Source of the DNA: a virus
DNA: 44,104 nt
Direction: 5' to 3' (one strand)
IMG/VR virus record: IMGVR_UViG_3300042294_004018
Span: 1 to 44,104 of that record
The position numbers were made by a program, and so were the translations under genes. Under the pieces are notes generated by a model. It saw only the letters and a list, made by a program, of their open reading frames with translations, made no database searches and was not told where the DNA came from. Each line of letters starts with the position of its first letter. Within the stretch, counting starts at the first letter, position 1. Positions 1 through 44,104 of this stretch are shown in pieces.

Positions 1-2
1 CA

Positions 3-542
3 CCGATTCCCTCTGAGTTGATCATGCCCCTGGGGGGCTTCTATGTGCGCGGCGGCCAGCTCGCCCTGGTGCCGGTGGTGTTGGCCGGGCTGCTGGGCAC
101 GGTGCTCGGCGCCCTTCCCTGGTACGGCATCGGGCGGCTGGTGAACGAGCAGCGGCTGGAGCGCTGGTTGGAGCGCCATGGCCGCTGGATCGGCATCAGC
201 CCCCAGGAACTGCAGCGCAGCCACACCTGGTTCAACCGCCATGGCACCGCCCTGGTCTTCTGGGGGCGGCTGATCCCTGGCATCCGCACCCTGATCTCGG
301 TGCCGGCCGGCATTGAGATGATGCCGTTCGTGCCTTTCCTGATCTGGACCACGGCCGGCAGTCTGATCTGGACCCTGCTGTTAACCCTGGCGGGTTTCGG
401 GCTTGGTGAGGCCTACACCAACGTGGAGGTGTGGCTTGATCCTGTGGCCAAGGTGATCAAGGTGCTGCTGGTGCTGGCCGTACTCGGCTTCGGTGTATGG
501 CTTGGGCTGCGCATCTGGAAGAAGCGGCAGGACAGCCACTGA
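3..542 (+). CDS. DedA-family membrane protein, 5'-truncated by the window edge
   Basis: The frame is open to the window start. The first residues, PIPSELIMPLGGF, match the conserved DedA motif (E..P.IPSE.IMP..G), so the true start lies upstream and 179 residues are visible. Further DedA features are the G.LPWYGIGR region, the arginine-containing FWGRLIPGIRTLISVPAG segment, and hydrophobic helices around residues 105-130 and 145-170, followed by a basic tail. DedA proteins are polytopic inner-membrane proteins linked to lipid scrambling and membrane homeostasis. This is a housekeeping chromosomal family, so it marks the left end as host DNA. It is convergent with the ssb gene on its right, with 132 bases between them. 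Confidence 0.9.
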   Translation, partial: PIPSELIMPLGGFYVRGGQLALVPVVLAGLLGTVLGALPWYGIGRLVNEQRLERWLERHGRWIGISPQELQRSHTWFNRHGTALVFWGRLIPGIRTLISVPAGIEMMPFVPFLIWTTAGSLIWTLLLTLAGFGLGEAYTNVEVWLDPVAKVIKVLLVLAVLGFGVWLGLRIWKKRQDSH

Positions 543-674
543 GGCCTTCTGATCCCGATTGGTGGCTTCGTGCCACTTGATGACCTGGCTGCGCGACTGG
601 CACAAGTCCGGCGGGCCTGTTCCGGCGTTCAGGGGCCTTCGCTCCCGACGCCGGTGGGCCCGGGAGCCAGGGCA

Positions 675-1361
675 TCAGAACGGCACTTCCTCCTCGCTGG
701 GTTCACCGCCGCCGTAGTTGCCGGCGCCGCCAAAACCGCCGCCCCCTTCGGCATCTCGCTTACTGCCCAGCAGCTCAAGTCGATCTACCCGGATTACGGG
801 TTTGGTGCGCTCCTCGCCGCTGCTGCGGTCGGTCCAGCGGTCGAGCTTGAAGGAGCCGATGATGCCCAACAATGAGCCCTTGCGGACATAGTCGGCTGCG
901 ACCTGGGCCTGTTTGCCCCAGATCTCGAGGTTGAACCAGTCGGGTTCATCGTCCCGGCTGCGGCGGTTTACCGCCAGGGTGAGGTTGGCGACCATGCTGC
1001 CGGACTCGAAGTAACGGACTTCGGGGTCGCGGCCGGCCCGGCCTACCAGGGCAACGGAATTGACGCCGGGGCGATCGAGGGGCATGGCGACCCGATGAAA
1101 GCCCTGTAGCTGAAACTCCGGCGGATTGCCTTGTTCAATCCCGAACCTGCCGGTGATAACCACCCAGGAGTCCTGCGTGAGGTTTGCCATCACGTCGGGC
1201 GCACGCTCGCCCCAAGCCGTCACTTGCAGCGGCATCGGGGGGTCTGTTTGTTTGTAGGGGGTGATCTCAACGTTGAAGGATGCCTGGCGTTGGCCACCAG
1301 CGGGAGGGGTAGAGAGTGCCGGCGGCGACGTGATGTAGGCCAGAAGAGTGATCGATTGCAT
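675..1361 (-). CDS. ssb: Two-domain single-stranded DNA-binding protein: Ycf41-like OB domain fused to canonical SSB
   Basis: This 228-residue protein binds ssDNA during replication and recombination. Residues 101-200 are a canonical cyanobacterial SSB OB fold (NSVALVGR, DPEVRYFESG, VANLTLAVNRRSR, DWFNLEIWGKQAQ, KLDRWTDRSSGEE), followed by a Gly-rich tail and the acidic tip PSEEEVPF used to recruit partners. A normal SSB would begin at the Met before NSV. Here that codon is GTC, and the frame continues upstream for 100 residues that form a second OB-like domain (QASFNVEI, DPPMPLQVTAWGERAPDV, WVVITGRF) resembling Ycf41-type proteins. Typical bacterial SSBs are shorter and have one OB domain. 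It is the last gene of the leftward recombination operon, 39 bases after the previous stop. Bases 799-925 (residues about 146-188) recur exactly at the right end of the window. The C-terminal part may be host-derived. Confidence 0.93.
   Translation of the reverse strand: MQSITLLAYITSPPALSTPPAGGQRQASFNVEITPYKQTDPPMPLQVTAWGERAPDVMANLTQDSWVVITGRFGIEQGNPPEFQLQGFHRVAMPLDRPGVNSVALVGRAGRDPEVRYFESGSMVANLTLAVNRRSRDDEPDWFNLEIWGKQAQVAADYVRKGSLLGIIGSFKLDRWTDRSSGEERTKPVIRVDRLELLGSKRDAEGGGGFGGAGNYGGGEPSEEEVPF
799..925. repeat. Exact 127-bp direct repeat, left copy (inside ssb)
   Basis: Every base from 799 to 925 matches 43978-44104 in the same orientation. Identity stops abruptly at base 798 versus 43977 (g versus c); beyond that point the two ssb genes are only related. 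On the other side the second copy runs into the window end, so the true length of identity is at least 127. See the finding on circular or integrated topology. Confidence 0.97.
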
Positions 1362-1400
1362 AGGGGGGATTCGATGGGATGAGATGGAATGGGGCAGCGA

Positions 1401-2204
1401 TCAATCCAGGCCAGGGATTGGGGCCTCGGCGGCAGGTGTGGCGGCAGGGCCCGACCGGCGGACCGGGGCAGGCGCGGACCGGCGGCCAGCTGCAGGGGCG
1501 GGTGCGGGTGCTGGCTGGGGGTCGGCGGTGGTGGCCGGGGCGGGCTGTTCCGGGCCGCTGGTGGGATCCGCTTCAGGCTTTGGATTGCAGCGCTTAACGG
1601 TCTGAGAGCTAACGCCCCGCCTGACGATCTCGGCCAGCGCCTCAAGCGTTACATCGCTCAGGTCGCTGGTGTTGCCCTGGGTTAATTCGAGCACAAAAGC
1701 AGTGATCCCGGCACTGGTCAGACCGGAACGGCGGCAGGCGTCGGCGGCGGATTGGATCAGGTCTGCGGCGGGCGGTGCTGCGGCAGCGGCTGGTGCTGGT
1801 GCTGCAGGGGCGGGAGCCTGTAGAGGGAGCACCTTGTACGGCAAGCGCTTGCCACGCGAGGCCGTGAGCATGACCGTCAGCGGCCCGTCTATATGCGACA
1901 GATGGGACAGCCGGATTCCGCCCACTTGCTGGCCGCCGTACATGGCCCCGGGTTCCCTGAAAATGGTGATTCCTCGTCCGACGTAGTGCGAAGAATCGGG
2001 GCCCCAAGCCTCTGCCAAGACTCGGCGCATGGACTTGCAGGGTCGCCAAGGTCTGCCGTTATCACCGTCAAAGTGGATCGCCACGGGCTGCTCTGATTTG
2101 AGAGCAACGTCTACCTTCGTAACCGTGATGGTGCGCGGGCCAACAATCAAATCATCGGCATTCATTTGGTCGGACTTTGGCGCCAGTGTTGCCGTAATGT
2201 CCAT
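1401..2204 (-). CDS. Conserved phage protein of recombination operon, unknown function
   Basis: 267 residues. The N-terminal 128 residues form a compact, Trp- and Gly-rich domain (NADDLIVGPRTITVTKVD, WRPCKSMRRVLAEAWG, YVGRGITIFREP, GGIRLSHLSHID). It is familiar from other siphophage hypothetical proteins (N-terminus of the type MD.T..LAPKSDQ.) usually coded next to exonuclease genes. Then come two Ala/Pro low-complexity linkers flanking a short helical module (residues about 148-205). The start overlaps the exonuclease stop by one base (TGATG), and ssb follows. Context suggests a role in homologous recombination or annealing, perhaps as the exonuclease partner, but no RecT, Beta or Erf motif is visible and the function is unassigned. 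Confidence 0.85.
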   Translation of the reverse strand: MDITATLAPKSDQMNADDLIVGPRTITVTKVDVALKSEQPVAIHFDGDNGRPWRPCKSMRRVLAEAWGPDSSHYVGRGITIFREPGAMYGGQQVGGIRLSHLSHIDGPLTVMLTASRGKRLPYKVLPLQAPAPAAPAPAAAAAPPAADLIQSAADACRRSGLTSAGITAFVLELTQGNTSDLSDVTLEALAEIVRRGVSSQTVKRCNPKPEADPTSGPEQPAPATTADPQPAPAPAPAAGRRSAPAPVRRSGPAATPAAEAPIPGLD

Positions 2205-2902
2205 CAGAAAATCTCCTGCTCAGGTTGGATAGGTTCGGTGGCCGGGAAAATGGCGGCTTTCGTGGTGTAAAGCTCCATCAGCATCCTTAGCTCGGCTTCA
2301 GCGGCCTGTGCTGCAGTGATCAGCTGGGCGATCACCACATCGTCACGCTCGCACCGGCGAACAAACAGCGGCAGGCCAGGGGCGTAACTGATGTAGTCAC
2401 ACCAGGCGCGGCCAGTGACAGCAAGGCCGGTCTGGACCTGCGGCACATACTCAGCTGGCACCTCATCACTGAGCAGCGAGCGGAGGTGGTGCTTCTGCCG
2501 GGGGCTCTTGATCTCAATCAGGCCTTGATCACCCACTAGCCCGTCGGGGCTGTAGCCAATCACGGTGCCGTCGAAATCAGCGGTGACGAATCCGCACTCC
2601 TGCACCGGTGCTCGGTGCTCGGCATAGATGTCACGGGCCAACGGTTCCAGCAAGTGCCCTCGGGCCATGTCGTCGCCGTAGAAACTGGCCTCGGTCTCAC
2701 CGGTGATCCGCTCGGCCAGCAGCTGCAGCAGCTGGCTGCGGCTGGTGTCGTTGTTGGCAGGTTTGCCGGTGCCGGTGATCAGCCTGCTGATCGTGCTGGC
2801 GGTGATCACGCCCCGGCGCAGCGCGTGCCATTCGTCGCTGCCTTGCTCGATGTTGCGGTGGTAGATGGGATCCGGGTGGCGGGGGTAGTCGGCGAGTTTC
2901 AT
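2204..2902 (-). CDS. YqaJ-type viral recombinase exonuclease (PD-(D/E)XK)
   Basis: 232 residues from the Met at 2902, which overlaps the upstream stop as ATGA; a longer in-frame start at 2941 is less likely. The family is a lambda-exonuclease-like 5'-3' dsDNA exonuclease that makes ssDNA for annealing. Visible motifs are Q20-GSDEW with HALRRGVITAS at the N-terminus, GHLLEPLAR with E86, D120 in GYSPDG, the LIEIKSP strand with E130 and K132 (the E-x-K catalytic pair), and YVPQVQTGLAVTG. The length is normal for the family. It belongs with the following gene and ssb in a phage recombination module. Confidence 0.92.
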   Translation of the reverse strand: MKLADYPRHPDPIYHRNIEQGSDEWHALRRGVITASTISRLITGTGKPANNDTSRSQLLQLLAERITGETEASFYGDDMARGHLLEPLARDIYAEHRAPVQECGFVTADFDGTVIGYSPDGLVGDQGLIEIKSPRQKHHLRSLLSDEVPAEYVPQVQTGLAVTGRAWCDYISYAPGLPLFVRRCERDDVVIAQLITAAQAAEAELRMLMELYTTKAAIFPATEPIQPEQEIF

Positions 2903-3237
2903 CGCACCACCGTCGGAGCCACAGCACTTCCCAAGGGGCATCGTGCGCGGCCCTGCTCAACCCCTACCGTGTAGGCCAGGGCAAAGGCAATCAGGGCCAG
3001 GACCGCTATCAGCTTGTAATGCGTAGGCTGGCCCAGGGCTCGGCGCTCACTAGCTGGAAGCTGCCGATCAGCGATGTTGCCCAGGCTAAGAGCTGCGACT
3101 CTTAGCGCATCAATTCGCTGGGCCTTGGCCATGGCCATCCAGGATGCACGAAGGCCCCCCAGGTGATACATCGTCGCGTCAAGGCGCTTGATGTCCAGGA
3201 ACTCAGCCAGTGACACACGATCAGATAGTCGATTCAT
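2899..3237 (-). CDS. Small single-pass membrane protein, unknown
   Basis: 112 residues. The N-terminal part is basic and helical (LAEFLDIKRLDATMYHLGGL). One clear transmembrane segment lies at about residues 74-93, followed by a short tail with one Cys. Both gene ends overlap the neighbours by ATGA, so it is translationally coupled between the 3234 gene and the exonuclease. No family recognised. Confidence 0.8.
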   Translation of the reverse strand: MNRLSDRVSLAEFLDIKRLDATMYHLGGLRASWMAMAKAQRIDALRVAALSLGNIADRQLPASERRALGQPTHYKLIAVLALIAFALAYTVGVEQGRARCPLGSAVAPTVVR

Positions 3238-3578
3238 GGCGTTGGAGGATTGGAGAGAATTGGGCTGAGTCCGGCGCCGAGCCGGATCAGGTGATGCACG
3301 GCTCTGGCATCGCTGGCCCCGCCATTGGCAGCGGCTACGGCTTCTACGGCAGAAACCGAATCCTTAAACCCAAGTGACGTGGCGCCCCGAAAAATCAGCG
3401 AGCGAAAGGCAGCCGCTTGAGTGGCGCTGGTCTGCTCCTGCAGTCGCTTTACCTGTTCGTATGCGTCTGCAGGCAGGTAAGCGTCCACAACGACCGAATT
3501 GCCGGCGGCGTCATAAATGGCGCCAGCAACCCGCTTGCCAGGGCCGGGGCGGGGCTTTGGGATCGGCTTCGTACTCAT
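3234..3578 (-). CDS. Unknown phage protein with possible RHH-like segment
   Basis: 114 residues from the Met at 3578, which overlaps the upstream stop as ATGA; that is why the longer in-frame starts were not used. A basic Pro-rich N-terminus (KPIPKPRPGPGKRV) precedes a beta strand and two helices (NSVVVDAYLPADAYEQVKRL, then SATQAAAFRSLIFRG). That order resembles a ribbon-helix-helix DNA-binding unit, but I cannot confirm it. Translationally coupled on both sides. Confidence 0.75.
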   Translation of the reverse strand: MSTKPIPKPRPGPGKRVAGAIYDAAGNSVVVDAYLPADAYEQVKRLQEQTSATQAAAFRSLIFRGATSLGFKDSVSAVEAVAAANGGASDARAVHHLIRLGAGLSPILSNPPTP

Positions 3579-3709
3579 GGCTGGCGCTGCTCGAACAACA
3601 GAGGCTGAGGCGGCGGCAGCGGGATCTGGGGGGCTCGAAGGGTTGCGCTGATCCATGCGATGCAGACCACGCCGGCGAGGAACACTCCCCCGGTGAATGG
3701 GAGGGTCAT
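3575..3709 (-). CDS. 44-residue membrane peptide
   Basis: This short gene sits between 3706 and 3578 and overlaps both neighbours by ATGA, the pattern used throughout this operon. The product starts MTLPFTGGVFLAGVVCIAWI, a hydrophobic N-terminal segment of about 20 residues, then a Pro/Gln-rich tail ending FEQRQP. It could be a small membrane effector. Unknown function; existence rests on the double overlap and the hydrophobic segment. Confidence 0.65.
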   Translation of the reverse strand: MTLPFTGGVFLAGVVCIAWISATLRAPQIPLPPPQPLLFEQRQP

Positions 3710-3987
3710 GGCTGGGATCTTCCCTGCAGCGTGACGGCGCCACCCTTGCCGGCTAGCAGGTCATGGGCGCCAGAAATCAAACCCTCCAGCGCCTTGAGAC
3801 CGCGCCACAGGTCTCGCGTTGCAAGCCGCTGGGGGTGATCAAACGGCAAGGCTATTCGGGCGTTATACGCGGACTGAAGTTCGTCAGCCACTACGGTTTG
3901 GGCATCGATTGCCCGTTGGAGCAGCTCGCGGTGCCGGGGGTCGGTGATCATGGGGATGGGGGGCGCACGGGTGTGGCGCGTTTCCAA
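3706..3987 (-). CDS. First gene of leftward operon, unknown helical protein
   Basis: 93 residues from 3987, or 81 from the internal Met at 3951 (MITDPRHREL), which may be the true start because the first 12 residues are Pro/Arg-rich and atypical. The rest is predicted helical (RELLQRAIDAQTVVADEL, RDLWRGLKALEGLISGAHDL) with a Gly-rich end. It is the promoter-proximal gene of the leftward operon, just beside the 10-bp iteron block, which makes it a candidate early or regulatory gene. No family recognised. Confidence 0.75.
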   Translation of the reverse strand: METRHTRAPPIPMITDPRHRELLQRAIDAQTVVADELQSAYNARIALPFDHPQRLATRDLWRGLKALEGLISGAHDLLAGKGGAVTLQGRSQP

Positions 3988-3990
3988 AAC

Positions 3991-4040
3991 TTACCACGGT
4001 TTGCCGTGGTTTGCCGTGGTTTGCCGTGGTTTGCCACGAA
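3991..4040. promoter_or_regulatory. 10-bp phased iteron/operator block in divergent control region
   Basis: The decamer TTGCCGTGGT occurs three times head to tail (4001-4030). It is flanked by mirror-image variants, TTACCACGGT at 3991 and TTGCCACGAA at 4031. The outer units make perfect inverted repeats with the inner ones (CCACGG-TTTG-CCGTGG at 3994-4009; CGTGG-TTTG-CCACG on the right). The spacing is one helical turn, so a bound protein would lie on one DNA face. It is located between the leftward operon (3987) and the rightward operon (4160). Confidence 0.75.
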
Positions 4041-4054
4041 ACAACCCCACCCCA

Positions 4055-4113
4055 TGACAATCTGTGAACCGTCACACCCCTAAGGCCACGTGGCGTTATC
4101 TACCGATTACATT
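4055..4113 (+). promoter_or_regulatory. 59-bp repeated promoter/operator element, copy A
   Basis: This 59-bp stretch aligns without gaps to 5582-5640 (49 of 59 bases identical), with an exact 22-base block at its 3' end (4092-4113). It lies 46 bases before the ATG at 4160; copy B lies 49 bases before an ATG. TACATT at 4108-4113 is a plausible -10 hexamer. TGTGA-ACCG-TCACA is a perfect palindrome inside copy A but only half-preserved in copy B. No good -35 is seen, so an activator-dependent promoter is likely. Confidence 0.7.
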
Positions 4114-4159
4114 CTGTTCGCCGGGGCGGAGATCCCCGGACCCAATCGCACCCCGCAGC

Positions 4160-4333
4160 ATGGACTACGAACTGCCTCACGCACACGCCTCCAACGCAGC
4201 TGATGAGCTGAAGGCCCTCCAGGCCACCGACCTTTGGCGAGAGCTACCAGCCGATGCGCAGATTGCACTCTCCAAAGCGCACGGCATCTTGATCGGACTG
4301 ACCGGCGCCATGGAGGCCGCCAGCCTGGTCTGA
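4160..4333 (+). CDS. Small unknown protein, first gene of cassette A
   Basis: 57 residues from the ATG at 4160, placed just downstream of the 59-bp element. Mostly helical (NAADELKALQATDLWREL, DAQIALSKAHGILIGL) with an acidic N-terminus; no Cys and no clear membrane segment. No Shine-Dalgarno is visible; the ATG is preceded by CCGCAGC, and the first genes of both cassettes have such a CAGC-type leader. Function unknown. Confidence 0.65.
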   Translation: MDYELPHAHASNAADELKALQATDLWRELPADAQIALSKAHGILIGLTGAMEAASLV

Positions 4334-4385
4334 TCGCTCCCCCACCATCGCCAGCCGGCTATAGGCGTTAAACCGAGCCGAACCG

Positions 4386-4413
4386 CCCCCAGTAGTCCGG
4401 GGGCAACCAACCA
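4386..4413 (+). other. Intergenic hairpin followed by CAACCAACC
   Basis: CCCCC (4386-4390) pairs with GGGGG (4399-4403) over an 8-base loop, followed by CAACCAACC. The loop has no T-run after it, so it is not an ordinary terminator. The trailing motif resembles the one after the covarying hairpins at 4719 and 5927, so this may be a third, divergent member of that leader family. Confidence 0.45.
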
Positions 4414-4432
4414 CCTCCGCCCTTAGCCAGCC

Positions 4433-4702
4433 ATGAAATTCAAAACCACGATCACTGGACGCACGCTTGCCGAGTCAGTTGAAGCCGTTGTAACCGCAGC
4501 AGATGAATTTGAAGCCCGCATCAAAGCGCTCCGCCGCTGGAGCAAAAACCGCCGTGTCTGCATGTTTCAGCCATACAACGCCCTGCCTGGGCAAGAGCCC
4601 TCCGGCCAGGCTGGTTATGGATATGAACGAGCAGCAGCATCCTCAGGATGCGACTACGCAGCGGCAACCAGCCTAATTCGGGTCTACATGGAGCCTTGCT
4701 AG
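4433..4702 (+). CDS. Unknown 89-residue protein
   Basis: MKFKTTITGRTLAESVEAVV at the N-terminus suggests a beta strand and helix, then a basic helix (FEARIKALRRWSKNRR), then a Tyr/Ser/Cys-containing tail. The ATG at 4433 is preceded by AGCCAGCC, as at 5690. It is the second gene of cassette A, in front of the covarying hairpin. No homology recognised. Confidence 0.65.
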   Translation: MKFKTTITGRTLAESVEAVVTAADEFEARIKALRRWSKNRRVCMFQPYNALPGQEPSGQAGYGYERAAASSGCDYAAATSLIRVYMEPC

Positions 4703-4709
4703 GGCGTAC

Positions 4710-4752
4710 TAACCCCCCAGCCCGCCGGGGCTTCCCGGCAACCAATCCATCC
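4710..4752 (+). promoter_or_regulatory. 43-bp repeated leader with hairpin, copy A
   Basis: Matches 5918-5960 at 40 of 43 positions. AGCCC (4719-4723) pairs with GGGCT (4728-4732) around GCCG. In copy B the closing pair changes from C-G to T-A, so pairing is preserved. It ends 13 bases before the ATG at 4766. An alternative stem, GCCGGG/CCCGGC (4724-4729 with 4734-4739), also exists in copy A only. Confidence 0.65.
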
Positions 4753-4765
4753 CCCCCTCAATCCC

Positions 4766-5347
4766 ATGACCAAATCTCAAACCCTTCACCCCACTGCAGC
4801 GGCGGCACGCATCGCCCCCCTGCTGCTGGCCCTGGCCGGCCTGGCCATTGCAGCCGGGGGCCTCTGGCTCTGGCGCCATCGCCGGCAGATCGGCGCGGCG
4901 CTGATCACAGCAGCCGCTGCCGCCTACTCAGCCGGGGCATGGGGCCGGCAGCAGATCGAAGCCCTGGCCGCTGACTCGGCGCGGCGGCTACCCAGCCAAC
5001 CAGTTGCGGCGGTGGCGCCGATCACGGCCACCATCGCAGCGGCCTGGGGGCTGGTGGATCGGGGCACCATGACCCGAGCAGAGCGGGCCCGCCGTGCCCG
5101 GCTGGCGGACATTGCCAGCGCCTACGACTTGGAGCTGCGCGATCTGCTGCGACCCATAAAGAATTGTTACTCCGCTGCAGCCTTTGCAATTGAACCAATC
5201 GAACCAGGCGAAGAACTGCTGTCACCTATCAGGTATCGCCGTTCCGTTTCGGCCAGCGCAATCGAACCCATGCGGTTTCAGGCCGTGGTTCGCGTAGATA
5301 AAGGGAGGTTTTTGGCCATGGCTGGAGGAAGGCGCCTCAATGCCTGA
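4766..5347 (+). CDS. Membrane-anchored unknown protein
   Basis: 193 residues. A hydrophobic segment at about residues 16-36 (ending GGLWLWRHRR) and a second Ala-rich one at about 42-58 suggest a hairpin membrane anchor. A third Ala-rich stretch follows, then an arginine-rich helix (TRAERARRARLADIASAY) and a soluble C-terminal part. Its end overlaps the next start within ATGCCTGA (5340-5347). No family recognised; a host-membrane effector is one possibility. Confidence 0.7.
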   Translation: MTKSQTLHPTAAAARIAPLLLALAGLAIAAGGLWLWRHRRQIGAALITAAAAAYSAGAWGRQQIEALAADSARRLPSQPVAAVAPITATIAAAWGLVDRGTMTRAERARRARLADIASAYDLELRDLLRPIKNCYSAAAFAIEPIEPGEELLSPIRYRRSVSASAIEPMRFQAVVRVDKGRFLAMAGGRRLNA

Positions 5348-5354
5348 CCCCAAC
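5339..5354 (+). repeat. 16-bp repeated stop/start junction, copy A
   Basis: AATGCCTGACCCCAAC is identical at 6445-6460. In both places it carries the ATG of one gene and, in another frame, the TGA of the previous gene, giving products that start MPDPN. It is the third element shared by the two cassettes. Confidence 0.8.
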
Positions 5355-5594
5355 ACCCCAGAGCCCAATCCTGCAGCCTGGCGCCAAAACCTCTACCGAC
5401 GCCGCAATGAAGGCATGGCACCAGGTGGCCGGCGAATCCCGTGCGAAAACTGCCCTCGATCGCACACCGGCACCCATGGCCTGCTCTGCTGGGAGTGTGC
5501 CCGCAAAACCCCAAAGGGCCGGGCAACCGTTGCCCGGCTGGTGTGGGAGCATCGCCAGCGGAAAAAGGCAAAGGGCAAAGGTGACAATCCGTAA
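5340..5594 (+). CDS. Small zinc-ribbon-like protein
   Basis: 84 residues. Two CxxC-type pairs (C35/C38 and C50/C53, CENC...CWEC) look like a structural zinc site. The C-terminus is strongly basic (WEHRQRKKAKGKGDNP), which fits nucleic-acid or ribosome binding. The start overlaps the upstream stop, in a 16-base junction (5339-5354) that is exactly repeated at 6445-6460. Last gene of cassette A. Confidence 0.75.
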   Translation: MPDPNTPEPNPAAWRQNLYRRRNEGMAPGGRRIPCENCPRSHTGTHGLLCWECARKTPKGRATVARLVWEHRQRKKAKGKGDNP

Positions 5595-5640
5595 AGCGTC
5601 ACAACCTTAGGGCGCTGGGGCGTTATCTACCGATTACATT
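5582..5640 (+). promoter_or_regulatory. 59-bp repeated promoter/operator element, copy B
   Basis: Ungapped match to 4055-4113; the 22 bases 5619-5640 are identical to 4092-4113, with the -10-like TACATT at 5635-5640. It begins inside the last codons of the 5340 gene (GTGACAATCCG) and ends 49 bases before the ATG at 5690. Confidence 0.7.
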
Positions 5641-5689
5641 ATGGGGACAGGCAAGGGGGAACCCGAGCCGCCACCCCTCACCGCCAGCC

Positions 5690-5920
5690 ATGACCGCTTC
5701 TTGCCCTTGCTTTGTCGTTTTTGGTGCTCGCCCAGTCTTTGGCCAAGACGGCACTTATCAACCATGGGAAATATTTGGTATTGGCACTACTGAATCTGAA
5801 ACAAAGACAATTGGTTTTCAAGTTTTAACGGCAGGCTGCAAACTTGCTTTGCGCAAAACAGGCGAAGGCTTTCCCGAAGCATTGGATTGCATGATTGACT
5901 ATTCCAATTTTGCCGCCTAA
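5690..5920 (+). CDS. Unknown 76-residue protein, first gene of cassette B
   Basis: The N-terminus MTASCPCFVVFGARPVFGQD is followed by Thr/Gly-rich beta-like sequence with four Cys in total. It is lower in GC than its neighbours and not similar to the first gene of cassette A although it follows the same promoter element. The TAA stop forms the first three bases of the 43-bp hairpin leader. Function unknown. Confidence 0.65.
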   Translation: MTASCPCFVVFGARPVFGQDGTYQPWEIFGIGTTESETKTIGFQVLTAGCKLALRKTGEGFPEALDCMIDYSNFAA

Positions 5921-5960
5921 CCCCCCAGCCTGCCGAGGCTTCCCGGCAACTAATCCATCC
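5918..5960 (+). promoter_or_regulatory. 43-bp repeated leader with hairpin, copy B
   Basis: AGCCT (5927-5931) pairs with AGGCT (5936-5940) around GCCG, the covarying counterpart of 4719-4732. The element ends 15 bases before the ATG at 5976. It is not followed by a T-run. Confidence 0.65.
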
Positions 5961-5975
5961 TCTCACCAGCCGGTC

Positions 5976-6155
5976 ATGCCTGAAAAACGCTTCTTCCCCA
6001 TCTCCTGCCGCTCTCTCTACTGCGGTGAAACGACCTGTCCCGCTACCTGCCCCAACCTGCCCGACCTGACCGCCTTCAACGCCTGGAAACGGCGCACTGG
6101 GGCAACCCAGCCAGACCCGATCTGGAGCCCTACGTGTTGGCAAGCTGCTGCTTGA
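5976..6155 (+). CDS. Small Cys-rich protein
   Basis: 59 residues with C11, C16, C21, C25 and C54 (spacing C-x4-C-x4-C-x3-C), so a metal site or disulfides are possible. The start at 5976 follows the hairpin leader at the same distance as the 4766 gene in cassette A. No family recognised. Confidence 0.6.
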   Translation: MPEKRFFPISCRSLYCGETTCPATCPNLPDLTAFNAWKRRTGATQPDPIWSPTCWQAAA

Positions 6156-6231
6156 CCCCTGCCCGCTGGCCCTGACCCTCGGCCAGCCTGCAGCGCTCAC
6201 CTGCTATCCACCATCGACACCATCAAACGCC

Positions 6232-6453
6232 ATGACCACTACCACCATGCAAGCATCCGACTGGGAAAACATCGCCCGTTGCGCCCATGCTCGCTACGAA
6301 GCTCTTTACCACGAAGCAATGGAGACTGGGGAGAAGACGTTTTATTTTCACCGCACTTTCATCACCTGGGGACCATTACATGACCGTGCTGTGCGAGAAC
6401 TTGAAACCTGCCTAATGGCGCGACTGGTGGCATCCAAGTACTCCAATGCCTGA
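6232..6453 (+). CDS. Unknown 73-residue protein
   Basis: Helical and aromatic (SDWENIARCAHARYEALYHE, FYFHRTFITWGPLHDRAV). The end overlaps the next start in the repeated ATGCCTGA junction. Part of cassette B; unknown function. Confidence 0.65.
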   Translation: MTTTTMQASDWENIARCAHARYEALYHEAMETGEKTFYFHRTFITWGPLHDRAVRELETCLMARLVASKYSNA

Positions 6454-6460
6454 CCCCAAC
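6445..6460 (+). repeat. 16-bp repeated stop/start junction, copy B
   Basis: Exact copy of 5339-5354. It couples the 6232 gene to the 6446 gene by an eight-base overlap. Confidence 0.8.
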
Positions 6461-6865
6461 CTGACCACACCGCCCAATTCCCATCACACCATGAACGAGC
6501 CAACCCCTGTCACCCTGCCCACGATCCACCTAAATGGCACCGGCGCCGCCAACCTGGAGGCCGAGTATCAAGCCGTCCGGAAAGCAGTTACGGCTACAGA
6601 AAAATTGCTGCAGGTTGCAACCTGCAACCTGAGAGATTTCTACCCTCAGGAGCCCGGTGCCTGGCAACGCGCCCGAGACGAACGGACCGAAGCATTCCGC
6701 CTGCTGCAGTTGGTGTCGAACTATGCCGAGCAGTGGGAGGCGCATGCTGCCGAAGCCTTGCGAGAACAACGCATTCGCAACCGTGAGCGTGCAAAGATCA
6801 TCGCAATGGTCGATCATGCCGAATCGCGGGACAGGCACCGCGATCATTCCAAAGACGACGACTGA
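6446..6865 (+). CDS. Conserved phage helical protein (IHLNGTG family)
   Basis: 139 residues; an internal Met at 6491 (MNEPTPVTLP) could also start the conserved part. The segment LPTIHLNGTGAANLEAEYQA, then NLRDFYPQEPGAW and long amphipathic helices, looks like a widespread phage hypothetical family (recall, not searched). The C-terminus is very charged (ESRDRHRDHSKDDD). Probably oligomeric coiled coil. It is the last gene before the terminator at 6873. Confidence 0.75.
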   Translation: MPDPNLTTPPNSHHTMNEPTPVTLPTIHLNGTGAANLEAEYQAVRKAVTATEKLLQVATCNLRDFYPQEPGAWQRARDERTEAFRLLQLVSNYAEQWEAHAAEALREQRIRNRERAKIIAMVDHAESRDRHRDHSKDDD

Positions 6866-6872
6866 CCACATC

Positions 6873-6893
6873 GCCCCCATCCGGGGGCTTTTT
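6873..6893 (+). terminator. Rho-independent terminator of the rightward cassette region
   Basis: GCCCCC-ATCC-GGGGGC is a perfect 6-bp GC stem with a 4-base loop, followed directly by TTTTT. It lies 7 bases after the stop at 6865 and before the convergent minus-strand genes. Confidence 0.85.
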
Positions 6894-6951
6894 CATGGCA
6901 AGCATCAAATTCAGTCATCCGGAATTTCCGGACAACTGAACTGCTAGGCCT

Positions 6952-7482
6952 TCAGCTCGCCCGCTCTAGCCAGTCCTCATCGGGCGGGAAAACCTCATCA
7001 AGCGACGGCCAAGGGCGCGTGAAATACTCAGGCACCGGGAGGCGAGGCCGCTGCGGGCAACCCAGCAGCCGTGCCTGAAGCTGGGCACGCTGCTGAGCTG
7101 TCAGCAGGTGGTGGATCGGATCGAGCACTACGGCATCGGGCCCTGCCGTCCAGTCAGGCCACCGGCCACAGCCGTATTCCCACCGAGCCCCACCAGGGGC
7201 CAGGGCCACTGCCAGGCGGTAGAGCACCCCCAGCTGCCACCAAACCGCAAACCGCCAGCCGTCGCCGGCCCAAACCTGCTGCCGGTCAAGGGGCTCGTCA
7301 GCCCGCACCTTCCAGGCCTCAACCGGCACGGCGCCAGATACCACGGCGAGCAGGGCCGCTGCCACTGCATCCCCGCTAGGGGGTGGCGGACCCTGCGGGG
7401 TGGTGTCTGGGGGCTCTGGTGTGGCCCTAGGGGTGGTGGGCTTGCGGCGTCGGGCTGGGGGTTTTCTGCTGTCAAAGTTCAT
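6952..7482 (-). CDS. Unknown Trp/Pro-rich phage protein
   Basis: 176 residues from the Met at 7482 (MNFDSRKPPARRRKPTTP). A basic Pro-rich tail of about 40 residues precedes a compact, Trp-rich domain (VEAWKVRADEPLDRQQVWAG, WRFAVWWQLGVLYRLAVAL) and an acidic end. It overlaps the upstream gene by 11 bases. The last gene of the leftward small-gene operon. No family recognised. Confidence 0.7.
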   Translation of the reverse strand: MNFDSRKPPARRRKPTTPRATPEPPDTTPQGPPPPSGDAVAAALLAVVSGAVPVEAWKVRADEPLDRQQVWAGDGWRFAVWWQLGVLYRLAVALAPGGARWEYGCGRWPDWTAGPDAVVLDPIHHLLTAQQRAQLQARLLGCPQRPRLPVPEYFTRPWPSLDEVFPPDEDWLERAS

Positions 7483-7690
7483 CAGGCGGGCTGACACGCC
7501 ACCAAGCGTTTGTGATGTTCTGCCCAGTGTCACGCACGCCACGCCATTGAGTGTTCTTGGGATTGGCCACACTGCGCAGCCTGGCAAGCCCGCCGGGCTC
7601 AATCTTGTCTACCGTCCAATCTTTCAGTCGCGGTGATCGCCAAACGTCGCCAAGGCGGAAACGGTCGGCAGGTGGTGGGGTTTCGGTCAT
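7472..7690 (-). CDS. Small unknown protein
   Basis: 72 residues: PADRFRLGDVWRSPRLKDWT, then a Gly/Arg/Trp-rich remainder (KNTQWRGVRDTGQNITNAWW), probably a small beta-barrel-like fold. The start overlaps the upstream stop by ATGA. Function unknown. Confidence 0.75.
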   Translation of the reverse strand: MTETPPPADRFRLGDVWRSPRLKDWTVDKIEPGGLARLRSVANPKNTQWRGVRDTGQNITNAWWRVSPPDEL

Positions 7691-8067
7691 GGCTCAATCC
7701 TCAATTTGCATTCAAACGCAATGACCGCCGGCGGCTCGATCACCCCATCAGCGGGATCCGGCCTAACGCGGCGCAGGCAATCGGCGCAGCCATAAGCCCA
7801 ATCAAACTGCCCATCCTCCTGGACGCCGGCACCGGGGCAGCCGAGCACCTCCCAGCCGTGGGCGCGAACGTGGGCGGGACTCCAGCCCCAATGCCAAAAT
7901 TTCAGCCGACCAGCTTTGCGCATGGCCTGCATCCTGGCCTTGATTCGGTGCGATTGCCCCCCGGCGACGGCCACCAGAACGGGGCTGTTTGTTGGATGCT
8001 TGTCTCGATCGCGCAGATCGCGCCAAACCAGCCAGTCCAGCTCGTCGTTTGAGACGGGATCAGACAT
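7687..8067 (-). CDS. Unknown protein with C-terminal Cys pair
   Basis: 126 residues from the Met at 8067 (MSDPVSNDELDWLVWRDLRD). Trp-rich middle (FWHWGWSPAHVRAHGWEV) and a late CxxC (YGCADCLRR). The longer reading to 8349 would run through the neighbouring gene and was not used. It overlaps its neighbours at both ends. Function unknown. Confidence 0.7.
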   Translation of the reverse strand: MSDPVSNDELDWLVWRDLRDRDKHPTNSPVLVAVAGGQSHRIKARMQAMRKAGRLKFWHWGWSPAHVRAHGWEVLGCPGAGVQEDGQFDWAYGCADCLRRVRPDPADGVIEPPAVIAFECKLRIEP

Positions 8068-8404
8068 GGGGCCTCCGCAGCTCCCGGCCAACGGCCAGCG
8101 CGGCAGCCTCCTGCCCTGGGTCAATCGGTGGCCACATTCGCTGGTCTTGCGTGCGCTCCAGGGCGTTCCATCCATCTTGGATGGACGGCTCGGTGTCGGG
8201 CTGGTGACACCCAACCCCATCAAGCAGGTCGGCAGTGGTGTTGCTGCCCCCGTGGCGCTCACGCAGCCAGTCGGCAATTTCGTGGGCAACACCAGCGGAT
8301 CGACGGCGGCACTCGCCGCATGGGCCAATTGGGCAGCCGGCTGCGCCATTGATACTGACGCATATCGCCAGGGCGAGCCGATCCGAGAGGGTGGGATCAG
8401 CCAT
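8060..8404 (-). CDS. Unknown protein with Cys cluster
   Basis: 114 residues. C15, C24, C29 and C32 in the first third (ICVSINGAAGCPIGPCGECR) suggest a metal site. The helix HEIADWLRERH and an acidic or polar second half follow. The coding end overlaps 7687-8067 by eight bases. Function unknown. Confidence 0.7.
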   Translation of the reverse strand: MADPTLSDRLALAICVSINGAAGCPIGPCGECRRRSAGVAHEIADWLRERHGGSNTTADLLDGVGCHQPDTEPSIQDGWNALERTQDQRMWPPIDPGQEAAALAVGRELRRPHV

Positions 8405-8576
8405 GGTGCCCTTCCAGCTCGGTGGCGATGGCTGCCAATTGGCGGCGATCGTGGCTCAGGTGATGGGCAGCGGCGTAGAGGGCAGCGGCCAATGCCTGGG
8501 GCCAGTTGTCTCCACAGCGGTCAAATGCATTCAGTACCGCCTGCGCGGCGGGGCTCAGTGCATTGGGGGTGCTCAT
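8397..8576 (-). CDS. Short helical protein, 59 residues
   Basis: MSTPNALSPAAQAVLNAFDR at the N-terminus, then two helices (WPQALAAALYAAAHHL, RRQLAAIATELEGH). It resembles the small phage proteins built as STP-x-A..AVL.AF. Its ATG overlaps the upstream stop by ATGA and its TGA overlaps the next start by eight bases. Function unknown. Confidence 0.7.
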   Translation of the reverse strand: MSTPNALSPAAQAVLNAFDRCGDNWPQALAAALYAAAHHLSHDRRQLAAIATELEGHHG

Positions 8577-8908
8577 GGCTTCTCGTTGGGCGATGGAATC
8601 GGCGCCACCGGGGCGGGCGGCAGCGGGGTGAAGTGGGTGTGGTAACCGGGCCAGTCGCTGTCGTTGGGGGTGCCTGAGTATGGGGGCTCAACAACGGGGA
8701 ACCGCCACCAGAGGACCGGGCCGTCATCCTCGTGGTACTGCTCGCCGGGGATGGCGACCTCTGGGGCCAGCGCCTGGCGGGCCTGATGGATGGCCTGATA
8801 CCAGTCGGCAGTCCACTGCGGGTCGGTCCCAATCACAAGCCCCGTAGGCGCCTGTTCGCTCACTCCGACCAACCGGGCTAGTGCTTCACGGGCGGAGGGG
8901 GTGCTTAT
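8573..8908 (-). CDS. Unknown protein; expected ATG start reads ATA
   Basis: 111 residues if begun at 8908. The overlap with the upstream stop should read ATGA but reads ATAA, so codon 1 is ATA. The following codons, STPSAREALARLVG, match the start of the next gene (MSTP), suggesting this is the real N-terminus. The usable alternatives are TTG at 8872 and GTG at 8863. The C-terminal half is Pro/Trp-rich (GPVLWWRFPVVEPPYSGTPN). Function unknown. Confidence 0.65.
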   Translation of the reverse strand: MSTPSAREALARLVGVSEQAPTGLVIGTDPQWTADWYQAIHQARQALAPEVAIPGEQYHEDDGPVLWWRFPVVEPPYSGTPNDSDWPGYHTHFTPLPPAPVAPIPSPNEKP

Positions 8909-9336
8909 GGCCCAACCTCCCGGTCCACCGGCTCAACAGCCTGGCGCAGCAACCTAGCCTCCACATCCTTGGCCCATCGCCACGGATTCTGGCCGGCCTC
9001 TACGCCAGCATTAAACATGCCGCACAGCATTGAATACAGCTCGATTCTGTCTGTAATGTTTAGATCTAAATCGAGTTTGCGAACTTCCATCTGTCGATCA
9101 AACCACAGCTCAAACGCCGTGAAGTCCCGCCAATGGTCGTCTACTGCATCACCTGGGCCCCATGGGCAGACCGGCCATGCTGCAGTTACATCGGGCCAGG
9201 ATTCACGCCAACCACAACGACCAGGATGGAAAATGGTGTTGAACTGGCCGGCAAGGGCAAAGATGCCGCTACAGCCGCTGTTGTCCCACCAGAAACGACC
9301 AATCCGGCCGCCGTCGGAGTCGATTTTGAAGGTCAT
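8905..9336 (-). CDS. Unknown Trp-rich protein
   Basis: 143 residues: MTFKIDSDGGRIGRFWWDNS, a Cys/Trp-rich middle (ESWPDVTAAWPVCPWGPGDA) and a helical end (MFNAGVEAGQNPWRWAKDVE). Its start overlaps the upstream stop by ATGA. No family recognised. Confidence 0.75.
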   Translation of the reverse strand: MTFKIDSDGGRIGRFWWDNSGCSGIFALAGQFNTIFHPGRCGWRESWPDVTAAWPVCPWGPGDAVDDHWRDFTAFELWFDRQMEVRKLDLDLNITDRIELYSMLCGMFNAGVEAGQNPWRWAKDVEARLLRQAVEPVDREVGP

Positions 9337-9623
9337 GGCCTCCCCCGGCTAACTGCCACACCATTTGAGATCGGGACGGGGTGGGCCCGCATCCACTCCT
9401 CTGCGATCTGAGCGATCTCAGAGCCTGGCAGCGGGTGCCACATAGTTTTGGTCCACCCGGTTCGGGCTGACCACCGGCCATGCTTCTCCTTGACCCTGCC
9501 GTTGCGGGTCAGGGTGGCTTTCACATTCCAGGTGCCAACCCCTGGGGTGGCCGCCATCGTCAGCTTCCAGACGAGGCCGTCTTCAAAAGTGACGCGTTGG
9601 TTTTCACAGATGGTGTGGGTCAT
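9333..9623 (-). CDS. Small unknown protein, probable first gene of the leftward small-gene operon
   Basis: 96 residues from the Met at 9623 (MTHTICENQRVTFEDGLVWK). Alternating hydrophobic and polar residues suggest a beta-rich fold (TWNVKATLTRNGRVKEKHG), then a helix (SEIAQIAEEWMRAHP). A purine stretch, GGAAGAGG, lies about 7 bases before the ATG and could serve as ribosome binding site. Extending to 9764 adds an atypical segment and was not used. Confidence 0.7.
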   Translation of the reverse strand: MTHTICENQRVTFEDGLVWKLTMAATPGVGTWNVKATLTRNGRVKEKHGRWSARTGWTKTMWHPLPGSEIAQIAEEWMRAHPVPISNGVAVSRGRP

Positions 9624-10021
9624 TGGGCGCCTCTTCCATAAGAAAAAACAAGGGTAAATTGTGTAAAGAAAAAGCCGGGGACTTACTGGTCTGCGCTTGT
9701 TACCGCCCACCTCCAGTGACGGCTGGCGCCAGCGGTAAACCTCGACGGGTCCCGTTGCAGGCAAGAGGCCGTGTTTGAGCTACCGCCAGGGCCGGGCAGT
9801 AGACGGCGTTGCCAGGGAGCGCATATCCGGGAGCCATGAACTGCCCGCCATGCCCCGAGTTGAAACAGCCCCAGACGGGGCACAAGAGCTAGAGCATGGC
9901 GGGACCTCACGGATCGGTAGCTGGCGGCCAGGGTGAGGTTGGCGGCCATAGGTGAACCATAGCACCCCTGACGCGGATCTGATGCGGATCTGATGTAGAT
10001 TGATCAAACCCGCTGCCGCAG
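9624..10021. other. 398-bp divergent intergenic region
   Basis: It lies between leftward and rightward operons. An AT-rich leader sits at 9624-9682. An unsupported minus-strand frame occupies 9683-9949; it begins MAANLTLAASYRS, and an 18-base match (9927-9944) to ssb bases 973-990 lies there. The 11-bp tandem repeat is at 9973-10004. Promoters for both directions are expected here, but I cannot fix them. Confidence 0.6.
9973..10004. promoter_or_regulatory. 11-bp direct repeats, candidate operator of the RHH-like gene
   Basis: GCGGATCTGAT occurs twice in direct succession (9973-9983 and 9984-9994), followed by a degenerate third unit, GTAGATTGAT. The block ends 17 bases before the ATG at 10022. 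Spacing of one helical turn suits cooperative dimer binding by a ribbon-helix-helix repressor. Confidence 0.5.
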
Positions 10022-10183
10022 ATGTCCCGCGCAACCCTGACCTTTCGACCGTCTGAAGACCAGCGCCACTGGCTAGACGCCAAGGCGAAGGCCCTGGGCA
10101 TCCCAAAGACGACCCTGATGCAGCTGCTGGTTATTGACGCGATGAAGGCTGAGGCCGCCACCAGCCATAAGGGCAAGCCTTAA
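10022..10183 (+). CDS. Ribbon-helix-helix-like DNA-binding protein
   Basis: 53 residues: SRATLTFRPSEDQRHWLDAK, then KALGIPKTTLMQLLVIDAMK. The pattern is a short beta strand with alternating residues, a helix, a Gly turn, and a second helix beginning with Pro-Lys-Thr-Thr, as expected of Arc/CopG/MetJ-type repressors that bind DNA as dimers. The stop overlaps the primase start (TAATG), so it is cotranslated with the replication gene and may autoregulate it through the 11-bp repeats just upstream. The assignment rests on pattern only. Confidence 0.6.
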   Translation: MSRATLTFRPSEDQRHWLDAKAKALGIPKTTLMQLLVIDAMKAEAATSHKGKP

Positions 10184-12333
10184 TGGGCGACAAACAAAAA
10201 TTGATCCCCAGCAGTAGGCGCAACCCTTGCCCTGTTTGCGGTCGAACGAAGGACGGCGACTGCCGTGTGTCATCCGACGGACTGGAGGTGATCTGCCATC
10301 ACCCCAAAGACCACCGGCCCGGTGAGGTGGTCACAGGGGTAGATGAGGGGGCTTGGGCATTCACCGCCAATACCAGCGACGGCAGGGCAGGCCATTACAC
10401 CCTCGACAAACCACGCGACGGGGCCCAGCGCCTCCCCCGGCGATCGATCCAACACAGGCCCACCGAACCACCGCGGACACCGCCGGCGCCTTTGCCTGAC
10501 CGGCCCCCGGCCCTGGCCAGGATGACCCCCAGGGAGCCTGCTGGCAGCCCATACCGCTATGGGCCCACCCAGTTGGTTAAACGGGTGGCGCTTTCTGACG
10601 GTGACAAGGCGTTCTACGGATTTCATTTGCTGGATGACAAATGGGAGAAGGGCGCCGGCCCTGACCCGTGGCCCGTTTTCAACCTGGCCGACACGATCGG
10701 CGCCGATGGCTGGATTCTCGAACCCGAGGGCGAAAAATGCGCGGAACTCTGCGCGGCAGAGGGGGTGGTCAGCATTTCCCAGCCAGGCCATGCCCACACC
10801 ATTGAGCAGATCGTGCCCCGCTACCAAGCGCTCAAGGCTGGTGGCTGCCCAGGGCTGATCTACCTCCAAGACCATGACGGCCCTGACCGGCCGGTGCACC
10901 AGCAGGAGGGGCGACGGCGCGCCGAGAACGCAGCCGAAGCCGCAGCGCAGGCAGGGCTGCCCATGATCGTGATCCCGGCGAATGACCTATGGCCTGGCCT
11001 CCCTGATGGCGGCTCCATTGACGATGCCCCAGACGGTCCCGAGAGCGCGATCCTGGACATCATCGAAGCGGCCACCGAGGCCTACTGGACGCTGGTTGAG
11101 GTTCAGCAACAGGAGCAGGAGCCAGGGCCCCAACGATCAGAGCCCCCACGCGATCAGCAGATTCAATTACTACTGGACACCCTCCTCGACCTGAAACTTG
11201 AGCCGGCCGACCAATGGGCACAAGAGCAGGCGATCAGGGCCGAGCTATTCGCCCTGGGGGTCAGGGGCGATGCCATAGACGATCGGATGATGGTGGCCCT
11301 GGCTGCAAGGTGGGGCCTACCCCTGCAACAGGGCCACAGCGGGCAACGCCGGGGGCGATCGATCACCGATCCCCTCGACTCACCTGCAGAGGATCTGCTG
11401 CCAGGCTTTTTGTTGTGGCGCCGGGACCATGTGCTTTTCGGTGCGGGGGGCGCCGGCAAGACCATGGCCGCAGCTGCAATGGCCGCAGCCGTCATCAAAG
11501 GCATGCCGTTTCTTGACCAGGAAATTCCCGTTGATCCCGGCCGGCGCGGCAAGGTCCTATGGATCGGCACGGACGCCGGCGAGGGGGCCAGGGCCATGGT
11601 TCTCGAATACCTCGAAGACCTTGGGGTGGCCGACGATCCCGAGATCATCAAAAGCCTATCGATCTGGACCGCTGAGGCCGGCGATCACATGCCGCCCTGG
11701 TGCTGCTCCCCCAGGGGCTTGCTTGAGTTGCGCGATGAACTGGAGCTTGGCGGTTACAGCCTGGTGATTATCGACAGCCTTAAAGCGGTCTTGGAATTGG
11801 CCGGCATTAATTTCGGAATTGGTCCCGTTGGCACGTTGATGAGGTTCATGCAGGCCCTAGTAGGCCGGCATTGCTCCCTGGTGTGGCTTCATCACCCTGC
11901 AGGCGGCAAGGCCGCTGGCAAAGGCGTACAGGCCGCTGCAGGCTCCCAGAACATCAACCAGATCCCCAGCGGTGTCCACCAGATAACCCGGCACACAGGA
12001 GAGCGAGGCAGCTGCAACGAGTGGTCGGTTTTGAAGCTTCGCGGCAGCCAGTCCCGCGATTTCAAGTACCGCCTTGGGCCCGAGGGGTTTGAGGTTAGCG
12101 ACGGAGAGATCACCGGGAACGCTCGCTGCGCCCTCCTGGATCGCCTGGAGCTGCGCGAGGCCAGCGGTAGGCCCACCGACACCCGGATGTTGCTTGATGA
12201 CCTCCAGGGGGTCTCTGAGGCCACGGTGCGCAACAACCTGACCTGGCTGCGAAAGCAAGGGCTGATCAAAAAAGCGGGGAAGGCCTGGAAGCTGACAACC
12301 GTTGGCCGCAATGCTCCTCGATATGCCTTGTAA
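10183..12333 (+). CDS. Primase/helicase: zinc finger, TOPRIM-like region, RepA-type AAA ATPase, winged helix
   Basis: 716 residues. An N-terminal zinc-binding element has C16-x2-C19 and C27 with C38-H-H. A Toprim-like region (EPEGEKCAE at 180-188, then LIYLQDHDGPD) suggests primase activity. A RepA/DnaB-like RecA fold carries the Walker A GAGGAGKT (420-427), the Walker B LVIID (527-531) and a following WLHHPAGGKAAGKG element. The C-terminal 60 residues look like a winged helix (SEATVRNNLTWLRKQGLI). It should unwind and prime at the phage origin. The start overlaps the RHH gene; a 366-base repeat-rich non-coding stretch follows directly and is a candidate origin. Confidence 0.88.
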   Translation: MGDKQKLIPSSRRNPCPVCGRTKDGDCRVSSDGLEVICHHPKDHRPGEVVTGVDEGAWAFTANTSDGRAGHYTLDKPRDGAQRLPRRSIQHRPTEPPRTPPAPLPDRPPALARMTPREPAGSPYRYGPTQLVKRVALSDGDKAFYGFHLLDDKWEKGAGPDPWPVFNLADTIGADGWILEPEGEKCAELCAAEGVVSISQPGHAHTIEQIVPRYQALKAGGCPGLIYLQDHDGPDRPVHQQEGRRRAENAAEAAAQAGLPMIVIPANDLWPGLPDGGSIDDAPDGPESAILDIIEAATEAYWTLVEVQQQEQEPGPQRSEPPRDQQIQLLLDTLLDLKLEPADQWAQEQAIRAELFALGVRGDAIDDRMMVALAARWGLPLQQGHSGQRRGRSITDPLDSPAEDLLPGFLLWRRDHVLFGAGGAGKTMAAAAMAAAVIKGMPFLDQEIPVDPGRRGKVLWIGTDAGEGARAMVLEYLEDLGVADDPEIIKSLSIWTAEAGDHMPPWCCSPRGLLELRDELELGGYSLVIIDSLKAVLELAGINFGIGPVGTLMRFMQALVGRHCSLVWLHHPAGGKAAGKGVQAAAGSQNINQIPSGVHQITRHTGERGSCNEWSVLKLRGSQSRDFKYRLGPEGFEVSDGEITGNARCALLDRLELREASGRPTDTRMLLDDLQGVSEATVRNNLTWLRKQGLIKKAGKAWKLTTVGRNAPRYAL

Positions 12334-12699
12334 GGATTCTGTAATGAACCAAATCTCAACTTCTTACCTCCCCCCCCCATACTGTTTTTTCTTTTTAGAG
12401 GGATTTCGGGAAAAAATCCCTGAGATCGTTTGCAGTGCAAAAGATGTCAGGTTTACCAAATCGGGAATTTTGCGGGAATTTTGCGGGAATTTCTCAAAGG
12501 GCAGGATTTCGGAAAATCCCGATCCCCAAAGAAAATCCCGGAAAATTCCCGATGTTTTGAACCTCTAAACCATTGCTATGACTGCGATTTGCCGGATTTT
12601 ATCCCGATCCCTGTGTTTTTTATTGGGGGGGGGGGGTGATTTTAAAAAGCTTGGCCTCTCTCGACCCCTTTTCCAGTGCCAACACCCCCACAAGCAGCC
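12334..12699. other. 366-bp repeat-rich non-coding region, candidate replication origin
   Basis: AT-rich and gene-free. GGGAATTTTGC is repeated in tandem at 12463-12473 and 12474-12484, with a third partial copy at 12485. The inverted pair ATCGGGAATTTT (12460-12471) and AAAATTCCCGAT (12542-12553) encloses further GGATTTCGG/AAAATCCCG elements. There is a run of nine C (12370-12378) and one of twelve G (12625-12636). It lies directly downstream of the primase/helicase gene. Confidence 0.6.
12460..12553. repeat. Iterons inside a large inverted repeat
   Basis: A perfect 12-bp inverted repeat frames two and a half copies of the 11-mer GGGAATTTTGC plus related AAAATCCCG elements on the other strand. 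All units share the core GGGAATTTT or GGATTT. It can fold into a large AT-rich stem. Confidence 0.75.
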
Positions 12700-12813
12700 A
12701 TGACCCAACCAGCACCCAAGCGCGAACAAAGGCGATGGACACCAGAAGACATCGAGATCCTCACCGATCTCACCGGGGAGCTGCCCTGGCTCATTTGGCG
12801 TAGGCTGGCGTGA
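12700..12813 (+). CDS. 37-residue peptide, SANT/Myb-like sequence
   Basis: MTQPAPKREQRRWTPEDIEI, then LTDLTGELPWLIWRRLA. The pattern RRWTPEDIEIL resembles the first helix of a small Myb/SANT-type DNA-binding unit, but the peptide is too short to be sure. The stop TGA overlaps the next start (TGATG), which supports it as a real, coupled gene. Confidence 0.5.
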   Translation: MTQPAPKREQRRWTPEDIEILTDLTGELPWLIWRRLA

Positions 12814-13157
12814 TGGTGAACCCTTCCAAGGCAAAAGGCGACAGAGGGGAGCTGGAAGCCGCTGCGATCTGCACCCAGCTGTTCGGCCTGCCAGTGCGCA
12901 GAAAGCTCGGGGCTGGGCGCCAGGATGACACCGGAGACTTGGAAGGGCTGCCGGGGCATGTGGTGCAAGTGGCGAACTGGAAGGACATTGCCGCAGCACT
13001 GAGAATTAAGCCCAGAGAGGCTGAGCAACAGCGCATCAATGCTCAGGCAGAGCACGCTGCCACCCTTATCAGGTTGCGTGGGGGGGAGTGGCGCGTGAGC
13101 CTCACCCTGGAGCAGTGGGCGCGCTATCTGCAGGCTATGGGGTTGGTTGAGGGATAG
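12813..13157 (+). CDS. PD-(D/E)XK-like nuclease, possible Holliday-junction resolvase
   Basis: 114 residues from the ATG at 12813; GTG at 12810 is an alternative. KAKGDRGELEAAA at the N-terminus, then RRKLGAGRQDDTGDLEG and VVQVANWK match the resolvase/restriction-fold order (Glu in the first helix, a strand with Asp-Asp, then a strand with x-V-x-N-x-K). Phages often carry such small nucleases to resolve recombination intermediates or replication forks. It ends one base before the next start. Family level is inferred from motif order. Confidence 0.65.
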   Translation: MVNPSKAKGDRGELEAAAICTQLFGLPVRRKLGAGRQDDTGDLEGLPGHVVQVANWKDIAAALRIKPREAEQQRINAQAEHAATLIRLRGGEWRVSLTLEQWARYLQAMGLVEG

Positions 13158-13808
13158 ATGGGCACCAACGAGTTCATCAGGGTCAAAGTTGAAGGCATTG
13201 GCCAGCTAGAGAAGATGCGGGCTTTCCTTGATCCTAAATTGTTTCAAAAAGCAACAAGGGCAGGGATCTTGGCTGCTGCCACGTCCGCCAATAAGCAGGC
13301 AGGTAAAAGTATTAGCCAAAGATATAACATTGGATCAAGACGTATCACGCAAGACGTAAGTCTATTTACACGTCTGGCGAGCAGGGGAGAAGCAACTCTC
13401 ACATTTGCAGCACGCGCCCCAACTCTTAGCCAGTTCGGGTTTAGGCCCGGCACCCGCGCCACGGGGCTTCCAGGGCTAGGCCGTGGCCGTGGTTGGGGGA
13501 AAGCCACCAAAAGGGGCAGACCCGGGCGGGCCAGCATCCTGCGCGGCCAGCGCCAGGACTACCCAACCACTTTTATGGCCATGGGCAGGGGTGGCGTCAT
13601 GCTGCCCTTCAGGGTCGGGAACAAGCGCAAGCCTGACGGCAAGAGGCGGTTGCAGGCTGTCTACGGGCCGTCGGTGGCACGCATGTTTGACAAGGGCGAG
13701 CACAGCAAATTGATCCAGACAGAGATCAACATCGAGATCAACAGATCCTTCATAGCGGGCTACAAGCGTGCCCTGGACTCCGCCGCCAGGGGCTATGGGG
13801 GGCGATGA
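13158..13808 (+). CDS. Minor tail protein Z-like (gpZ family), displaced position
   Basis: 216 residues. EGIGQLEKMRAFLDPKLFQK, then the motif-like ANKQAGKSISQRYNIGSRR and a basic Gly-rich middle, then SRAFIAGYKRAL-like helices at the end, resemble the prophage minor tail protein Z family, which in lambda helps join tails to heads. It lies upstream of the terminase genes instead of between the FII-like and U-like genes. Adjacent (ATG directly after the previous stop). The assignment is by sequence pattern; confidence is moderate. Confidence 0.65.
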   Translation: MGTNEFIRVKVEGIGQLEKMRAFLDPKLFQKATRAGILAAATSANKQAGKSISQRYNIGSRRITQDVSLFTRLASRGEATLTFAARAPTLSQFGFRPGTRATGLPGLGRGRGWGKATKRGRPGRASILRGQRQDYPTTFMAMGRGGVMLPFRVGNKRKPDGKRRLQAVYGPSVARMFDKGEHSKLIQTEINIEINRSFIAGYKRALDSAARGYGGR

Positions 13809-13846
13809 TGCGCGGCTTTGTCATAGCAAGGGATCTGAGCAAATCT

Positions 13847-13934
13847 CAGTCATACCAAGGGTTTTGGGGGTATTGCCTCAAACCTCAGTCATACCAAGGG
13901 GTTTGGTGAGAACCCAGTCATACCAAGGGGTTTG
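13847..13934. repeat. Three 20-bp direct repeats upstream of terminase
   Basis: Units start at 13847, 13886 and 13915 (starts 39 and 29 bases apart). The first has GGGTTTTG where the others have GGGGTTTG. They are candidate terminase-binding (R-like) sites. Confidence 0.8.
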
Positions 13935-14012
13935 GGCTTGGGTCCTCCCGAACGACACATACCGAGGGAACCACGAAGCCGCGATTTATCTGTTGATAAC
14001 GCTTCGCAATAA

Positions 14013-14103
14013 GGTTGCGTCTTGCCAGGGCCTGGCCTAAACCCCAGTCCTGGCCAGGGTTGCAGCAAAGACGCAACCCAAAACGCAACCCAAAACGCAA
14101 CCC
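14013..14103. repeat. Long stem-loop plus 12-bp tandem repeats
   Basis: The 11-bp outer stem 14013-14023/14068-14078 and 7-bp inner stem 14031-14037/14052-14058 are followed by two more ACGCAACCC units in 12-base register. The 3' stem arm is itself the first tandem unit, so hairpin and repeats are interlinked. The end lies 17 bases before the TerS start. Confidence 0.75.
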
Positions 14104-14120
14104 TAAGTAAACTGGTTGCA

Positions 14121-14732
14121 ATGCCAACACCAATTCGCAGCCGCCAAGGGGCGGAAATGATCGAGACGGCGGTGGGGCCGGTAAGAAAGTGCAGTCGCCA
14201 AAATCTGGACAAGCTGTGCCGAGAGGGCGCCCTCCTGGGCAGCCCCTGCATCCTCAGGGCCAAGCCCCTGCTGCTCGATGCTGACATCTTGCTGGATGAG
14301 TACCTGGCCAGGGTGGCACCGTTTCAATCCGAGGCCAAGCAGCCCACGGCCAAGCGGGCTCAGCAGCCAGCAAGGCCCAGGCCATCCCGTACCCCGGTCA
14401 CTGACCTCGCCGACGATTTCCCAGAGCCTGAAGAAATCCCCAGCTACAACGACAGTCGGGCTCGATCCGAATTCGAGAAGGCCAATATCCTGGAAATGGA
14501 CCGCAAGGCCAAGGCGAACACACTGCTCCCCCGCGAGGAGGTGGGGCAGGCCTGGGACGCAGCGGTCAATATCACCCGCACCGTTTTGTTGGGGGTGCCG
14601 AGCAAGGCAAAACAAAGGATCCCGCACCTGACACCTGACGAGGTGGCGGTGCTGATGGACCTGATACGCGAGGCCTTGAGTGGTCTCGCTGCGGGCGACG
14701 TAATGGAGCTCTACCCAGAGTTTGAGCCTTGA
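14121..14732 (+). CDS. Terminase small subunit-like protein
   Basis: 203 residues from the ATG at 14121. The N-terminal region (SRQGAEMIETAVGPVRKCSR, DKLCREGALLG) looks like a DNA-binding helix-turn-helix of Nu1/DUF1441-type small terminases. A Pro/Ala linker is followed by a helical C-terminal half (FEKANILEMDRKAKANTLLP, EVGQAWDAAVNITRTVLLG). It recognises the packaging site and recruits the large subunit. The stop overlaps the large subunit start (TTGA). The repeat-rich region just upstream is its likely target. Confidence 0.8.
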   Translation: MPTPIRSRQGAEMIETAVGPVRKCSRQNLDKLCREGALLGSPCILRAKPLLLDADILLDEYLARVAPFQSEAKQPTAKRAQQPARPRPSRTPVTDLADDFPEPEEIPSYNDSRARSEFEKANILEMDRKAKANTLLPREEVGQAWDAAVNITRTVLLGVPSKAKQRIPHLTPDEVAVLMDLIREALSGLAAGDVMELYPEFEP

Positions 14733-16672
14733 CACTGCCAGCGGTGCAGGACCTGACGCGGCGCATCCTGGGCGGCTTCAAGCCACCTCCGAAGCTCCGG
14801 CTATCGGAATATGCGGACCAACCGGCCACAGTCGATGGCGGCGCGGTGATGACCGGCAACGCAGCAGAGAAGGGCCAGTGGCGGACGCTGCCGTATCAGC
14901 GGCCGATCCTGGATGCGTTCACTAACCCCAATGTTGAAACGGTGGTTTGCCTGAAGTCGGCTCGCGTCGGCTGGACAAAGATGCTGGGCGTTGTTGTTCA
15001 GTATTACTCGCACCATGATCCATGCCCGATCATGATTGTGCAGCCAGTAAAGGAAGACGCTGAAGGGTATAGCAAGGAAGAAATCAAGCCATTATTTGAG
15101 GATACGCCAGCGCTGCAGGGGCTGATAACTGAATCCAAAGCACGCAACACCAGCAGTAATACGATCCTACTGAAGCAGCTTAGCAATGGCGGTTTAATAG
15201 ATATAGTAAATGCTGCCAGTGGGCGGGCCTTTCGGCGCAAGTCTAGAAAGATTGTTCTCTTTGATGAGTTTGACGCTTATCGCAGAATTGACGAAGGAGA
15301 CGTTTACAAGCTAGGCCGCAACCGTGCTGATTACTACTGGGACCGCAAAATAGGCGTAGGCAGCACACCGATATTCAAGGATGGGCGAACAGAGGAATTA
15401 TACAAGAAATCAGATCAGCGAAAGTTCTTTGTCCCTTGCCCATTTTGCAATCACTATCAAATTTTGCGATGGGATCAAATGATAAAAAAGGGCGAATTTA
15501 TTGCCCATTACGAATGCGAAAATTGCAAAAAGCCGATCCCGCACAGCAAAAAACGCTGGATGGTTGAGCGCTGCGAGGATCGCCCGACCGCTGTTGCCCA
15601 GGTTCCTGGCCTTATTGGGTTTCATGTGTGGGCGGCCTACAGCTATTCACCTGCGGCGGACTGGGCAATTCTGGTTCGTGAATACGACGAGGCCTTGGAA
15701 TCGTTGCGCAAGGGCGACCCAGAGCCGATGCAGACCTTCAAAAATACGGTGCTCGGCGAAGGTTGGGAGGACTCGCAGGCCGGCAAGGTCTCGGCCGACA
15801 ACCTGGCCAAGCGCCGGCAGTCTGTTGATCTGGGCAATGGCTATTCGATTCTTGGCGAAGACTTCACCCTGACCGGCGTGCCTAATGGCGTGCTGTTGAT
15901 CACCGCTGGAGTGGACACCCAGGGCGGTGGCGGCACGGCAAACGAGCGGCTGGTGGCCACCGTCTGGGGCTGGGGCGTTGGGGAGGAGGGCTGGCACCTG
16001 GGCCATTGGGACATCGATGGCGACCCCCAGGACAAAAATACCCTCGCGCAATTGGACCGGATCGCCGAAACCAAATGGATTCGAGAAGATGGGACCGTGC
16101 TCAAGTTGGCGCGAGGCGGCATTGATGAAGGTGGCGATGCAACCAGTTGCCAAGCGGTCCGCGAGTTTTGCTCAACCCGTAAGGACACTTGGGTGCCAGT
16201 TCGAGGGGCTCCGCAAAAGGGCAAACCACTGTTAGGCAGGGGCGTGCCGGTAAGTATCAACCGCAAAAACAAGCCGATCGTAAAAAACGGGGTCAACCTG
16301 TTTTTTGTGGGCTATGACGAAAGCGTCAAGTCATTGCAGTATCGGTTGGGAGTTGAGACCGTGGGCCCTGGCTACCTGCATTTTGGCCTGTGCACAACTG
16401 ATCAATTCTTGGCGGAGCTGTTCCCTTGGAGGCGGATGCCGCGGCGGAGCAGGAGCCAGATCAGCTATCACTGGGAGGCACCAACCGGGGCGCGAGATGA
16501 GGGGGGCGACTGCACTCGCTACGCCTATGCGGTGCTGCAGCTGGTGTCCCGCCGCTACACCCCAGGCACCATGTGGGCCCAGCTCGCCCGCAGCCTGGGC
16601 ACCCAGGCGCCGGGGACGGGAGGGGGAGGGGGAGGGGCTAATAGGTTTGGCACTGGCGGGCGCTTTGGGTGA
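14729..16672 (+). CDS. Terminase large subunit, GpA family
   Basis: 647 residues with a TTG start overlapping the TerS stop. ATPase domain: Walker A-like LKSARVGWTK (75-84) and Walker B IVLFDE (175-180). A zinc-finger-like insert has C237/C240 and C263/C266 (CPFC, CENC). The nuclease part has ITAGVDTQG with D396 and GGIDEGGDA. The C-terminus is Gly-rich. It cuts concatemers and drives DNA into the prohead, as in lambda gpA. Length is typical of the family. Confidence 0.95.
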   Translation: MTLPAVQDLTRRILGGFKPPPKLRLSEYADQPATVDGGAVMTGNAAEKGQWRTLPYQRPILDAFTNPNVETVVCLKSARVGWTKMLGVVVQYYSHHDPCPIMIVQPVKEDAEGYSKEEIKPLFEDTPALQGLITESKARNTSSNTILLKQLSNGGLIDIVNAASGRAFRRKSRKIVLFDEFDAYRRIDEGDVYKLGRNRADYYWDRKIGVGSTPIFKDGRTEELYKKSDQRKFFVPCPFCNHYQILRWDQMIKKGEFIAHYECENCKKPIPHSKKRWMVERCEDRPTAVAQVPGLIGFHVWAAYSYSPAADWAILVREYDEALESLRKGDPEPMQTFKNTVLGEGWEDSQAGKVSADNLAKRRQSVDLGNGYSILGEDFTLTGVPNGVLLITAGVDTQGGGGTANERLVATVWGWGVGEEGWHLGHWDIDGDPQDKNTLAQLDRIAETKWIREDGTVLKLARGGIDEGGDATSCQAVREFCSTRKDTWVPVRGAPQKGKPLLGRGVPVSINRKNKPIVKNGVNLFFVGYDESVKSLQYRLGVETVGPGYLHFGLCTTDQFLAELFPWRRMPRRSRSQISYHWEAPTGARDEGGDCTRYAYAVLQLVSRRYTPGTMWAQLARSLGTQAPGTGGGGGGANRFGTGGRFG

Positions 16673-16686
16673 GTATGATGCTAGGC

Positions 16687-16914
16687 ATGGCAGGAATTAC
16701 GCTCGCTATCGCCACTGCGCGGCTCGATGATTACCTCGATGCCGAGGTCAAGGTATTGGGTGGTCAGGAAAAAAAGATGGGAGATCGAATGCTCAAGCGT
16801 GCGGATTTGGCAGAAATTCAGGCAGGGATTCAGATATGGGATCGCAGAGTGCAGGAGCTGAGCAGCCGGGCTAATGGCCGTGGCCGGGGATTCACCCCTA
16901 GGCCTAACTTCTGA
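16687..16914 (+). CDS. gpW/DUF6148-like head-tail connector protein
   Basis: 75 residues from MAGITLAIATARLDDYLDAE; ATG at 16675 would add four residues. The order, a helix, then KRADLAEIQAGIQIWDRRV and a short Arg-rich tail, is characteristic of the DUF6148 family in the gpW position between terminase and portal. It probably stabilises packaged DNA or adds to the connector. The stop overlaps the portal start (TGATG). Confidence 0.8.
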   Translation: MAGITLAIATARLDDYLDAEVKVLGGQEKKMGDRMLKRADLAEIQAGIQIWDRRVQELSSRANGRGRGFTPRPNF

Positions 16915-18479
16915 TGGCAAAGCGTCGCAACAAAAAGCCCTTGCTGACCCAGGGCCTGCCCGCCGACCTTGACCGTTTGGGCCATGGCGGGATGATGGCG
17001 TTTGGCGGCATGACCGGCACCAGTAGAATGGCCCGGTCGCCACGGTTTGCCAACTGGCGTCCACAGCTACTGGATGCAGACGGTGAGGCCGAGTATGAAC
17101 TGGCTGATCTGCGCGCATTCTCCAGGGATCTGGAGAGGACCGCACCGGTAGCGACTGGGGCGATCGAGACAAGGGTTTCGCACATTGTTGGAACCGGCCT
17201 CAGCCTGCAAAGCCGAATCGATGCCAAGGAGCTGGGTTTGTCGGATGAACAGGCCAGCGAATGGCAGAGTATGACTGAGCGGCGGTTCGGAATGTGGGCA
17301 AAATCGCAGTATGCCGATCGCCATGGCGAGCTGTGTTTCTATGAGCAGCAGCAGCTGGCGTTGCGTTCGCACGATTCCAGTGGTGATGTGTTTGTACTGC
17401 TTGGCGATAAGGGCCGCGAGGATTGGCCGTTTCGGCTGACGATGCAGATTGTTGAGGCTGATCGGGTCAGCAATCCAGATGGACGGATGAATACCGGCAC
17501 GCTGATTGATGGCGTAGAGCGTGATGCCGACGGCGAGCCAGTGGCGATTCAGGTTTCTCGCTACCACCCAGGCCGGCTGATCCCTCGAACCGCCAACACA
17601 TGGGAGCGGATCCCGTACCGGGGCAGCTCTGGCCGTCGCAATGTCCTGCACCTGAAGGAAATGAAGCGCCCCGGCCAAACCCGTGGGCTGCCGATCCTGG
17701 CCCCGATCATTGCCACAATCAAACAGATAACCAGGTACACCGACGCCGAAGTGGACGCGGCAGTGAACAGCGCAGCGCTGGCGCTGTTTATGCAAATGGA
17801 CCCAGAGGCGTTTTCAGACTCGACTATTTTTAGCGATGAAGAACGAAAAAGGATGTTGGCCGCGGCTAATTGGGACGGCACGATCGAAAGCGGCCGGGCC
17901 GTGAACCTGATGCCAGGCGAAAGCATTGTCAGCCCAACTCCTGGCCGTCCAAATCCAAACTTCGATCCATTTTTTGGGGCGATGCTAAACATCTGCTCCA
18001 TGGGCCTGGGGATTCCTAAGGAGGTGCTGGCCAAGGCCTTCAACGCCTCCTATTCCGCCAGCCGTGCTGCATTGATGGATGCCTGGCGGACTTGGCAAAT
18101 CAAGCGCGTCTGGTTGGCCCAGCGGCTATGCCAGCCCGTTTATGAAGAGTGGTTGGCCGATGCCGTGGCACTGGGGATCATCCAGGCGCCAGGCTTTTTT
18201 GCTGACCCTTTCATCAGGTATGCATGGAGCCAGACCAGCTGGTGCGGCGATGGCCCTGGGGCTCTCGATCCGTTGAAAGAGGCCATGGCGGCAGCCAAGC
18301 GCATGGAGGAGGGCATCACCACCCGAGCTGAAGAAGTTGTGGCCTATGACGGCGGCGACTGGGAAACCAAGCACCGGCAAAGCGCCAGGGAGATGGCGGC
18401 CAGGGTGCGTGATGGTCTGCATATGCCTGCCGTTGCGGTTGCGGTGCCACCACCTGACCCAAACAGCACTACCGATTAG
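16914..18479 (+). CDS. Portal protein, lambda family
   Basis: 521 residues. Lambda gpB-like features include ARSPRFANWRPQ, RDLERTAPVATGAIETRVSH (paired arginines typical of this family), GDVFVLLGDKGREDWPFRL, and the late GLGIPKEVLAKAFNASYSAS, RAALMDAWRTWQIKR segment. It forms the dodecameric ring at the packaging vertex and docks to TerL. Its place after the gpW-like gene and before the protease is canonical. Confidence 0.95.
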   Translation: MAKRRNKKPLLTQGLPADLDRLGHGGMMAFGGMTGTSRMARSPRFANWRPQLLDADGEAEYELADLRAFSRDLERTAPVATGAIETRVSHIVGTGLSLQSRIDAKELGLSDEQASEWQSMTERRFGMWAKSQYADRHGELCFYEQQQLALRSHDSSGDVFVLLGDKGREDWPFRLTMQIVEADRVSNPDGRMNTGTLIDGVERDADGEPVAIQVSRYHPGRLIPRTANTWERIPYRGSSGRRNVLHLKEMKRPGQTRGLPILAPIIATIKQITRYTDAEVDAAVNSAALALFMQMDPEAFSDSTIFSDEERKRMLAAANWDGTIESGRAVNLMPGESIVSPTPGRPNPNFDPFFGAMLNICSMGLGIPKEVLAKAFNASYSASRAALMDAWRTWQIKRVWLAQRLCQPVYEEWLADAVALGIIQAPGFFADPFIRYAWSQTSWCGDGPGALDPLKEAMAAAKRMEEGITTRAEEVVAYDGGDWETKHRQSAREMAARVRDGLHMPAVAVAVPPPDPNSTTD

Positions 18480-18488
18480 ATTGGGCCC

Positions 18489-19841
18489 ATGACAGTTCTT
18501 GATGTCCTAAATGCACCCTGGGCGATCCTGCCCAACCGCCTGGAAGAAATCCAGGGGATCTACGCGGCCCGCTGCCGTGGAGAAGAACTGGACATTGCGG
18601 CAGTAGAGGCCAGGATCGGCCGGCCACTGGGTACTGAGCAGCAACAGGGCTATGAGGTGCGGAACGGCGCGGCATTGATCCCGTTGCATGGCGTACTGGC
18701 CCAACGGATGAACCTGATGACCAACATGTCAGGTGGCACCAGCACCGAGCTGTTTGTTCGTGATGTTCAGACCGCAGCGGCAGACCCCACCGTCAAGGCC
18801 ATCATCCTGCTGGCGGACACCCCAGGCGGCACCGTGGCTGGCACTCAGACGGCTGCGGCGGCGGTGCGGGCGGTGCGTGGTGTGAAGCCGATCGCCACCA
18901 TGGTTCAGAGCCTAATGGCCAGCGCTGGAGTCTGGATAGGCTCTGCCACTGACCTGACGGTATTGGACTCTGGAACCGCTCAGGTTGGCTCAATCGGTGT
19001 GGTTGCGACCCATGTGGACGTGAGCCAGCGAGAGCAGGCGATGGGGGTCAAGACCACCGAGATCGTGGCCGGCAAGTTCAAGCGGGCGGCATCGCAGTAT
19101 GGCCCGCTGACCGAAACCGGCCAAAAAGTAATCCAGGATCAAGTAGACTATTTGTACTCGCTGTTTGTCACTGATGTTGCTGCCAACCGTGGGGTATCGG
19201 TTGAGCGTGTTCTCGATGACATGGCTGATGGGCGAATGTTCATCGGTCAACAGGCAATTGATGCGGGCCTCGCGGACCAAATCAGTAGCCTGGACATGCT
19301 GATAGCTCAACTCACTGCAACCCCTGGCGCCTCCACTGGTGGGCGCTCTGCCCCATCCACCCAGCCCCCCGCCCGTTTTGCTATGGATGAAAATCAACCC
19401 ACGCCCCAGACCACTGCCGAATGGCTGGCGGCTAACCCCGAGGTCGTCGCATCATTGCGAGCCGAAGGTGCTGCCGCCGAACGCCAGCGGATCGCCGATG
19501 TTCGCGCCCGGTCACTACCTGGCCATGAAGCGCTGATTGACCGCCTGGCCGCTGATGGTAGAACCAGCGGACTCGAAGCGGCCGACGCTGTTTTAGCCGC
19601 CGAAAAATCCAGCCTGGCCAATCGCGCTGCTGTTCGGATAGTAGACGCTGCGCCTTCGGTGTCATACGCTCCAGCCCCTGAGGCGTTAAGCGAGGCAAAA
19701 ACGCCCGAAAAAATTGAGCCTACCGCCATCGAAATGGCCAACAAGGCTAAGGATCTGGTGGCCAAAGCCAAGGCTGATGGCCGGACGCTTTCCGCTACCG
19801 ATGCCGTGGCTCAGGCCCGGCGCGAACTCATTCAATCCTGA
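18489..19841 (+). CDS. S49 head maturation protease fused to scaffold domain (gpC/Nu3-like)
   Basis: 450 residues. The SppA/S49 part has DTPGGTVAGT, the nucleophile Ser145 in MASAGVWIGS and the general base Lys196 in GKFKRA, forming a Ser-Lys dyad. From about residue 299 (MDENQPTPQT) a helical, Ala/Glu-rich domain resembles the Nu3 scaffold, which in lambda is also made from an internal start of the same frame. The ATG at 19383 is therefore a possible internal start, although no Shine-Dalgarno precedes it. It processes the prohead. Confidence 0.9.
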   Translation: MTVLDVLNAPWAILPNRLEEIQGIYAARCRGEELDIAAVEARIGRPLGTEQQQGYEVRNGAALIPLHGVLAQRMNLMTNMSGGTSTELFVRDVQTAAADPTVKAIILLADTPGGTVAGTQTAAAAVRAVRGVKPIATMVQSLMASAGVWIGSATDLTVLDSGTAQVGSIGVVATHVDVSQREQAMGVKTTEIVAGKFKRAASQYGPLTETGQKVIQDQVDYLYSLFVTDVAANRGVSVERVLDDMADGRMFIGQQAIDAGLADQISSLDMLIAQLTATPGASTGGRSAPSTQPPARFAMDENQPTPQTTAEWLAANPEVVASLRAEGAAAERQRIADVRARSLPGHEALIDRLAADGRTSGLEAADAVLAAEKSSLANRAAVRIVDAAPSVSYAPAPEALSEAKTPEKIEPTAIEMANKAKDLVAKAKADGRTLSATDAVAQARRELIQS

Positions 19842-19851
19842 GGCTGTTGCC

Positions 19852-20226
19852 ATGCGTAACCAAGGACTAGTTAAGGCCTTTGTGGCTGGTGCCGCCATTA
19901 GCCCCAATCGCTTTTTGAAGTTTGGCGCTGATGATCACACTTTGATTCAAGGCGCTGCTGCCGGTGATTCTATTTTCTGCGTTTCCGATGACGTGGGATG
20001 TGCAGAAGGTGAACGAATTGATGCTGTATTGACCGACATTGCCACTGTCGAGTATGGCGGAACTGTTACCCGTGGCGGCTTGTTAATGAGCGATTCAACA
20101 GGTCGAGCTATCGCCGCCACTGCGTCTGCCGGCTCAAATGTGCGAACCTGCGGCATTGCATTAGTTAGCGCTGTTGTAGGCGACAAAGGCCCGGTACTTC
20201 TTTCCCCCGGTTCTTTCCAAGGTTAA
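19852..20226 (+). CDS. Capsid decoration protein (DUF2190/gpD position)
   Basis: 124 residues from the Met at 19852. MRNQGLVKAFVAGAAISPNR, FLKFGADD and Gly-rich strands (YGGTVTRGGLLMSDSTGRAI, GSNVRTCGIALVSAV) match the DUF2190 cement-protein type that binds the outside of capsids. It sits between protease and major capsid as gpD does. The upstream gap is only 10 bases. Confidence 0.85.
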   Translation: MRNQGLVKAFVAGAAISPNRFLKFGADDHTLIQGAAAGDSIFCVSDDVGCAEGERIDAVLTDIATVEYGGTVTRGGLLMSDSTGRAIAATASAGSNVRTCGIALVSAVVGDKGPVLLSPGSFQG

Positions 20227-20252
20227 TTCTTTCCCCCTGATGCACTAATTCA

Positions 20253-21215
20253 ATGGCTTATCAGAACTTTCCTTTTCCGATTCAGCAAGAGCTTACAGCA
20301 ATTGCTCTTGCTTACACCAACCGCGCTTACATTGCTGATGAAGTTTCACCGCGAATCCCGGTTGGCTCTCGGGAGTTTAAGTGGTTGAAGTACAACCGCG
20401 ATGAAATGTTTACCGTACCTTCGACCTTAGTCGGTCGCAAAGGTGTGCCTAATGAAGTTCAGTTTGGCGCGACTGAAGTTGCTGGGTTTGTCAAGGATTA
20501 TGGGCTTGACGACGTAGTGCCGCAAGACGACATTGACAACGCCCCTGAGGGCTACAACGTTGTAGGTCGCGCAGTCGAAGGGACTACCGAGCTGGTTGCT
20601 TTGGATCGAGAAAAGCGAGTAGCTGATTTGTATTTCAATGCAAACACTTATCCTGCAGCTAACCGCACTACCCTTAGCGGCACTTCTCAGTGGTCGGATT
20701 ATACAAACTCTGATCCCTATTCTGCCATCATGGCGGCGCGTGACGGCATGTTGATGCCGTTTAACTACGGCGTGATAGGGCGTTTGGGTTGGTCTAAACT
20801 TCGGGTTCACCCCAAAATCACAGCGGCCCTGGCCCCATCCAGCACTGGAAACACTGGCACCAGTAACGCAAATGGCGCTCCGGCATCTGTGCAAGCCGTT
20901 GCCGAATTGCTTGAGCTGGATCGGTTGCTGATTGGCGAAAGCTGGATCAACACTGCTAAGCCCGGTCAAACTCCAACGCTGGTCAGGGTGTGGGGCAAGC
21001 ACATGGCTTTGTTCCACAACAACCCATTGGCCTCTATTCGTGGTAATGCCATCACATTTGGCTTTACCGCTGAATACGGCAATCGGGTGAGCGGCAGTAT
21101 CCCAGAGCCTAAGACCGGCCTGCGCGGCGCTCAACGGGTGCGGGTGGGCGAAAGCGTGAATGAACTCATTTGCGCTTCTGATGTTGGCTACTTTTTCCAA
21201 AACGTTGTCGCCTGA
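20253..21215 (+). CDS. Major capsid protein (gpE-like, HK97 fold)
   Basis: 320 residues. N-terminal FPIQQELTAIALAYTNRAYI, ADEVSPRIPVGSREFKWLKY, then the long central E-loop and P-domain helices, and a C-terminal GYFFQN end as in the lambda major capsid type. The order protease, decoration, capsid, FI/FII-like is conserved. The region is lower in GC than its neighbours. Forms the icosahedral shell. Confidence 0.92.
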   Translation: MAYQNFPFPIQQELTAIALAYTNRAYIADEVSPRIPVGSREFKWLKYNRDEMFTVPSTLVGRKGVPNEVQFGATEVAGFVKDYGLDDVVPQDDIDNAPEGYNVVGRAVEGTTELVALDREKRVADLYFNANTYPAANRTTLSGTSQWSDYTNSDPYSAIMAARDGMLMPFNYGVIGRLGWSKLRVHPKITAALAPSSTGNTGTSNANGAPASVQAVAELLELDRLLIGESWINTAKPGQTPTLVRVWGKHMALFHNNPLASIRGNAITFGFTAEYGNRVSGSIPEPKTGLRGAQRVRVGESVNELICASDVGYFFQNVVA

Positions 21216-21217
21216 TC

Positions 21218-21394
21218 ATGCCTTCCTACACCGTTCTCAATGGCCCCGTTGACCACGACGGGGCCCGCTATGAAGATGGCGCCGAGATCCCCCGGCTAAC
21301 CGCCGAAGAAGCCGCCACCCTGGTGGCCTTTGGGGTTATCGGTGCCACGCCCGAAGGCGGCAAGAAGGCTAAGGCTGCAGAGCCTGGCGACTGA
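21218..21394 (+). CDS. Small head protein, FI/DUF7210-like position
   Basis: 58 residues: MPSYTVLNGPVDHDGARYED, GAEIPRLTAEEAATLVAFGV, then a Lys/Ala tail. The pattern (charged strand, D-H-D-G-x-R-Y, x-G-A-E-I, then E..A..L...GV) is common to small phage proteins beside major capsids. The stop overlaps the following ATG (TGATG). Its role is unproven; in lambda this slot holds gpFI. Confidence 0.65.
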   Translation: MPSYTVLNGPVDHDGARYEDGAEIPRLTAEEAATLVAFGVIGATPEGGKKAKAAEPGD

Positions 21395-21777
21395 TGGCGT
21401 TTGACGATCTAGATGATTTTCTGGATTTGGACATGGGCGCTGTTCCCGTGATAGCCGGGGCTGTAACAGGCCTTGGCTATCTTGACTTGAACAGTGAAAT
21501 TATTTTTGATGAAGGCGCTACGGTAATTGATTATTTGCTGACTGCAAAAACTGATTTATTTGGCAGCTTAAATTATGGGAGCCCAATTACGGTAGACGGC
21601 CAAACCTACAAAGTTGAGATGCAGCCCCAGCGCTTCAATGATGGCGCGTTTTGCAAGATTCCATTAGCCCGCACCACAGCCATAGCCATCCCCTTAGTCT
21701 CCCGCCTCCTCCGCACCGGCCCCGGCCAGTTGCTGGTTACCGGCTCCGGCCGTTCGCTGCAAACCCAGCCGTCCTAA
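21394..21777 (+). CDS. Head-tail joining protein, gpFII-like
   Basis: 127 residues: MAFDDLDDFLDLDMGAVPVI, then the beta-rich FGSLNYGSPITVDGQTYKVE and a polar tail. gpFII-type proteins attach tails to filled heads and have this Asp-rich amphipathic start followed by a small beta barrel. Overlaps the 21218 gene by one base. Confidence 0.8.
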   Translation: MAFDDLDDFLDLDMGAVPVIAGAVTGLGYLDLNSEIIFDEGATVIDYLLTAKTDLFGSLNYGSPITVDGQTYKVEMQPQRFNDGAFCKIPLARTTAIAIPLVSRLLRTGPGQLLVTGSGRSLQTQPS

Positions 21778-21780
21778 GCC

Positions 21781-23328
21781 ATGACCCAAACACCGATCAC
21801 GATTTCCCAACTGCCGGACCTGGGCAGCGTCCAGGGCAGCGACCGCCTGGTGTTGGACCGCATCGGCGCGGCGGTAACGGCCGGGGCGTTTGTTGTTGGG
21901 CAAGCTTATCAAATTATCAGCGTAGGCAATACCTCTTTCACAGCAATTGGCGCCGAATCAAATACAGTTGGTGCTTATTTTGTAGCCACTGGTGCGGGCA
22001 CTGGCACCGGCACGGCGGGGCCGATCGATACCGGGGATGCGCCACTGTCGGCGGTGGTGGCGTTAGCGGCGGCAGCTGCCCCTGTGCAGTCGGTTGCGCT
22101 GTCGGTTCCTAGTGGTTGGAGTACCAGCACTACCAACACGGGCGGCGGTGTCACGCTCACACTGGCCTTGCCGACCGGTTTCAGCCTGCCGAGCAACGCG
22201 AGTCAGGCCAACTGGGATACGGCCTACTCAATGCGCGGGCAGTGGACCGGCGGCGCCACCGGGCTCAATGCCGCCACTGGGCGCGCAAGTCTAGAGCTCG
22301 GCTCTGCGGCGCTGGCGGCAGCAGGAGATTTTGCTACCTCTGCCCAAGGGGTTCTGGCCGCGTCGGCAGTGCAGCCTCCAGGGCTGACCTCAACGCTTGC
22401 TGCCTACCTGACCACAGCCAACGCAGCCAGCAGCTATCAGCCTCTCTCCGCAAACCTGACGGCCCTGGCGGCAAACAGCGCGGCCTATTACCTGGCCCGA
22501 GGCAACCACAGCGGCACGCAGCCCCTGAGCACCATCAGCGGCCTAGGGACCGGGATAGCCAACGCCCTGGCGGTGAACGCCGGCGCTGCGGGGGCCCCCG
22601 TGCTGTTCGACGGGGCAGGGGGCACTCCCTCCAGCCTGGGCCTGTTGAACGCCACTGGGCTCCCCCTGGCGACCGGGGTGTCTGGGCTGCTGTCGATCGC
22701 CCATGGCGGCACGGGAACGGCCACCCCTGGGCTGGTGGCAGGCACACACGTGAGCATTGCCGGCACCTGGCCCAACCAAACAATCAGCGTCACGGGCGGC
22801 CATGGTGGCGGTGATGGCGGCACTGTTACCAGTGTTGGGCTGAGCTTGCCGGCCCTGTTCACTGTTACCGGGTCGCCCGTCACCACGTCCGGCACCCTGA
22901 CCGCCACGCTGGCGGCCCAGTCTGCAAACCTGGTGTTAGCCGGTCCCGCGACCGGTACAGCAGCAGCCCCAGCGTTTCGGTCCCTGGTGGCTGGCGACAT
23001 TCCGACGATCACGGCTGGCCAGGTTTCAGGTCTGGGCACCCTGGCCACCCAATCGGGCACCTTCAGCGGCACCAGCAGCGGCACCAACACAGGAGACCAG
23101 GACCTATCGGGGCTGGCGGTCAAAGCCAACAACCTGAGCGACCTGGTCAACACAACAACCGCGAGGGCTAACCTGGGCGCTGCTGCTGCCGCTGACGCTG
23201 TGACCGCTGTCGCCCACGGATCTAACGCCAGTACGGCGCGACCGTCAGGAGTGACGGCGGTTTACTGGATTGGGACAGTAGAGCCTGTTAATGCTGTGAA
23301 CGGCGATCTCTGGATAGGTGACATCTGA
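21781..23328 (+). CDS. Tail fibre-like protein
   Basis: 515 residues, Gly/Ala/Thr/Ser-rich. Features seen in cyanophage tail fibres are the QAYQIISVGNTSFTAIGAES insert and GTGTGTAGP, repeats of the type ATGLPLATGVSGLLSIAHGG, a GTVTSVGLSLPALFTVTGSP block and NLSDLVNTTTARANLGAA near the C-terminus. It probably trimerises into a slender fibre. Its location between FII-like and tail-terminator genes is unusual. Ends with an overlap onto the following gene. Confidence 0.8.
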   Translation: MTQTPITISQLPDLGSVQGSDRLVLDRIGAAVTAGAFVVGQAYQIISVGNTSFTAIGAESNTVGAYFVATGAGTGTGTAGPIDTGDAPLSAVVALAAAAAPVQSVALSVPSGWSTSTTNTGGGVTLTLALPTGFSLPSNASQANWDTAYSMRGQWTGGATGLNAATGRASLELGSAALAAAGDFATSAQGVLAASAVQPPGLTSTLAAYLTTANAASSYQPLSANLTALAANSAAYYLARGNHSGTQPLSTISGLGTGIANALAVNAGAAGAPVLFDGAGGTPSSLGLLNATGLPLATGVSGLLSIAHGGTGTATPGLVAGTHVSIAGTWPNQTISVTGGHGGGDGGTVTSVGLSLPALFTVTGSPVTTSGTLTATLAAQSANLVLAGPATGTAAAPAFRSLVAGDIPTITAGQVSGLGTLATQSGTFSGTSSGTNTGDQDLSGLAVKANNLSDLVNTTTARANLGAAAAADAVTAVAHGSNASTARPSGVTAVYWIGTVEPVNAVNGDLWIGDI

Positions 23329-24728
23329 TGGGGCTAAAAGTAAAGGAAGCTGGCGTTTTCGTTGATGTTGGCAGTGGCGGCGGAACTACTCCCGTACCCG
23401 TAGACGACTGGGTGCGGCCGATCGCCTGGCCGACCATGCCAACGGTTTTGGCCAGTGAGCAAAAAATTGTCGGCATTTATGCTGTCTGGCCCGGTGATGG
23501 CACGGGAACTGGCGGGAACTTTTTTGCATTTAATGCACAAGGCGCATATACGATAAACTTTGGCGATGGCACCACTACAAATTTTGCAAGTAATACGCAG
23601 GCAAACTATGAATTTGATTTTAACAATGCGGCATTGGCGGGAACTGACAAGCCGGTAACTTTCACAGCAGCCACCAACGCGATAAACTTTACTGGCCATG
23701 GATTTCCCGCTGGAGCTATAACACAATTTTACAATATAGTTTCAACGACTGGGGTTGTAAAAAATCGCCGCTATTATGTTGTCAATCCATCCGCTAATTC
23801 ATTTCAGATATCAGCTACATTAGGGGGTAGCCCTATTGCTTTGACCAATGACGGTAGCGCCACATTGTTGCCGTATAAAGTGGCGGTTGTCACTATCACC
23901 CCTCAAGCTGGCCAGAATTTAACAGTTGTAAATTTTCAGGCAAAAAATCCTACAACTAATCTTCAAAGTTATACTACTGGCTGGCTTGAGCTTGCTATTT
24001 CCGTTCCTAATGTTACTGGCAGCAGTTTTGCGCTAGGGGGAGTTGCTGTGGGCCACCGACTTGCGCAGCGTGTAAACGTTATTGCTTGCGGCGCTTTGTC
24101 AACTATGGCAAATATGTATAATGGTTTTATTGCTTTAGCTAGCGTTGCCCCGTTTCCAAGCTCAATATCTGGCGTTACAACAATGGCCAGTAAATATCAG
24201 AACTGTGTTGGATTAAAGCGCTTTCCCCCTTATACGGGTTCGGCTGCATCACTGACTACAACTGCGTTGAAATACTCAGGCTGTCAGTCCGGCGAAGATT
24301 TCCCGACACTTCCGGTTTCAACTGCTGCATTGTTAAACACGTCTTCAATGTATCTGAATTGCCAGTCGGCAAGAGAGCTGCCCGACCTCCCGACAACTGC
24401 GCAAATTACAAATCTTAGCAGCATGTATGGCGGTTGCGCTTTGCTTCAGGTGCTGCCAGTTCATAATATGTCTGGTGTAAGCATCTCTAGCAATGCCAGT
24501 AATTTTGTAGATGGCTGCGTATCGCTAAGCCGTGCCGCTATTTCTGGTATGCGGTTTTCGTTTAATATATCAAGCCGCAAACTTTCGGCAGTAGCGTTAA
24601 ATGAAGTTTTCACAGGACTGCCGACCGTGACAGGGCAAACCATCACTGTGACGGGCAATTACGGAATCAATCAAGCGGGCTATAGTGCGTCCATTGCTAC
24701 AGCCAAGGGCTGGACGGTGACAGCATGA
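23328..24728 (+). CDS. BspA-like leucine-rich repeat adhesin
   Basis: 466 residues. N-terminal GVFVDVGSGGGTTPVPVDDW continues the fibre, followed by a beta-rich region. Residues about 275-405 contain roughly 30-residue repeats of the form x-x-M-x-S-x-Y-x-x-C-x-x-L-x-x-FP (for example KYQNCVGLKRFPPY, SMYLNCQSARELPDLP, SMYGGCALLQVLP). This is the BspA/DUF285 type of extracellular leucine-rich repeat. Base composition is clearly more AT-rich than in the head genes, which suggests recent acquisition. It should contact the host surface. The start overlaps the previous stop. Confidence 0.75.
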   Translation: MGLKVKEAGVFVDVGSGGGTTPVPVDDWVRPIAWPTMPTVLASEQKIVGIYAVWPGDGTGTGGNFFAFNAQGAYTINFGDGTTTNFASNTQANYEFDFNNAALAGTDKPVTFTAATNAINFTGHGFPAGAITQFYNIVSTTGVVKNRRYYVVNPSANSFQISATLGGSPIALTNDGSATLLPYKVAVVTITPQAGQNLTVVNFQAKNPTTNLQSYTTGWLELAISVPNVTGSSFALGGVAVGHRLAQRVNVIACGALSTMANMYNGFIALASVAPFPSSISGVTTMASKYQNCVGLKRFPPYTGSAASLTTTALKYSGCQSGEDFPTLPVSTAALLNTSSMYLNCQSARELPDLPTTAQITNLSSMYGGCALLQVLPVHNMSGVSISSNASNFVDGCVSLSRAAISGMRFSFNISSRKLSAVALNEVFTGLPTVTGQTITVTGNYGINQAGYSASIATAKGWTVTA

Positions 24729-25237
24729 CCAACACAGCGGGATTCTACAAATTTACAGCCAACGAGCTGAGGTACGCTCCTACCTCAGTACATGCTCCCA
24801 ACTTTACTTTAATTGCAGCTGATCACGCCAGCTACACTTATCCAGTCGAAGGATGGCGCTACTTTGATTCTTATGAAGCTGCTGAGAGTTACTTTGGGCT
24901 GAACGGGGCTAGTAACACGGACTGGCCAGGATTCCGGCAGGCGATCCTGACCGAGAACGGGTACTTGGCCGCAATGGCACGCGCCCGAGACTCCCAGGAC
25001 GACGCCGCCTGGGCTGCGGTGACGTTTTCGCTGTCTCGCCTGGATCGGTTTCAAGACAAAGGAGATTTTGCCGAATATTTACAGGGCTTAGTTCTAATCG
25101 TTTCGGTACAGCCCGAGCAAGAGAAAGGGCCTTTAATTCAGGAATTTCTAGACTTGGCCGTGCGGTGCAATCTACCAACGGCATTCATAACTGCCCTGAA
25201 TGAGGCTATAATCGCCATGACTCCGCCTAGCGCCTAG
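24725..25237 (+). CDS. Unknown tail-cassette protein
   Basis: 170 residues: MTNTAGFYKFTANELRYAPT, then AADHASYTYPVEGWRYFDSY and an all-helical second half (WAAVTFSLSRLDRFQD, AEYLQGLVLIVSVQPE, NLPTAFITALNEAIIAM). It follows the adhesin with ATGA-type overlap, which would fit a fibre chaperone or a fibre tip piece. No family recognised. Confidence 0.7.
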   Translation: MTNTAGFYKFTANELRYAPTSVHAPNFTLIAADHASYTYPVEGWRYFDSYEAAESYFGLNGASNTDWPGFRQAILTENGYLAAMARARDSQDDAAWAAVTFSLSRLDRFQDKGDFAEYLQGLVLIVSVQPEQEKGPLIQEFLDLAVRCNLPTAFITALNEAIIAMTPPSA

Positions 25238-25239
25238 CC

Positions 25240-25362
25240 ATGGATTTATGGGATGTCGTTGCCATGACGGCGCTGCACCTGGCCCTGTTCCTGCCGGCGT
25301 GGTGGGTGCTGACTGCGGATCCCGCTATGCGCCGCTGGCTGGCTGAGAGGCTGAAGCCATGA
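25240..25362 (+). CDS. 40-residue single-pass membrane peptide
   Basis: MDLWDVVAMTALHLALFLPA, then WWVLTADPAM and a basic end (RRWLAERLKP). One transmembrane segment, cytoplasmic basic tail. It starts two bases after the previous stop and overlaps the next gene by ATGA. Candidate holin-like or accessory membrane protein; unproven. Confidence 0.6.
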   Translation: MDLWDVVAMTALHLALFLPAWWVLTADPAMRRWLAERLKP

Positions 25363-25853
25363 GCGAAGAGCACCCCAGTCCTGACGGATACATTCCGCTA
25401 AGCGCGATTAGCGGTTTGCTTGATATGTTAAATCGGGCTTGTAATGAATTTTCAGAAGTCAAGAAAGAACTCAAGGAAGTTACGTCTATAAAACACGATT
25501 TAGCAAGCGTACGCGAAAGCCAAAAACGGACGGAGTCTGCAATATTAGAAATCAAAAGAGAGCATGAGGACTCCAAAAAAGAACACGCTCAAGGATTAAA
25601 AGGGCATGACTTACAAATTCTTTCGCTTCAGAAAGATGTAGACGCCTGTCAACAGAGTAACAAGGACATGTTAACCGCCGTTAAGGGTTTACAGGATAAC
25701 ATGAGCGGCATATTTATCAAAATGGCTTTTTGTAGTGGCGGGGCGTTGCTGGCTGGCTGGCTGATAATGCAGGCGATAGCCATTTGGGATAAAATGCCTC
25801 ACCCCAAAACCGCCAGCCTGCCACCTATAACCATGCCGAAGGAACAAGTATGA
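25359..25853 (+). CDS. Coiled-coil protein with C-terminal membrane anchor
   Basis: 164 residues. Residues 30-110 are a long charged coiled coil (ACNEFSEVKKELKEVT, SIKHDLASVRESQKRTE, then QILSLQKDVDACQQSNKDM). A transmembrane segment follows at about 121-143 (MAFCSGGALLAGWLIMQAIA). The topology recalls XhlA-like and holin-accessory proteins. AT-rich like the adhesin. Coupled on both sides by ATGA overlaps. Confidence 0.7.
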   Translation: MSEEHPSPDGYIPLSAISGLLDMLNRACNEFSEVKKELKEVTSIKHDLASVRESQKRTESAILEIKREHEDSKKEHAQGLKGHDLQILSLQKDVDACQQSNKDMLTAVKGLQDNMSGIFIKMAFCSGGALLAGWLIMQAIAIWDKMPHPKTASLPPITMPKEQV

Positions 25854-26074
25854 ACTGGTTTACCGCCCTGCTGATCACTGGCTACATCGGGGTCTGTGAG
25901 GCCAGGGTCCCGAGCCCGTTCCAGGCCTGCGAGAGCCGCTGGAACTGGGCCCTAGGTGTGCTGGTGCCAAGCCCTATCCAGGGGGCCATCCCTGCGGTTG
26001 GCAACCTGCTGCGCGGCCGGCGGCGACATGACGCCCATGCCGATCCCCAGCAGGACCGCACCCCCAACCCATGA
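25850..26074 (+). CDS. Small secreted or membrane protein
   Basis: 74 residues: MNWFTALLITGYIGVCEARV looks like a signal peptide; AFQAC-like Cys and WNWALGVLVPSPIQGAIPAV follow, then a polar tail. Overlaps both neighbours by ATGA, which supports the reading. Unknown function. Confidence 0.6.
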   Translation: MNWFTALLITGYIGVCEARVPSPFQACESRWNWALGVLVPSPIQGAIPAVGNLLRGRRRHDAHADPQQDRTPNP

Positions 26075-26547
26075 CCCTCCCCATCGACGCCCAGATCATG
26101 GATGCCCTGGCGGCACTGCTGCAGGGCGCAGCGGCCACCGAGGACCGGAGCGATATTGCTGGGGTTGGGGCCTTGTTTCTCGATGCAGCCAGGGTGGCAT
26201 CTGAGCCCGATGGCGTGGTGATCAAACTGGATCAGGAAGGCGAGGCCCTTGACAGGGTCCTGAGCGCGTGCCAAGTGGTCTCAACCCTTCCGGTCGTCAT
26301 CACCATCACCAAGCCCCGAACGCCAGGGGAGCCCCCAAACTGGCGAATCCTGGGCCCGTTTTGCGCGGCGGTCCATGCACGCATCATGGCCGGAAGGCGG
26401 GATCTGGGGGGGCTGTGCATTGACATCGAATCCCGTGGTCGGATCCATGAGCCCAACCTGCAAGCGTGCGAAGTCAGAATGATTTACAATGTGACCTATT
26501 ACACGGCCATCTCCAACATCACATTGCATGAAGAAGGCAGCGCCTGA
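26071..26547 (+). CDS. Tail terminator-like protein (gpU position)
   Basis: 158 residues. MTLPIDAQIMDALAALLQGA, VVITITKPRTPGEPPNWRI and the late EVRMIYNVTYYTAISN match the gpU-like tail-terminator pattern (a helix, then a beta sheet). It directly precedes the tail tube gene, as in lambda. It caps the tail and fixes its length. Confidence 0.7.
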   Translation: MTLPIDAQIMDALAALLQGAAATEDRSDIAGVGALFLDAARVASEPDGVVIKLDQEGEALDRVLSACQVVSTLPVVITITKPRTPGEPPNWRILGPFCAAVHARIMAGRRDLGGLCIDIESRGRIHEPNLQACEVRMIYNVTYYTAISNITLHEEGSA

Positions 26548-26764
26548 GCAGCCCCCTACACCGCCGTTGCCTTCTGGCCCTGGCGCCTATCTGCTCACCA
26601 ACAACGAGTGGATCCTCGAATCCGTAACCCAACCCCCCCAAGCCGATGGCCCGCAACCAGTCTCAGTTTCTGATGGCAGCATTGGAGACGACCTACGCAA
26701 CGTCAGCAGCCCCGACGGGGGTGAACGCGATCCGGGTCAGGGACCCGAAGCTGACAGCCCTTGA
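26528..26764 (+). CDS. Short Pro-rich protein overlapping tail genes
   Basis: 78 residues: MKKAAPEQPPTPPLPSGPGA, then YLLTNNEWILESVTQP, the usual style of short proteins between tail terminator and tail tube genes (YxLxxxEWxLE). It overlaps the upstream gene by 20 bases and the tail tube gene by 119 bases; the last 39 residues are read within the latter. The second half may therefore be a by-product of the long overlap. Confidence 0.5.
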   Translation: MKKAAPEQPPTPPLPSGPGAYLLTNNEWILESVTQPPQADGPQPVSVSDGSIGDDLRNVSSPDGGERDPGQGPEADSP

Positions 26765-27584
26765 CGCTACTGCTATTGCTCGCCCCAGTCTAGACGGGCA
26801 ATTCGGTGAAGCATTGTCGGACGTGATGACCGAGCTGAAAAACGGCGTTGCTTTTGACATTGAGGCCGTCGGCTCTGGCACCGCCGGCACTCCCCCCGCC
26901 TACGGGATCTTCCTGCGTGCTGCAGGGATGAACCTGGCAACGGTTGCCACCACCAGCAACACCTACTCATTCGTGACGGGCGGGGCTGATTCTCTGACCT
27001 GGTACCACGATTGGGACGGCAACAAGCACCTAGGGATAGGTGCCCGAACCAAGAGCTGGGAGCTGAAGATGCAGGTCGGCCAAGTGCCGCTGTTCTCGTT
27101 TGACGTTCCTGCCATTTACGTGCCTCCGGTCGATGCGGCATCCCTAACGCCAACTTATAGCGCTATGGCCGCTCCCGTAGCTTGCAATTCTGCCAATATG
27201 CCAACGTTTAGCCTTCATGGTTATAGCTGTTGCATTATTGATTTTTCGTTAAAATGTGACAACACTGTAGAATTTTACGATCGAATGGGCTGCGCTCCTA
27301 ATTTTCAGATCGTGGATCGTGTAATCACGGGATCCCTTAAGCTGCAAAGGCCGGATCTGCTAAGCAGCAAGGATTTCTACGCGATAGCAGTAGCTTCTAC
27401 CAATGGTGCGCTCAACTTCACCCATGGCACGGTGGCGGGCAATCGCATGGTCGTCAACCTGCCCAAGGTTCAACTGGGCGCACCCGCACCCGATGACGAT
27501 GCCGGCATTGCAGCGCTGACCATTCCATTTACGGTGCGGCGCACTGAAGGCCTCAGCGACTCCGGCACGCTGGCCTTTACTTGA
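26646..27584 (+). CDS. Major tail tube protein (gpV position)
   Basis: 312 residues. MARNQSQFLMAALETTYATS at the start is typical of tail tube proteins (x-x-x-E-x-x-Y-x-T). The long beta-rich domain follows (EALSDVMTELKNGVAFDIEA, YSFVTGGADSLTWYHDWDGN, GHLKLQRPDLLS-like strands). It forms the stacked hexamers of the tail tube. Length is normal. An inverted repeat CTTGAT-ACTG-ATCAAG covers the stop (27580-27595) without a T-run. Confidence 0.82.
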   Translation: MARNQSQFLMAALETTYATSAAPTGVNAIRVRDPKLTALDATAIARPSLDGQFGEALSDVMTELKNGVAFDIEAVGSGTAGTPPAYGIFLRAAGMNLATVATTSNTYSFVTGGADSLTWYHDWDGNKHLGIGARTKSWELKMQVGQVPLFSFDVPAIYVPPVDAASLTPTYSAMAAPVACNSANMPTFSLHGYSCCIIDFSLKCDNTVEFYDRMGCAPNFQIVDRVITGSLKLQRPDLLSSKDFYAIAVASTNGALNFTHGTVAGNRMVVNLPKVQLGAPAPDDDAGIAALTIPFTVRRTEGLSDSGTLAFT

Positions 27585-27626
27585 TACTGATCAAGCTACT
27601 ACTTCTAACCCATTGCCCTAATTCCC

Positions 27627-28088
27627 ATGTTTGACAAGATCAATGTTGATGGCACCTATCCTTGTCGAGTAGTGCTAGAAGGCGCCGTTTTGAAAAATGG
27701 CGACATAGAAGATTTAGTTTTTACGGCTAAGTTTAATCGGATGGACCAGGAGGAAGTTAATACCTTGACTCAAGCGATTTGGCTTTGGGACCAAACCCGA
27801 AAGGCCATCACCGAGGGGCGCCTTTTACCCGATGCAGCCAAAGGCGCCACAAATGTAAGTGACATTGATTGGGCTGATCGCATCCTTGGCGGCTGGGGTG
27901 AGGATGTGCGCGACCCAAGCGGTGACCCCCTTGAGTACACCGAAGAAGAAAAAAACAAAGTTCTTCGGATTGAAGGCATGGCCGCCGCCATTGTTGCGGC
28001 ATGGCTAAAAATCAAGGGCTTCAACGGTGACAGCGAGGGAAAGCCGCCAACCTCAAGGAAATCGCGGGGGAATGGCATCGCCAAATGA
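27627..28088 (+). CDS. Tail assembly chaperone G
   Basis: 153 residues. It occupies the lambda G slot between tube and tape measure. The N-terminal beta part (DGTYPCRVVLEGAVLKNGD) and helical acidic body (TEEEKNKVLRIEGMAAAIV) fit the G-type chaperones that coat tape-measure protein. At 28037-28043 the heptamer GGGAAAG lies in the register G-GGA-AAG. A -1 slip there would join residues 1-139 to the following frame and give a G-T fusion. Confidence 0.82.
   Translation: MFDKINVDGTYPCRVVLEGAVLKNGDIEDLVFTAKFNRMDQEEVNTLTQAIWLWDQTRKAITEGRLLPDAAKGATNVSDIDWADRILGGWGEDVRDPSGDPLEYTEEEKNKVLRIEGMAAAIVAAWLKIKGFNGDSEGKPPTSRKSRGNGIAK
28037..28043 (+). other. Programmed -1 frameshift slippery site GGGAAAG
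   Basis: The sequence and register (X-XXY-YYZ as G-GGA-AAG) match the lambda G/T site. The -1 frame is open from 28031 onwards (a stop lies at 28028-28030) and runs without stop into the DUF1799-like gene. The predicted fusion is 273 residues, near the 279 of lambda gpGT. Confidence 0.8.
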
Positions 28089-28447
28089 CCACCACCAGCC
28101 GCGTTGAATCCCAAGCCCAGGAAAACGCCAGGCTGGCGCAAGAAGCGAAAAGGCTGGGGATCGTTGGGTTTGTGCCTGATGAGACCCCAGAACCCATTGA
28201 GCCCACTTGCTGGATATGGCCCGAGAACTGGGAGGCCTTCCTGCTCTGGTGCCAGGTCCAGACCCAATGGCAGTGTGCCACCGAGTACACCCCAGAGGGG
28301 CATCCGTACCGAGTGCGCACCGGGCTCAACTATCCGGCGGTGATCGCCCTGGCGGGCCTGCGGCGTGGCCGTGGTGCGGTTGCTGCGCTGATGGATGATC
28401 TGCGCGTTATCGAGCTGGAGCTGCTGACACTGCTGAGGGGTTCCTGA
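28085..28447 (+). CDS. T-like extension of the tail chaperone (DUF1799-like)
   Basis: 120 residues if begun at 28085 (ATGA overlap with G), or, more probably, read as the C-terminal part of the G-T fusion by frameshift. WIWPENWEAFLLWCQVQTQW, then YRVRTGLNYPAVIALAGLR resembles the DUF1799 phage family, whose members sit between G and tape measure. The T part recruits tail tube protein during assembly. Confidence 0.8.
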   Translation: MTTTSRVESQAQENARLAQEAKRLGIVGFVPDETPEPIEPTCWIWPENWEAFLLWCQVQTQWQCATEYTPEGHPYRVRTGLNYPAVIALAGLRRGRGAVAALMDDLRVIELELLTLLRGS

Positions 28448-31278
28448 TGGCCGTCAATTTTGATGCGATTCTGAAGATTGGGGCCGAAGTCGCGGGGATG
28501 GGCAGTGTCACAAAGCTCAGCGACACTCTGATCAATGTGTCGAAATCGGCCAAGCTGGCGGCCCAGGAGAATGCCCGGGTCTTCAGCACCGACGGGATAG
28601 AGCGTCAGATGGCCGCGGCCACGGCAGCATCAATCCAGATCCTGGATGCCGACAAGCAGGTGCTGGCGTCACGGATGAAGCTGTTGGACAACGACAGGGA
28701 CCGTGCAGCGGCCCAGAATCAAATGGCGGCCCTGGAGGTGCAGGGCGCGGAGCTGCGGCGCAAGCAGACAGAAGAGCAGTTGGCCGGCGAGCTGAAGACG
28801 GCCCAGGCCAAAAAGACGGCCACCCAGTTGGAGCTGCAGCGGGCGCAATCGGTGGTTTCTACTGCTGGCGCCTACGGCAAGATCACGCCCGAGATGCTGC
28901 GGCAGACCGAAGCTGCCAGGACCGCTAACCGAATTGCGCAGGAAGAGCTAGTAATAACCACAAGCATTGTCGCCAAAAAAAGAGAAGTAGCAGATGCGCA
29001 GCTTAGGGCGGCTCAGGCTCAGGCCGAATCGTTGCGGGTGGTTCACGTAGAAGCCACCCGCCTGCAGTCGGTTCTGTCTGGCCTGAACAGCATCGATGCA
29101 AGCTTCAGCCGGGGATTTGATGCTGTTCTGAACAGCCGATCCTGGCAGGCTGCTGCTGCTGGCGCGGCAGGCTTTGGCGCTGCCCTTGCGATCAGCACCA
29201 AAGCAGCCATTGATTTTGAAACCAGTGTTTCCAGGGTGCGCAAAGTGATGGATGGCCTGGAGACGCCCAAAGCAATTAAGGAAATATCAACCGAGATCAT
29301 TGGCCTATCCAAGCAACTGCCCGTTTCCGCCAAGGGGTTTGCAGAGATTTACGCTGCCGCAGGCGCTTCAGGTATAGCCAGGAGCGAGGTCAAGGCATTC
29401 GCCAAGGACGTGGCGGGCCTCAGTGTTGCCTTTGAGATGACAGCTGATCAGGCTGGCACGTCAATAGCGAAGCTGCGCAACAGCCTCGGCATGACCCAGC
29501 CCGAAGTAATGAAGCTGGCTGATGCCATGAACTACCTTGACCAGCAAACAGCAGCCAGGGCCTCCCAGTTGGTGGAGTTTGCATTGCGTTCTGGTGCCGT
29601 TGGACAGCAGGCGGGACTGGCAGCAGAGAAAACCGTGGCATTTGGCGCGGCCATGATCTCGGCTGGCGCTGATACGGAGGTAGCCGCGACCTCGTTTAAC
29701 AACATGGTGAAGGCGCTTACGCGGGGCAACTCAATGACTGAACGGCAGGTTGCCGCGTTGCAGACTTTAGGCTTTGTCGGAAAAGATGCAGGACTAAATC
29801 TAGCCAGGGCAATGCAAGAGAGCGCCGAACCTACGATTAGAGACTTTATTAACCGCATCAAAGCAATGCCTAAAGAAATGCAGGCATCTGTAATTTCTGA
29901 TTTCTTTGGTGACGAGACAAGAGCTTTGCCTGCGTTAATTCAGAACGTAGACAACCTTACAAAGTCTTTAGACGCTGTTGCCGGTCCAGGTAATTACGCT
30001 GGCTCGATGGCCAAAGAGCTTGGCGTGCAAATGGGCACCACTGCGGCGCAAATGCAGCTAGCGAAAAACAACGTAGAAGCGCTGCAGATTGAGATAGGCA
30101 ATTTGATAGTACCTATAATTAACCAGCTAGTACCTGGTGTTATTGCAGTAGTTCAAGCGCTTTCGGGCCTTGCCCAAGCCAATCCCCTGCTCACGCAAAT
30201 AGCTATTGGGGTTGGCGCCATTGGAGCAGCAGCCATCATTGCTCTGCCCGTTGTGGTTGGCCTTGGGATGGCTCTCAAGACCATTGCCGGTTTTGGCCTG
30301 GGCGCCACCCTGGCTGGCTGGGCTGGGGCCATGCCGGCGGTAACAGCAGGTCTGGCAGGCATCGCCAGCACCATCGCCTCAGTCGCCACGGGCCTGGCCG
30401 CCCTGGTCGCCGGGTTCGTGACCGCCCCGGTGCTGATTGGCGCAGCAGCCGTGGCCACGGCTGTTGTCGTTTTCTCATTCCGCGATCAGATCGCCGATGC
30501 ATTCCGTGGCCTCTGGGATCTGATCGCCAACCCTGAAACCGGGTTCGTTGCAATGATCGGCGGTGGCTGGAACCTGATGATGGACAACATCAGCAGCTAT
30601 GTCAGTAACATTCTGCCCAATATCAGTGACAACTTTGCAGCGTTTTTTGACACCATCATCGGCCCAGAGAATGGCCTGATTGCCCGCCTGGGGCAGACCT
30701 GGAATGCTGGCATGGACGGCATCAAGGACTATGCGCTAGGCCTGGTGAAGCCCATCACCGACGCCTGGGAGTCGATCGTTGGCACGGTGAGAGGGGTGCT
30801 GAATTCGGCCCTTAGCGTCGCAGCGCGGGGGATCAATGCCTTCATCGGGCAAGTCAACCGCCTCATTCAATCGGTCAACTCAATCAGTGGCCGGGTGGGC
30901 CTGCCGCAGCTGGGGGCTATCCAGCCTGTTGAAGTGCCATCATTCGCCGGCGGCGGCTACACCGGCAACGGCCCACGGTCTGGCGGGCTTGACGGGCAGG
31001 GCGGATTCATGGCGATGGTCCACCCGCAGGAGCAGGTCATTGATCTGCAGCGGTCGGCTCCTCGTGCTGCCACAAGCGGCGGCAGCGGGGCAGGGGGCTC
31101 CAGAGGCGGCACCTTCGCCCCAACGATCCAGGTTCAAACCGGCCCGGTCCAGCAGCAACCCGACGGCTCCCAGTGGATCAGACGCGAGGACGCCGAAGCC
31201 ATGGTGAGCGATGGCGTTGGCCAGCTCTGGGATCACATCCAGAGTTATGACGGCCGCCAGGCGCTGGGGATGGCCTGA
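28447..31278 (+). CDS. Tape measure protein
   Basis: 943 residues. A coiled-coil N-terminal third (KLAAQENARVFS, QLAGELKTAQAKKTATQLEL), then the tape-measure core (AIDFETSVSRVRKVMDGLE, AAGASGIARSEVKAFAKD, SAGADTEVAATSFNNMVKAL), hydrophobic segments at about 578-676 and a Gly-rich tail. This core pattern is conserved in TP901-type tape-measure proteins. Its length fixes the tail length. The order G-T-H is canonical. Confidence 0.95.
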   Translation: MAVNFDAILKIGAEVAGMGSVTKLSDTLINVSKSAKLAAQENARVFSTDGIERQMAAATAASIQILDADKQVLASRMKLLDNDRDRAAAQNQMAALEVQGAELRRKQTEEQLAGELKTAQAKKTATQLELQRAQSVVSTAGAYGKITPEMLRQTEAARTANRIAQEELVITTSIVAKKREVADAQLRAAQAQAESLRVVHVEATRLQSVLSGLNSIDASFSRGFDAVLNSRSWQAAAAGAAGFGAALAISTKAAIDFETSVSRVRKVMDGLETPKAIKEISTEIIGLSKQLPVSAKGFAEIYAAAGASGIARSEVKAFAKDVAGLSVAFEMTADQAGTSIAKLRNSLGMTQPEVMKLADAMNYLDQQTAARASQLVEFALRSGAVGQQAGLAAEKTVAFGAAMISAGADTEVAATSFNNMVKALTRGNSMTERQVAALQTLGFVGKDAGLNLARAMQESAEPTIRDFINRIKAMPKEMQASVISDFFGDETRALPALIQNVDNLTKSLDAVAGPGNYAGSMAKELGVQMGTTAAQMQLAKNNVEALQIEIGNLIVPIINQLVPGVIAVVQALSGLAQANPLLTQIAIGVGAIGAAAIIALPVVVGLGMALKTIAGFGLGATLAGWAGAMPAVTAGLAGIASTIASVATGLAALVAGFVTAPVLIGAAAVATAVVVFSFRDQIADAFRGLWDLIANPETGFVAMIGGGWNLMMDNISSYVSNILPNISDNFAAFFDTIIGPENGLIARLGQTWNAGMDGIKDYALGLVKPITDAWESIVGTVRGVLNSALSVAARGINAFIGQVNRLIQSVNSISGRVGLPQLGAIQPVEVPSFAGGGYTGNGPRSGGLDGQGGFMAMVHPQEQVIDLQRSAPRAATSGGSGAGGSRGGTFAPTIQVQTGPVQQQPDGSQWIRREDAEAMVSDGVGQLWDHIQSYDGRQALGMA

Positions 31279-31760
31279 TGCCCGACTACGGCCCCCACGT
31301 CTACACCCAGACCCTGAAGTGGATGGATAGCAGCGGCAACGCGAAGCAGAGATGGCACCGGCTCGATGGGATCAACAACAGCCCCTTCACTGCCTTTGAT
31401 GCTGGCGATGGCGACGGGGTGCAGCGCTGGGAGTTTCAGGAGTTCAACTGCCCAGGCCTTGATTCGGGCCTGGTATCCGGATCGGTCACGATCACCTGCG
31501 CACATTCCCCCGCAGTCAGGTCGCTGGTGTTCCAAGCAGCTGCTAATCAGTGGCTTATCGAAGCGACTCAATTCGAGGTTACCCTGTCCGGCCTCTCCAG
31601 GATTTCCAGCGGGCTATTCCAGGTCAGCGGCGGAGATGGTGGCCTGACCTCAATTTCATTCTTGGCCACCAGCACACCGCCCCCGGTCATGGCGATGATG
31701 CCGCCTAGGATTGCAACTACAGAATTGATCGGCACGCCCTGTAAATTTGATTTTTTATAA
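31278..31760 (+). CDS. Minor tail protein, gpM-like position
   Basis: 160 residues: MPDYGPHVYTQTLKWMDSSG, beta-rich (GDGDGVQRWEFQEFNCPGLD, VSGSVTITCAHSPAV). The overlap of its start with the tape-measure stop, and the following tip protein, place it as the distal-tail ring protein (lambda gpM type). Sequence resemblance is weak. Confidence 0.65.
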   Translation: MPDYGPHVYTQTLKWMDSSGNAKQRWHRLDGINNSPFTAFDAGDGDGVQRWEFQEFNCPGLDSGLVSGSVTITCAHSPAVRSLVFQAAANQWLIEATQFEVTLSGLSRISSGLFQVSGGDGGLTSISFLATSTPPPVMAMMPPRIATTELIGTPCKFDFL

Positions 31761-31761
31761 C

Positions 31762-33996
31762 ATGAATCCACCAAGTTTTAGTTTTAGCAGCACCAGCAAT
31801 ACAAGCACAGGCCGATCAGCAAGTTTGCCGTTTTTAAATAGCAATACCCCGTCAAAGCCTTTGCCTTACCAAAGTGCTATTGGTAAACGAAAACAAGCGC
31901 TTGGAGGCTCAGCGCTTGTTACTAGACCCAATGGCGTAGACGCTGGCCCGCAATGGAACGGCAAACAGCAAGCAATGCTTTTGCTTGAGTCAATTCCCAT
32001 AGTGTGGACCAGAAGGATAGATGGCGTCGAAGGCAAGAATGGCACGGGCGGAGTCGTTGTAGCACCAAAAGCAACAGCCTGCAGAATCTCTGTTTCAGGT
32101 ATTAACGGCGTAGCAATTGCCTATCATTTAGTTGTAAGCGAAGGCAAAATAGGGGAAATACAGGTTAGAGATGTTTTCCATGGTCCATGCCGTGTTGGCT
32201 CTTACAGTCAGTCTTTTGGTAAAAGGGCGGGCACTTGGCTTCCTGGCAATACTATACACGCTGCGCTTGGTAATAGGGTAAAGCTAGCGCCAACATTTTG
32301 TGGGACCGTTGGCACGTTTGAGGGAATATCTACCTTTAGCTTTCAGGCAACTTACCTTAATGGATACACGACTGAAGTCGTCGATGGTATTTCTTTTATT
32401 GTTCCCCTTGAAGATCAAGAACTTTGGCAACGCAAAGTTAACATTTTTGTTCGCAACGGCGCCCAGTCCATCCGTTTAACGGATAACGTCTACGGCAGCA
32501 GTAACAACCTGGCGGAGCTTTACTACTGGCTACTGACTCATACTCGCAGGATTCCAGAGATACAGATAGACCGTGATTCGTTAACGACAACCGCTAAGTT
32601 CATGGCGGTCAATGGCCTGCTCTGGGATGGCATCTTGACCGAGCCAGCCAGCACCAGTGATTGGCTGAGCAAGGTGGGGCCCTATTTCCTGGTGCGTTCT
32701 AGCACCATTGGCGGGCGGTACGGCATGAGGCCATTGCTACCCGTCACCCCGTCAGGGGCAATCGACACTGAGCCGCAAACGCCTGCGTGGGTGTTCGACA
32801 GTGAAGCGATCTTTGATGGCAGCTATTCATATCAGCTCGCAGACCCAAAGGCCCGGCAGCCATACAGGGCTGAGGTGGCATGGCGGCAACAAGGGGATGA
32901 CGGGCTGTCGGGGATCACCAGAACCACAACGGTCAAATATGACGACACCCCGGACTCGGCACCAATTGAACCGCATGATATGACGCAGTTTGCCACATCT
33001 AAAGGTCATGCTGTTAAGGCTATGCGATTTGCGCAGGCAAAGCGGCGATACATTACGCATACTGCGCAGGTAATAATCAAGGCGGGATATTGGAATGCGC
33101 GGATAGGCGAAGGTGATTTGATTGCTCTCCAGCTCGACCGGGAAGACGTAGACGGCGTTGATGACCCGTTGGTGGAGTGGTATTTGATTGTAAGCATGAA
33201 GCAAGGAAGGGAAGGGCAGCTATCGCTAGACCTGGAGCATTTTCCTGTTGACCCCCAGTACCGGTCGTTGGTTGCTCTAGATGTTGCAAGTGTTTCAGCG
33301 GAGGAAGATTTATTCATCACTGGCAGCAGCGTGCCATCCTGCGATGCCGACCCCAGTCGCGCAACTGATACCTCAATCCCTGCGGAGGATGCCGAGAGTC
33401 GGACCGCTGAAGAGGTTTATTTCTACAACGAAAATGGTCGTTTTCCAGATAGTGGTGAATATGCGAGTGGCGGCGCCATGGCTGGTGAAGGTGATGCCAG
33501 CTTCGCCTTTAGCAGTGCTCCTGCGGCTGGCCCCACTGGCAGCAGTGGCGGCGGGGGAGGTGCTGGCAGCAGCAGCGGGGGGGGAAGTCTATGGCGGGGT
33601 GAGGCTGCCCCCCCTGCACCGCTGCCACCCACCGGCCCGGTCGAGCCACCTGAGATCCCATCCCAACCTGACACCCCTGACGGCCCGGCGGATCCGCCAC
33701 TACCACCGAAGCCGCCCCAGGATTACACAAAATACACCCTACTCTTGGACTTTATAGGAACAAAGCCATGGACAAATTACGGCATACACATAGAACAAGT
33801 TAATATAGCGGTTAGCCCAGGGCAAACGGCATTCATTCATGGCGATTCAAACGATCAATTTACATATGTTCAGAAGGTAAACGCTGACGGCTCGCTTGGC
33901 TCCAAGACTGGGTATCAGCATCTTGTAGACGGCAGCCCTATAGCAACATGGTCTTACATGTGGACGGGTCGTTCCCTTAGCCCCGGATATTTCTAA
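31762..33996 (+). CDS. Tail tip/host specificity protein, gpJ-like
   Basis: 744 residues from the ATG at 31762. The N-terminal part is AT-rich and beta-rich. The central part resembles gpJ (ELYYWLLTHTRRIPEIQIDR, VNGLLWDGILTEPASTSDW, IGGRYGMRPLL), followed by a fibronectin-like region. A Gly/Ser linker (SSGGGGGAGSSSGGG) and a Pro-rich linker follow, then a terminal 80-residue domain. No L-, K- or I-like genes are found between M and J. It binds the receptor and ends the tail tube. Confidence 0.78.
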   Translation: MNPPSFSFSSTSNTSTGRSASLPFLNSNTPSKPLPYQSAIGKRKQALGGSALVTRPNGVDAGPQWNGKQQAMLLLESIPIVWTRRIDGVEGKNGTGGVVVAPKATACRISVSGINGVAIAYHLVVSEGKIGEIQVRDVFHGPCRVGSYSQSFGKRAGTWLPGNTIHAALGNRVKLAPTFCGTVGTFEGISTFSFQATYLNGYTTEVVDGISFIVPLEDQELWQRKVNIFVRNGAQSIRLTDNVYGSSNNLAELYYWLLTHTRRIPEIQIDRDSLTTTAKFMAVNGLLWDGILTEPASTSDWLSKVGPYFLVRSSTIGGRYGMRPLLPVTPSGAIDTEPQTPAWVFDSEAIFDGSYSYQLADPKARQPYRAEVAWRQQGDDGLSGITRTTTVKYDDTPDSAPIEPHDMTQFATSKGHAVKAMRFAQAKRRYITHTAQVIIKAGYWNARIGEGDLIALQLDREDVDGVDDPLVEWYLIVSMKQGREGQLSLDLEHFPVDPQYRSLVALDVASVSAEEDLFITGSSVPSCDADPSRATDTSIPAEDAESRTAEEVYFYNENGRFPDSGEYASGGAMAGEGDASFAFSSAPAAGPTGSSGGGGGAGSSSGGGSLWRGEAAPPAPLPPTGPVEPPEIPSQPDTPDGPADPPLPPKPPQDYTKYTLLLDFIGTKPWTNYGIHIEQVNIAVSPGQTAFIHGDSNDQFTYVQKVNADGSLGSKTGYQHLVDGSPIATWSYMWTGRSLSPGYF

Positions 33997-35210
33997 TGGC
34001 CGACTTCCCCACCCTCCGCCCCGCCACCGTCTCGATCACCCCCGGCGTGGTCCCTGCCACCCTGCAGCTGGGTTACGACGGCAGCAGCACCACCAGCACC
34101 GCCGATCTGGTGCCGACGGGCGACACTTTGGCGATGACGTTTCAGGGGCTCTCTGAAGCCCAGGCCCGCAGCGTGCCAGACCACCAGCTGAGCCAGCAGG
34201 GCCGGTCGTTTGCATTCAACTCAGCCACCCTGGCGCCATCAGAAACCCCGCCAGGATTCCGCTGGACCTATGCCCGCCCGGTCGAGCAGGACGACATTCG
34301 GGCGGTGCCAGGGACTGAGTTCTATGCCCTGTCGGTTGAGTTTGTTGGGGTCTGGATCCGTCGGGCCTCGACCCCATCGGCATCGGTCCGGATCCGGCTG
34401 CGAACCACGGGGGCCAGGGCGCTCCCCGCCGGCACGCCATCGGCATCGGTCAATCTGACGCTCACCACCACGGGCGCGGGGATGCAAGTCGGCACACCAT
34501 CGCAATCAACGCTGCTGCTACTGCGGACCACCGGGGCGAATACTATAACAACACCATTAAACGATCCTGATTATAGTTCTGTTATCCTGCATTTATCGCT
34601 TACAAATGACAGCGGCTTTACTGATGTAAGTGGCAGGGCGGCGTCAGTGACGCCAGGCAATGTGTCAATCAGCCCAACGATAGGGAGATGGGGCGCTGGC
34701 AGTGCGTACTTTAGCGGCGCTACTGGTGCCTGGATGTCTGCTGCGCTGGCGGATGTCATAGGCGAATCAGACTATACAATACGGTTTTGGTTTAGGAAGC
34801 CTGCGGGCGCAAATACTGATGGATTATTCCAATTTTATGATAACTTTGATGGGTCTAACTTCTTTGTTCCCAGCGATGCTTTGCAGTGTTTATGGGGGTC
34901 TAATCGGGTTACCGTCAGCGGCGCCGGATTTGTTCATCAAGGGCCACCTGACATCCCGGCTGATGATGAGTGGGCATTCCTTCAACATACTAGGGCAGGC
35001 GGAATTGCAACAACAACTGTAAACGGCGCGGCGGATCCATTCCCCGACACCAGTCCTTACGGCAGTAGCATTACCCAAACTCTTCTAGCAATTGGCTTGC
35101 AAAGTGGTAATTTTGCATCTCGCCGATGGCTTGGATACATCAGCGACTTCCAGGTGTCCCTAGTCGCACGGCCTCACGTCGTCCCGACCGGGCCGCTGCC
35201 GATTTTCTAG
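33996..35210 (+). CDS. Tail fibre/receptor-binding protein with LamG-like end
   Basis: 404 residues. Residues 1-120 form a beta-rich domain that recurs in the minus-strand gene at 35215-35556. Three repeats of the type TPSASVRIRLRTTGA follow (about 125-180), then an AT-rich concanavalin/LamG-like domain (DSGFTDVSGRAASVTPG, GRWGAGSAYFSGATGAWMSA, FNFASRRWLGYISDFQV-type strands). It overlaps the previous gene by one base. Probably a receptor-binding fibre. Confidence 0.75.
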   Translation: MADFPTLRPATVSITPGVVPATLQLGYDGSSTTSTADLVPTGDTLAMTFQGLSEAQARSVPDHQLSQQGRSFAFNSATLAPSETPPGFRWTYARPVEQDDIRAVPGTEFYALSVEFVGVWIRRASTPSASVRIRLRTTGARALPAGTPSASVNLTLTTTGAGMQVGTPSQSTLLLLRTTGANTITTPLNDPDYSSVILHLSLTNDSGFTDVSGRAASVTPGNVSISPTIGRWGAGSAYFSGATGAWMSAALADVIGESDYTIRFWFRKPAGANTDGLFQFYDNFDGSNFFVPSDALQCLWGSNRVTVSGAGFVHQGPPDIPADDEWAFLQHTRAGGIATTTVNGAADPFPDTSPYGSSITQTLLAIGLQSGNFASRRWLGYISDFQVSLVARPHVVPTGPLPIF

Positions 35211-35214
35211 GGGC

Positions 35215-35556
35215 TCACACCGCTCGCAGCACAACTCCGCTCACCTGCCAGAGACCCCCAGGTAGCAACTCCCAGGATGGTGCCGAGGCATAGCGCCATC
35301 GAACTGGCGCTGGGGGAACCGCACGCCCCACCCACACCGCAGCCGGCAGCTCCCAGGATGACAGCAGCCCCACGGTCCTGAAGTGGGCCTTGAGATCACT
35401 GAACTGCGCGGCCGTGAATACCGGCAGGGGCAAGCTCACGGTCTGACCGGACAGGCTATCGCTCAACCGAAACCGCCGATCAAGTTCGGCGGCGATATTA
35501 AAATCCCCAAGGGTATGTGGCCTCCCGATTGGAAGGCAGGATTCAGGGAAATTCAT
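35215..35556 (-). CDS. Beta-domain tail protein, paralogue of the N-terminus at 33996
   Basis: 113 residues: SLSGQTVSLPLPVFTAAQFS, GLLSSWELPAAVWVG, RWRYASAPSWELLPGGLWQV. The same order of segments occurs in residues 1-120 of the 33996 product (TLAMTFQGLSEAQARS, GFRWTYARPVEQDDIRAVPG, YALSVEFVGVWI). Its start overlaps the stop of the 36404 gene (TGATG). Opposite strand to the tail operon. Confidence 0.75.
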   Translation of the reverse strand: MNFPESCLPIGRPHTLGDFNIAAELDRRFRLSDSLSGQTVSLPLPVFTAAQFSDLKAHFRTVGLLSSWELPAAVWVGRAVPPAPVRWRYASAPSWELLPGGLWQVSGVVLRAV

Positions 35557-36404
35557 CAGGAGTAAACCCCGCCAATGATTATCTCATTGGGATTAATTGG
35601 ATATGCAGCGCCAGTTGCTGGGTAAACGGCGCCCCAATCTACAATCATTACAACGCGGTCGGCTGTAGCTGCACCGCCAAGTTTCTGGTAGATGGCCACA
35701 TATCTAGGCGAAACCGTGCAACCTGTGAGGATGATCTGCTCAGCCCGCACGATGATCTCATCAAGAGCATCATTGCGCGTGATCGTCAGCGGGGCAGCCA
35801 CGCCACCAGCGGTATAGCCAGTGCCGGTCACCTCTGCGCTTAGATCCGACCGGAACGAATGCGATGGGCTGGGGGTGTAGCCAGTACCCAGCAGCATTGC
35901 CCAGAAATTGCCGGCGCTGAGGTTTAATGTCTCGTTGATTATTGCATTGATCGTTGCATGAGGCACCGTGATAGAACTGTTCTCGGCTGCAGTTTCGATT
36001 ATCATTTGCTCAAGCCTGAACAATCCGCCTACACTGTTCTGAGGGCTGCCAATATCATTGCACCCAAAGACAATTTGCAGGGAAGGGGTTGTTGATGGTC
36101 GATAATATATCAGGACTTTCTGGGCACCCGTGATGGTGGCGCTCCATGAAAACGGGGCAATGGTTAGGGTGTTAATCCCGGTTGTAGTGTTCATCGTGTT
36201 GCTCAGCGTTATCGCCTTACCGCCTGCCTGATACCCAGTTACAGGGCTAATCTCGCCGCTTGTAATTGCGGCCATCGTGTCATGCGTATCAGGATTAAAT
36301 GTAAAACTAGGCAGCATCAGTTGAGCATAGAAAACGCCAGTCAGTGGCATTTCAGCAGTCGCCAGGGCATTCAAGGCCCGGTTGCTGAGGGTGAAGACAG
36401 GCAT
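35556..36404 (-). CDS. Unknown tail-associated protein with internal duplication
   Basis: 282 residues, Thr/Gly/Asn-rich and beta-rich. Residues about 27-118 and 170-270 look like two copies of one domain: ITSGEISPVTGYQAGG against LSAEVTGTGYTAGG, followed in each by a Thr-rich strand and a hydrophobic strand with Tyr. Such duplicated beta domains are common in phage tail baseplate or fibre proteins. The minus-strand pair 36404-35215 is convergent with the fibre gene, only four bases apart. Confidence 0.75.
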   Translation of the reverse strand: MPVFTLSNRALNALATAEMPLTGVFYAQLMLPSFTFNPDTHDTMAAITSGEISPVTGYQAGGKAITLSNTMNTTTGINTLTIAPFSWSATITGAQKVLIYYRPSTTPSLQIVFGCNDIGSPQNSVGGLFRLEQMIIETAAENSSITVPHATINAIINETLNLSAGNFWAMLLGTGYTPSPSHSFRSDLSAEVTGTGYTAGGVAAPLTITRNDALDEIIVRAEQIILTGCTVSPRYVAIYQKLGGAATADRVVMIVDWGAVYPATGAAYPINPNEIIIGGVYS

Positions 36405-36444
36405 CGGGGCGGGGCTAGATTGTTGCCGCTATGCTACCGAGCCC

Positions 36445-37026
36445 ATGACAGCTGCTCCCCCTAACCCGCTGGCCGGCGTGCCCTATTACCGCCAGCGGGA
36501 TTCGGCGCAGCTGGGACAACGGGACCGCACCTGTTTCTCGTCCAGTTGCGCGATGCTGCTGGAGGCCCTGAGGCCCGGCACCCTCCATGGGCCCAATGGG
36601 GATGATCAGTATCTGGCGACGGTGCAGCGGTTTGGCGACACCACCCAGGTCGTTGCCCAGATCCAGGCCCTGGGCCACTACGGCATCACCGCGCGGTTTG
36701 AGCAGGTTGCCGATTTTTTGACGATCGAGCAGCAGATTGCTCGCGGCATCCCGGTTCCCTGCGGATACCTGCATCGAGGGCCCGTCCATCGCCCGACCGG
36801 CGGGGGGCATTGGATGATCGTCTACGGCCACACTCGCAACAGCGTGATCGTCAACGACCCGTGGGGAGACCCTGATCTGATCACCGGCGAAACGCTCAGC
36901 CCCAACGGCCAGGGTTTGCACTTCAGCCGGGAGCGCTTCGGCCGCCGCTGGATGGTGCGCTCGATCGGGAATGGGGCCTACCGGTTTGAGCCGGGCCGGG
37001 GGTGGGCGATCGTTGCGGATCGCTAG
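36445..37026 (+). CDS. C39-like papain-fold endolysin
   Basis: 193 residues from the Met at 36445. GVPYYRQRDS, then RTCFSSSCAML with C30 as likely nucleophile (spacing C-x6-M as in C39-type QCGPxxLAM), H122 in GGGHWMIVYGH and D138 in VIVNDPWG form a papain-like catalytic triad. Cyanophages often use such peptidases to cut peptidoglycan peptides. No signal peptide is visible, so a holin is needed. The stop shares the palindrome CTAG with the minus-strand gene on its right. Confidence 0.85.
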   Translation: MTAAPPNPLAGVPYYRQRDSAQLGQRDRTCFSSSCAMLLEALRPGTLHGPNGDDQYLATVQRFGDTTQVVAQIQALGHYGITARFEQVADFLTIEQQIARGIPVPCGYLHRGPVHRPTGGGHWMIVYGHTRNSVIVNDPWGDPDLITGETLSPNGQGLHFSRERFGRRWMVRSIGNGAYRFEPGRGWAIVADR

Positions 37027-37295
37027 CCCTCCTCCCGCCAGCCCCCCTCGTCCTGCACCATGCCGTCCCAGCCAGCTTGCCCCGCGTCGGCATCCTCAGT
37101 CAGCCCCTCGATCGGTTCCAGCTGGGCCCACTGCGCCGATGGGTTGTGCGGTTGCTGGGCGCGGCGCTGTTCGATCAGCTTGCGCAGAGGGGTTTGCGAT
37201 CGGTCCTGGTGCAGGGCCCCATCAATCGTGACCTCCCAACAGCCGCCACCCTCTGCGTCTGTTCCTACTCTTAACTGCAGCTCCTGATCTGCCAT
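37023..37295 (-). CDS. Small unknown protein, framed by overlapping start and stop
   Basis: 90 residues: MADQELQLRVGTDAEGGGCW, EVTIDGALHQDRSQTPLRKL, then a charged tail. Its stop shares CTAG with the lysin stop and its ATG shares CATG with the ATG of the 37294 gene on the other strand. Function unknown. Confidence 0.65.
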   Translation of the reverse strand: MADQELQLRVGTDAEGGGCWEVTIDGALHQDRSQTPLRKLIEQRRAQQPHNPSAQWAQLEPIEGLTEDADAGQAGWDGMVQDEGGWREEG

Positions 37296-37515
37296 GGCCT
37301 CGACCTCGAATAATTGGATGGTGCCGAACCTCACGCTAGAGGCTGAATCAGACCTGGAACGGGGCCGCATGATGCTGCAACAGATGACCCCAGAGCAGGT
37401 GTTGGCCCAGGCTCACGTGCTGCTCAAGCAGTCGGTAACGAATGGCGTGATCATCCGCCAGGCCGCCCAGCGCATCTGCGAACTGGAGGCCCGTGCTGCG
37501 GTTCGGGAGGGGTGA
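37294..37515 (+). CDS. NblA-like phycobilisome-degradation protein (tentative)
   Basis: 73 residues. Residues 13-46 show L-T-L-E (13-16), L21, M31-T-P-E-Q (31-35), L43 and Q46. This spacing equals the NblA pattern L-S-L-E-x4-L-x9-M-S-x-E-Q-x7-L-x2-Q. NblA proteins are about 60-residue adaptors that hand phycobilisomes to the Clp protease, and freshwater cyanophages carry nblA genes. Departures are the missing aromatic residue after LxLE and a longer C-terminal helix (RQAAQRICELEARA). It is divergent from the 37023 gene and convergent with the methyltransferase. Confidence 0.45.
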   Translation: MASTSNNWMVPNLTLEAESDLERGRMMLQQMTPEQVLAQAHVLLKQSVTNGVIIRQAAQRICELEARAAVREG

Positions 37516-38493
37516 TCACGCCACCGGCCCCGCTGAGGCGAATAGGTCGGGTTGGTGGCCGGCGGCTTGGGCTCTGCTGATTCGCTGCTGGGCGATGGCG
37601 TGGTAGTCCGGGTTGATCTCACTGCCCTCAAAGTCACGTCCCAGGAGCAGCGCTTGCTCACCCACGGTGCCGCTTCCTGTGAATGGGTCATAGACCACGC
37701 CTCCTTTTGGGCAACCAGCCAGGATGCACGGCTCAACCAGCTCCGGGGGCATGACAGCGAAATGGGCGCCATTGAATGGTTTGGTGGCAATGGTCCACAC
37801 ATCGCGGCGATTGCGGTCAGGTCCTCGCCCAACAGATGCCATGTCCCTGCCATCTCGCTTTGCTGGCCCCCCTGCGGATTCCCGAAAGTGCCCAGCACCA
37901 CGGAAGCAATTTGAGCCACTTGATTTGCCCATAGAGCTTGCTGGCTCTTTTATCGCATCCGCGTCGTAGTAATACCTTGCCGATTTTGACAACAGGAAAA
38001 CATATTCATGCGCCTTTGTGCAGCGGTCCGTAACGCTCTCAGGCATCGAGTTTGGCTTGTGCCAGATGATGTCCTGCCGCAGATACCAGCCGTCAGCTTG
38101 CAAGGCAAAGGCGACGCGCCACGGAATGCCGACTAGGTCTTTGTTTTTAAGGGTTGCCGCAGTCAGCCCTTGCCGGTGCTTGGGATGGTCACGCCCCGCA
38201 GTCCCGTCGCTGATGGAAGTTGACGCCCCACGGTTGGCGTTATAGGCGTTGTACGAATCCCCAAGATTCAGCCACAGCGTCCCGTCATTCCGCAGCACCC
38301 GGCGGACCTCGCGGAACACTTCCACCATGCGGGCCACGTATTCTTCCGGCGTGGCCTCCATGCCGATCTGCCCATCGTGGCCATAGTCCCGCAGTCCCCA
38401 GTAAGGCGGGCTGGTGACACAGCAATGGACCGACGCATCTGCCATGGTGCGCAACACCTCCAGGCAGTCGCCAAGGTGCAAGGTGCTGGTCAT
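37516..38493 (-). CDS. Orphan DNA methyltransferase, beta class (N4-cytosine or N6-adenine)
   Basis: 325 residues from the Met at 38493, which overlaps the tmk stop as ATGA. HLGDCLEVLRTM, then motif IV TSPPYWGLRDYG (27-38) come before the FTGSG SAM-binding motif (271-275), the beta-class order. TSPPY fits N4-cytosine or N6-adenine methylation. No restriction enzyme gene lies nearby, so it is an orphan that probably protects phage DNA from host restriction. Confidence 0.88.
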   Translation of the reverse strand: MTSTLHLGDCLEVLRTMADASVHCCVTSPPYWGLRDYGHDGQIGMEATPEEYVARMVEVFREVRRVLRNDGTLWLNLGDSYNAYNANRGASTSISDGTAGRDHPKHRQGLTAATLKNKDLVGIPWRVAFALQADGWYLRQDIIWHKPNSMPESVTDRCTKAHEYVFLLSKSARYYYDADAIKEPASSMGKSSGSNCFRGAGHFRESAGGPAKRDGRDMASVGRGPDRNRRDVWTIATKPFNGAHFAVMPPELVEPCILAGCPKGGVVYDPFTGSGTVGEQALLLGRDFEGSEINPDYHAIAQQRISRAQAAGHQPDLFASAGPVA

Positions 38494-39146
38494 GCCCTTC
38501 CCCCAAACTGGCGGACCATGGCGCGGCAACAGGCCTCCGTCACGGCAGCTACGGGCTTGCCTGCATCAATGCGGGCCCAGTCTCGTTGGTCGGCCAGGCG
38601 TTCAAATCCATGAGCTACGCGGGCCAGGAACGCCACCCCCTCCTCCTCAAGGCGATCGGCCAGTTGCTCGCGTCGCCGCCAGCATGAATCAATCAGGGAC
38701 ACATCCAGCCAGAGGGTGAGATCAGCCTGCAGGGTGCCTGTGGTCAGGGTTTCCAGCGTGTCAAGCAGGGCCACAGGCCAGCCCCTGCCATAGCCCTGAT
38801 AGGCGGCGGTCGATCCGGTGAACCGATCACACAGCACCCAATCCCCGGCATCGAGCGCCGGCCGCAAAACCGTTTCGACATGCTGGGCACGATCGGCGGC
38901 ATAGAGCAGCAGCTCAGCACGCGGCACGGGAGCAGCTTTGCCAGGAGGGTGCAGCAGCAGCTCCCTCAGTGCCTGGCCCAATGCCGTGCCGCCAGGCTCA
39001 CGGCTCACAACCACGCGGGCGCCAGGGGGCAGCAGGCCGCTGCTGGGCAGCCATTGGCGCAAGGCCTCCAGTTGGGTGGTCTTGCCGCAGCCGTCGATGC
39101 CCTCCAGGACGATGAACCGGCCACGGGCTGGGGTGGTGTCACTCAT
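38490..39146 (-). CDS. tmk: Thymidylate kinase
   Basis: 218 residues. P-loop GIDGCGKTT (16-24), SREPGGT, the DRF motif in CDRFTGSTAAYQGYGRG and the arginine-rich lid (WRRREQLADRLEEEG) define dTMP kinase (dTMP to dTDP). It overlaps the dcd stop and the methyltransferase start by ATGA. Together with dcd it raises dTTP supply. Possibly host-derived. Confidence 0.92.
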   Translation of the reverse strand: MSDTTPARGRFIVLEGIDGCGKTTQLEALRQWLPSSGLLPPGARVVVSREPGGTALGQALRELLLHPPGKAAPVPRAELLLYAADRAQHVETVLRPALDAGDWVLCDRFTGSTAAYQGYGRGWPVALLDTLETLTTGTLQADLTLWLDVSLIDSCWRRREQLADRLEEEGVAFLARVAHGFERLADQRDWARIDAGKPVAAVTEACCRAMVRQFGGRA

Positions 39147-39784
39147 ACCCTTGCCACCACCACGCGTTCAGGCTGGTTCTGGTATTTCCCTGCCCGGTCC
39201 TGATAGGTCGTCTCGCAGGGATCCCCCTCGAAGAAGAGCAGCTGGCAGATCCCCTCCTCCGCGTAGATGCGGCAGTCGGCGCCGGAGGAATTGCTGAACT
39301 CCAGGGTTAGATGCCCCTCCCATGCCGCCTCTGCTGGTGTCATGTTGGCAATGATTCCCAGCCTGGCGTAGGTGCTTTTGCCCAGACAGATCACGGTGAT
39401 ATTGGGCGGCACCCGGATCTTTTCGAGCGCCACCCCCAGCCCGTAAGTGTGGGCCGGCAGGATGAAAAATCGGCCGTCTTCATCCTCGTGCAGGGGGGCG
39501 GGCTCCAGGTTGTGGGGGTTGGGCCGTTTGGGGTTCATAACCGTGCCGGGGACATGGCGGAAGGTCAAAAATTCCTGGGCCGACAGCCGGATGTCGTAGC
39601 CGTAGGAGGAGCAGCCATAACTGAGCACCGGAACCTCGGCTGGCGGCCAATCAAGATCCAGGAGCGAGGCGCGTTCGCTCTGGAAGCGCTCGGCCAGTTC
39701 TACCCTCCGCACCAGCTTCGCCTGAAAGGGCTCGATCATGCCGGCGGCGGCCTGGGCTCTGATCCAGCGATCGTTTTTCAGCAT
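39143..39784 (-). CDS. dcd: dCTP deaminase
   Basis: 213 residues. YGCSSYGYDIRLS, the nucleotide-binding GKSTYARLGI, the active-site region WEGHLTLEFSN with its Glu, and the C-terminal DRAGKYQNQ define dCTP deaminase (dCTP to dUTP). The N-terminus up to about residue 50 is longer than in the E. coli enzyme, as in cyanobacterial forms. No dUTPase or ThyX gene is seen here, so the host must finish the route. Coupled to tmk by ATGA and to the 39778 gene by a seven-base overlap. Confidence 0.93.
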   Translation of the reverse strand: MLKNDRWIRAQAAAGMIEPFQAKLVRRVELAERFQSERASLLDLDWPPAEVPVLSYGCSSYGYDIRLSAQEFLTFRHVPGTVMNPKRPNPHNLEPAPLHEDEDGRFFILPAHTYGLGVALEKIRVPPNITVICLGKSTYARLGIIANMTPAEAAWEGHLTLEFSNSSGADCRIYAEEGICQLLFFEGDPCETTYQDRAGKYQNQPERVVVARV

Positions 39785-41085
39785 TGGGGGTCAGGGGTGA
39801 GGGTGAATGGAGGCGTCCAGGGCAGGGGGATGGCATTGCAAGGAAGCCAGTGGGTGGCATCTTCTGCCCATTCCAAAGGCTCAAAGCTCCACCAGGGCAC
39901 CCCCCCTAGCAGCCGCGGGGGATTGAAGCACCAGCACTTCCCGATGGTTGCGCCCTCATTGAACAGGCAATCTTTAGCTTCCGGACGCCGCTCACTCACC
40001 GCCACCGGCACAGCCACCTCCCCAGCCTGGGCCTCCACCCCAACGCCATACACCGCTCTGGTCTGCGAATCCCAGGGCCCAATCGCCGCTCGCCGGAGCA
40101 CGCCCACGACCGTATCAATCGCGCCATGCCAGGCCTCCCCCTCTGTCCCACTATGGCCGCCTGAGTAATCGTGGCAGCCCTGGGCCAGGCGAACGGCGTC
40201 TAGGTATGTGGGGCCAGGCGCAACCCGCAGGGCGGCCAGCTCGGCCTCCTGCTGCTCCAGCAAGATCGCGGCGCCTTGGACGTGGGGCGCTCCTGTCACG
40301 CCGTTGTCAACCAAATACTGGGCGACTTGGTTTAACCATTCCACCAACTCCACCACCTCCCCCGGCTCCGGCGCCGGCGGGGTGGCGGGGGTGCCACAGC
40401 GAGCAAGGCGCTCGTTCATTCCCTGTTGGCACGCAGCCTTGGCATCGTCCACGGAATTGAACGCCGCGTACCAGTCCCCCCAGGGCGTCTCATCAACAGT
40501 TGGGCTATCGTATTCCTTCCAGCCTTTCCAAGTAATAAGGAATCGACCGAACGGTGTTTCGGCAATGCAATGGTCGTATCTACACGCTTCGCTGGGTGGC
40601 ATGTTATCGGTCCATTGAAGACGTGGCCCCTCCCCCTCCGGGGATGGCGGGGTGGCGGGGTTTTCCCCAGGCGCTGGAGCTGCTGCATGGGGGTGCCCCT
40701 GGCGAGCAAGAATGGCGCGGGCTTCACTCCATCCGTCTTCGACTCCTTCGCGCCATGCGCTGCGGTACTGCATCGCCATGGTCGTAGGGATGTTCGGCGG
40801 ATCAACTGGCAGCAGGTCCGCTGCACTCGGCGACTCCCCCTGTGGCTCAGCCTTCAAAGCGGCGGCATGTCGATCAGCCTTGATCGCTAGGGCCTGGGCC
40901 CAGGCCAGTTGCTCACAGGAGTCCAGCGACTCCCACTGGTTGTGCTCGTCGGCCTGTTGATTCCATCGCTGGCGTAGATCGTCCTCTGATAGCGGGCCAG
41001 GGGGGATGTCGTCAGATGTCCGGGCGGGGCGGGGCGTGGTCATGGGGTCCTGATGGGTGATTTGGATTCGATCGGGCATGGTCAT
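39778..41085 (-). CDS. Multidomain unknown phage protein with DUF551-like end
   Basis: 435 residues; the start at 41085 overlaps the upstream stop by ATGA, an internal Met lies at 41043. An N-terminal helical region (WESLDSCEQLAWAQALAIKA) is followed by a domain with TPFGRFLITWKGWKEYDSPT and WYAAFNSVDDAKAACQ, then a helical region and a C-terminal part resembling DUF551 (SERRPEAKDCLFNEG, THWLPCNAIPLP). Modular accessory phage protein; function unknown. Confidence 0.75.
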   Translation of the reverse strand: MTMPDRIQITHQDPMTTPRPARTSDDIPPGPLSEDDLRQRWNQQADEHNQWESLDSCEQLAWAQALAIKADRHAAALKAEPQGESPSAADLLPVDPPNIPTTMAMQYRSAWREGVEDGWSEARAILARQGHPHAAAPAPGENPATPPSPEGEGPRLQWTDNMPPSEACRYDHCIAETPFGRFLITWKGWKEYDSPTVDETPWGDWYAAFNSVDDAKAACQQGMNERLARCGTPATPPAPEPGEVVELVEWLNQVAQYLVDNGVTGAPHVQGAAILLEQQEAELAALRVAPGPTYLDAVRLAQGCHDYSGGHSGTEGEAWHGAIDTVVGVLRRAAIGPWDSQTRAVYGVGVEAQAGEVAVPVAVSERRPEAKDCLFNEGATIGKCWCFNPPRLLGGVPWWSFEPLEWAEDATHWLPCNAIPLPWTPPFTLTPDPQC

Positions 41086-41879
41086 CTGCGGGCCTGCCTT
41101 TCAAGCCATTCGGCCGCGTCCCATGCGCTGCGGTTGAAGCTCGACTGGGCGCATTGCCAGTTCCGCAGCGAAGAAGCTATTTCGCGGATCGCAAGACGGG
41201 CGCCAAGGGGGTCTTCAGGATCTGGAACAAGCAAGCCTGGGCCGCCAGGGGTTGAAGTTTTGTCTAGAAATATTTGCTCAATCCGTTCCGCCAACCCCTC
41301 AGCGTACGCATCAGGTGAGGGTGTTGGGGCGGCCGGTGCTAGGGCTGCCGGTGATAAGTCCGATGTCCGGATCCCGTGCTGCCGCATCGCTGGGCAAATG
41401 GCGGCAAGGGCCTCGGTGCAGCGTGCCTCAGCCCAGTGCAGACAGCCAACGGCGTGGGGCGAGACCGCCTCCCCCTCGGCAACATCCGCCAGGGCGGATT
41501 CGGCCACCAGCAGGGCATTAACAACCGGGCCGGCATCCACCGGGGCGGCGTTAAACGCTTTGGCCCAGTCCTGGACCGTCAGACCAGCCTTAGACGCGTA
41601 GTCGGTGATGTGCTGCGCGACGTCAGCAATTGAGTCGGATTCCGTGGCCTCGGCATCCTCGTCCCGCTGGCGCAGGTTGGCCCCACGTTCCAGGGCCGCC
41701 AGGCGCCGGCAGAGCGCGGCGATGGTTTTGGAGTAGCTGTCCACGAATACTGCAACATCTTGATCGCGCTTATCGGCGCGGTCGATCAGGTGCAGCAAAA
41801 CCTGAGCGTCACGCTGGCCGGCATCGGCGGCATGGTTGAGCCAGGCTAGGGTTTGGGAAGGAAGGGGAAGGGGGGTCAT
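41082..41879 (-). CDS. Unknown helical phage protein
   Basis: 265 residues from the Met at 41879 (MTPLPLPSQTLAWLNHAADA), overlapping the upstream stop by ATGA. Mostly helical (TIAALCRRLAALERGANLRQ, DYASKAGLTVQDWAKAFNA), with a Pro/Ala linker and a final helix WDAAEWLERQARR. No family recognised. The longer reading to 42098 runs through the neighbouring gene and was not used. Confidence 0.7.
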   Translation of the reverse strand: MTPLPLPSQTLAWLNHAADAGQRDAQVLLHLIDRADKRDQDVAVFVDSYSKTIAALCRRLAALERGANLRQRDEDAEATESDSIADVAQHITDYASKAGLTVQDWAKAFNAAPVDAGPVVNALLVAESALADVAEGEAVSPHAVGCLHWAEARCTEALAAICPAMRQHGIRTSDLSPAALAPAAPTPSPDAYAEGLAERIEQIFLDKTSTPGGPGLLVPDPEDPLGARLAIREIASSLRNWQCAQSSFNRSAWDAAEWLERQARR

Positions 41880-42286
41880 AATTGGTCTTCGGTGGTGAGT
41901 TGATCGCGTTTCGCTATGTGATCGGGCAGGGGCGGCAGGGGGCCGGCCATGCCGTTGTCGGTGGCCCAGAGGTAAACACCCCTTACCACTTCGCTGTCGT
42001 AATCCTGACCGGCGTAATAACACACCAGCCGCCGCAGCGCCTCCCTGGCCGTCGCCAGTTCCCCCCGCAGTTCCCGCACGCATTCTGGGCAGCCCCAAGC
42101 GTTAGGTGGTTGCTGCCCGTGTGTGGGGCAGTAGCAAAGTCTGATGCGGCTTAATTCGGTGCGCTCTGCATCTCTCCAGAAGGCGCCCAAAAGCTTATTT
42201 GCTGCGTTCAACTCATCCTCCAGCCTGCGGATCGTCCGCCAGGGGGTCAGCCAGCGGGTGAGGGTGTGAAGGGTTAGGCCGGTCAT
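41876..42286 (-). CDS. Unknown protein with zinc-finger-like Cys cluster
   Basis: 136 residues from the Met at 42286 (MTGLTLHTLTRWLTPWRTIR). A coiled coil (RRLEDELNAANKLLGAFW) precedes LCYCPTHGQQ and WGCPECVREL, a C-x-C ... C-x2-C arrangement that may bind zinc. ATGA overlaps on both sides. Confidence 0.7.
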   Translation of the reverse strand: MTGLTLHTLTRWLTPWRTIRRLEDELNAANKLLGAFWRDAERTELSRIRLCYCPTHGQQPPNAWGCPECVRELRGELATAREALRRLVCYYAGQDYDSEVVRGVYLWATDNGMAGPLPPLPDHIAKRDQLTTEDQL

Positions 42287-42543
42287 GGCAGTTCGTTGGC
42301 AAAATAGTCGCGTGAGGTTTGAGCACGTACACAAAATCGGCGCTGACTGCCAATATCGTCAACAGGGCAGACCGTCACAGTTTCAGGCGTTACGTCTAGC
42401 GTGTAATCCCAGCCTTCACTTTCAGCGCAATGGGCCCACTGTTCAACTGCGCTTTGAGCGTCGGTTGCTTTGAACCTTCTGCCATCGTCGGGCCCCTCGT
42501 CCCCGCCTCCTGGATTCCAGACGATCCAGTCGTTTGTGGTCAT
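42283..42543 (-). CDS. Unknown small acidic protein
   Basis: 86 residues from the Met at 42543 (MTTNDWIVWNPGGGDEGPDD). It has a beta-like second half (YTLDVTPETVTVCPVDD). Coupled by ATGA overlaps on both sides. Function unknown. Confidence 0.7.
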   Translation of the reverse strand: MTTNDWIVWNPGGGDEGPDDGRRFKATDAQSAVEQWAHCAESEGWDYTLDVTPETVTVCPVDDIGSQRRFCVRAQTSRDYFANELP

Positions 42544-42737
42544 GGTTGAAACCTCGCGTGATAAATAGTCAGAGCAGTGCAAATGCAGGTCAAAATACCA
42601 AACACAAATGCAATTAAATTGTCATCAAAAATAAAAGCAAACCCAGTAATCAAATTGGCGGCGCTCATGGGAATTACCCATGGGTTTCGCTTGCCTGGTG
42701 GCATGGGTGGTCGGGGGAAGTAGAAGGGGCCGGTCAT
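42540..42737 (-). CDS. Small membrane protein
   Basis: 65 residues from the Met at 42737. A Pro-rich start (FYFPRPPMPPGKRNPW) is followed by one or two hydrophobic segments (NLITGFAFIFDDNLIAFVFG, ILTCICTALTIYHA). The coding sequence is AT-rich. Coupled by ATGA overlaps on both sides. Function unknown. Confidence 0.65.
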   Translation of the reverse strand: MTGPFYFPRPPMPPGKRNPWVIPMSAANLITGFAFIFDDNLIAFVFGILTCICTALTIYHARFQP

Positions 42738-43174
42738 GGTTCCATCCCCGCCAGATGCCTGACAGCCCAGGCCCGCACCCTCTCCCATCGCTGGCGGCGG
42801 GCGGATTCCATGTTGCTATCCGATAAACCTTCATTGACCTCAACGACTTCCCAGGCCAGTGCCGGGGCAACGTCGAACGGCTCCGCAAAATGCGGGGGAT
42901 CGAGGTCTTCCTCCATCGGGTCAAAGTACAGCGGCACAGCTGCCGCCCCCCGGTAGCGACGAACCGCCCCGAACGCACAGCAACAGCCGGTCGCTTCGTC
43001 CTCCAGGGCGCCGGCGGATAGCTCGGGGCTGGGCAGGGCGTTGAGCCCCGCCACCAGATCGCGCAACAGCCGCTGGCCGCGTTGGCCACGGATGGCGGAT
43101 CGCAGGGCCCCGGCTTGCTGGCCCTCCATCCAGGGTTCGGCGTCGCCATAGTCGTCTTGGTAGAGGCGGCTCAT
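42734..43174 (-). CDS. Conserved phage protein, unknown
   Basis: 146 residues: MSRLYQDDYGDAEPWMEGQQ, then GALRSAIRGQRGQRLLRDLV, AGLNALPSPELSAGALEDEA and CCCAFGAVRRY. This pattern (AIRGxRGQ..L..L...L.ALP..RL) is familiar from phage hypothetical proteins of early operons (from memory). The start overlaps the 43171 stop by ATGA. Function unknown. Confidence 0.75.
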   Translation of the reverse strand: MSRLYQDDYGDAEPWMEGQQAGALRSAIRGQRGQRLLRDLVAGLNALPSPELSAGALEDEATGCCCAFGAVRRYRGAAAVPLYFDPMEEDLDPPHFAEPFDVAPALAWEVVEVNEGLSDSNMESARRQRWERVRAWAVRHLAGMEP

Positions 43175-43833
43175 GGCTCCACCCCCAGCGCCCGCAGAAT
43201 CGCGGTGCGCTCGTCTGAGCGGCCACGGTCGTAGAGGGCGCGGCGTGCGTCTTCATACGTGCGGGGGGGGATCCACACATAGGCCAGCTCCTCATCCGTC
43301 GCCACCGGCTCGGCGCCAGGCGGCGGGATCTGGAGGGATTGGGACTGCTGCTGGCGGGCCCAGGCGATGGCCAATCGAGCCATGGTGGTGGAAGCGTTTA
43401 TGTGATAGCCGCTGGCGGTGTGCACGCGACGGGCTTCCCCCACCCATTGCTCCATCAGCTCGTCGCTCGGCATCTCAGCCGGGGCTGGGGCCGCTGCAGC
43501 GTCGTCCAATATCTCCGCTGGCATTACCGGCAGATCAGCCAGGTCATCGGGTAGGCGGGGTGGGGCCGGGCCAGGATCACGGTCGACATAGATCAGCCGC
43601 CCACCAGTGGGTTGAGGTTTGGTGGGGGGACCGGAGGGGGCTGCCGGCTTGTTGCCAGGCGCGGGAGGATTGGAACCACGGCGGCGAGCGATCTCGCGGT
43701 CAAGATCGTCGTCAAAATCACTGGGTGGCGGGTTCGGTGTGCCCCCGTGGGAGCAGGGCTGGTAGCCGCCATTGACCCTGACCGTGCCTTTCTGGGGCTG
43801 TAAAAGCCCCTTGATCCAGGTGAAAAGTTTCAT
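43171..43833 (-). CDS. Unknown Pro-rich protein downstream of ssb
   Basis: 220 residues. MKLFTWIKGLLQPQKGTVRV, a Pro/Ala-rich disordered middle, then an ordered helical C-terminal part (ASTTMARLAIAWARQQQSQS, ATDEELAYVWIPPRTYEDAR). Its ATG overlaps the ssb stop (TGATG), so it is translated together with SSB. Function unknown. Confidence 0.7.
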   Translation of the reverse strand: MKLFTWIKGLLQPQKGTVRVNGGYQPCSHGGTPNPPPSDFDDDLDREIARRRGSNPPAPGNKPAAPSGPPTKPQPTGGRLIYVDRDPGPAPPRLPDDLADLPVMPAEILDDAAAAPAPAEMPSDELMEQWVGEARRVHTASGYHINASTTMARLAIAWARQQQSQSLQIPPPGAEPVATDEELAYVWIPPRTYEDARRALYDRGRSDERTAILRALGVEP

Positions 43834-44104
43834 CAGAATGGGATGTCATCGTCTTCTGGTTGGCCGCCAAGGGGTGCCGCGTTCCATGGCTGAGCGGACT
43901 CACCACCACGCACCGGGCCCCCACTCTCAGCCTCTCGCCGCCCCCCCAGCAGCTCCAGACGGTCAACCGTGATCACCGGTTTGGTGCGCTCCTCGCCGCT
44001 GCTGCGGTCGGTCCAGCGGTCGAGCTTGAAGGAGCCGATGATGCCCAACAATGAGCCCTTGCGGACATAGTCGGCTGCGACCTGGGCCTGTTTGCCCCAG
44101 ATCT
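43833..44104 (-). CDS. ssb: Second ssb gene, 5' part beyond the window
   Basis: 90 codons visible, ending in the acidic tip PEDDDIPF. Residues encoded by 43978-44104 are identical to the left ssb; the C-terminal linker differs (RGGESAQPWNAAPLGG here, Gly-rich in the left copy). Its stop overlaps the next gene, so this copy belongs to the phage leftward operon. If the genome is circular, its 5' part is the 5' part of the left ssb (926-1361). Confidence 0.93.
   Translation of the reverse strand, partial: IWGKQAQVAADYVRKGSLLGIIGSFKLDRWTDRSSGEERTKPVITVDRLELLGGRREAESGGPVRGGESAQPWNAAPLGGQPEDDDIPF
43978..44104. repeat. Exact 127-bp direct repeat, right copy at window end
   Basis: Identical in order and orientation to 799-925 and terminated by the window edge. 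Its length equals the common maximum assembly k-mer. Confidence 0.97.

Follow-up and report, generated by a model that had tools for sequence, protein, structure and literature searches.

A two-domain ssb gene in a siphophage contig

The window analyzed here is an entire IMG/VR record, a contig of 44,104 bases that is classed as linear. On its minus strand, an ORF of 228 codons (1361..675), open throughout, encodes two SSB-type OB domains in a single chain. The N-terminal part (residues 1-98; 1068..1361, minus strand) was assigned by profile, tree, and structure as a Ycf41-type OB domain with a short linker, and about residues 99-200 (765..1067, minus strand) were assigned by Pfam/NCBIfam and DNA comparison as a core of the cyanobacterial SSB type. 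The core matches Pfam SSB (PF00436) over residues 100-198 (E 2.9e-32, 111.3 bits versus a cut-off of 26) and the NCBIfam cyanobacterial SSB model PRK07459 over residues 100-207 (E 3.3e-63). PHROG 44 covers the SSB half only, and the Pfam match of the N-terminal half is a weak one to OB (PF01336; residues 45-85, E 8e-4, below its cut-off). The preliminary description, which had proposed a phage SSB with two OB domains, is borne out by the Pfam SSB match, by the OB-fold model, and by 19 further viral contigs that are alike. It had also stated that the natural start Met is replaced by GTC, and this was mistaken: host ssb genes start with ATG-GGC-GTC-AAT (MGVN) and the phage gene reads CCC-GGC-GTC-AAT (PGVN) at this point, i.e., the Met codon has become CCC (Pro) and the GTC is the ancestral host Val3.

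The contig carries a siphophage gene set that includes terminase, portal, protease, major head protein, tape measure, tail genes, dCTP deaminase, thymidylate kinase, and a YqaJ-type exonuclease. The latter, a nuclease of the YqaJ/lambda-exonuclease family (2204..2941, minus strand; Pfam, NCBIfam, and PHROG), is the first of three recombination-cassette genes. It is followed by a gene for a 267-aa protein of unknown function, phrog_11517 (1401..2204, minus strand; PHROG), located directly upstream of ssb in the same operon. The order exonuclease, phrog_11517, ssb also occurs in most relatives with enough flanking sequence. Residues 1-149 of the 267-aa protein match the family and its C-terminal half is Pro/Ala-rich; it is a candidate single-strand annealing or DNA-binding protein, the role of an annealase-type partner being only a guess.

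Several other features of the genome were recorded. The gene at 10183-12333 (plus strand) encodes 716 aa with an AAA_25 (RepA/DnaB-like ATPase) domain and may specify the replicative primase-helicase of the phage. Two pairs of direct repeats, 4055-4116/5582-5643 (82%) and 4709-4752/5917-5960 (93%), flank small plus-strand ORFs, and these pairs at 4055-5960 are possibly duplicated regulatory regions or small-gene cassettes. In addition, a tandem-like repeat of the GTCATACCAAGGGGTTTGG type is present in three copies at 13820-13936, upstream of the terminase gene. One relative with the fusion (G009) encodes a serine recombinase/integrase (PF00239, E 1.4e-27; C1:37228-37650, minus strand), and some members may therefore be temperate.

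The left contig end and the 3' part of the phage ssb

At the ssb gene, the contig is chimeric. Positions 799-925 within the ORF (minus strand) are identical to 43978-44104, the last 127 bases of the contig, with the identity stopping at exactly 127 nt, and it is in this recurring stretch that host ssb and phage ssb meet in the assembly. The ssb 3' end as read (675..798, minus strand), ~40 codons long with the tail ...GEPSEEEVPF, matches the ssb tail of a Synechococcaceae MAG (L016) and runs into DedA; judging from this match, bases 675-798 are most likely host chromosome and not phage DNA. Similarity to the MAG spans ssb and its neighboring DedA gene, at 98% over 1-559 and 95% over 560-1067 of the window. 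Most of the SSB core is 95-98% identical in DNA to the ssb of this MAG, and its bases 765-798 fall within the host-like branch. A Pfam-assigned fragment of a host DedA/VTT gene, the usual neighbor of ssb in picocyanobacterial chromosomes, lies at 18..542 (plus strand). DedA follows ssb in most of 80 host ssb loci, and none was found beside the two-domain ssb in the 19 phage relatives.

The true 3' part of the phage ssb is found at the other end of the contig (43833..44104, minus strand), where a second ssb 3' end encodes the end of the SSB core and a Ycf41-like tail, ...SAQPWNAAPLGGQPEDDDIPF; the 5' part lies at 926-1361. Sequence homologous to the right end of the window, from 43.8 kb downwards, comes after the two-domain ssb in most relatives whose flank is long enough. 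Because the right end of the contig repeats 799-925 and 1-798 match the host, the protein that belongs to the phage is about 237 aa long (1361..926 joined to 44104..43836), ending in ...WNAAPLGGQPEDDDIPF with a Ycf41-like tip. Both versions have an acidic C-terminal tip that ends in PF: EEEVPF in the ORF as read, and DDDIPF in the right-end phage copy.

The repeat, the match to the MAG, and the layout of the relatives are all accounted for by a circular phage genome of about 43.2 kb joined to a host branch at the shared 127-mer. A k-mer of 127 is a usual maximum for SPAdes-type assemblers, and one relative (G014) has an exact 127-nt overlap between its own two ends, as expected if this kind of assembler produced a circular map. 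In the core, the part upstream of base 925 could be partly host sequence too, with the 127-mer being the only stretch proven common to both branches.

We also considered that the left end might be a real junction, formed by a single crossover in an identical stretch of at least 127 nt that placed the phage genome in the host ssb, in which case the ORF would be a genuine hybrid. Such a crossover would yield the same layout (host 3' end, shared stretch, phage, phage 3' end, shared stretch), the phage and host ssb cores have near-identical DNA, and the phage itself encodes an exonuclease. Yet the repeat has exactly the k-mer length, as does the terminal overlap of G014, no tyrosine or serine integrase was found in the 44,104-nt contig, and a DedA neighbor is seen in 0 of 19 relatives. 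We regard the real junction as unlikely: with a repeat of exactly k-mer length and no integrase found in the contig, we favor an assembly chimera over true single-crossover recombination. About 800 bases of host chromosome are present at the left end of this virus record, a warning that phage genes nearly identical to those of the host can give rise to chimeric contig ends.

Lineage and distribution of the Ycf41-type domain

Residues 1-96 form an OB fold, and profile, fold, and tree all point to Ycf41 as its closest relative. Structure prediction of this half recovered an OB topology: the AlphaFold model (pLDDT 86.6) consists of strands and one helix in OB order, and VIA-align gave its best score to 3koj_B, the Ycf41 OB domain (Z 15.2; 86 residues at rmsd 1.4), with the next SSB structures less than 1 Z unit behind and thus counted as tied. 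A PDB profile search with the N-domain also returned 3koj, deposited as Ycf41, at the top (E 6.4e-7); the N-profile additionally matches mycobacterial SSBs (E 3e-4), and the match to 1se8 reaches only E 1.1, on its second OB, versus 6e-7 for 3koj. Profile-profile comparison using hhalign gave 98.1% (E 1.4e-13) for Ycf41 and 89.4% (E 2e-6) for host SSB. In a tree of 36 OB domains, the N-domains and Ycf41 are split from all SSBs (100/99) and the N-domains form one group (89/85); this tree carries a long-branch warning, and the grouping of N-domains with Ycf41 rests on about 75-100 columns. Among named phages, no convincing relative of the N-domain was found, the best match being to ordinary actinophage SSBs (E 0.08). 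Collectively, the hhalign scores, the profile and structure matches to 3koj, and the tree support the earlier assignment of residues 1-96 as a Ycf41-type domain that is closer to Ycf41 than to SSB.

With the aim of finding the same fusion in other viruses, we carried out a protein search, which yielded 13 viral contigs, and an N-domain profile search, which added 6 more. All 19 combine the N-domain with an SSB core, so that the two-domain architecture occurs in at least 20 IMG/VR contigs including the window, always as one gene, and is not due to chance. Given that an SSB core stands between the OB domain and the tip in all 20 contigs, the N-terminal half represents a Ycf41-type domain and not a Ycf41 protein. 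A scan of the viral contigs for a stand-alone Ycf41 gene, a weak one based on two short peptide patterns only, found none.

The hosts present a different picture. Their ssb is single-domain in all 80 loci analyzed and starts with MGVNS, and the fusion is absent from these loci and from about 400 further cyanobacterial genomes with a separate Ycf41. When genomes of the host family were searched with the N-profile, 267 of 300 gave one weak match each (E 9e-12 to 1e-3), among which there was no phage-like copy; those inspected are stand-alone Ycf41 genes, the sole type of match at E <= 0.001. One apparent host fusion in Synechococcus ATX 2A4 (L094), matching residues 34-228, was rejected as an ordinary single-domain ssb with a chance match upstream. 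The preliminary description's main proposal, a cyanophage protein in which a Ycf41-type OB domain is joined to a cyanobacterial SSB, is thus upheld by profiles, tree, and fold, and the search for a host chromosome with the same two-domain ssb found none. The fusion is a genuine, recurrent phage SSB architecture of freshwater picocyanobacterial viruses, without counterpart in the hosts examined. The literature searched, mostly without subscription papers, contained nothing relevant on a Ycf41-SSB fusion or on Ycf41 function.

Ycf41 itself is a nearly universal, little-studied OB protein of cyanobacteria and algal plastids, and a search of the class with a Ycf41 profile detected the gene in 115 of 116 genomes. 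In the Ycf41 proteins inspected, the OB domain is followed by a linker that is Pro/Ala-rich or of low complexity and then by a DDIPF-type tip. Such an SSB-like acidic tip after a low-complexity linker was observed in L104, L106, L107, L136, L138, L140-L142, L144, L145, and L151-L155, as well as in L160, L162-L164, L166-L175, and L178-L180. With such a tip, Ycf41 has the appearance of a second SSB family, found in nearly all of the cyanobacteria examined (115/116 genomes).

Histories of the two halves, proposed function, and comparison with known systems

The two halves differ in history, as can be seen from the contrast in their identities. Between phages, mean DNA identity is 65% for the N-domains and 83% for the SSB cores, and in one pair (L006 and L127) the core DNA is 98.8% identical and the N-domain DNA only 57%. 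The core DNA of the window is 96.5% identical to the host gene of the Synechococcaceae MAG and 85.7% to that of the phage with the nearest N-domain. Tails are of at least two kinds, host-SSB-like in most relatives versus Ycf41-like in the window phage, L003, and L008, and none of 1000 shuffles was as good as the phage tail when compared with Ycf41 tails. In every close pair examined, dN/dS was below 1 for both halves (median 0.32 for N and 0.19 for the core), showing that both are under purifying selection and kept functional.

These comparisons fit a scenario in which phages have exchanged the SSB half with one another and, probably, with the host ssb too, the gene possibly having passed from host to phage or the other way. 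The earlier suggestion that a Ycf41-like gene was joined to a captured host ssb is plausible, given the 96.5% DNA identity of the core to the host gene. In such a scheme, homologous recombination, both between phages and with the ssb of the host, would replace the SSB half and tip, and the Ycf41 half would be phage-specific.

As for function, its position after the exonuclease and the phrog_11517 protein suggests that the likely job of the phage SSB is to coat ssDNA for phage recombination and replication. The protein consists of an N-terminal OB of the Ycf41 lineage, a C-terminal OB of the host-SSB lineage, and a flexible acidic tip, and it may coat phage ssDNA during recombination/replication. 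The SSB half would drive oligomerization, the Ycf41 half would add a DNA- or protein-contact surface, and the tip would dock replication/repair proteins, as in the two-OB SSBs of Thermus/Deinococcus. Its binding of ssDNA, its oligomeric state, and its site size, including the different ssDNA footprint put forward in the preliminary description, are predictions. Anabaena has two kinds of ssDNA-binding SSB, namely Alr0088, which has an OB fold only, and All4779, with an OB fold, a proline-rich spacer, and an acidic tail, which has been proposed as the major SSB (PMC3976300). Since Ycf41 proteins have the architecture described for All4779, they are probably of the same family; if so, the phage protein joins both host ssDNA-binding lineages.

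The N-domain might instead be an adaptor without DNA binding, through which replication proteins of the phage or host are recruited or which mixes with host Ycf41/SSB oligomers, titrating them. SSB acidic tips and OB domains mediate protein contacts, and mixed oligomers are conceivable with an SSB core near-identical to that of the host; the PF01336 match and the predicted SSB-like fold favor nucleic acid binding, however, and we consider an adaptor role improbable. Overall, there is good reason to believe that the two ssDNA-binding lineages of the host are combined in this phage SSB, which has a layout like that of the Thermus/Deinococcus two-OB SSBs and serves an exonuclease-linked recombination/replication module. 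A more specific version may be put forward only tentatively: a self-sufficient SSB from both lineages that converged on the Thermus/Deinococcus layout, the SSB half being refreshed from the host chromosome by homologous recombination and so staying matched to host partners, and the Ycf41 half being phage-specific. In any case, the halves of this phage replication gene have separate histories, one half being nearly identical to its host counterpart, and, as a Ycf41 domain operates here in the same chain as SSB, the fusion provides a natural test of the role of Ycf41. New in this basic DNA-processing protein is a two-OB SSB domain architecture drawn from two different families.

The two-OB layout itself is known. 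Single-chain SSBs with two OB domains, which are homodimers, have been described for Thermus/Deinococcus (PMC2964679), and a Foldseek search with the full-length model, whose confidence is modest (pTM 0.56), returned these SSBs (2fxq, 2cwa, and 1se8) first, over 201-221 columns with E values as low as 7.8e-12; the way in which the two domains are placed relative to each other does not superpose (TM 0.4-0.5, rmsd about 9). They resemble the phage protein in having two SSB-type OB folds per chain. Unlike them, the phage halves come from two separate cyanobacterial families and are joined by a short linker, and the N-terminal OB is nearer to Ycf41 than to the DrSSB/TaqSSB domains. That it is a duplicated and diverged phage SSB OB domain merely resembling Ycf41, as with the two OBs of Thermus/Deinococcus, is very unlikely, for although N-domains start with MN(S/R)LTLLA like SSBs, fit SSB structures almost as well as Ycf41, and match mycobacterial SSBs by profile at E 3e-4, Ycf41 scores far above host SSB in profile comparison, is the sole match at E <= 0.001 in the host genomes inspected, groups with the N-domains (100/99), and shares its tail type with the phage copy.

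Relative to Ycf41 (3koj), the phage N-domain is alike in fold and profile, and the Ycf41 tail resembles that of this phage; Ycf41 stands alone in the hosts examined, with its own linker and a (D)DDIPF tip, whereas the phage version is fused to an SSB core. The C-terminal half resembles cyanobacterial SSB (PRK07459, PF00436), with up to 96.5% DNA identity, but the host protein is single-domain and starts with MGVNS. Finally, the SSBs of cyanophages S-LBS1 and PSS2 share the SSB-type OB of the fusion, and in S-LBS1 the ssb gene adjoins one for an annealing protein, but both have a single OB domain (147 and 117 aa, respectively) and are about 38-47% identical to the core.

What the first reader, a model, noticed from the sequence alone, without database searches (positions are those of the whole stretch)
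43978..44104. Window ends in a 127-bp repeat of 799-925: likely a circular 43,179-bp phage with a host branch in ssb
Seen: 43978-44104 equals 799-925 base for base and stops matching at 798/43977. Known: 127 is the usual largest k in de Bruijn assemblers, and a contig ends with the k-mer at which two paths merge. Inference: the phage path 43977->799 closes a circle of 43,179 bp. The circle would join the leftward genes 3987-799 and 43977-37516 into one operon of overlapping genes with ssb in the middle. Bases 1-798 (DedA gene plus an ssb 3' end with another C-terminal tail) would be host DNA. Either the phage is integrated by recombination inside ssb, or the assembler joined host and phage through a shared stretch. 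Both imply very recent exchange of ssb between phage and host.
Basis: partly seen in the sequence, partly recalled or inferred. Interest (0 to 1): 0.88.

Follow-up and report, generated by a model that had tools for sequence, protein, structure and literature searches.

The report
Circular cyanophage joined to host ssb
[quoted passage not shown] that points to a recent gene exchange.

Summary

(1) Circle. About ten relatives carry ssb inside the operon, joining homologs of the window's two ends. A close relative (43,742 bp) has an exact 127-bp terminal repeat, giving a 43,615-bp circle.

(2) Bases 1-798 are host chromosome. DedA and the ssb 3' end match picocyanobacterium L003 at 98% and 94%, in the host order mreB-ssb-dedA.

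(3) A k=127 toy graph yields a host unitig ending at base 925 and a loop unitig ending in the same 127-mer. The window is their concatenation. The same graph arises whether the phage is free or integrated, so only reads can decide. With no integrase, no copy in host genomes and an empty ssb locus in L003, I favour an assembly join.

(4) The phage ssb is a fusion: a phage-only OB domain plus a cyanobacterial SSB. Its core (799-1043) is 98.8% identical to host L003, against 94% or less to other phages, and is mosaic. Phage tmk and dcd are only 77-79% identical to host. Exchange of ssb is therefore recent, though its exact age and length are unknown.

The parts
1..798 (.). Host (picocyanobacterial) chromosome fragment: 3' part of dedA plus intergenic DNA plus 3' end of host ssb
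   Evidence: 98.0% to L003 over DedA 3-542, 93.0% over the alignable 114 bp of the intergenic stretch, 94.4% over ssb tail 675-798; host order mreB-ssb-dedA in bacterial genomes
3..542 (+). dedA (VTT domain) gene, 5' end cut by the record start; host gene
   Evidence: Pfam PF09335 1.1e-21; 98.0% identity to L003
675..798 (-). host ssb C-terminal part (tail ...GGGEPSEEEVPF)
   Evidence: 94.4% to L003; the phage's own tail, shared with L083 and L088, is different
799..925 (.). Branch 127-mer (V): shared by host ssb and phage ssb; first copy
43978..44104 (.). Same 127-mer, second copy: last bases of the record, closes the phage circle
799..1043 (-). Host-like ssb core tract in the phage ssb (98.8% to host L003 over 246 nt)
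1064..1361 (-). Phage-only N-terminal OB domain of the fused SSB
   Evidence: absent from host loci and from 50,697 phage records; OB-type strand order in the model; present in 10 IMG/VR relatives
43833..43977 (-). True phage ssb 3' end (tail ...GGQPEDDDIPF), contiguous with 799-1361 in the circle
   Evidence: 94.5% to L083 and 93.8% to L088; reading frame continues without break
1401..2204 (-). Gene upstream of ssb, phrog_11517, function unknown (candidate recombination partner)
2204..2941 (-). YqaJ/RecE-like recombination exonuclease
   Evidence: PF09588 1.7e-22, phrog_149 exonuclease
37516..43833 (-). Rest of the leftward operon downstream of ssb once the circle is closed (ORFs of unknown function, dCTP deaminase, thymidylate kinase, DNA methyltransferase)
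   Evidence: order kept in relatives

Best explanation
The record is a lariat contig. Its body is a complete circular map (43,179 bp) of a cyanophage whose terminase resembles that of Synechococcus phage S-LBS1. Its stem (1-798) is a scrap of the chromosome of a co-sampled picocyanobacterium, very close to L003. The two meet at a 127-mer that both carry inside ssb, so a k=127 assembler walked from the host ssb 3' end into the phage and stopped when the circle came back to the same k-mer (k inferred). The shared stretch exists because the phage ssb is a fusion of a phage-specific N-terminal OB domain with a cyanobacterial SSB, whose core (799-1043) was recently replaced by, or captured from, a host ssb of this clade. 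The replacement was probably by homologous recombination or annealing; the phage's own YqaJ/RecE-type exonuclease is encoded two genes away. Shown: repeat, synteny, host identity, mosaic core, absence of an integrase match. Inferred: assembler path, direction host to phage, role of the phage recombination genes.
For: Exact 127-bp repeat, two copies. G010 carries an exact 127-bp DTR and G005 a 123-bp one; G011 has a near-exact 188-bp terminal repeat. Window 736-4421 and 37500-44104 lie on either side of a continuous ssb in relatives L083-L094. 1-798 matches host L003, with ssb and dedA convergent and mreB upstream. In the toy graph the host unitig 1-925 and the loop unitig both end in V. V differs from host L003 at 1/127 sites and from most other phages at 11-19/127; phage L088 differs at 2. 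In the tree the window core lies beside L003 (path 0.015) within a starred phage-plus-host clade (99/93). Permutation test of mosaicism, L003 x L086 or L094, p<=5e-5. No PF00589 or PF00239 match. The phage tail is seen independently in L083 and L088.
Against: The k-mer graph of a phage integrated by a single crossover inside ssb is identical to that of a free circle plus host, so integration is not excluded. The AU test does not reject a single clade of phage ssb cores (p=0.325), so the number of transfers is not settled. Part of the core (949-1043) is also identical to phage L083, so not every base need come straight from the host. Reads and depth were not available.
Confidence: 0.88

Rival explanations
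1. The phage is really integrated in part of the host population by a single homologous crossover within ssb, making host-phage and phage-host hybrid ssb genes at the two ends.
For: Same graph expected; at least 127 bp of identity for a crossover; YqaJ/RecE-like exonuclease beside ssb.
Against: No integrase or resolvase match; no close TerL match in 400 host-family genomes; no fused ssb among the best 80 loci of 84,980 species genomes; L003 locus uninterrupted; the contig holds only 798 bp of host DNA.
Confidence: 0.05
2. The record is a linear fragment and the repeat is a real 127-bp duplication in one molecule, for example a phage with two ssb 3' ends.
For: The record as stored is linear and bears two ssb 3' ends.
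Against: 1-798 has the gene content and order of bacterial chromosomes; relatives have one ssb within a continuous operon; the repeat is exactly a usual k and sits at the record end.
Confidence: 0.02
3. The phage ssb core is an old phage allele and the host (and L003, L007) received it from phage.
For: Phage cores and the L003/L007/L056 hosts form one supported clade (99/93).
Against: The L003 host keeps the native mreB-ssb-dedA locus and a host tail; the clade sits within cyanobacterial ssb diversity with host L069 next to it; no host locus carries the phage N-terminal domain.
Confidence: 0.1

Closest known systems
Synechococcus phage S-LBS1 (MG271909, freshwater cyanosiphovirus, PMC6157547)
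   Same: Large terminase 69% identical over 96% of its length; ssb next to an annealing gene; structural and replication modules separate
   Different: S-LBS1 has an integrase and a single-OB-size SSB (147 aa), 34.6 kb; its integrase does not match the window
k-mer-sized terminal overlap of circular contigs in de Bruijn assemblies
   Same: Repeat length equals k; relative G010 shows the plain form with 127 bp at both ends
   Different: Here one copy lies 798 bp inside the contig because a host branch was prefixed (lariat)
Host-gene capture and intragenic recombination in cyanophages (known for psbA, from general knowledge; PMC3900582 treats psbA divergence, only its search entry was seen here)
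   Same: Mosaic between host and phage alleles of one gene
   Different: The gene is ssb, a replication gene, and only the OB core is host-like; the phage keeps its own N-terminal domain and tail
Two-OB SSBs of Thermus/Deinococcus (PDB 2fxq, 2cwa, 1se8)
   Same: Two OB domains in one chain; best fold matches of the model
   Different: The phage protein is a fusion with a cyanobacterial-type SSB; model confidence is moderate (mean pLDDT 62.5)

Membership tests
Complete circular phage map | Ends overlap by k and close a circle | tested here: met
Complete circular phage map | Closure restores the gene order seen in relatives | tested here: met
Complete circular phage map | Reads span the closure | not testable with these tools
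   no reads held
Prophage integrated in ssb | Site-specific recombinase encoded (expected of site-specific prophages; a homologous single crossover would not need it) | tested here: not met
   no PF00589 or PF00239 match at E<=1
Prophage integrated in ssb | Host DNA on both sides of the phage | tested here: not met
   host DNA at the left end only; right end closes on 799-925
Prophage integrated in ssb | Same insertion found in host genomes | tested here: not met
   no fused ssb among the best 80 loci; no close TerL in 400 genomes
SSB family (PF00436) | SSB OB domain above Pfam cut-off | tested here: met
   111 bits against cut-off 26, residues 100-198
SSB family (PF00436) | Acidic C-terminal tip ending in PF | tested here: met
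   phage DDDIPF, host EEEVPF
Two-OB SSB (Deinococcus-Thermus type) | Two OB folds in one chain | tested here: inconclusive
   model shows two sets of OB-type strands and best hits are Thermus/Deinococcus SSB, but pLDDT is 62.5 and the N-terminal part gives only a sub-threshold OB match in Pfam
Two-OB SSB (Deinococcus-Thermus type) | Homodimer with four OB folds that binds ssDNA | not testable with these tools
   needs purified protein

The most novel reading that the evidence does not exclude
This phage group keeps a phage-specific OB domain and tail but repeatedly refreshes the cyanobacterial SSB core from its current host by recombination, making ssb a standing exchange point between phage and host.
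Probability: 0.3. Interest if true: 0.6.

Novelty: new variant of a known kind. Interest (0 to 1): 0.42.

Why it matters
It shows how a k-mer-length repeat inside a contig can reveal both a complete phage genome and its host in one record: the joined host scrap names the host clade without CRISPR or culture. It also turns up an unusual phage SSB, a phage OB domain fused to a cyanobacterial SSB whose core is near-identical to a living host clade. This is a testable case of recent phage-host recombination in a replication gene. For databases, the first 798 bases should not be annotated as viral, and the genome should be listed as a 43,179-bp circle.

Tried and rejected
Apparent two-domain ssb in bacterial genomes L081, L015 and L024: rejected, because the extra stretch is chance alignment in upstream DNA, with a stop codon inside in each. 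DNA comparison of the window's first 8 kb with phage isolates: only weak hits, Rhodococcus REQ2 exonuclease region and S-H1. Single origin of phage cores versus several: AU test undecided, p=0.325. Permutation tests against L092 and L093 gave no signal, because the window matches the host almost everywhere. A tRNA as integration site: none in the window. Papers on phage ssb conversion by the host: nothing specific found in the search lists.

Full report
Observation. Bases 43978-44104 equal 799-925 exactly, and the 127-mer occurs nowhere else in the window. Left of the junction the two sequences are 41/60 identical and then unrelated. The window is a whole virus record of 44,104 bases.

Circle. 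In relatives L083-L094 a continuous ssb connects homologs of window 1400-4400 on one side with homologs of 43833-37516 on the other. Complete relatives with this ssb keep that order. G010 (43,742 bp) ends in an exact 127-bp terminal repeat, G005 in 123 bp and G016 in 69 bp. G011 has a near-exact 188-bp repeat whose first 127 bases are identical. The phage ssb made by joining 43833-43977 to 799-1361 is one open frame ending in DDDIPF. Its tail is present in phages L083 and L088 at about 94%. The closure is therefore genuine phage sequence and not an assembler invention.

Host stem. DedA 3-542 is 98.0% identical to Synechococcaceae MAG RE-18aug17-136 (L003), and the host ssb tail 675-798 is 94.4% identical. 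In bacterial genomes dedA follows ssb in convergent orientation, and mreB lies divergently upstream of ssb (read in L081; mreB named from its sequence, my own knowledge). Bases 1-798 are therefore chromosomal DNA of a co-sampled picocyanobacterium.

Assembly path. A toy graph at k=127, made from pieces around ssb, gives a host unitig 1-925 ending in the 127-mer and a phage loop unitig ending in the same 127-mer. The window equals host unitig plus loop. If the host path stops inside the shared stretch, this contig needs no paired-read support at all (case C). The overlap is always exactly k, so 127 does not measure the length of homology. A phage integrated by a single crossover in ssb gives the identical set of unitigs, so the sequence alone cannot exclude it. 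Against integration: no tyrosine integrase and no resolvase match; no close terminase in 400 genomes of the host family; no fused ssb among the best 80 loci of 84,980 species genomes.

ssb. Residues 100-198 are a Pfam SSB domain, cyanobacterial in sequence. Residues 1-99 have no counterpart in host loci or in 50,697 phage records, but are present in ten IMG/VR relatives. The predicted model repeats the OB strand order in both halves, and its best solved matches are the two-OB SSBs of Thermus and Deinococcus, though confidence is moderate.

Recent exchange. Over 246 nt of the core the window differs from host L003 at 3 sites (98.8%), while the nearest phage (L088) is 93.6% identical over the 264-nt core and the next 89.8%. 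In 799-925 it differs from L003 at 1 site, from phage L088 at 2, and from the other phages of the group at 11-19. A permutation test for mosaicism rejects chance for L003 with L086 or L094 (p<=5e-5). The tree puts the window beside L003 in a supported clade that mixes phages with three hosts. The other host-like genes of the phage, tmk (about 38518-39126) and dcd (39143-39784), are only 77-79% identical to the host at DNA level, so the ssb core is by far the freshest. The 949-1043 part is identical to phage L083, so phage-to-phage exchange may have contributed too.

Mechanism, inferred. A YqaJ/RecE-like exonuclease lies two genes upstream of ssb. Phage-encoded Rad52-like recombinases recombine diverged DNA (PMC3945230, abstract). 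Annealing between phage DNA and host ssb is the likely route. An annealing protein was not identified; phrog_11517 at 1401-2204 is only a candidate, on the strength of a weak local match to the S-LBS1 annealing protein.

Verdict. The join is most likely an assembly lariat and not a prophage. The biological point is recent ssb exchange in a phage with an unusual fused SSB.

Noticed in passing
38490-39784 (-): Thymidylate kinase and dCTP deaminase genes of the phage are 77-79% identical in DNA to genes of the putative host clade: older host-gene captures in the same operon.
   Followed up: partly
14729-16672 (+): Lambda gpA-type large terminase, 69% identical to Synechococcus phage S-LBS1; TerL varies strongly (29-97%) among relatives whose replication genes are alike, so the packaging module is also exchanged.
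   Followed up: partly
1064-1361 (-): Phage-only OB domain fused to a cyanobacterial SSB; no match in 50,697 phage records.
   Followed up: partly
1401-2204 (-): phrog_11517 protein of unknown function between the exonuclease and ssb, with a weak local match to the S-LBS1 annealing protein; candidate recombination mediator.
   Followed up: no
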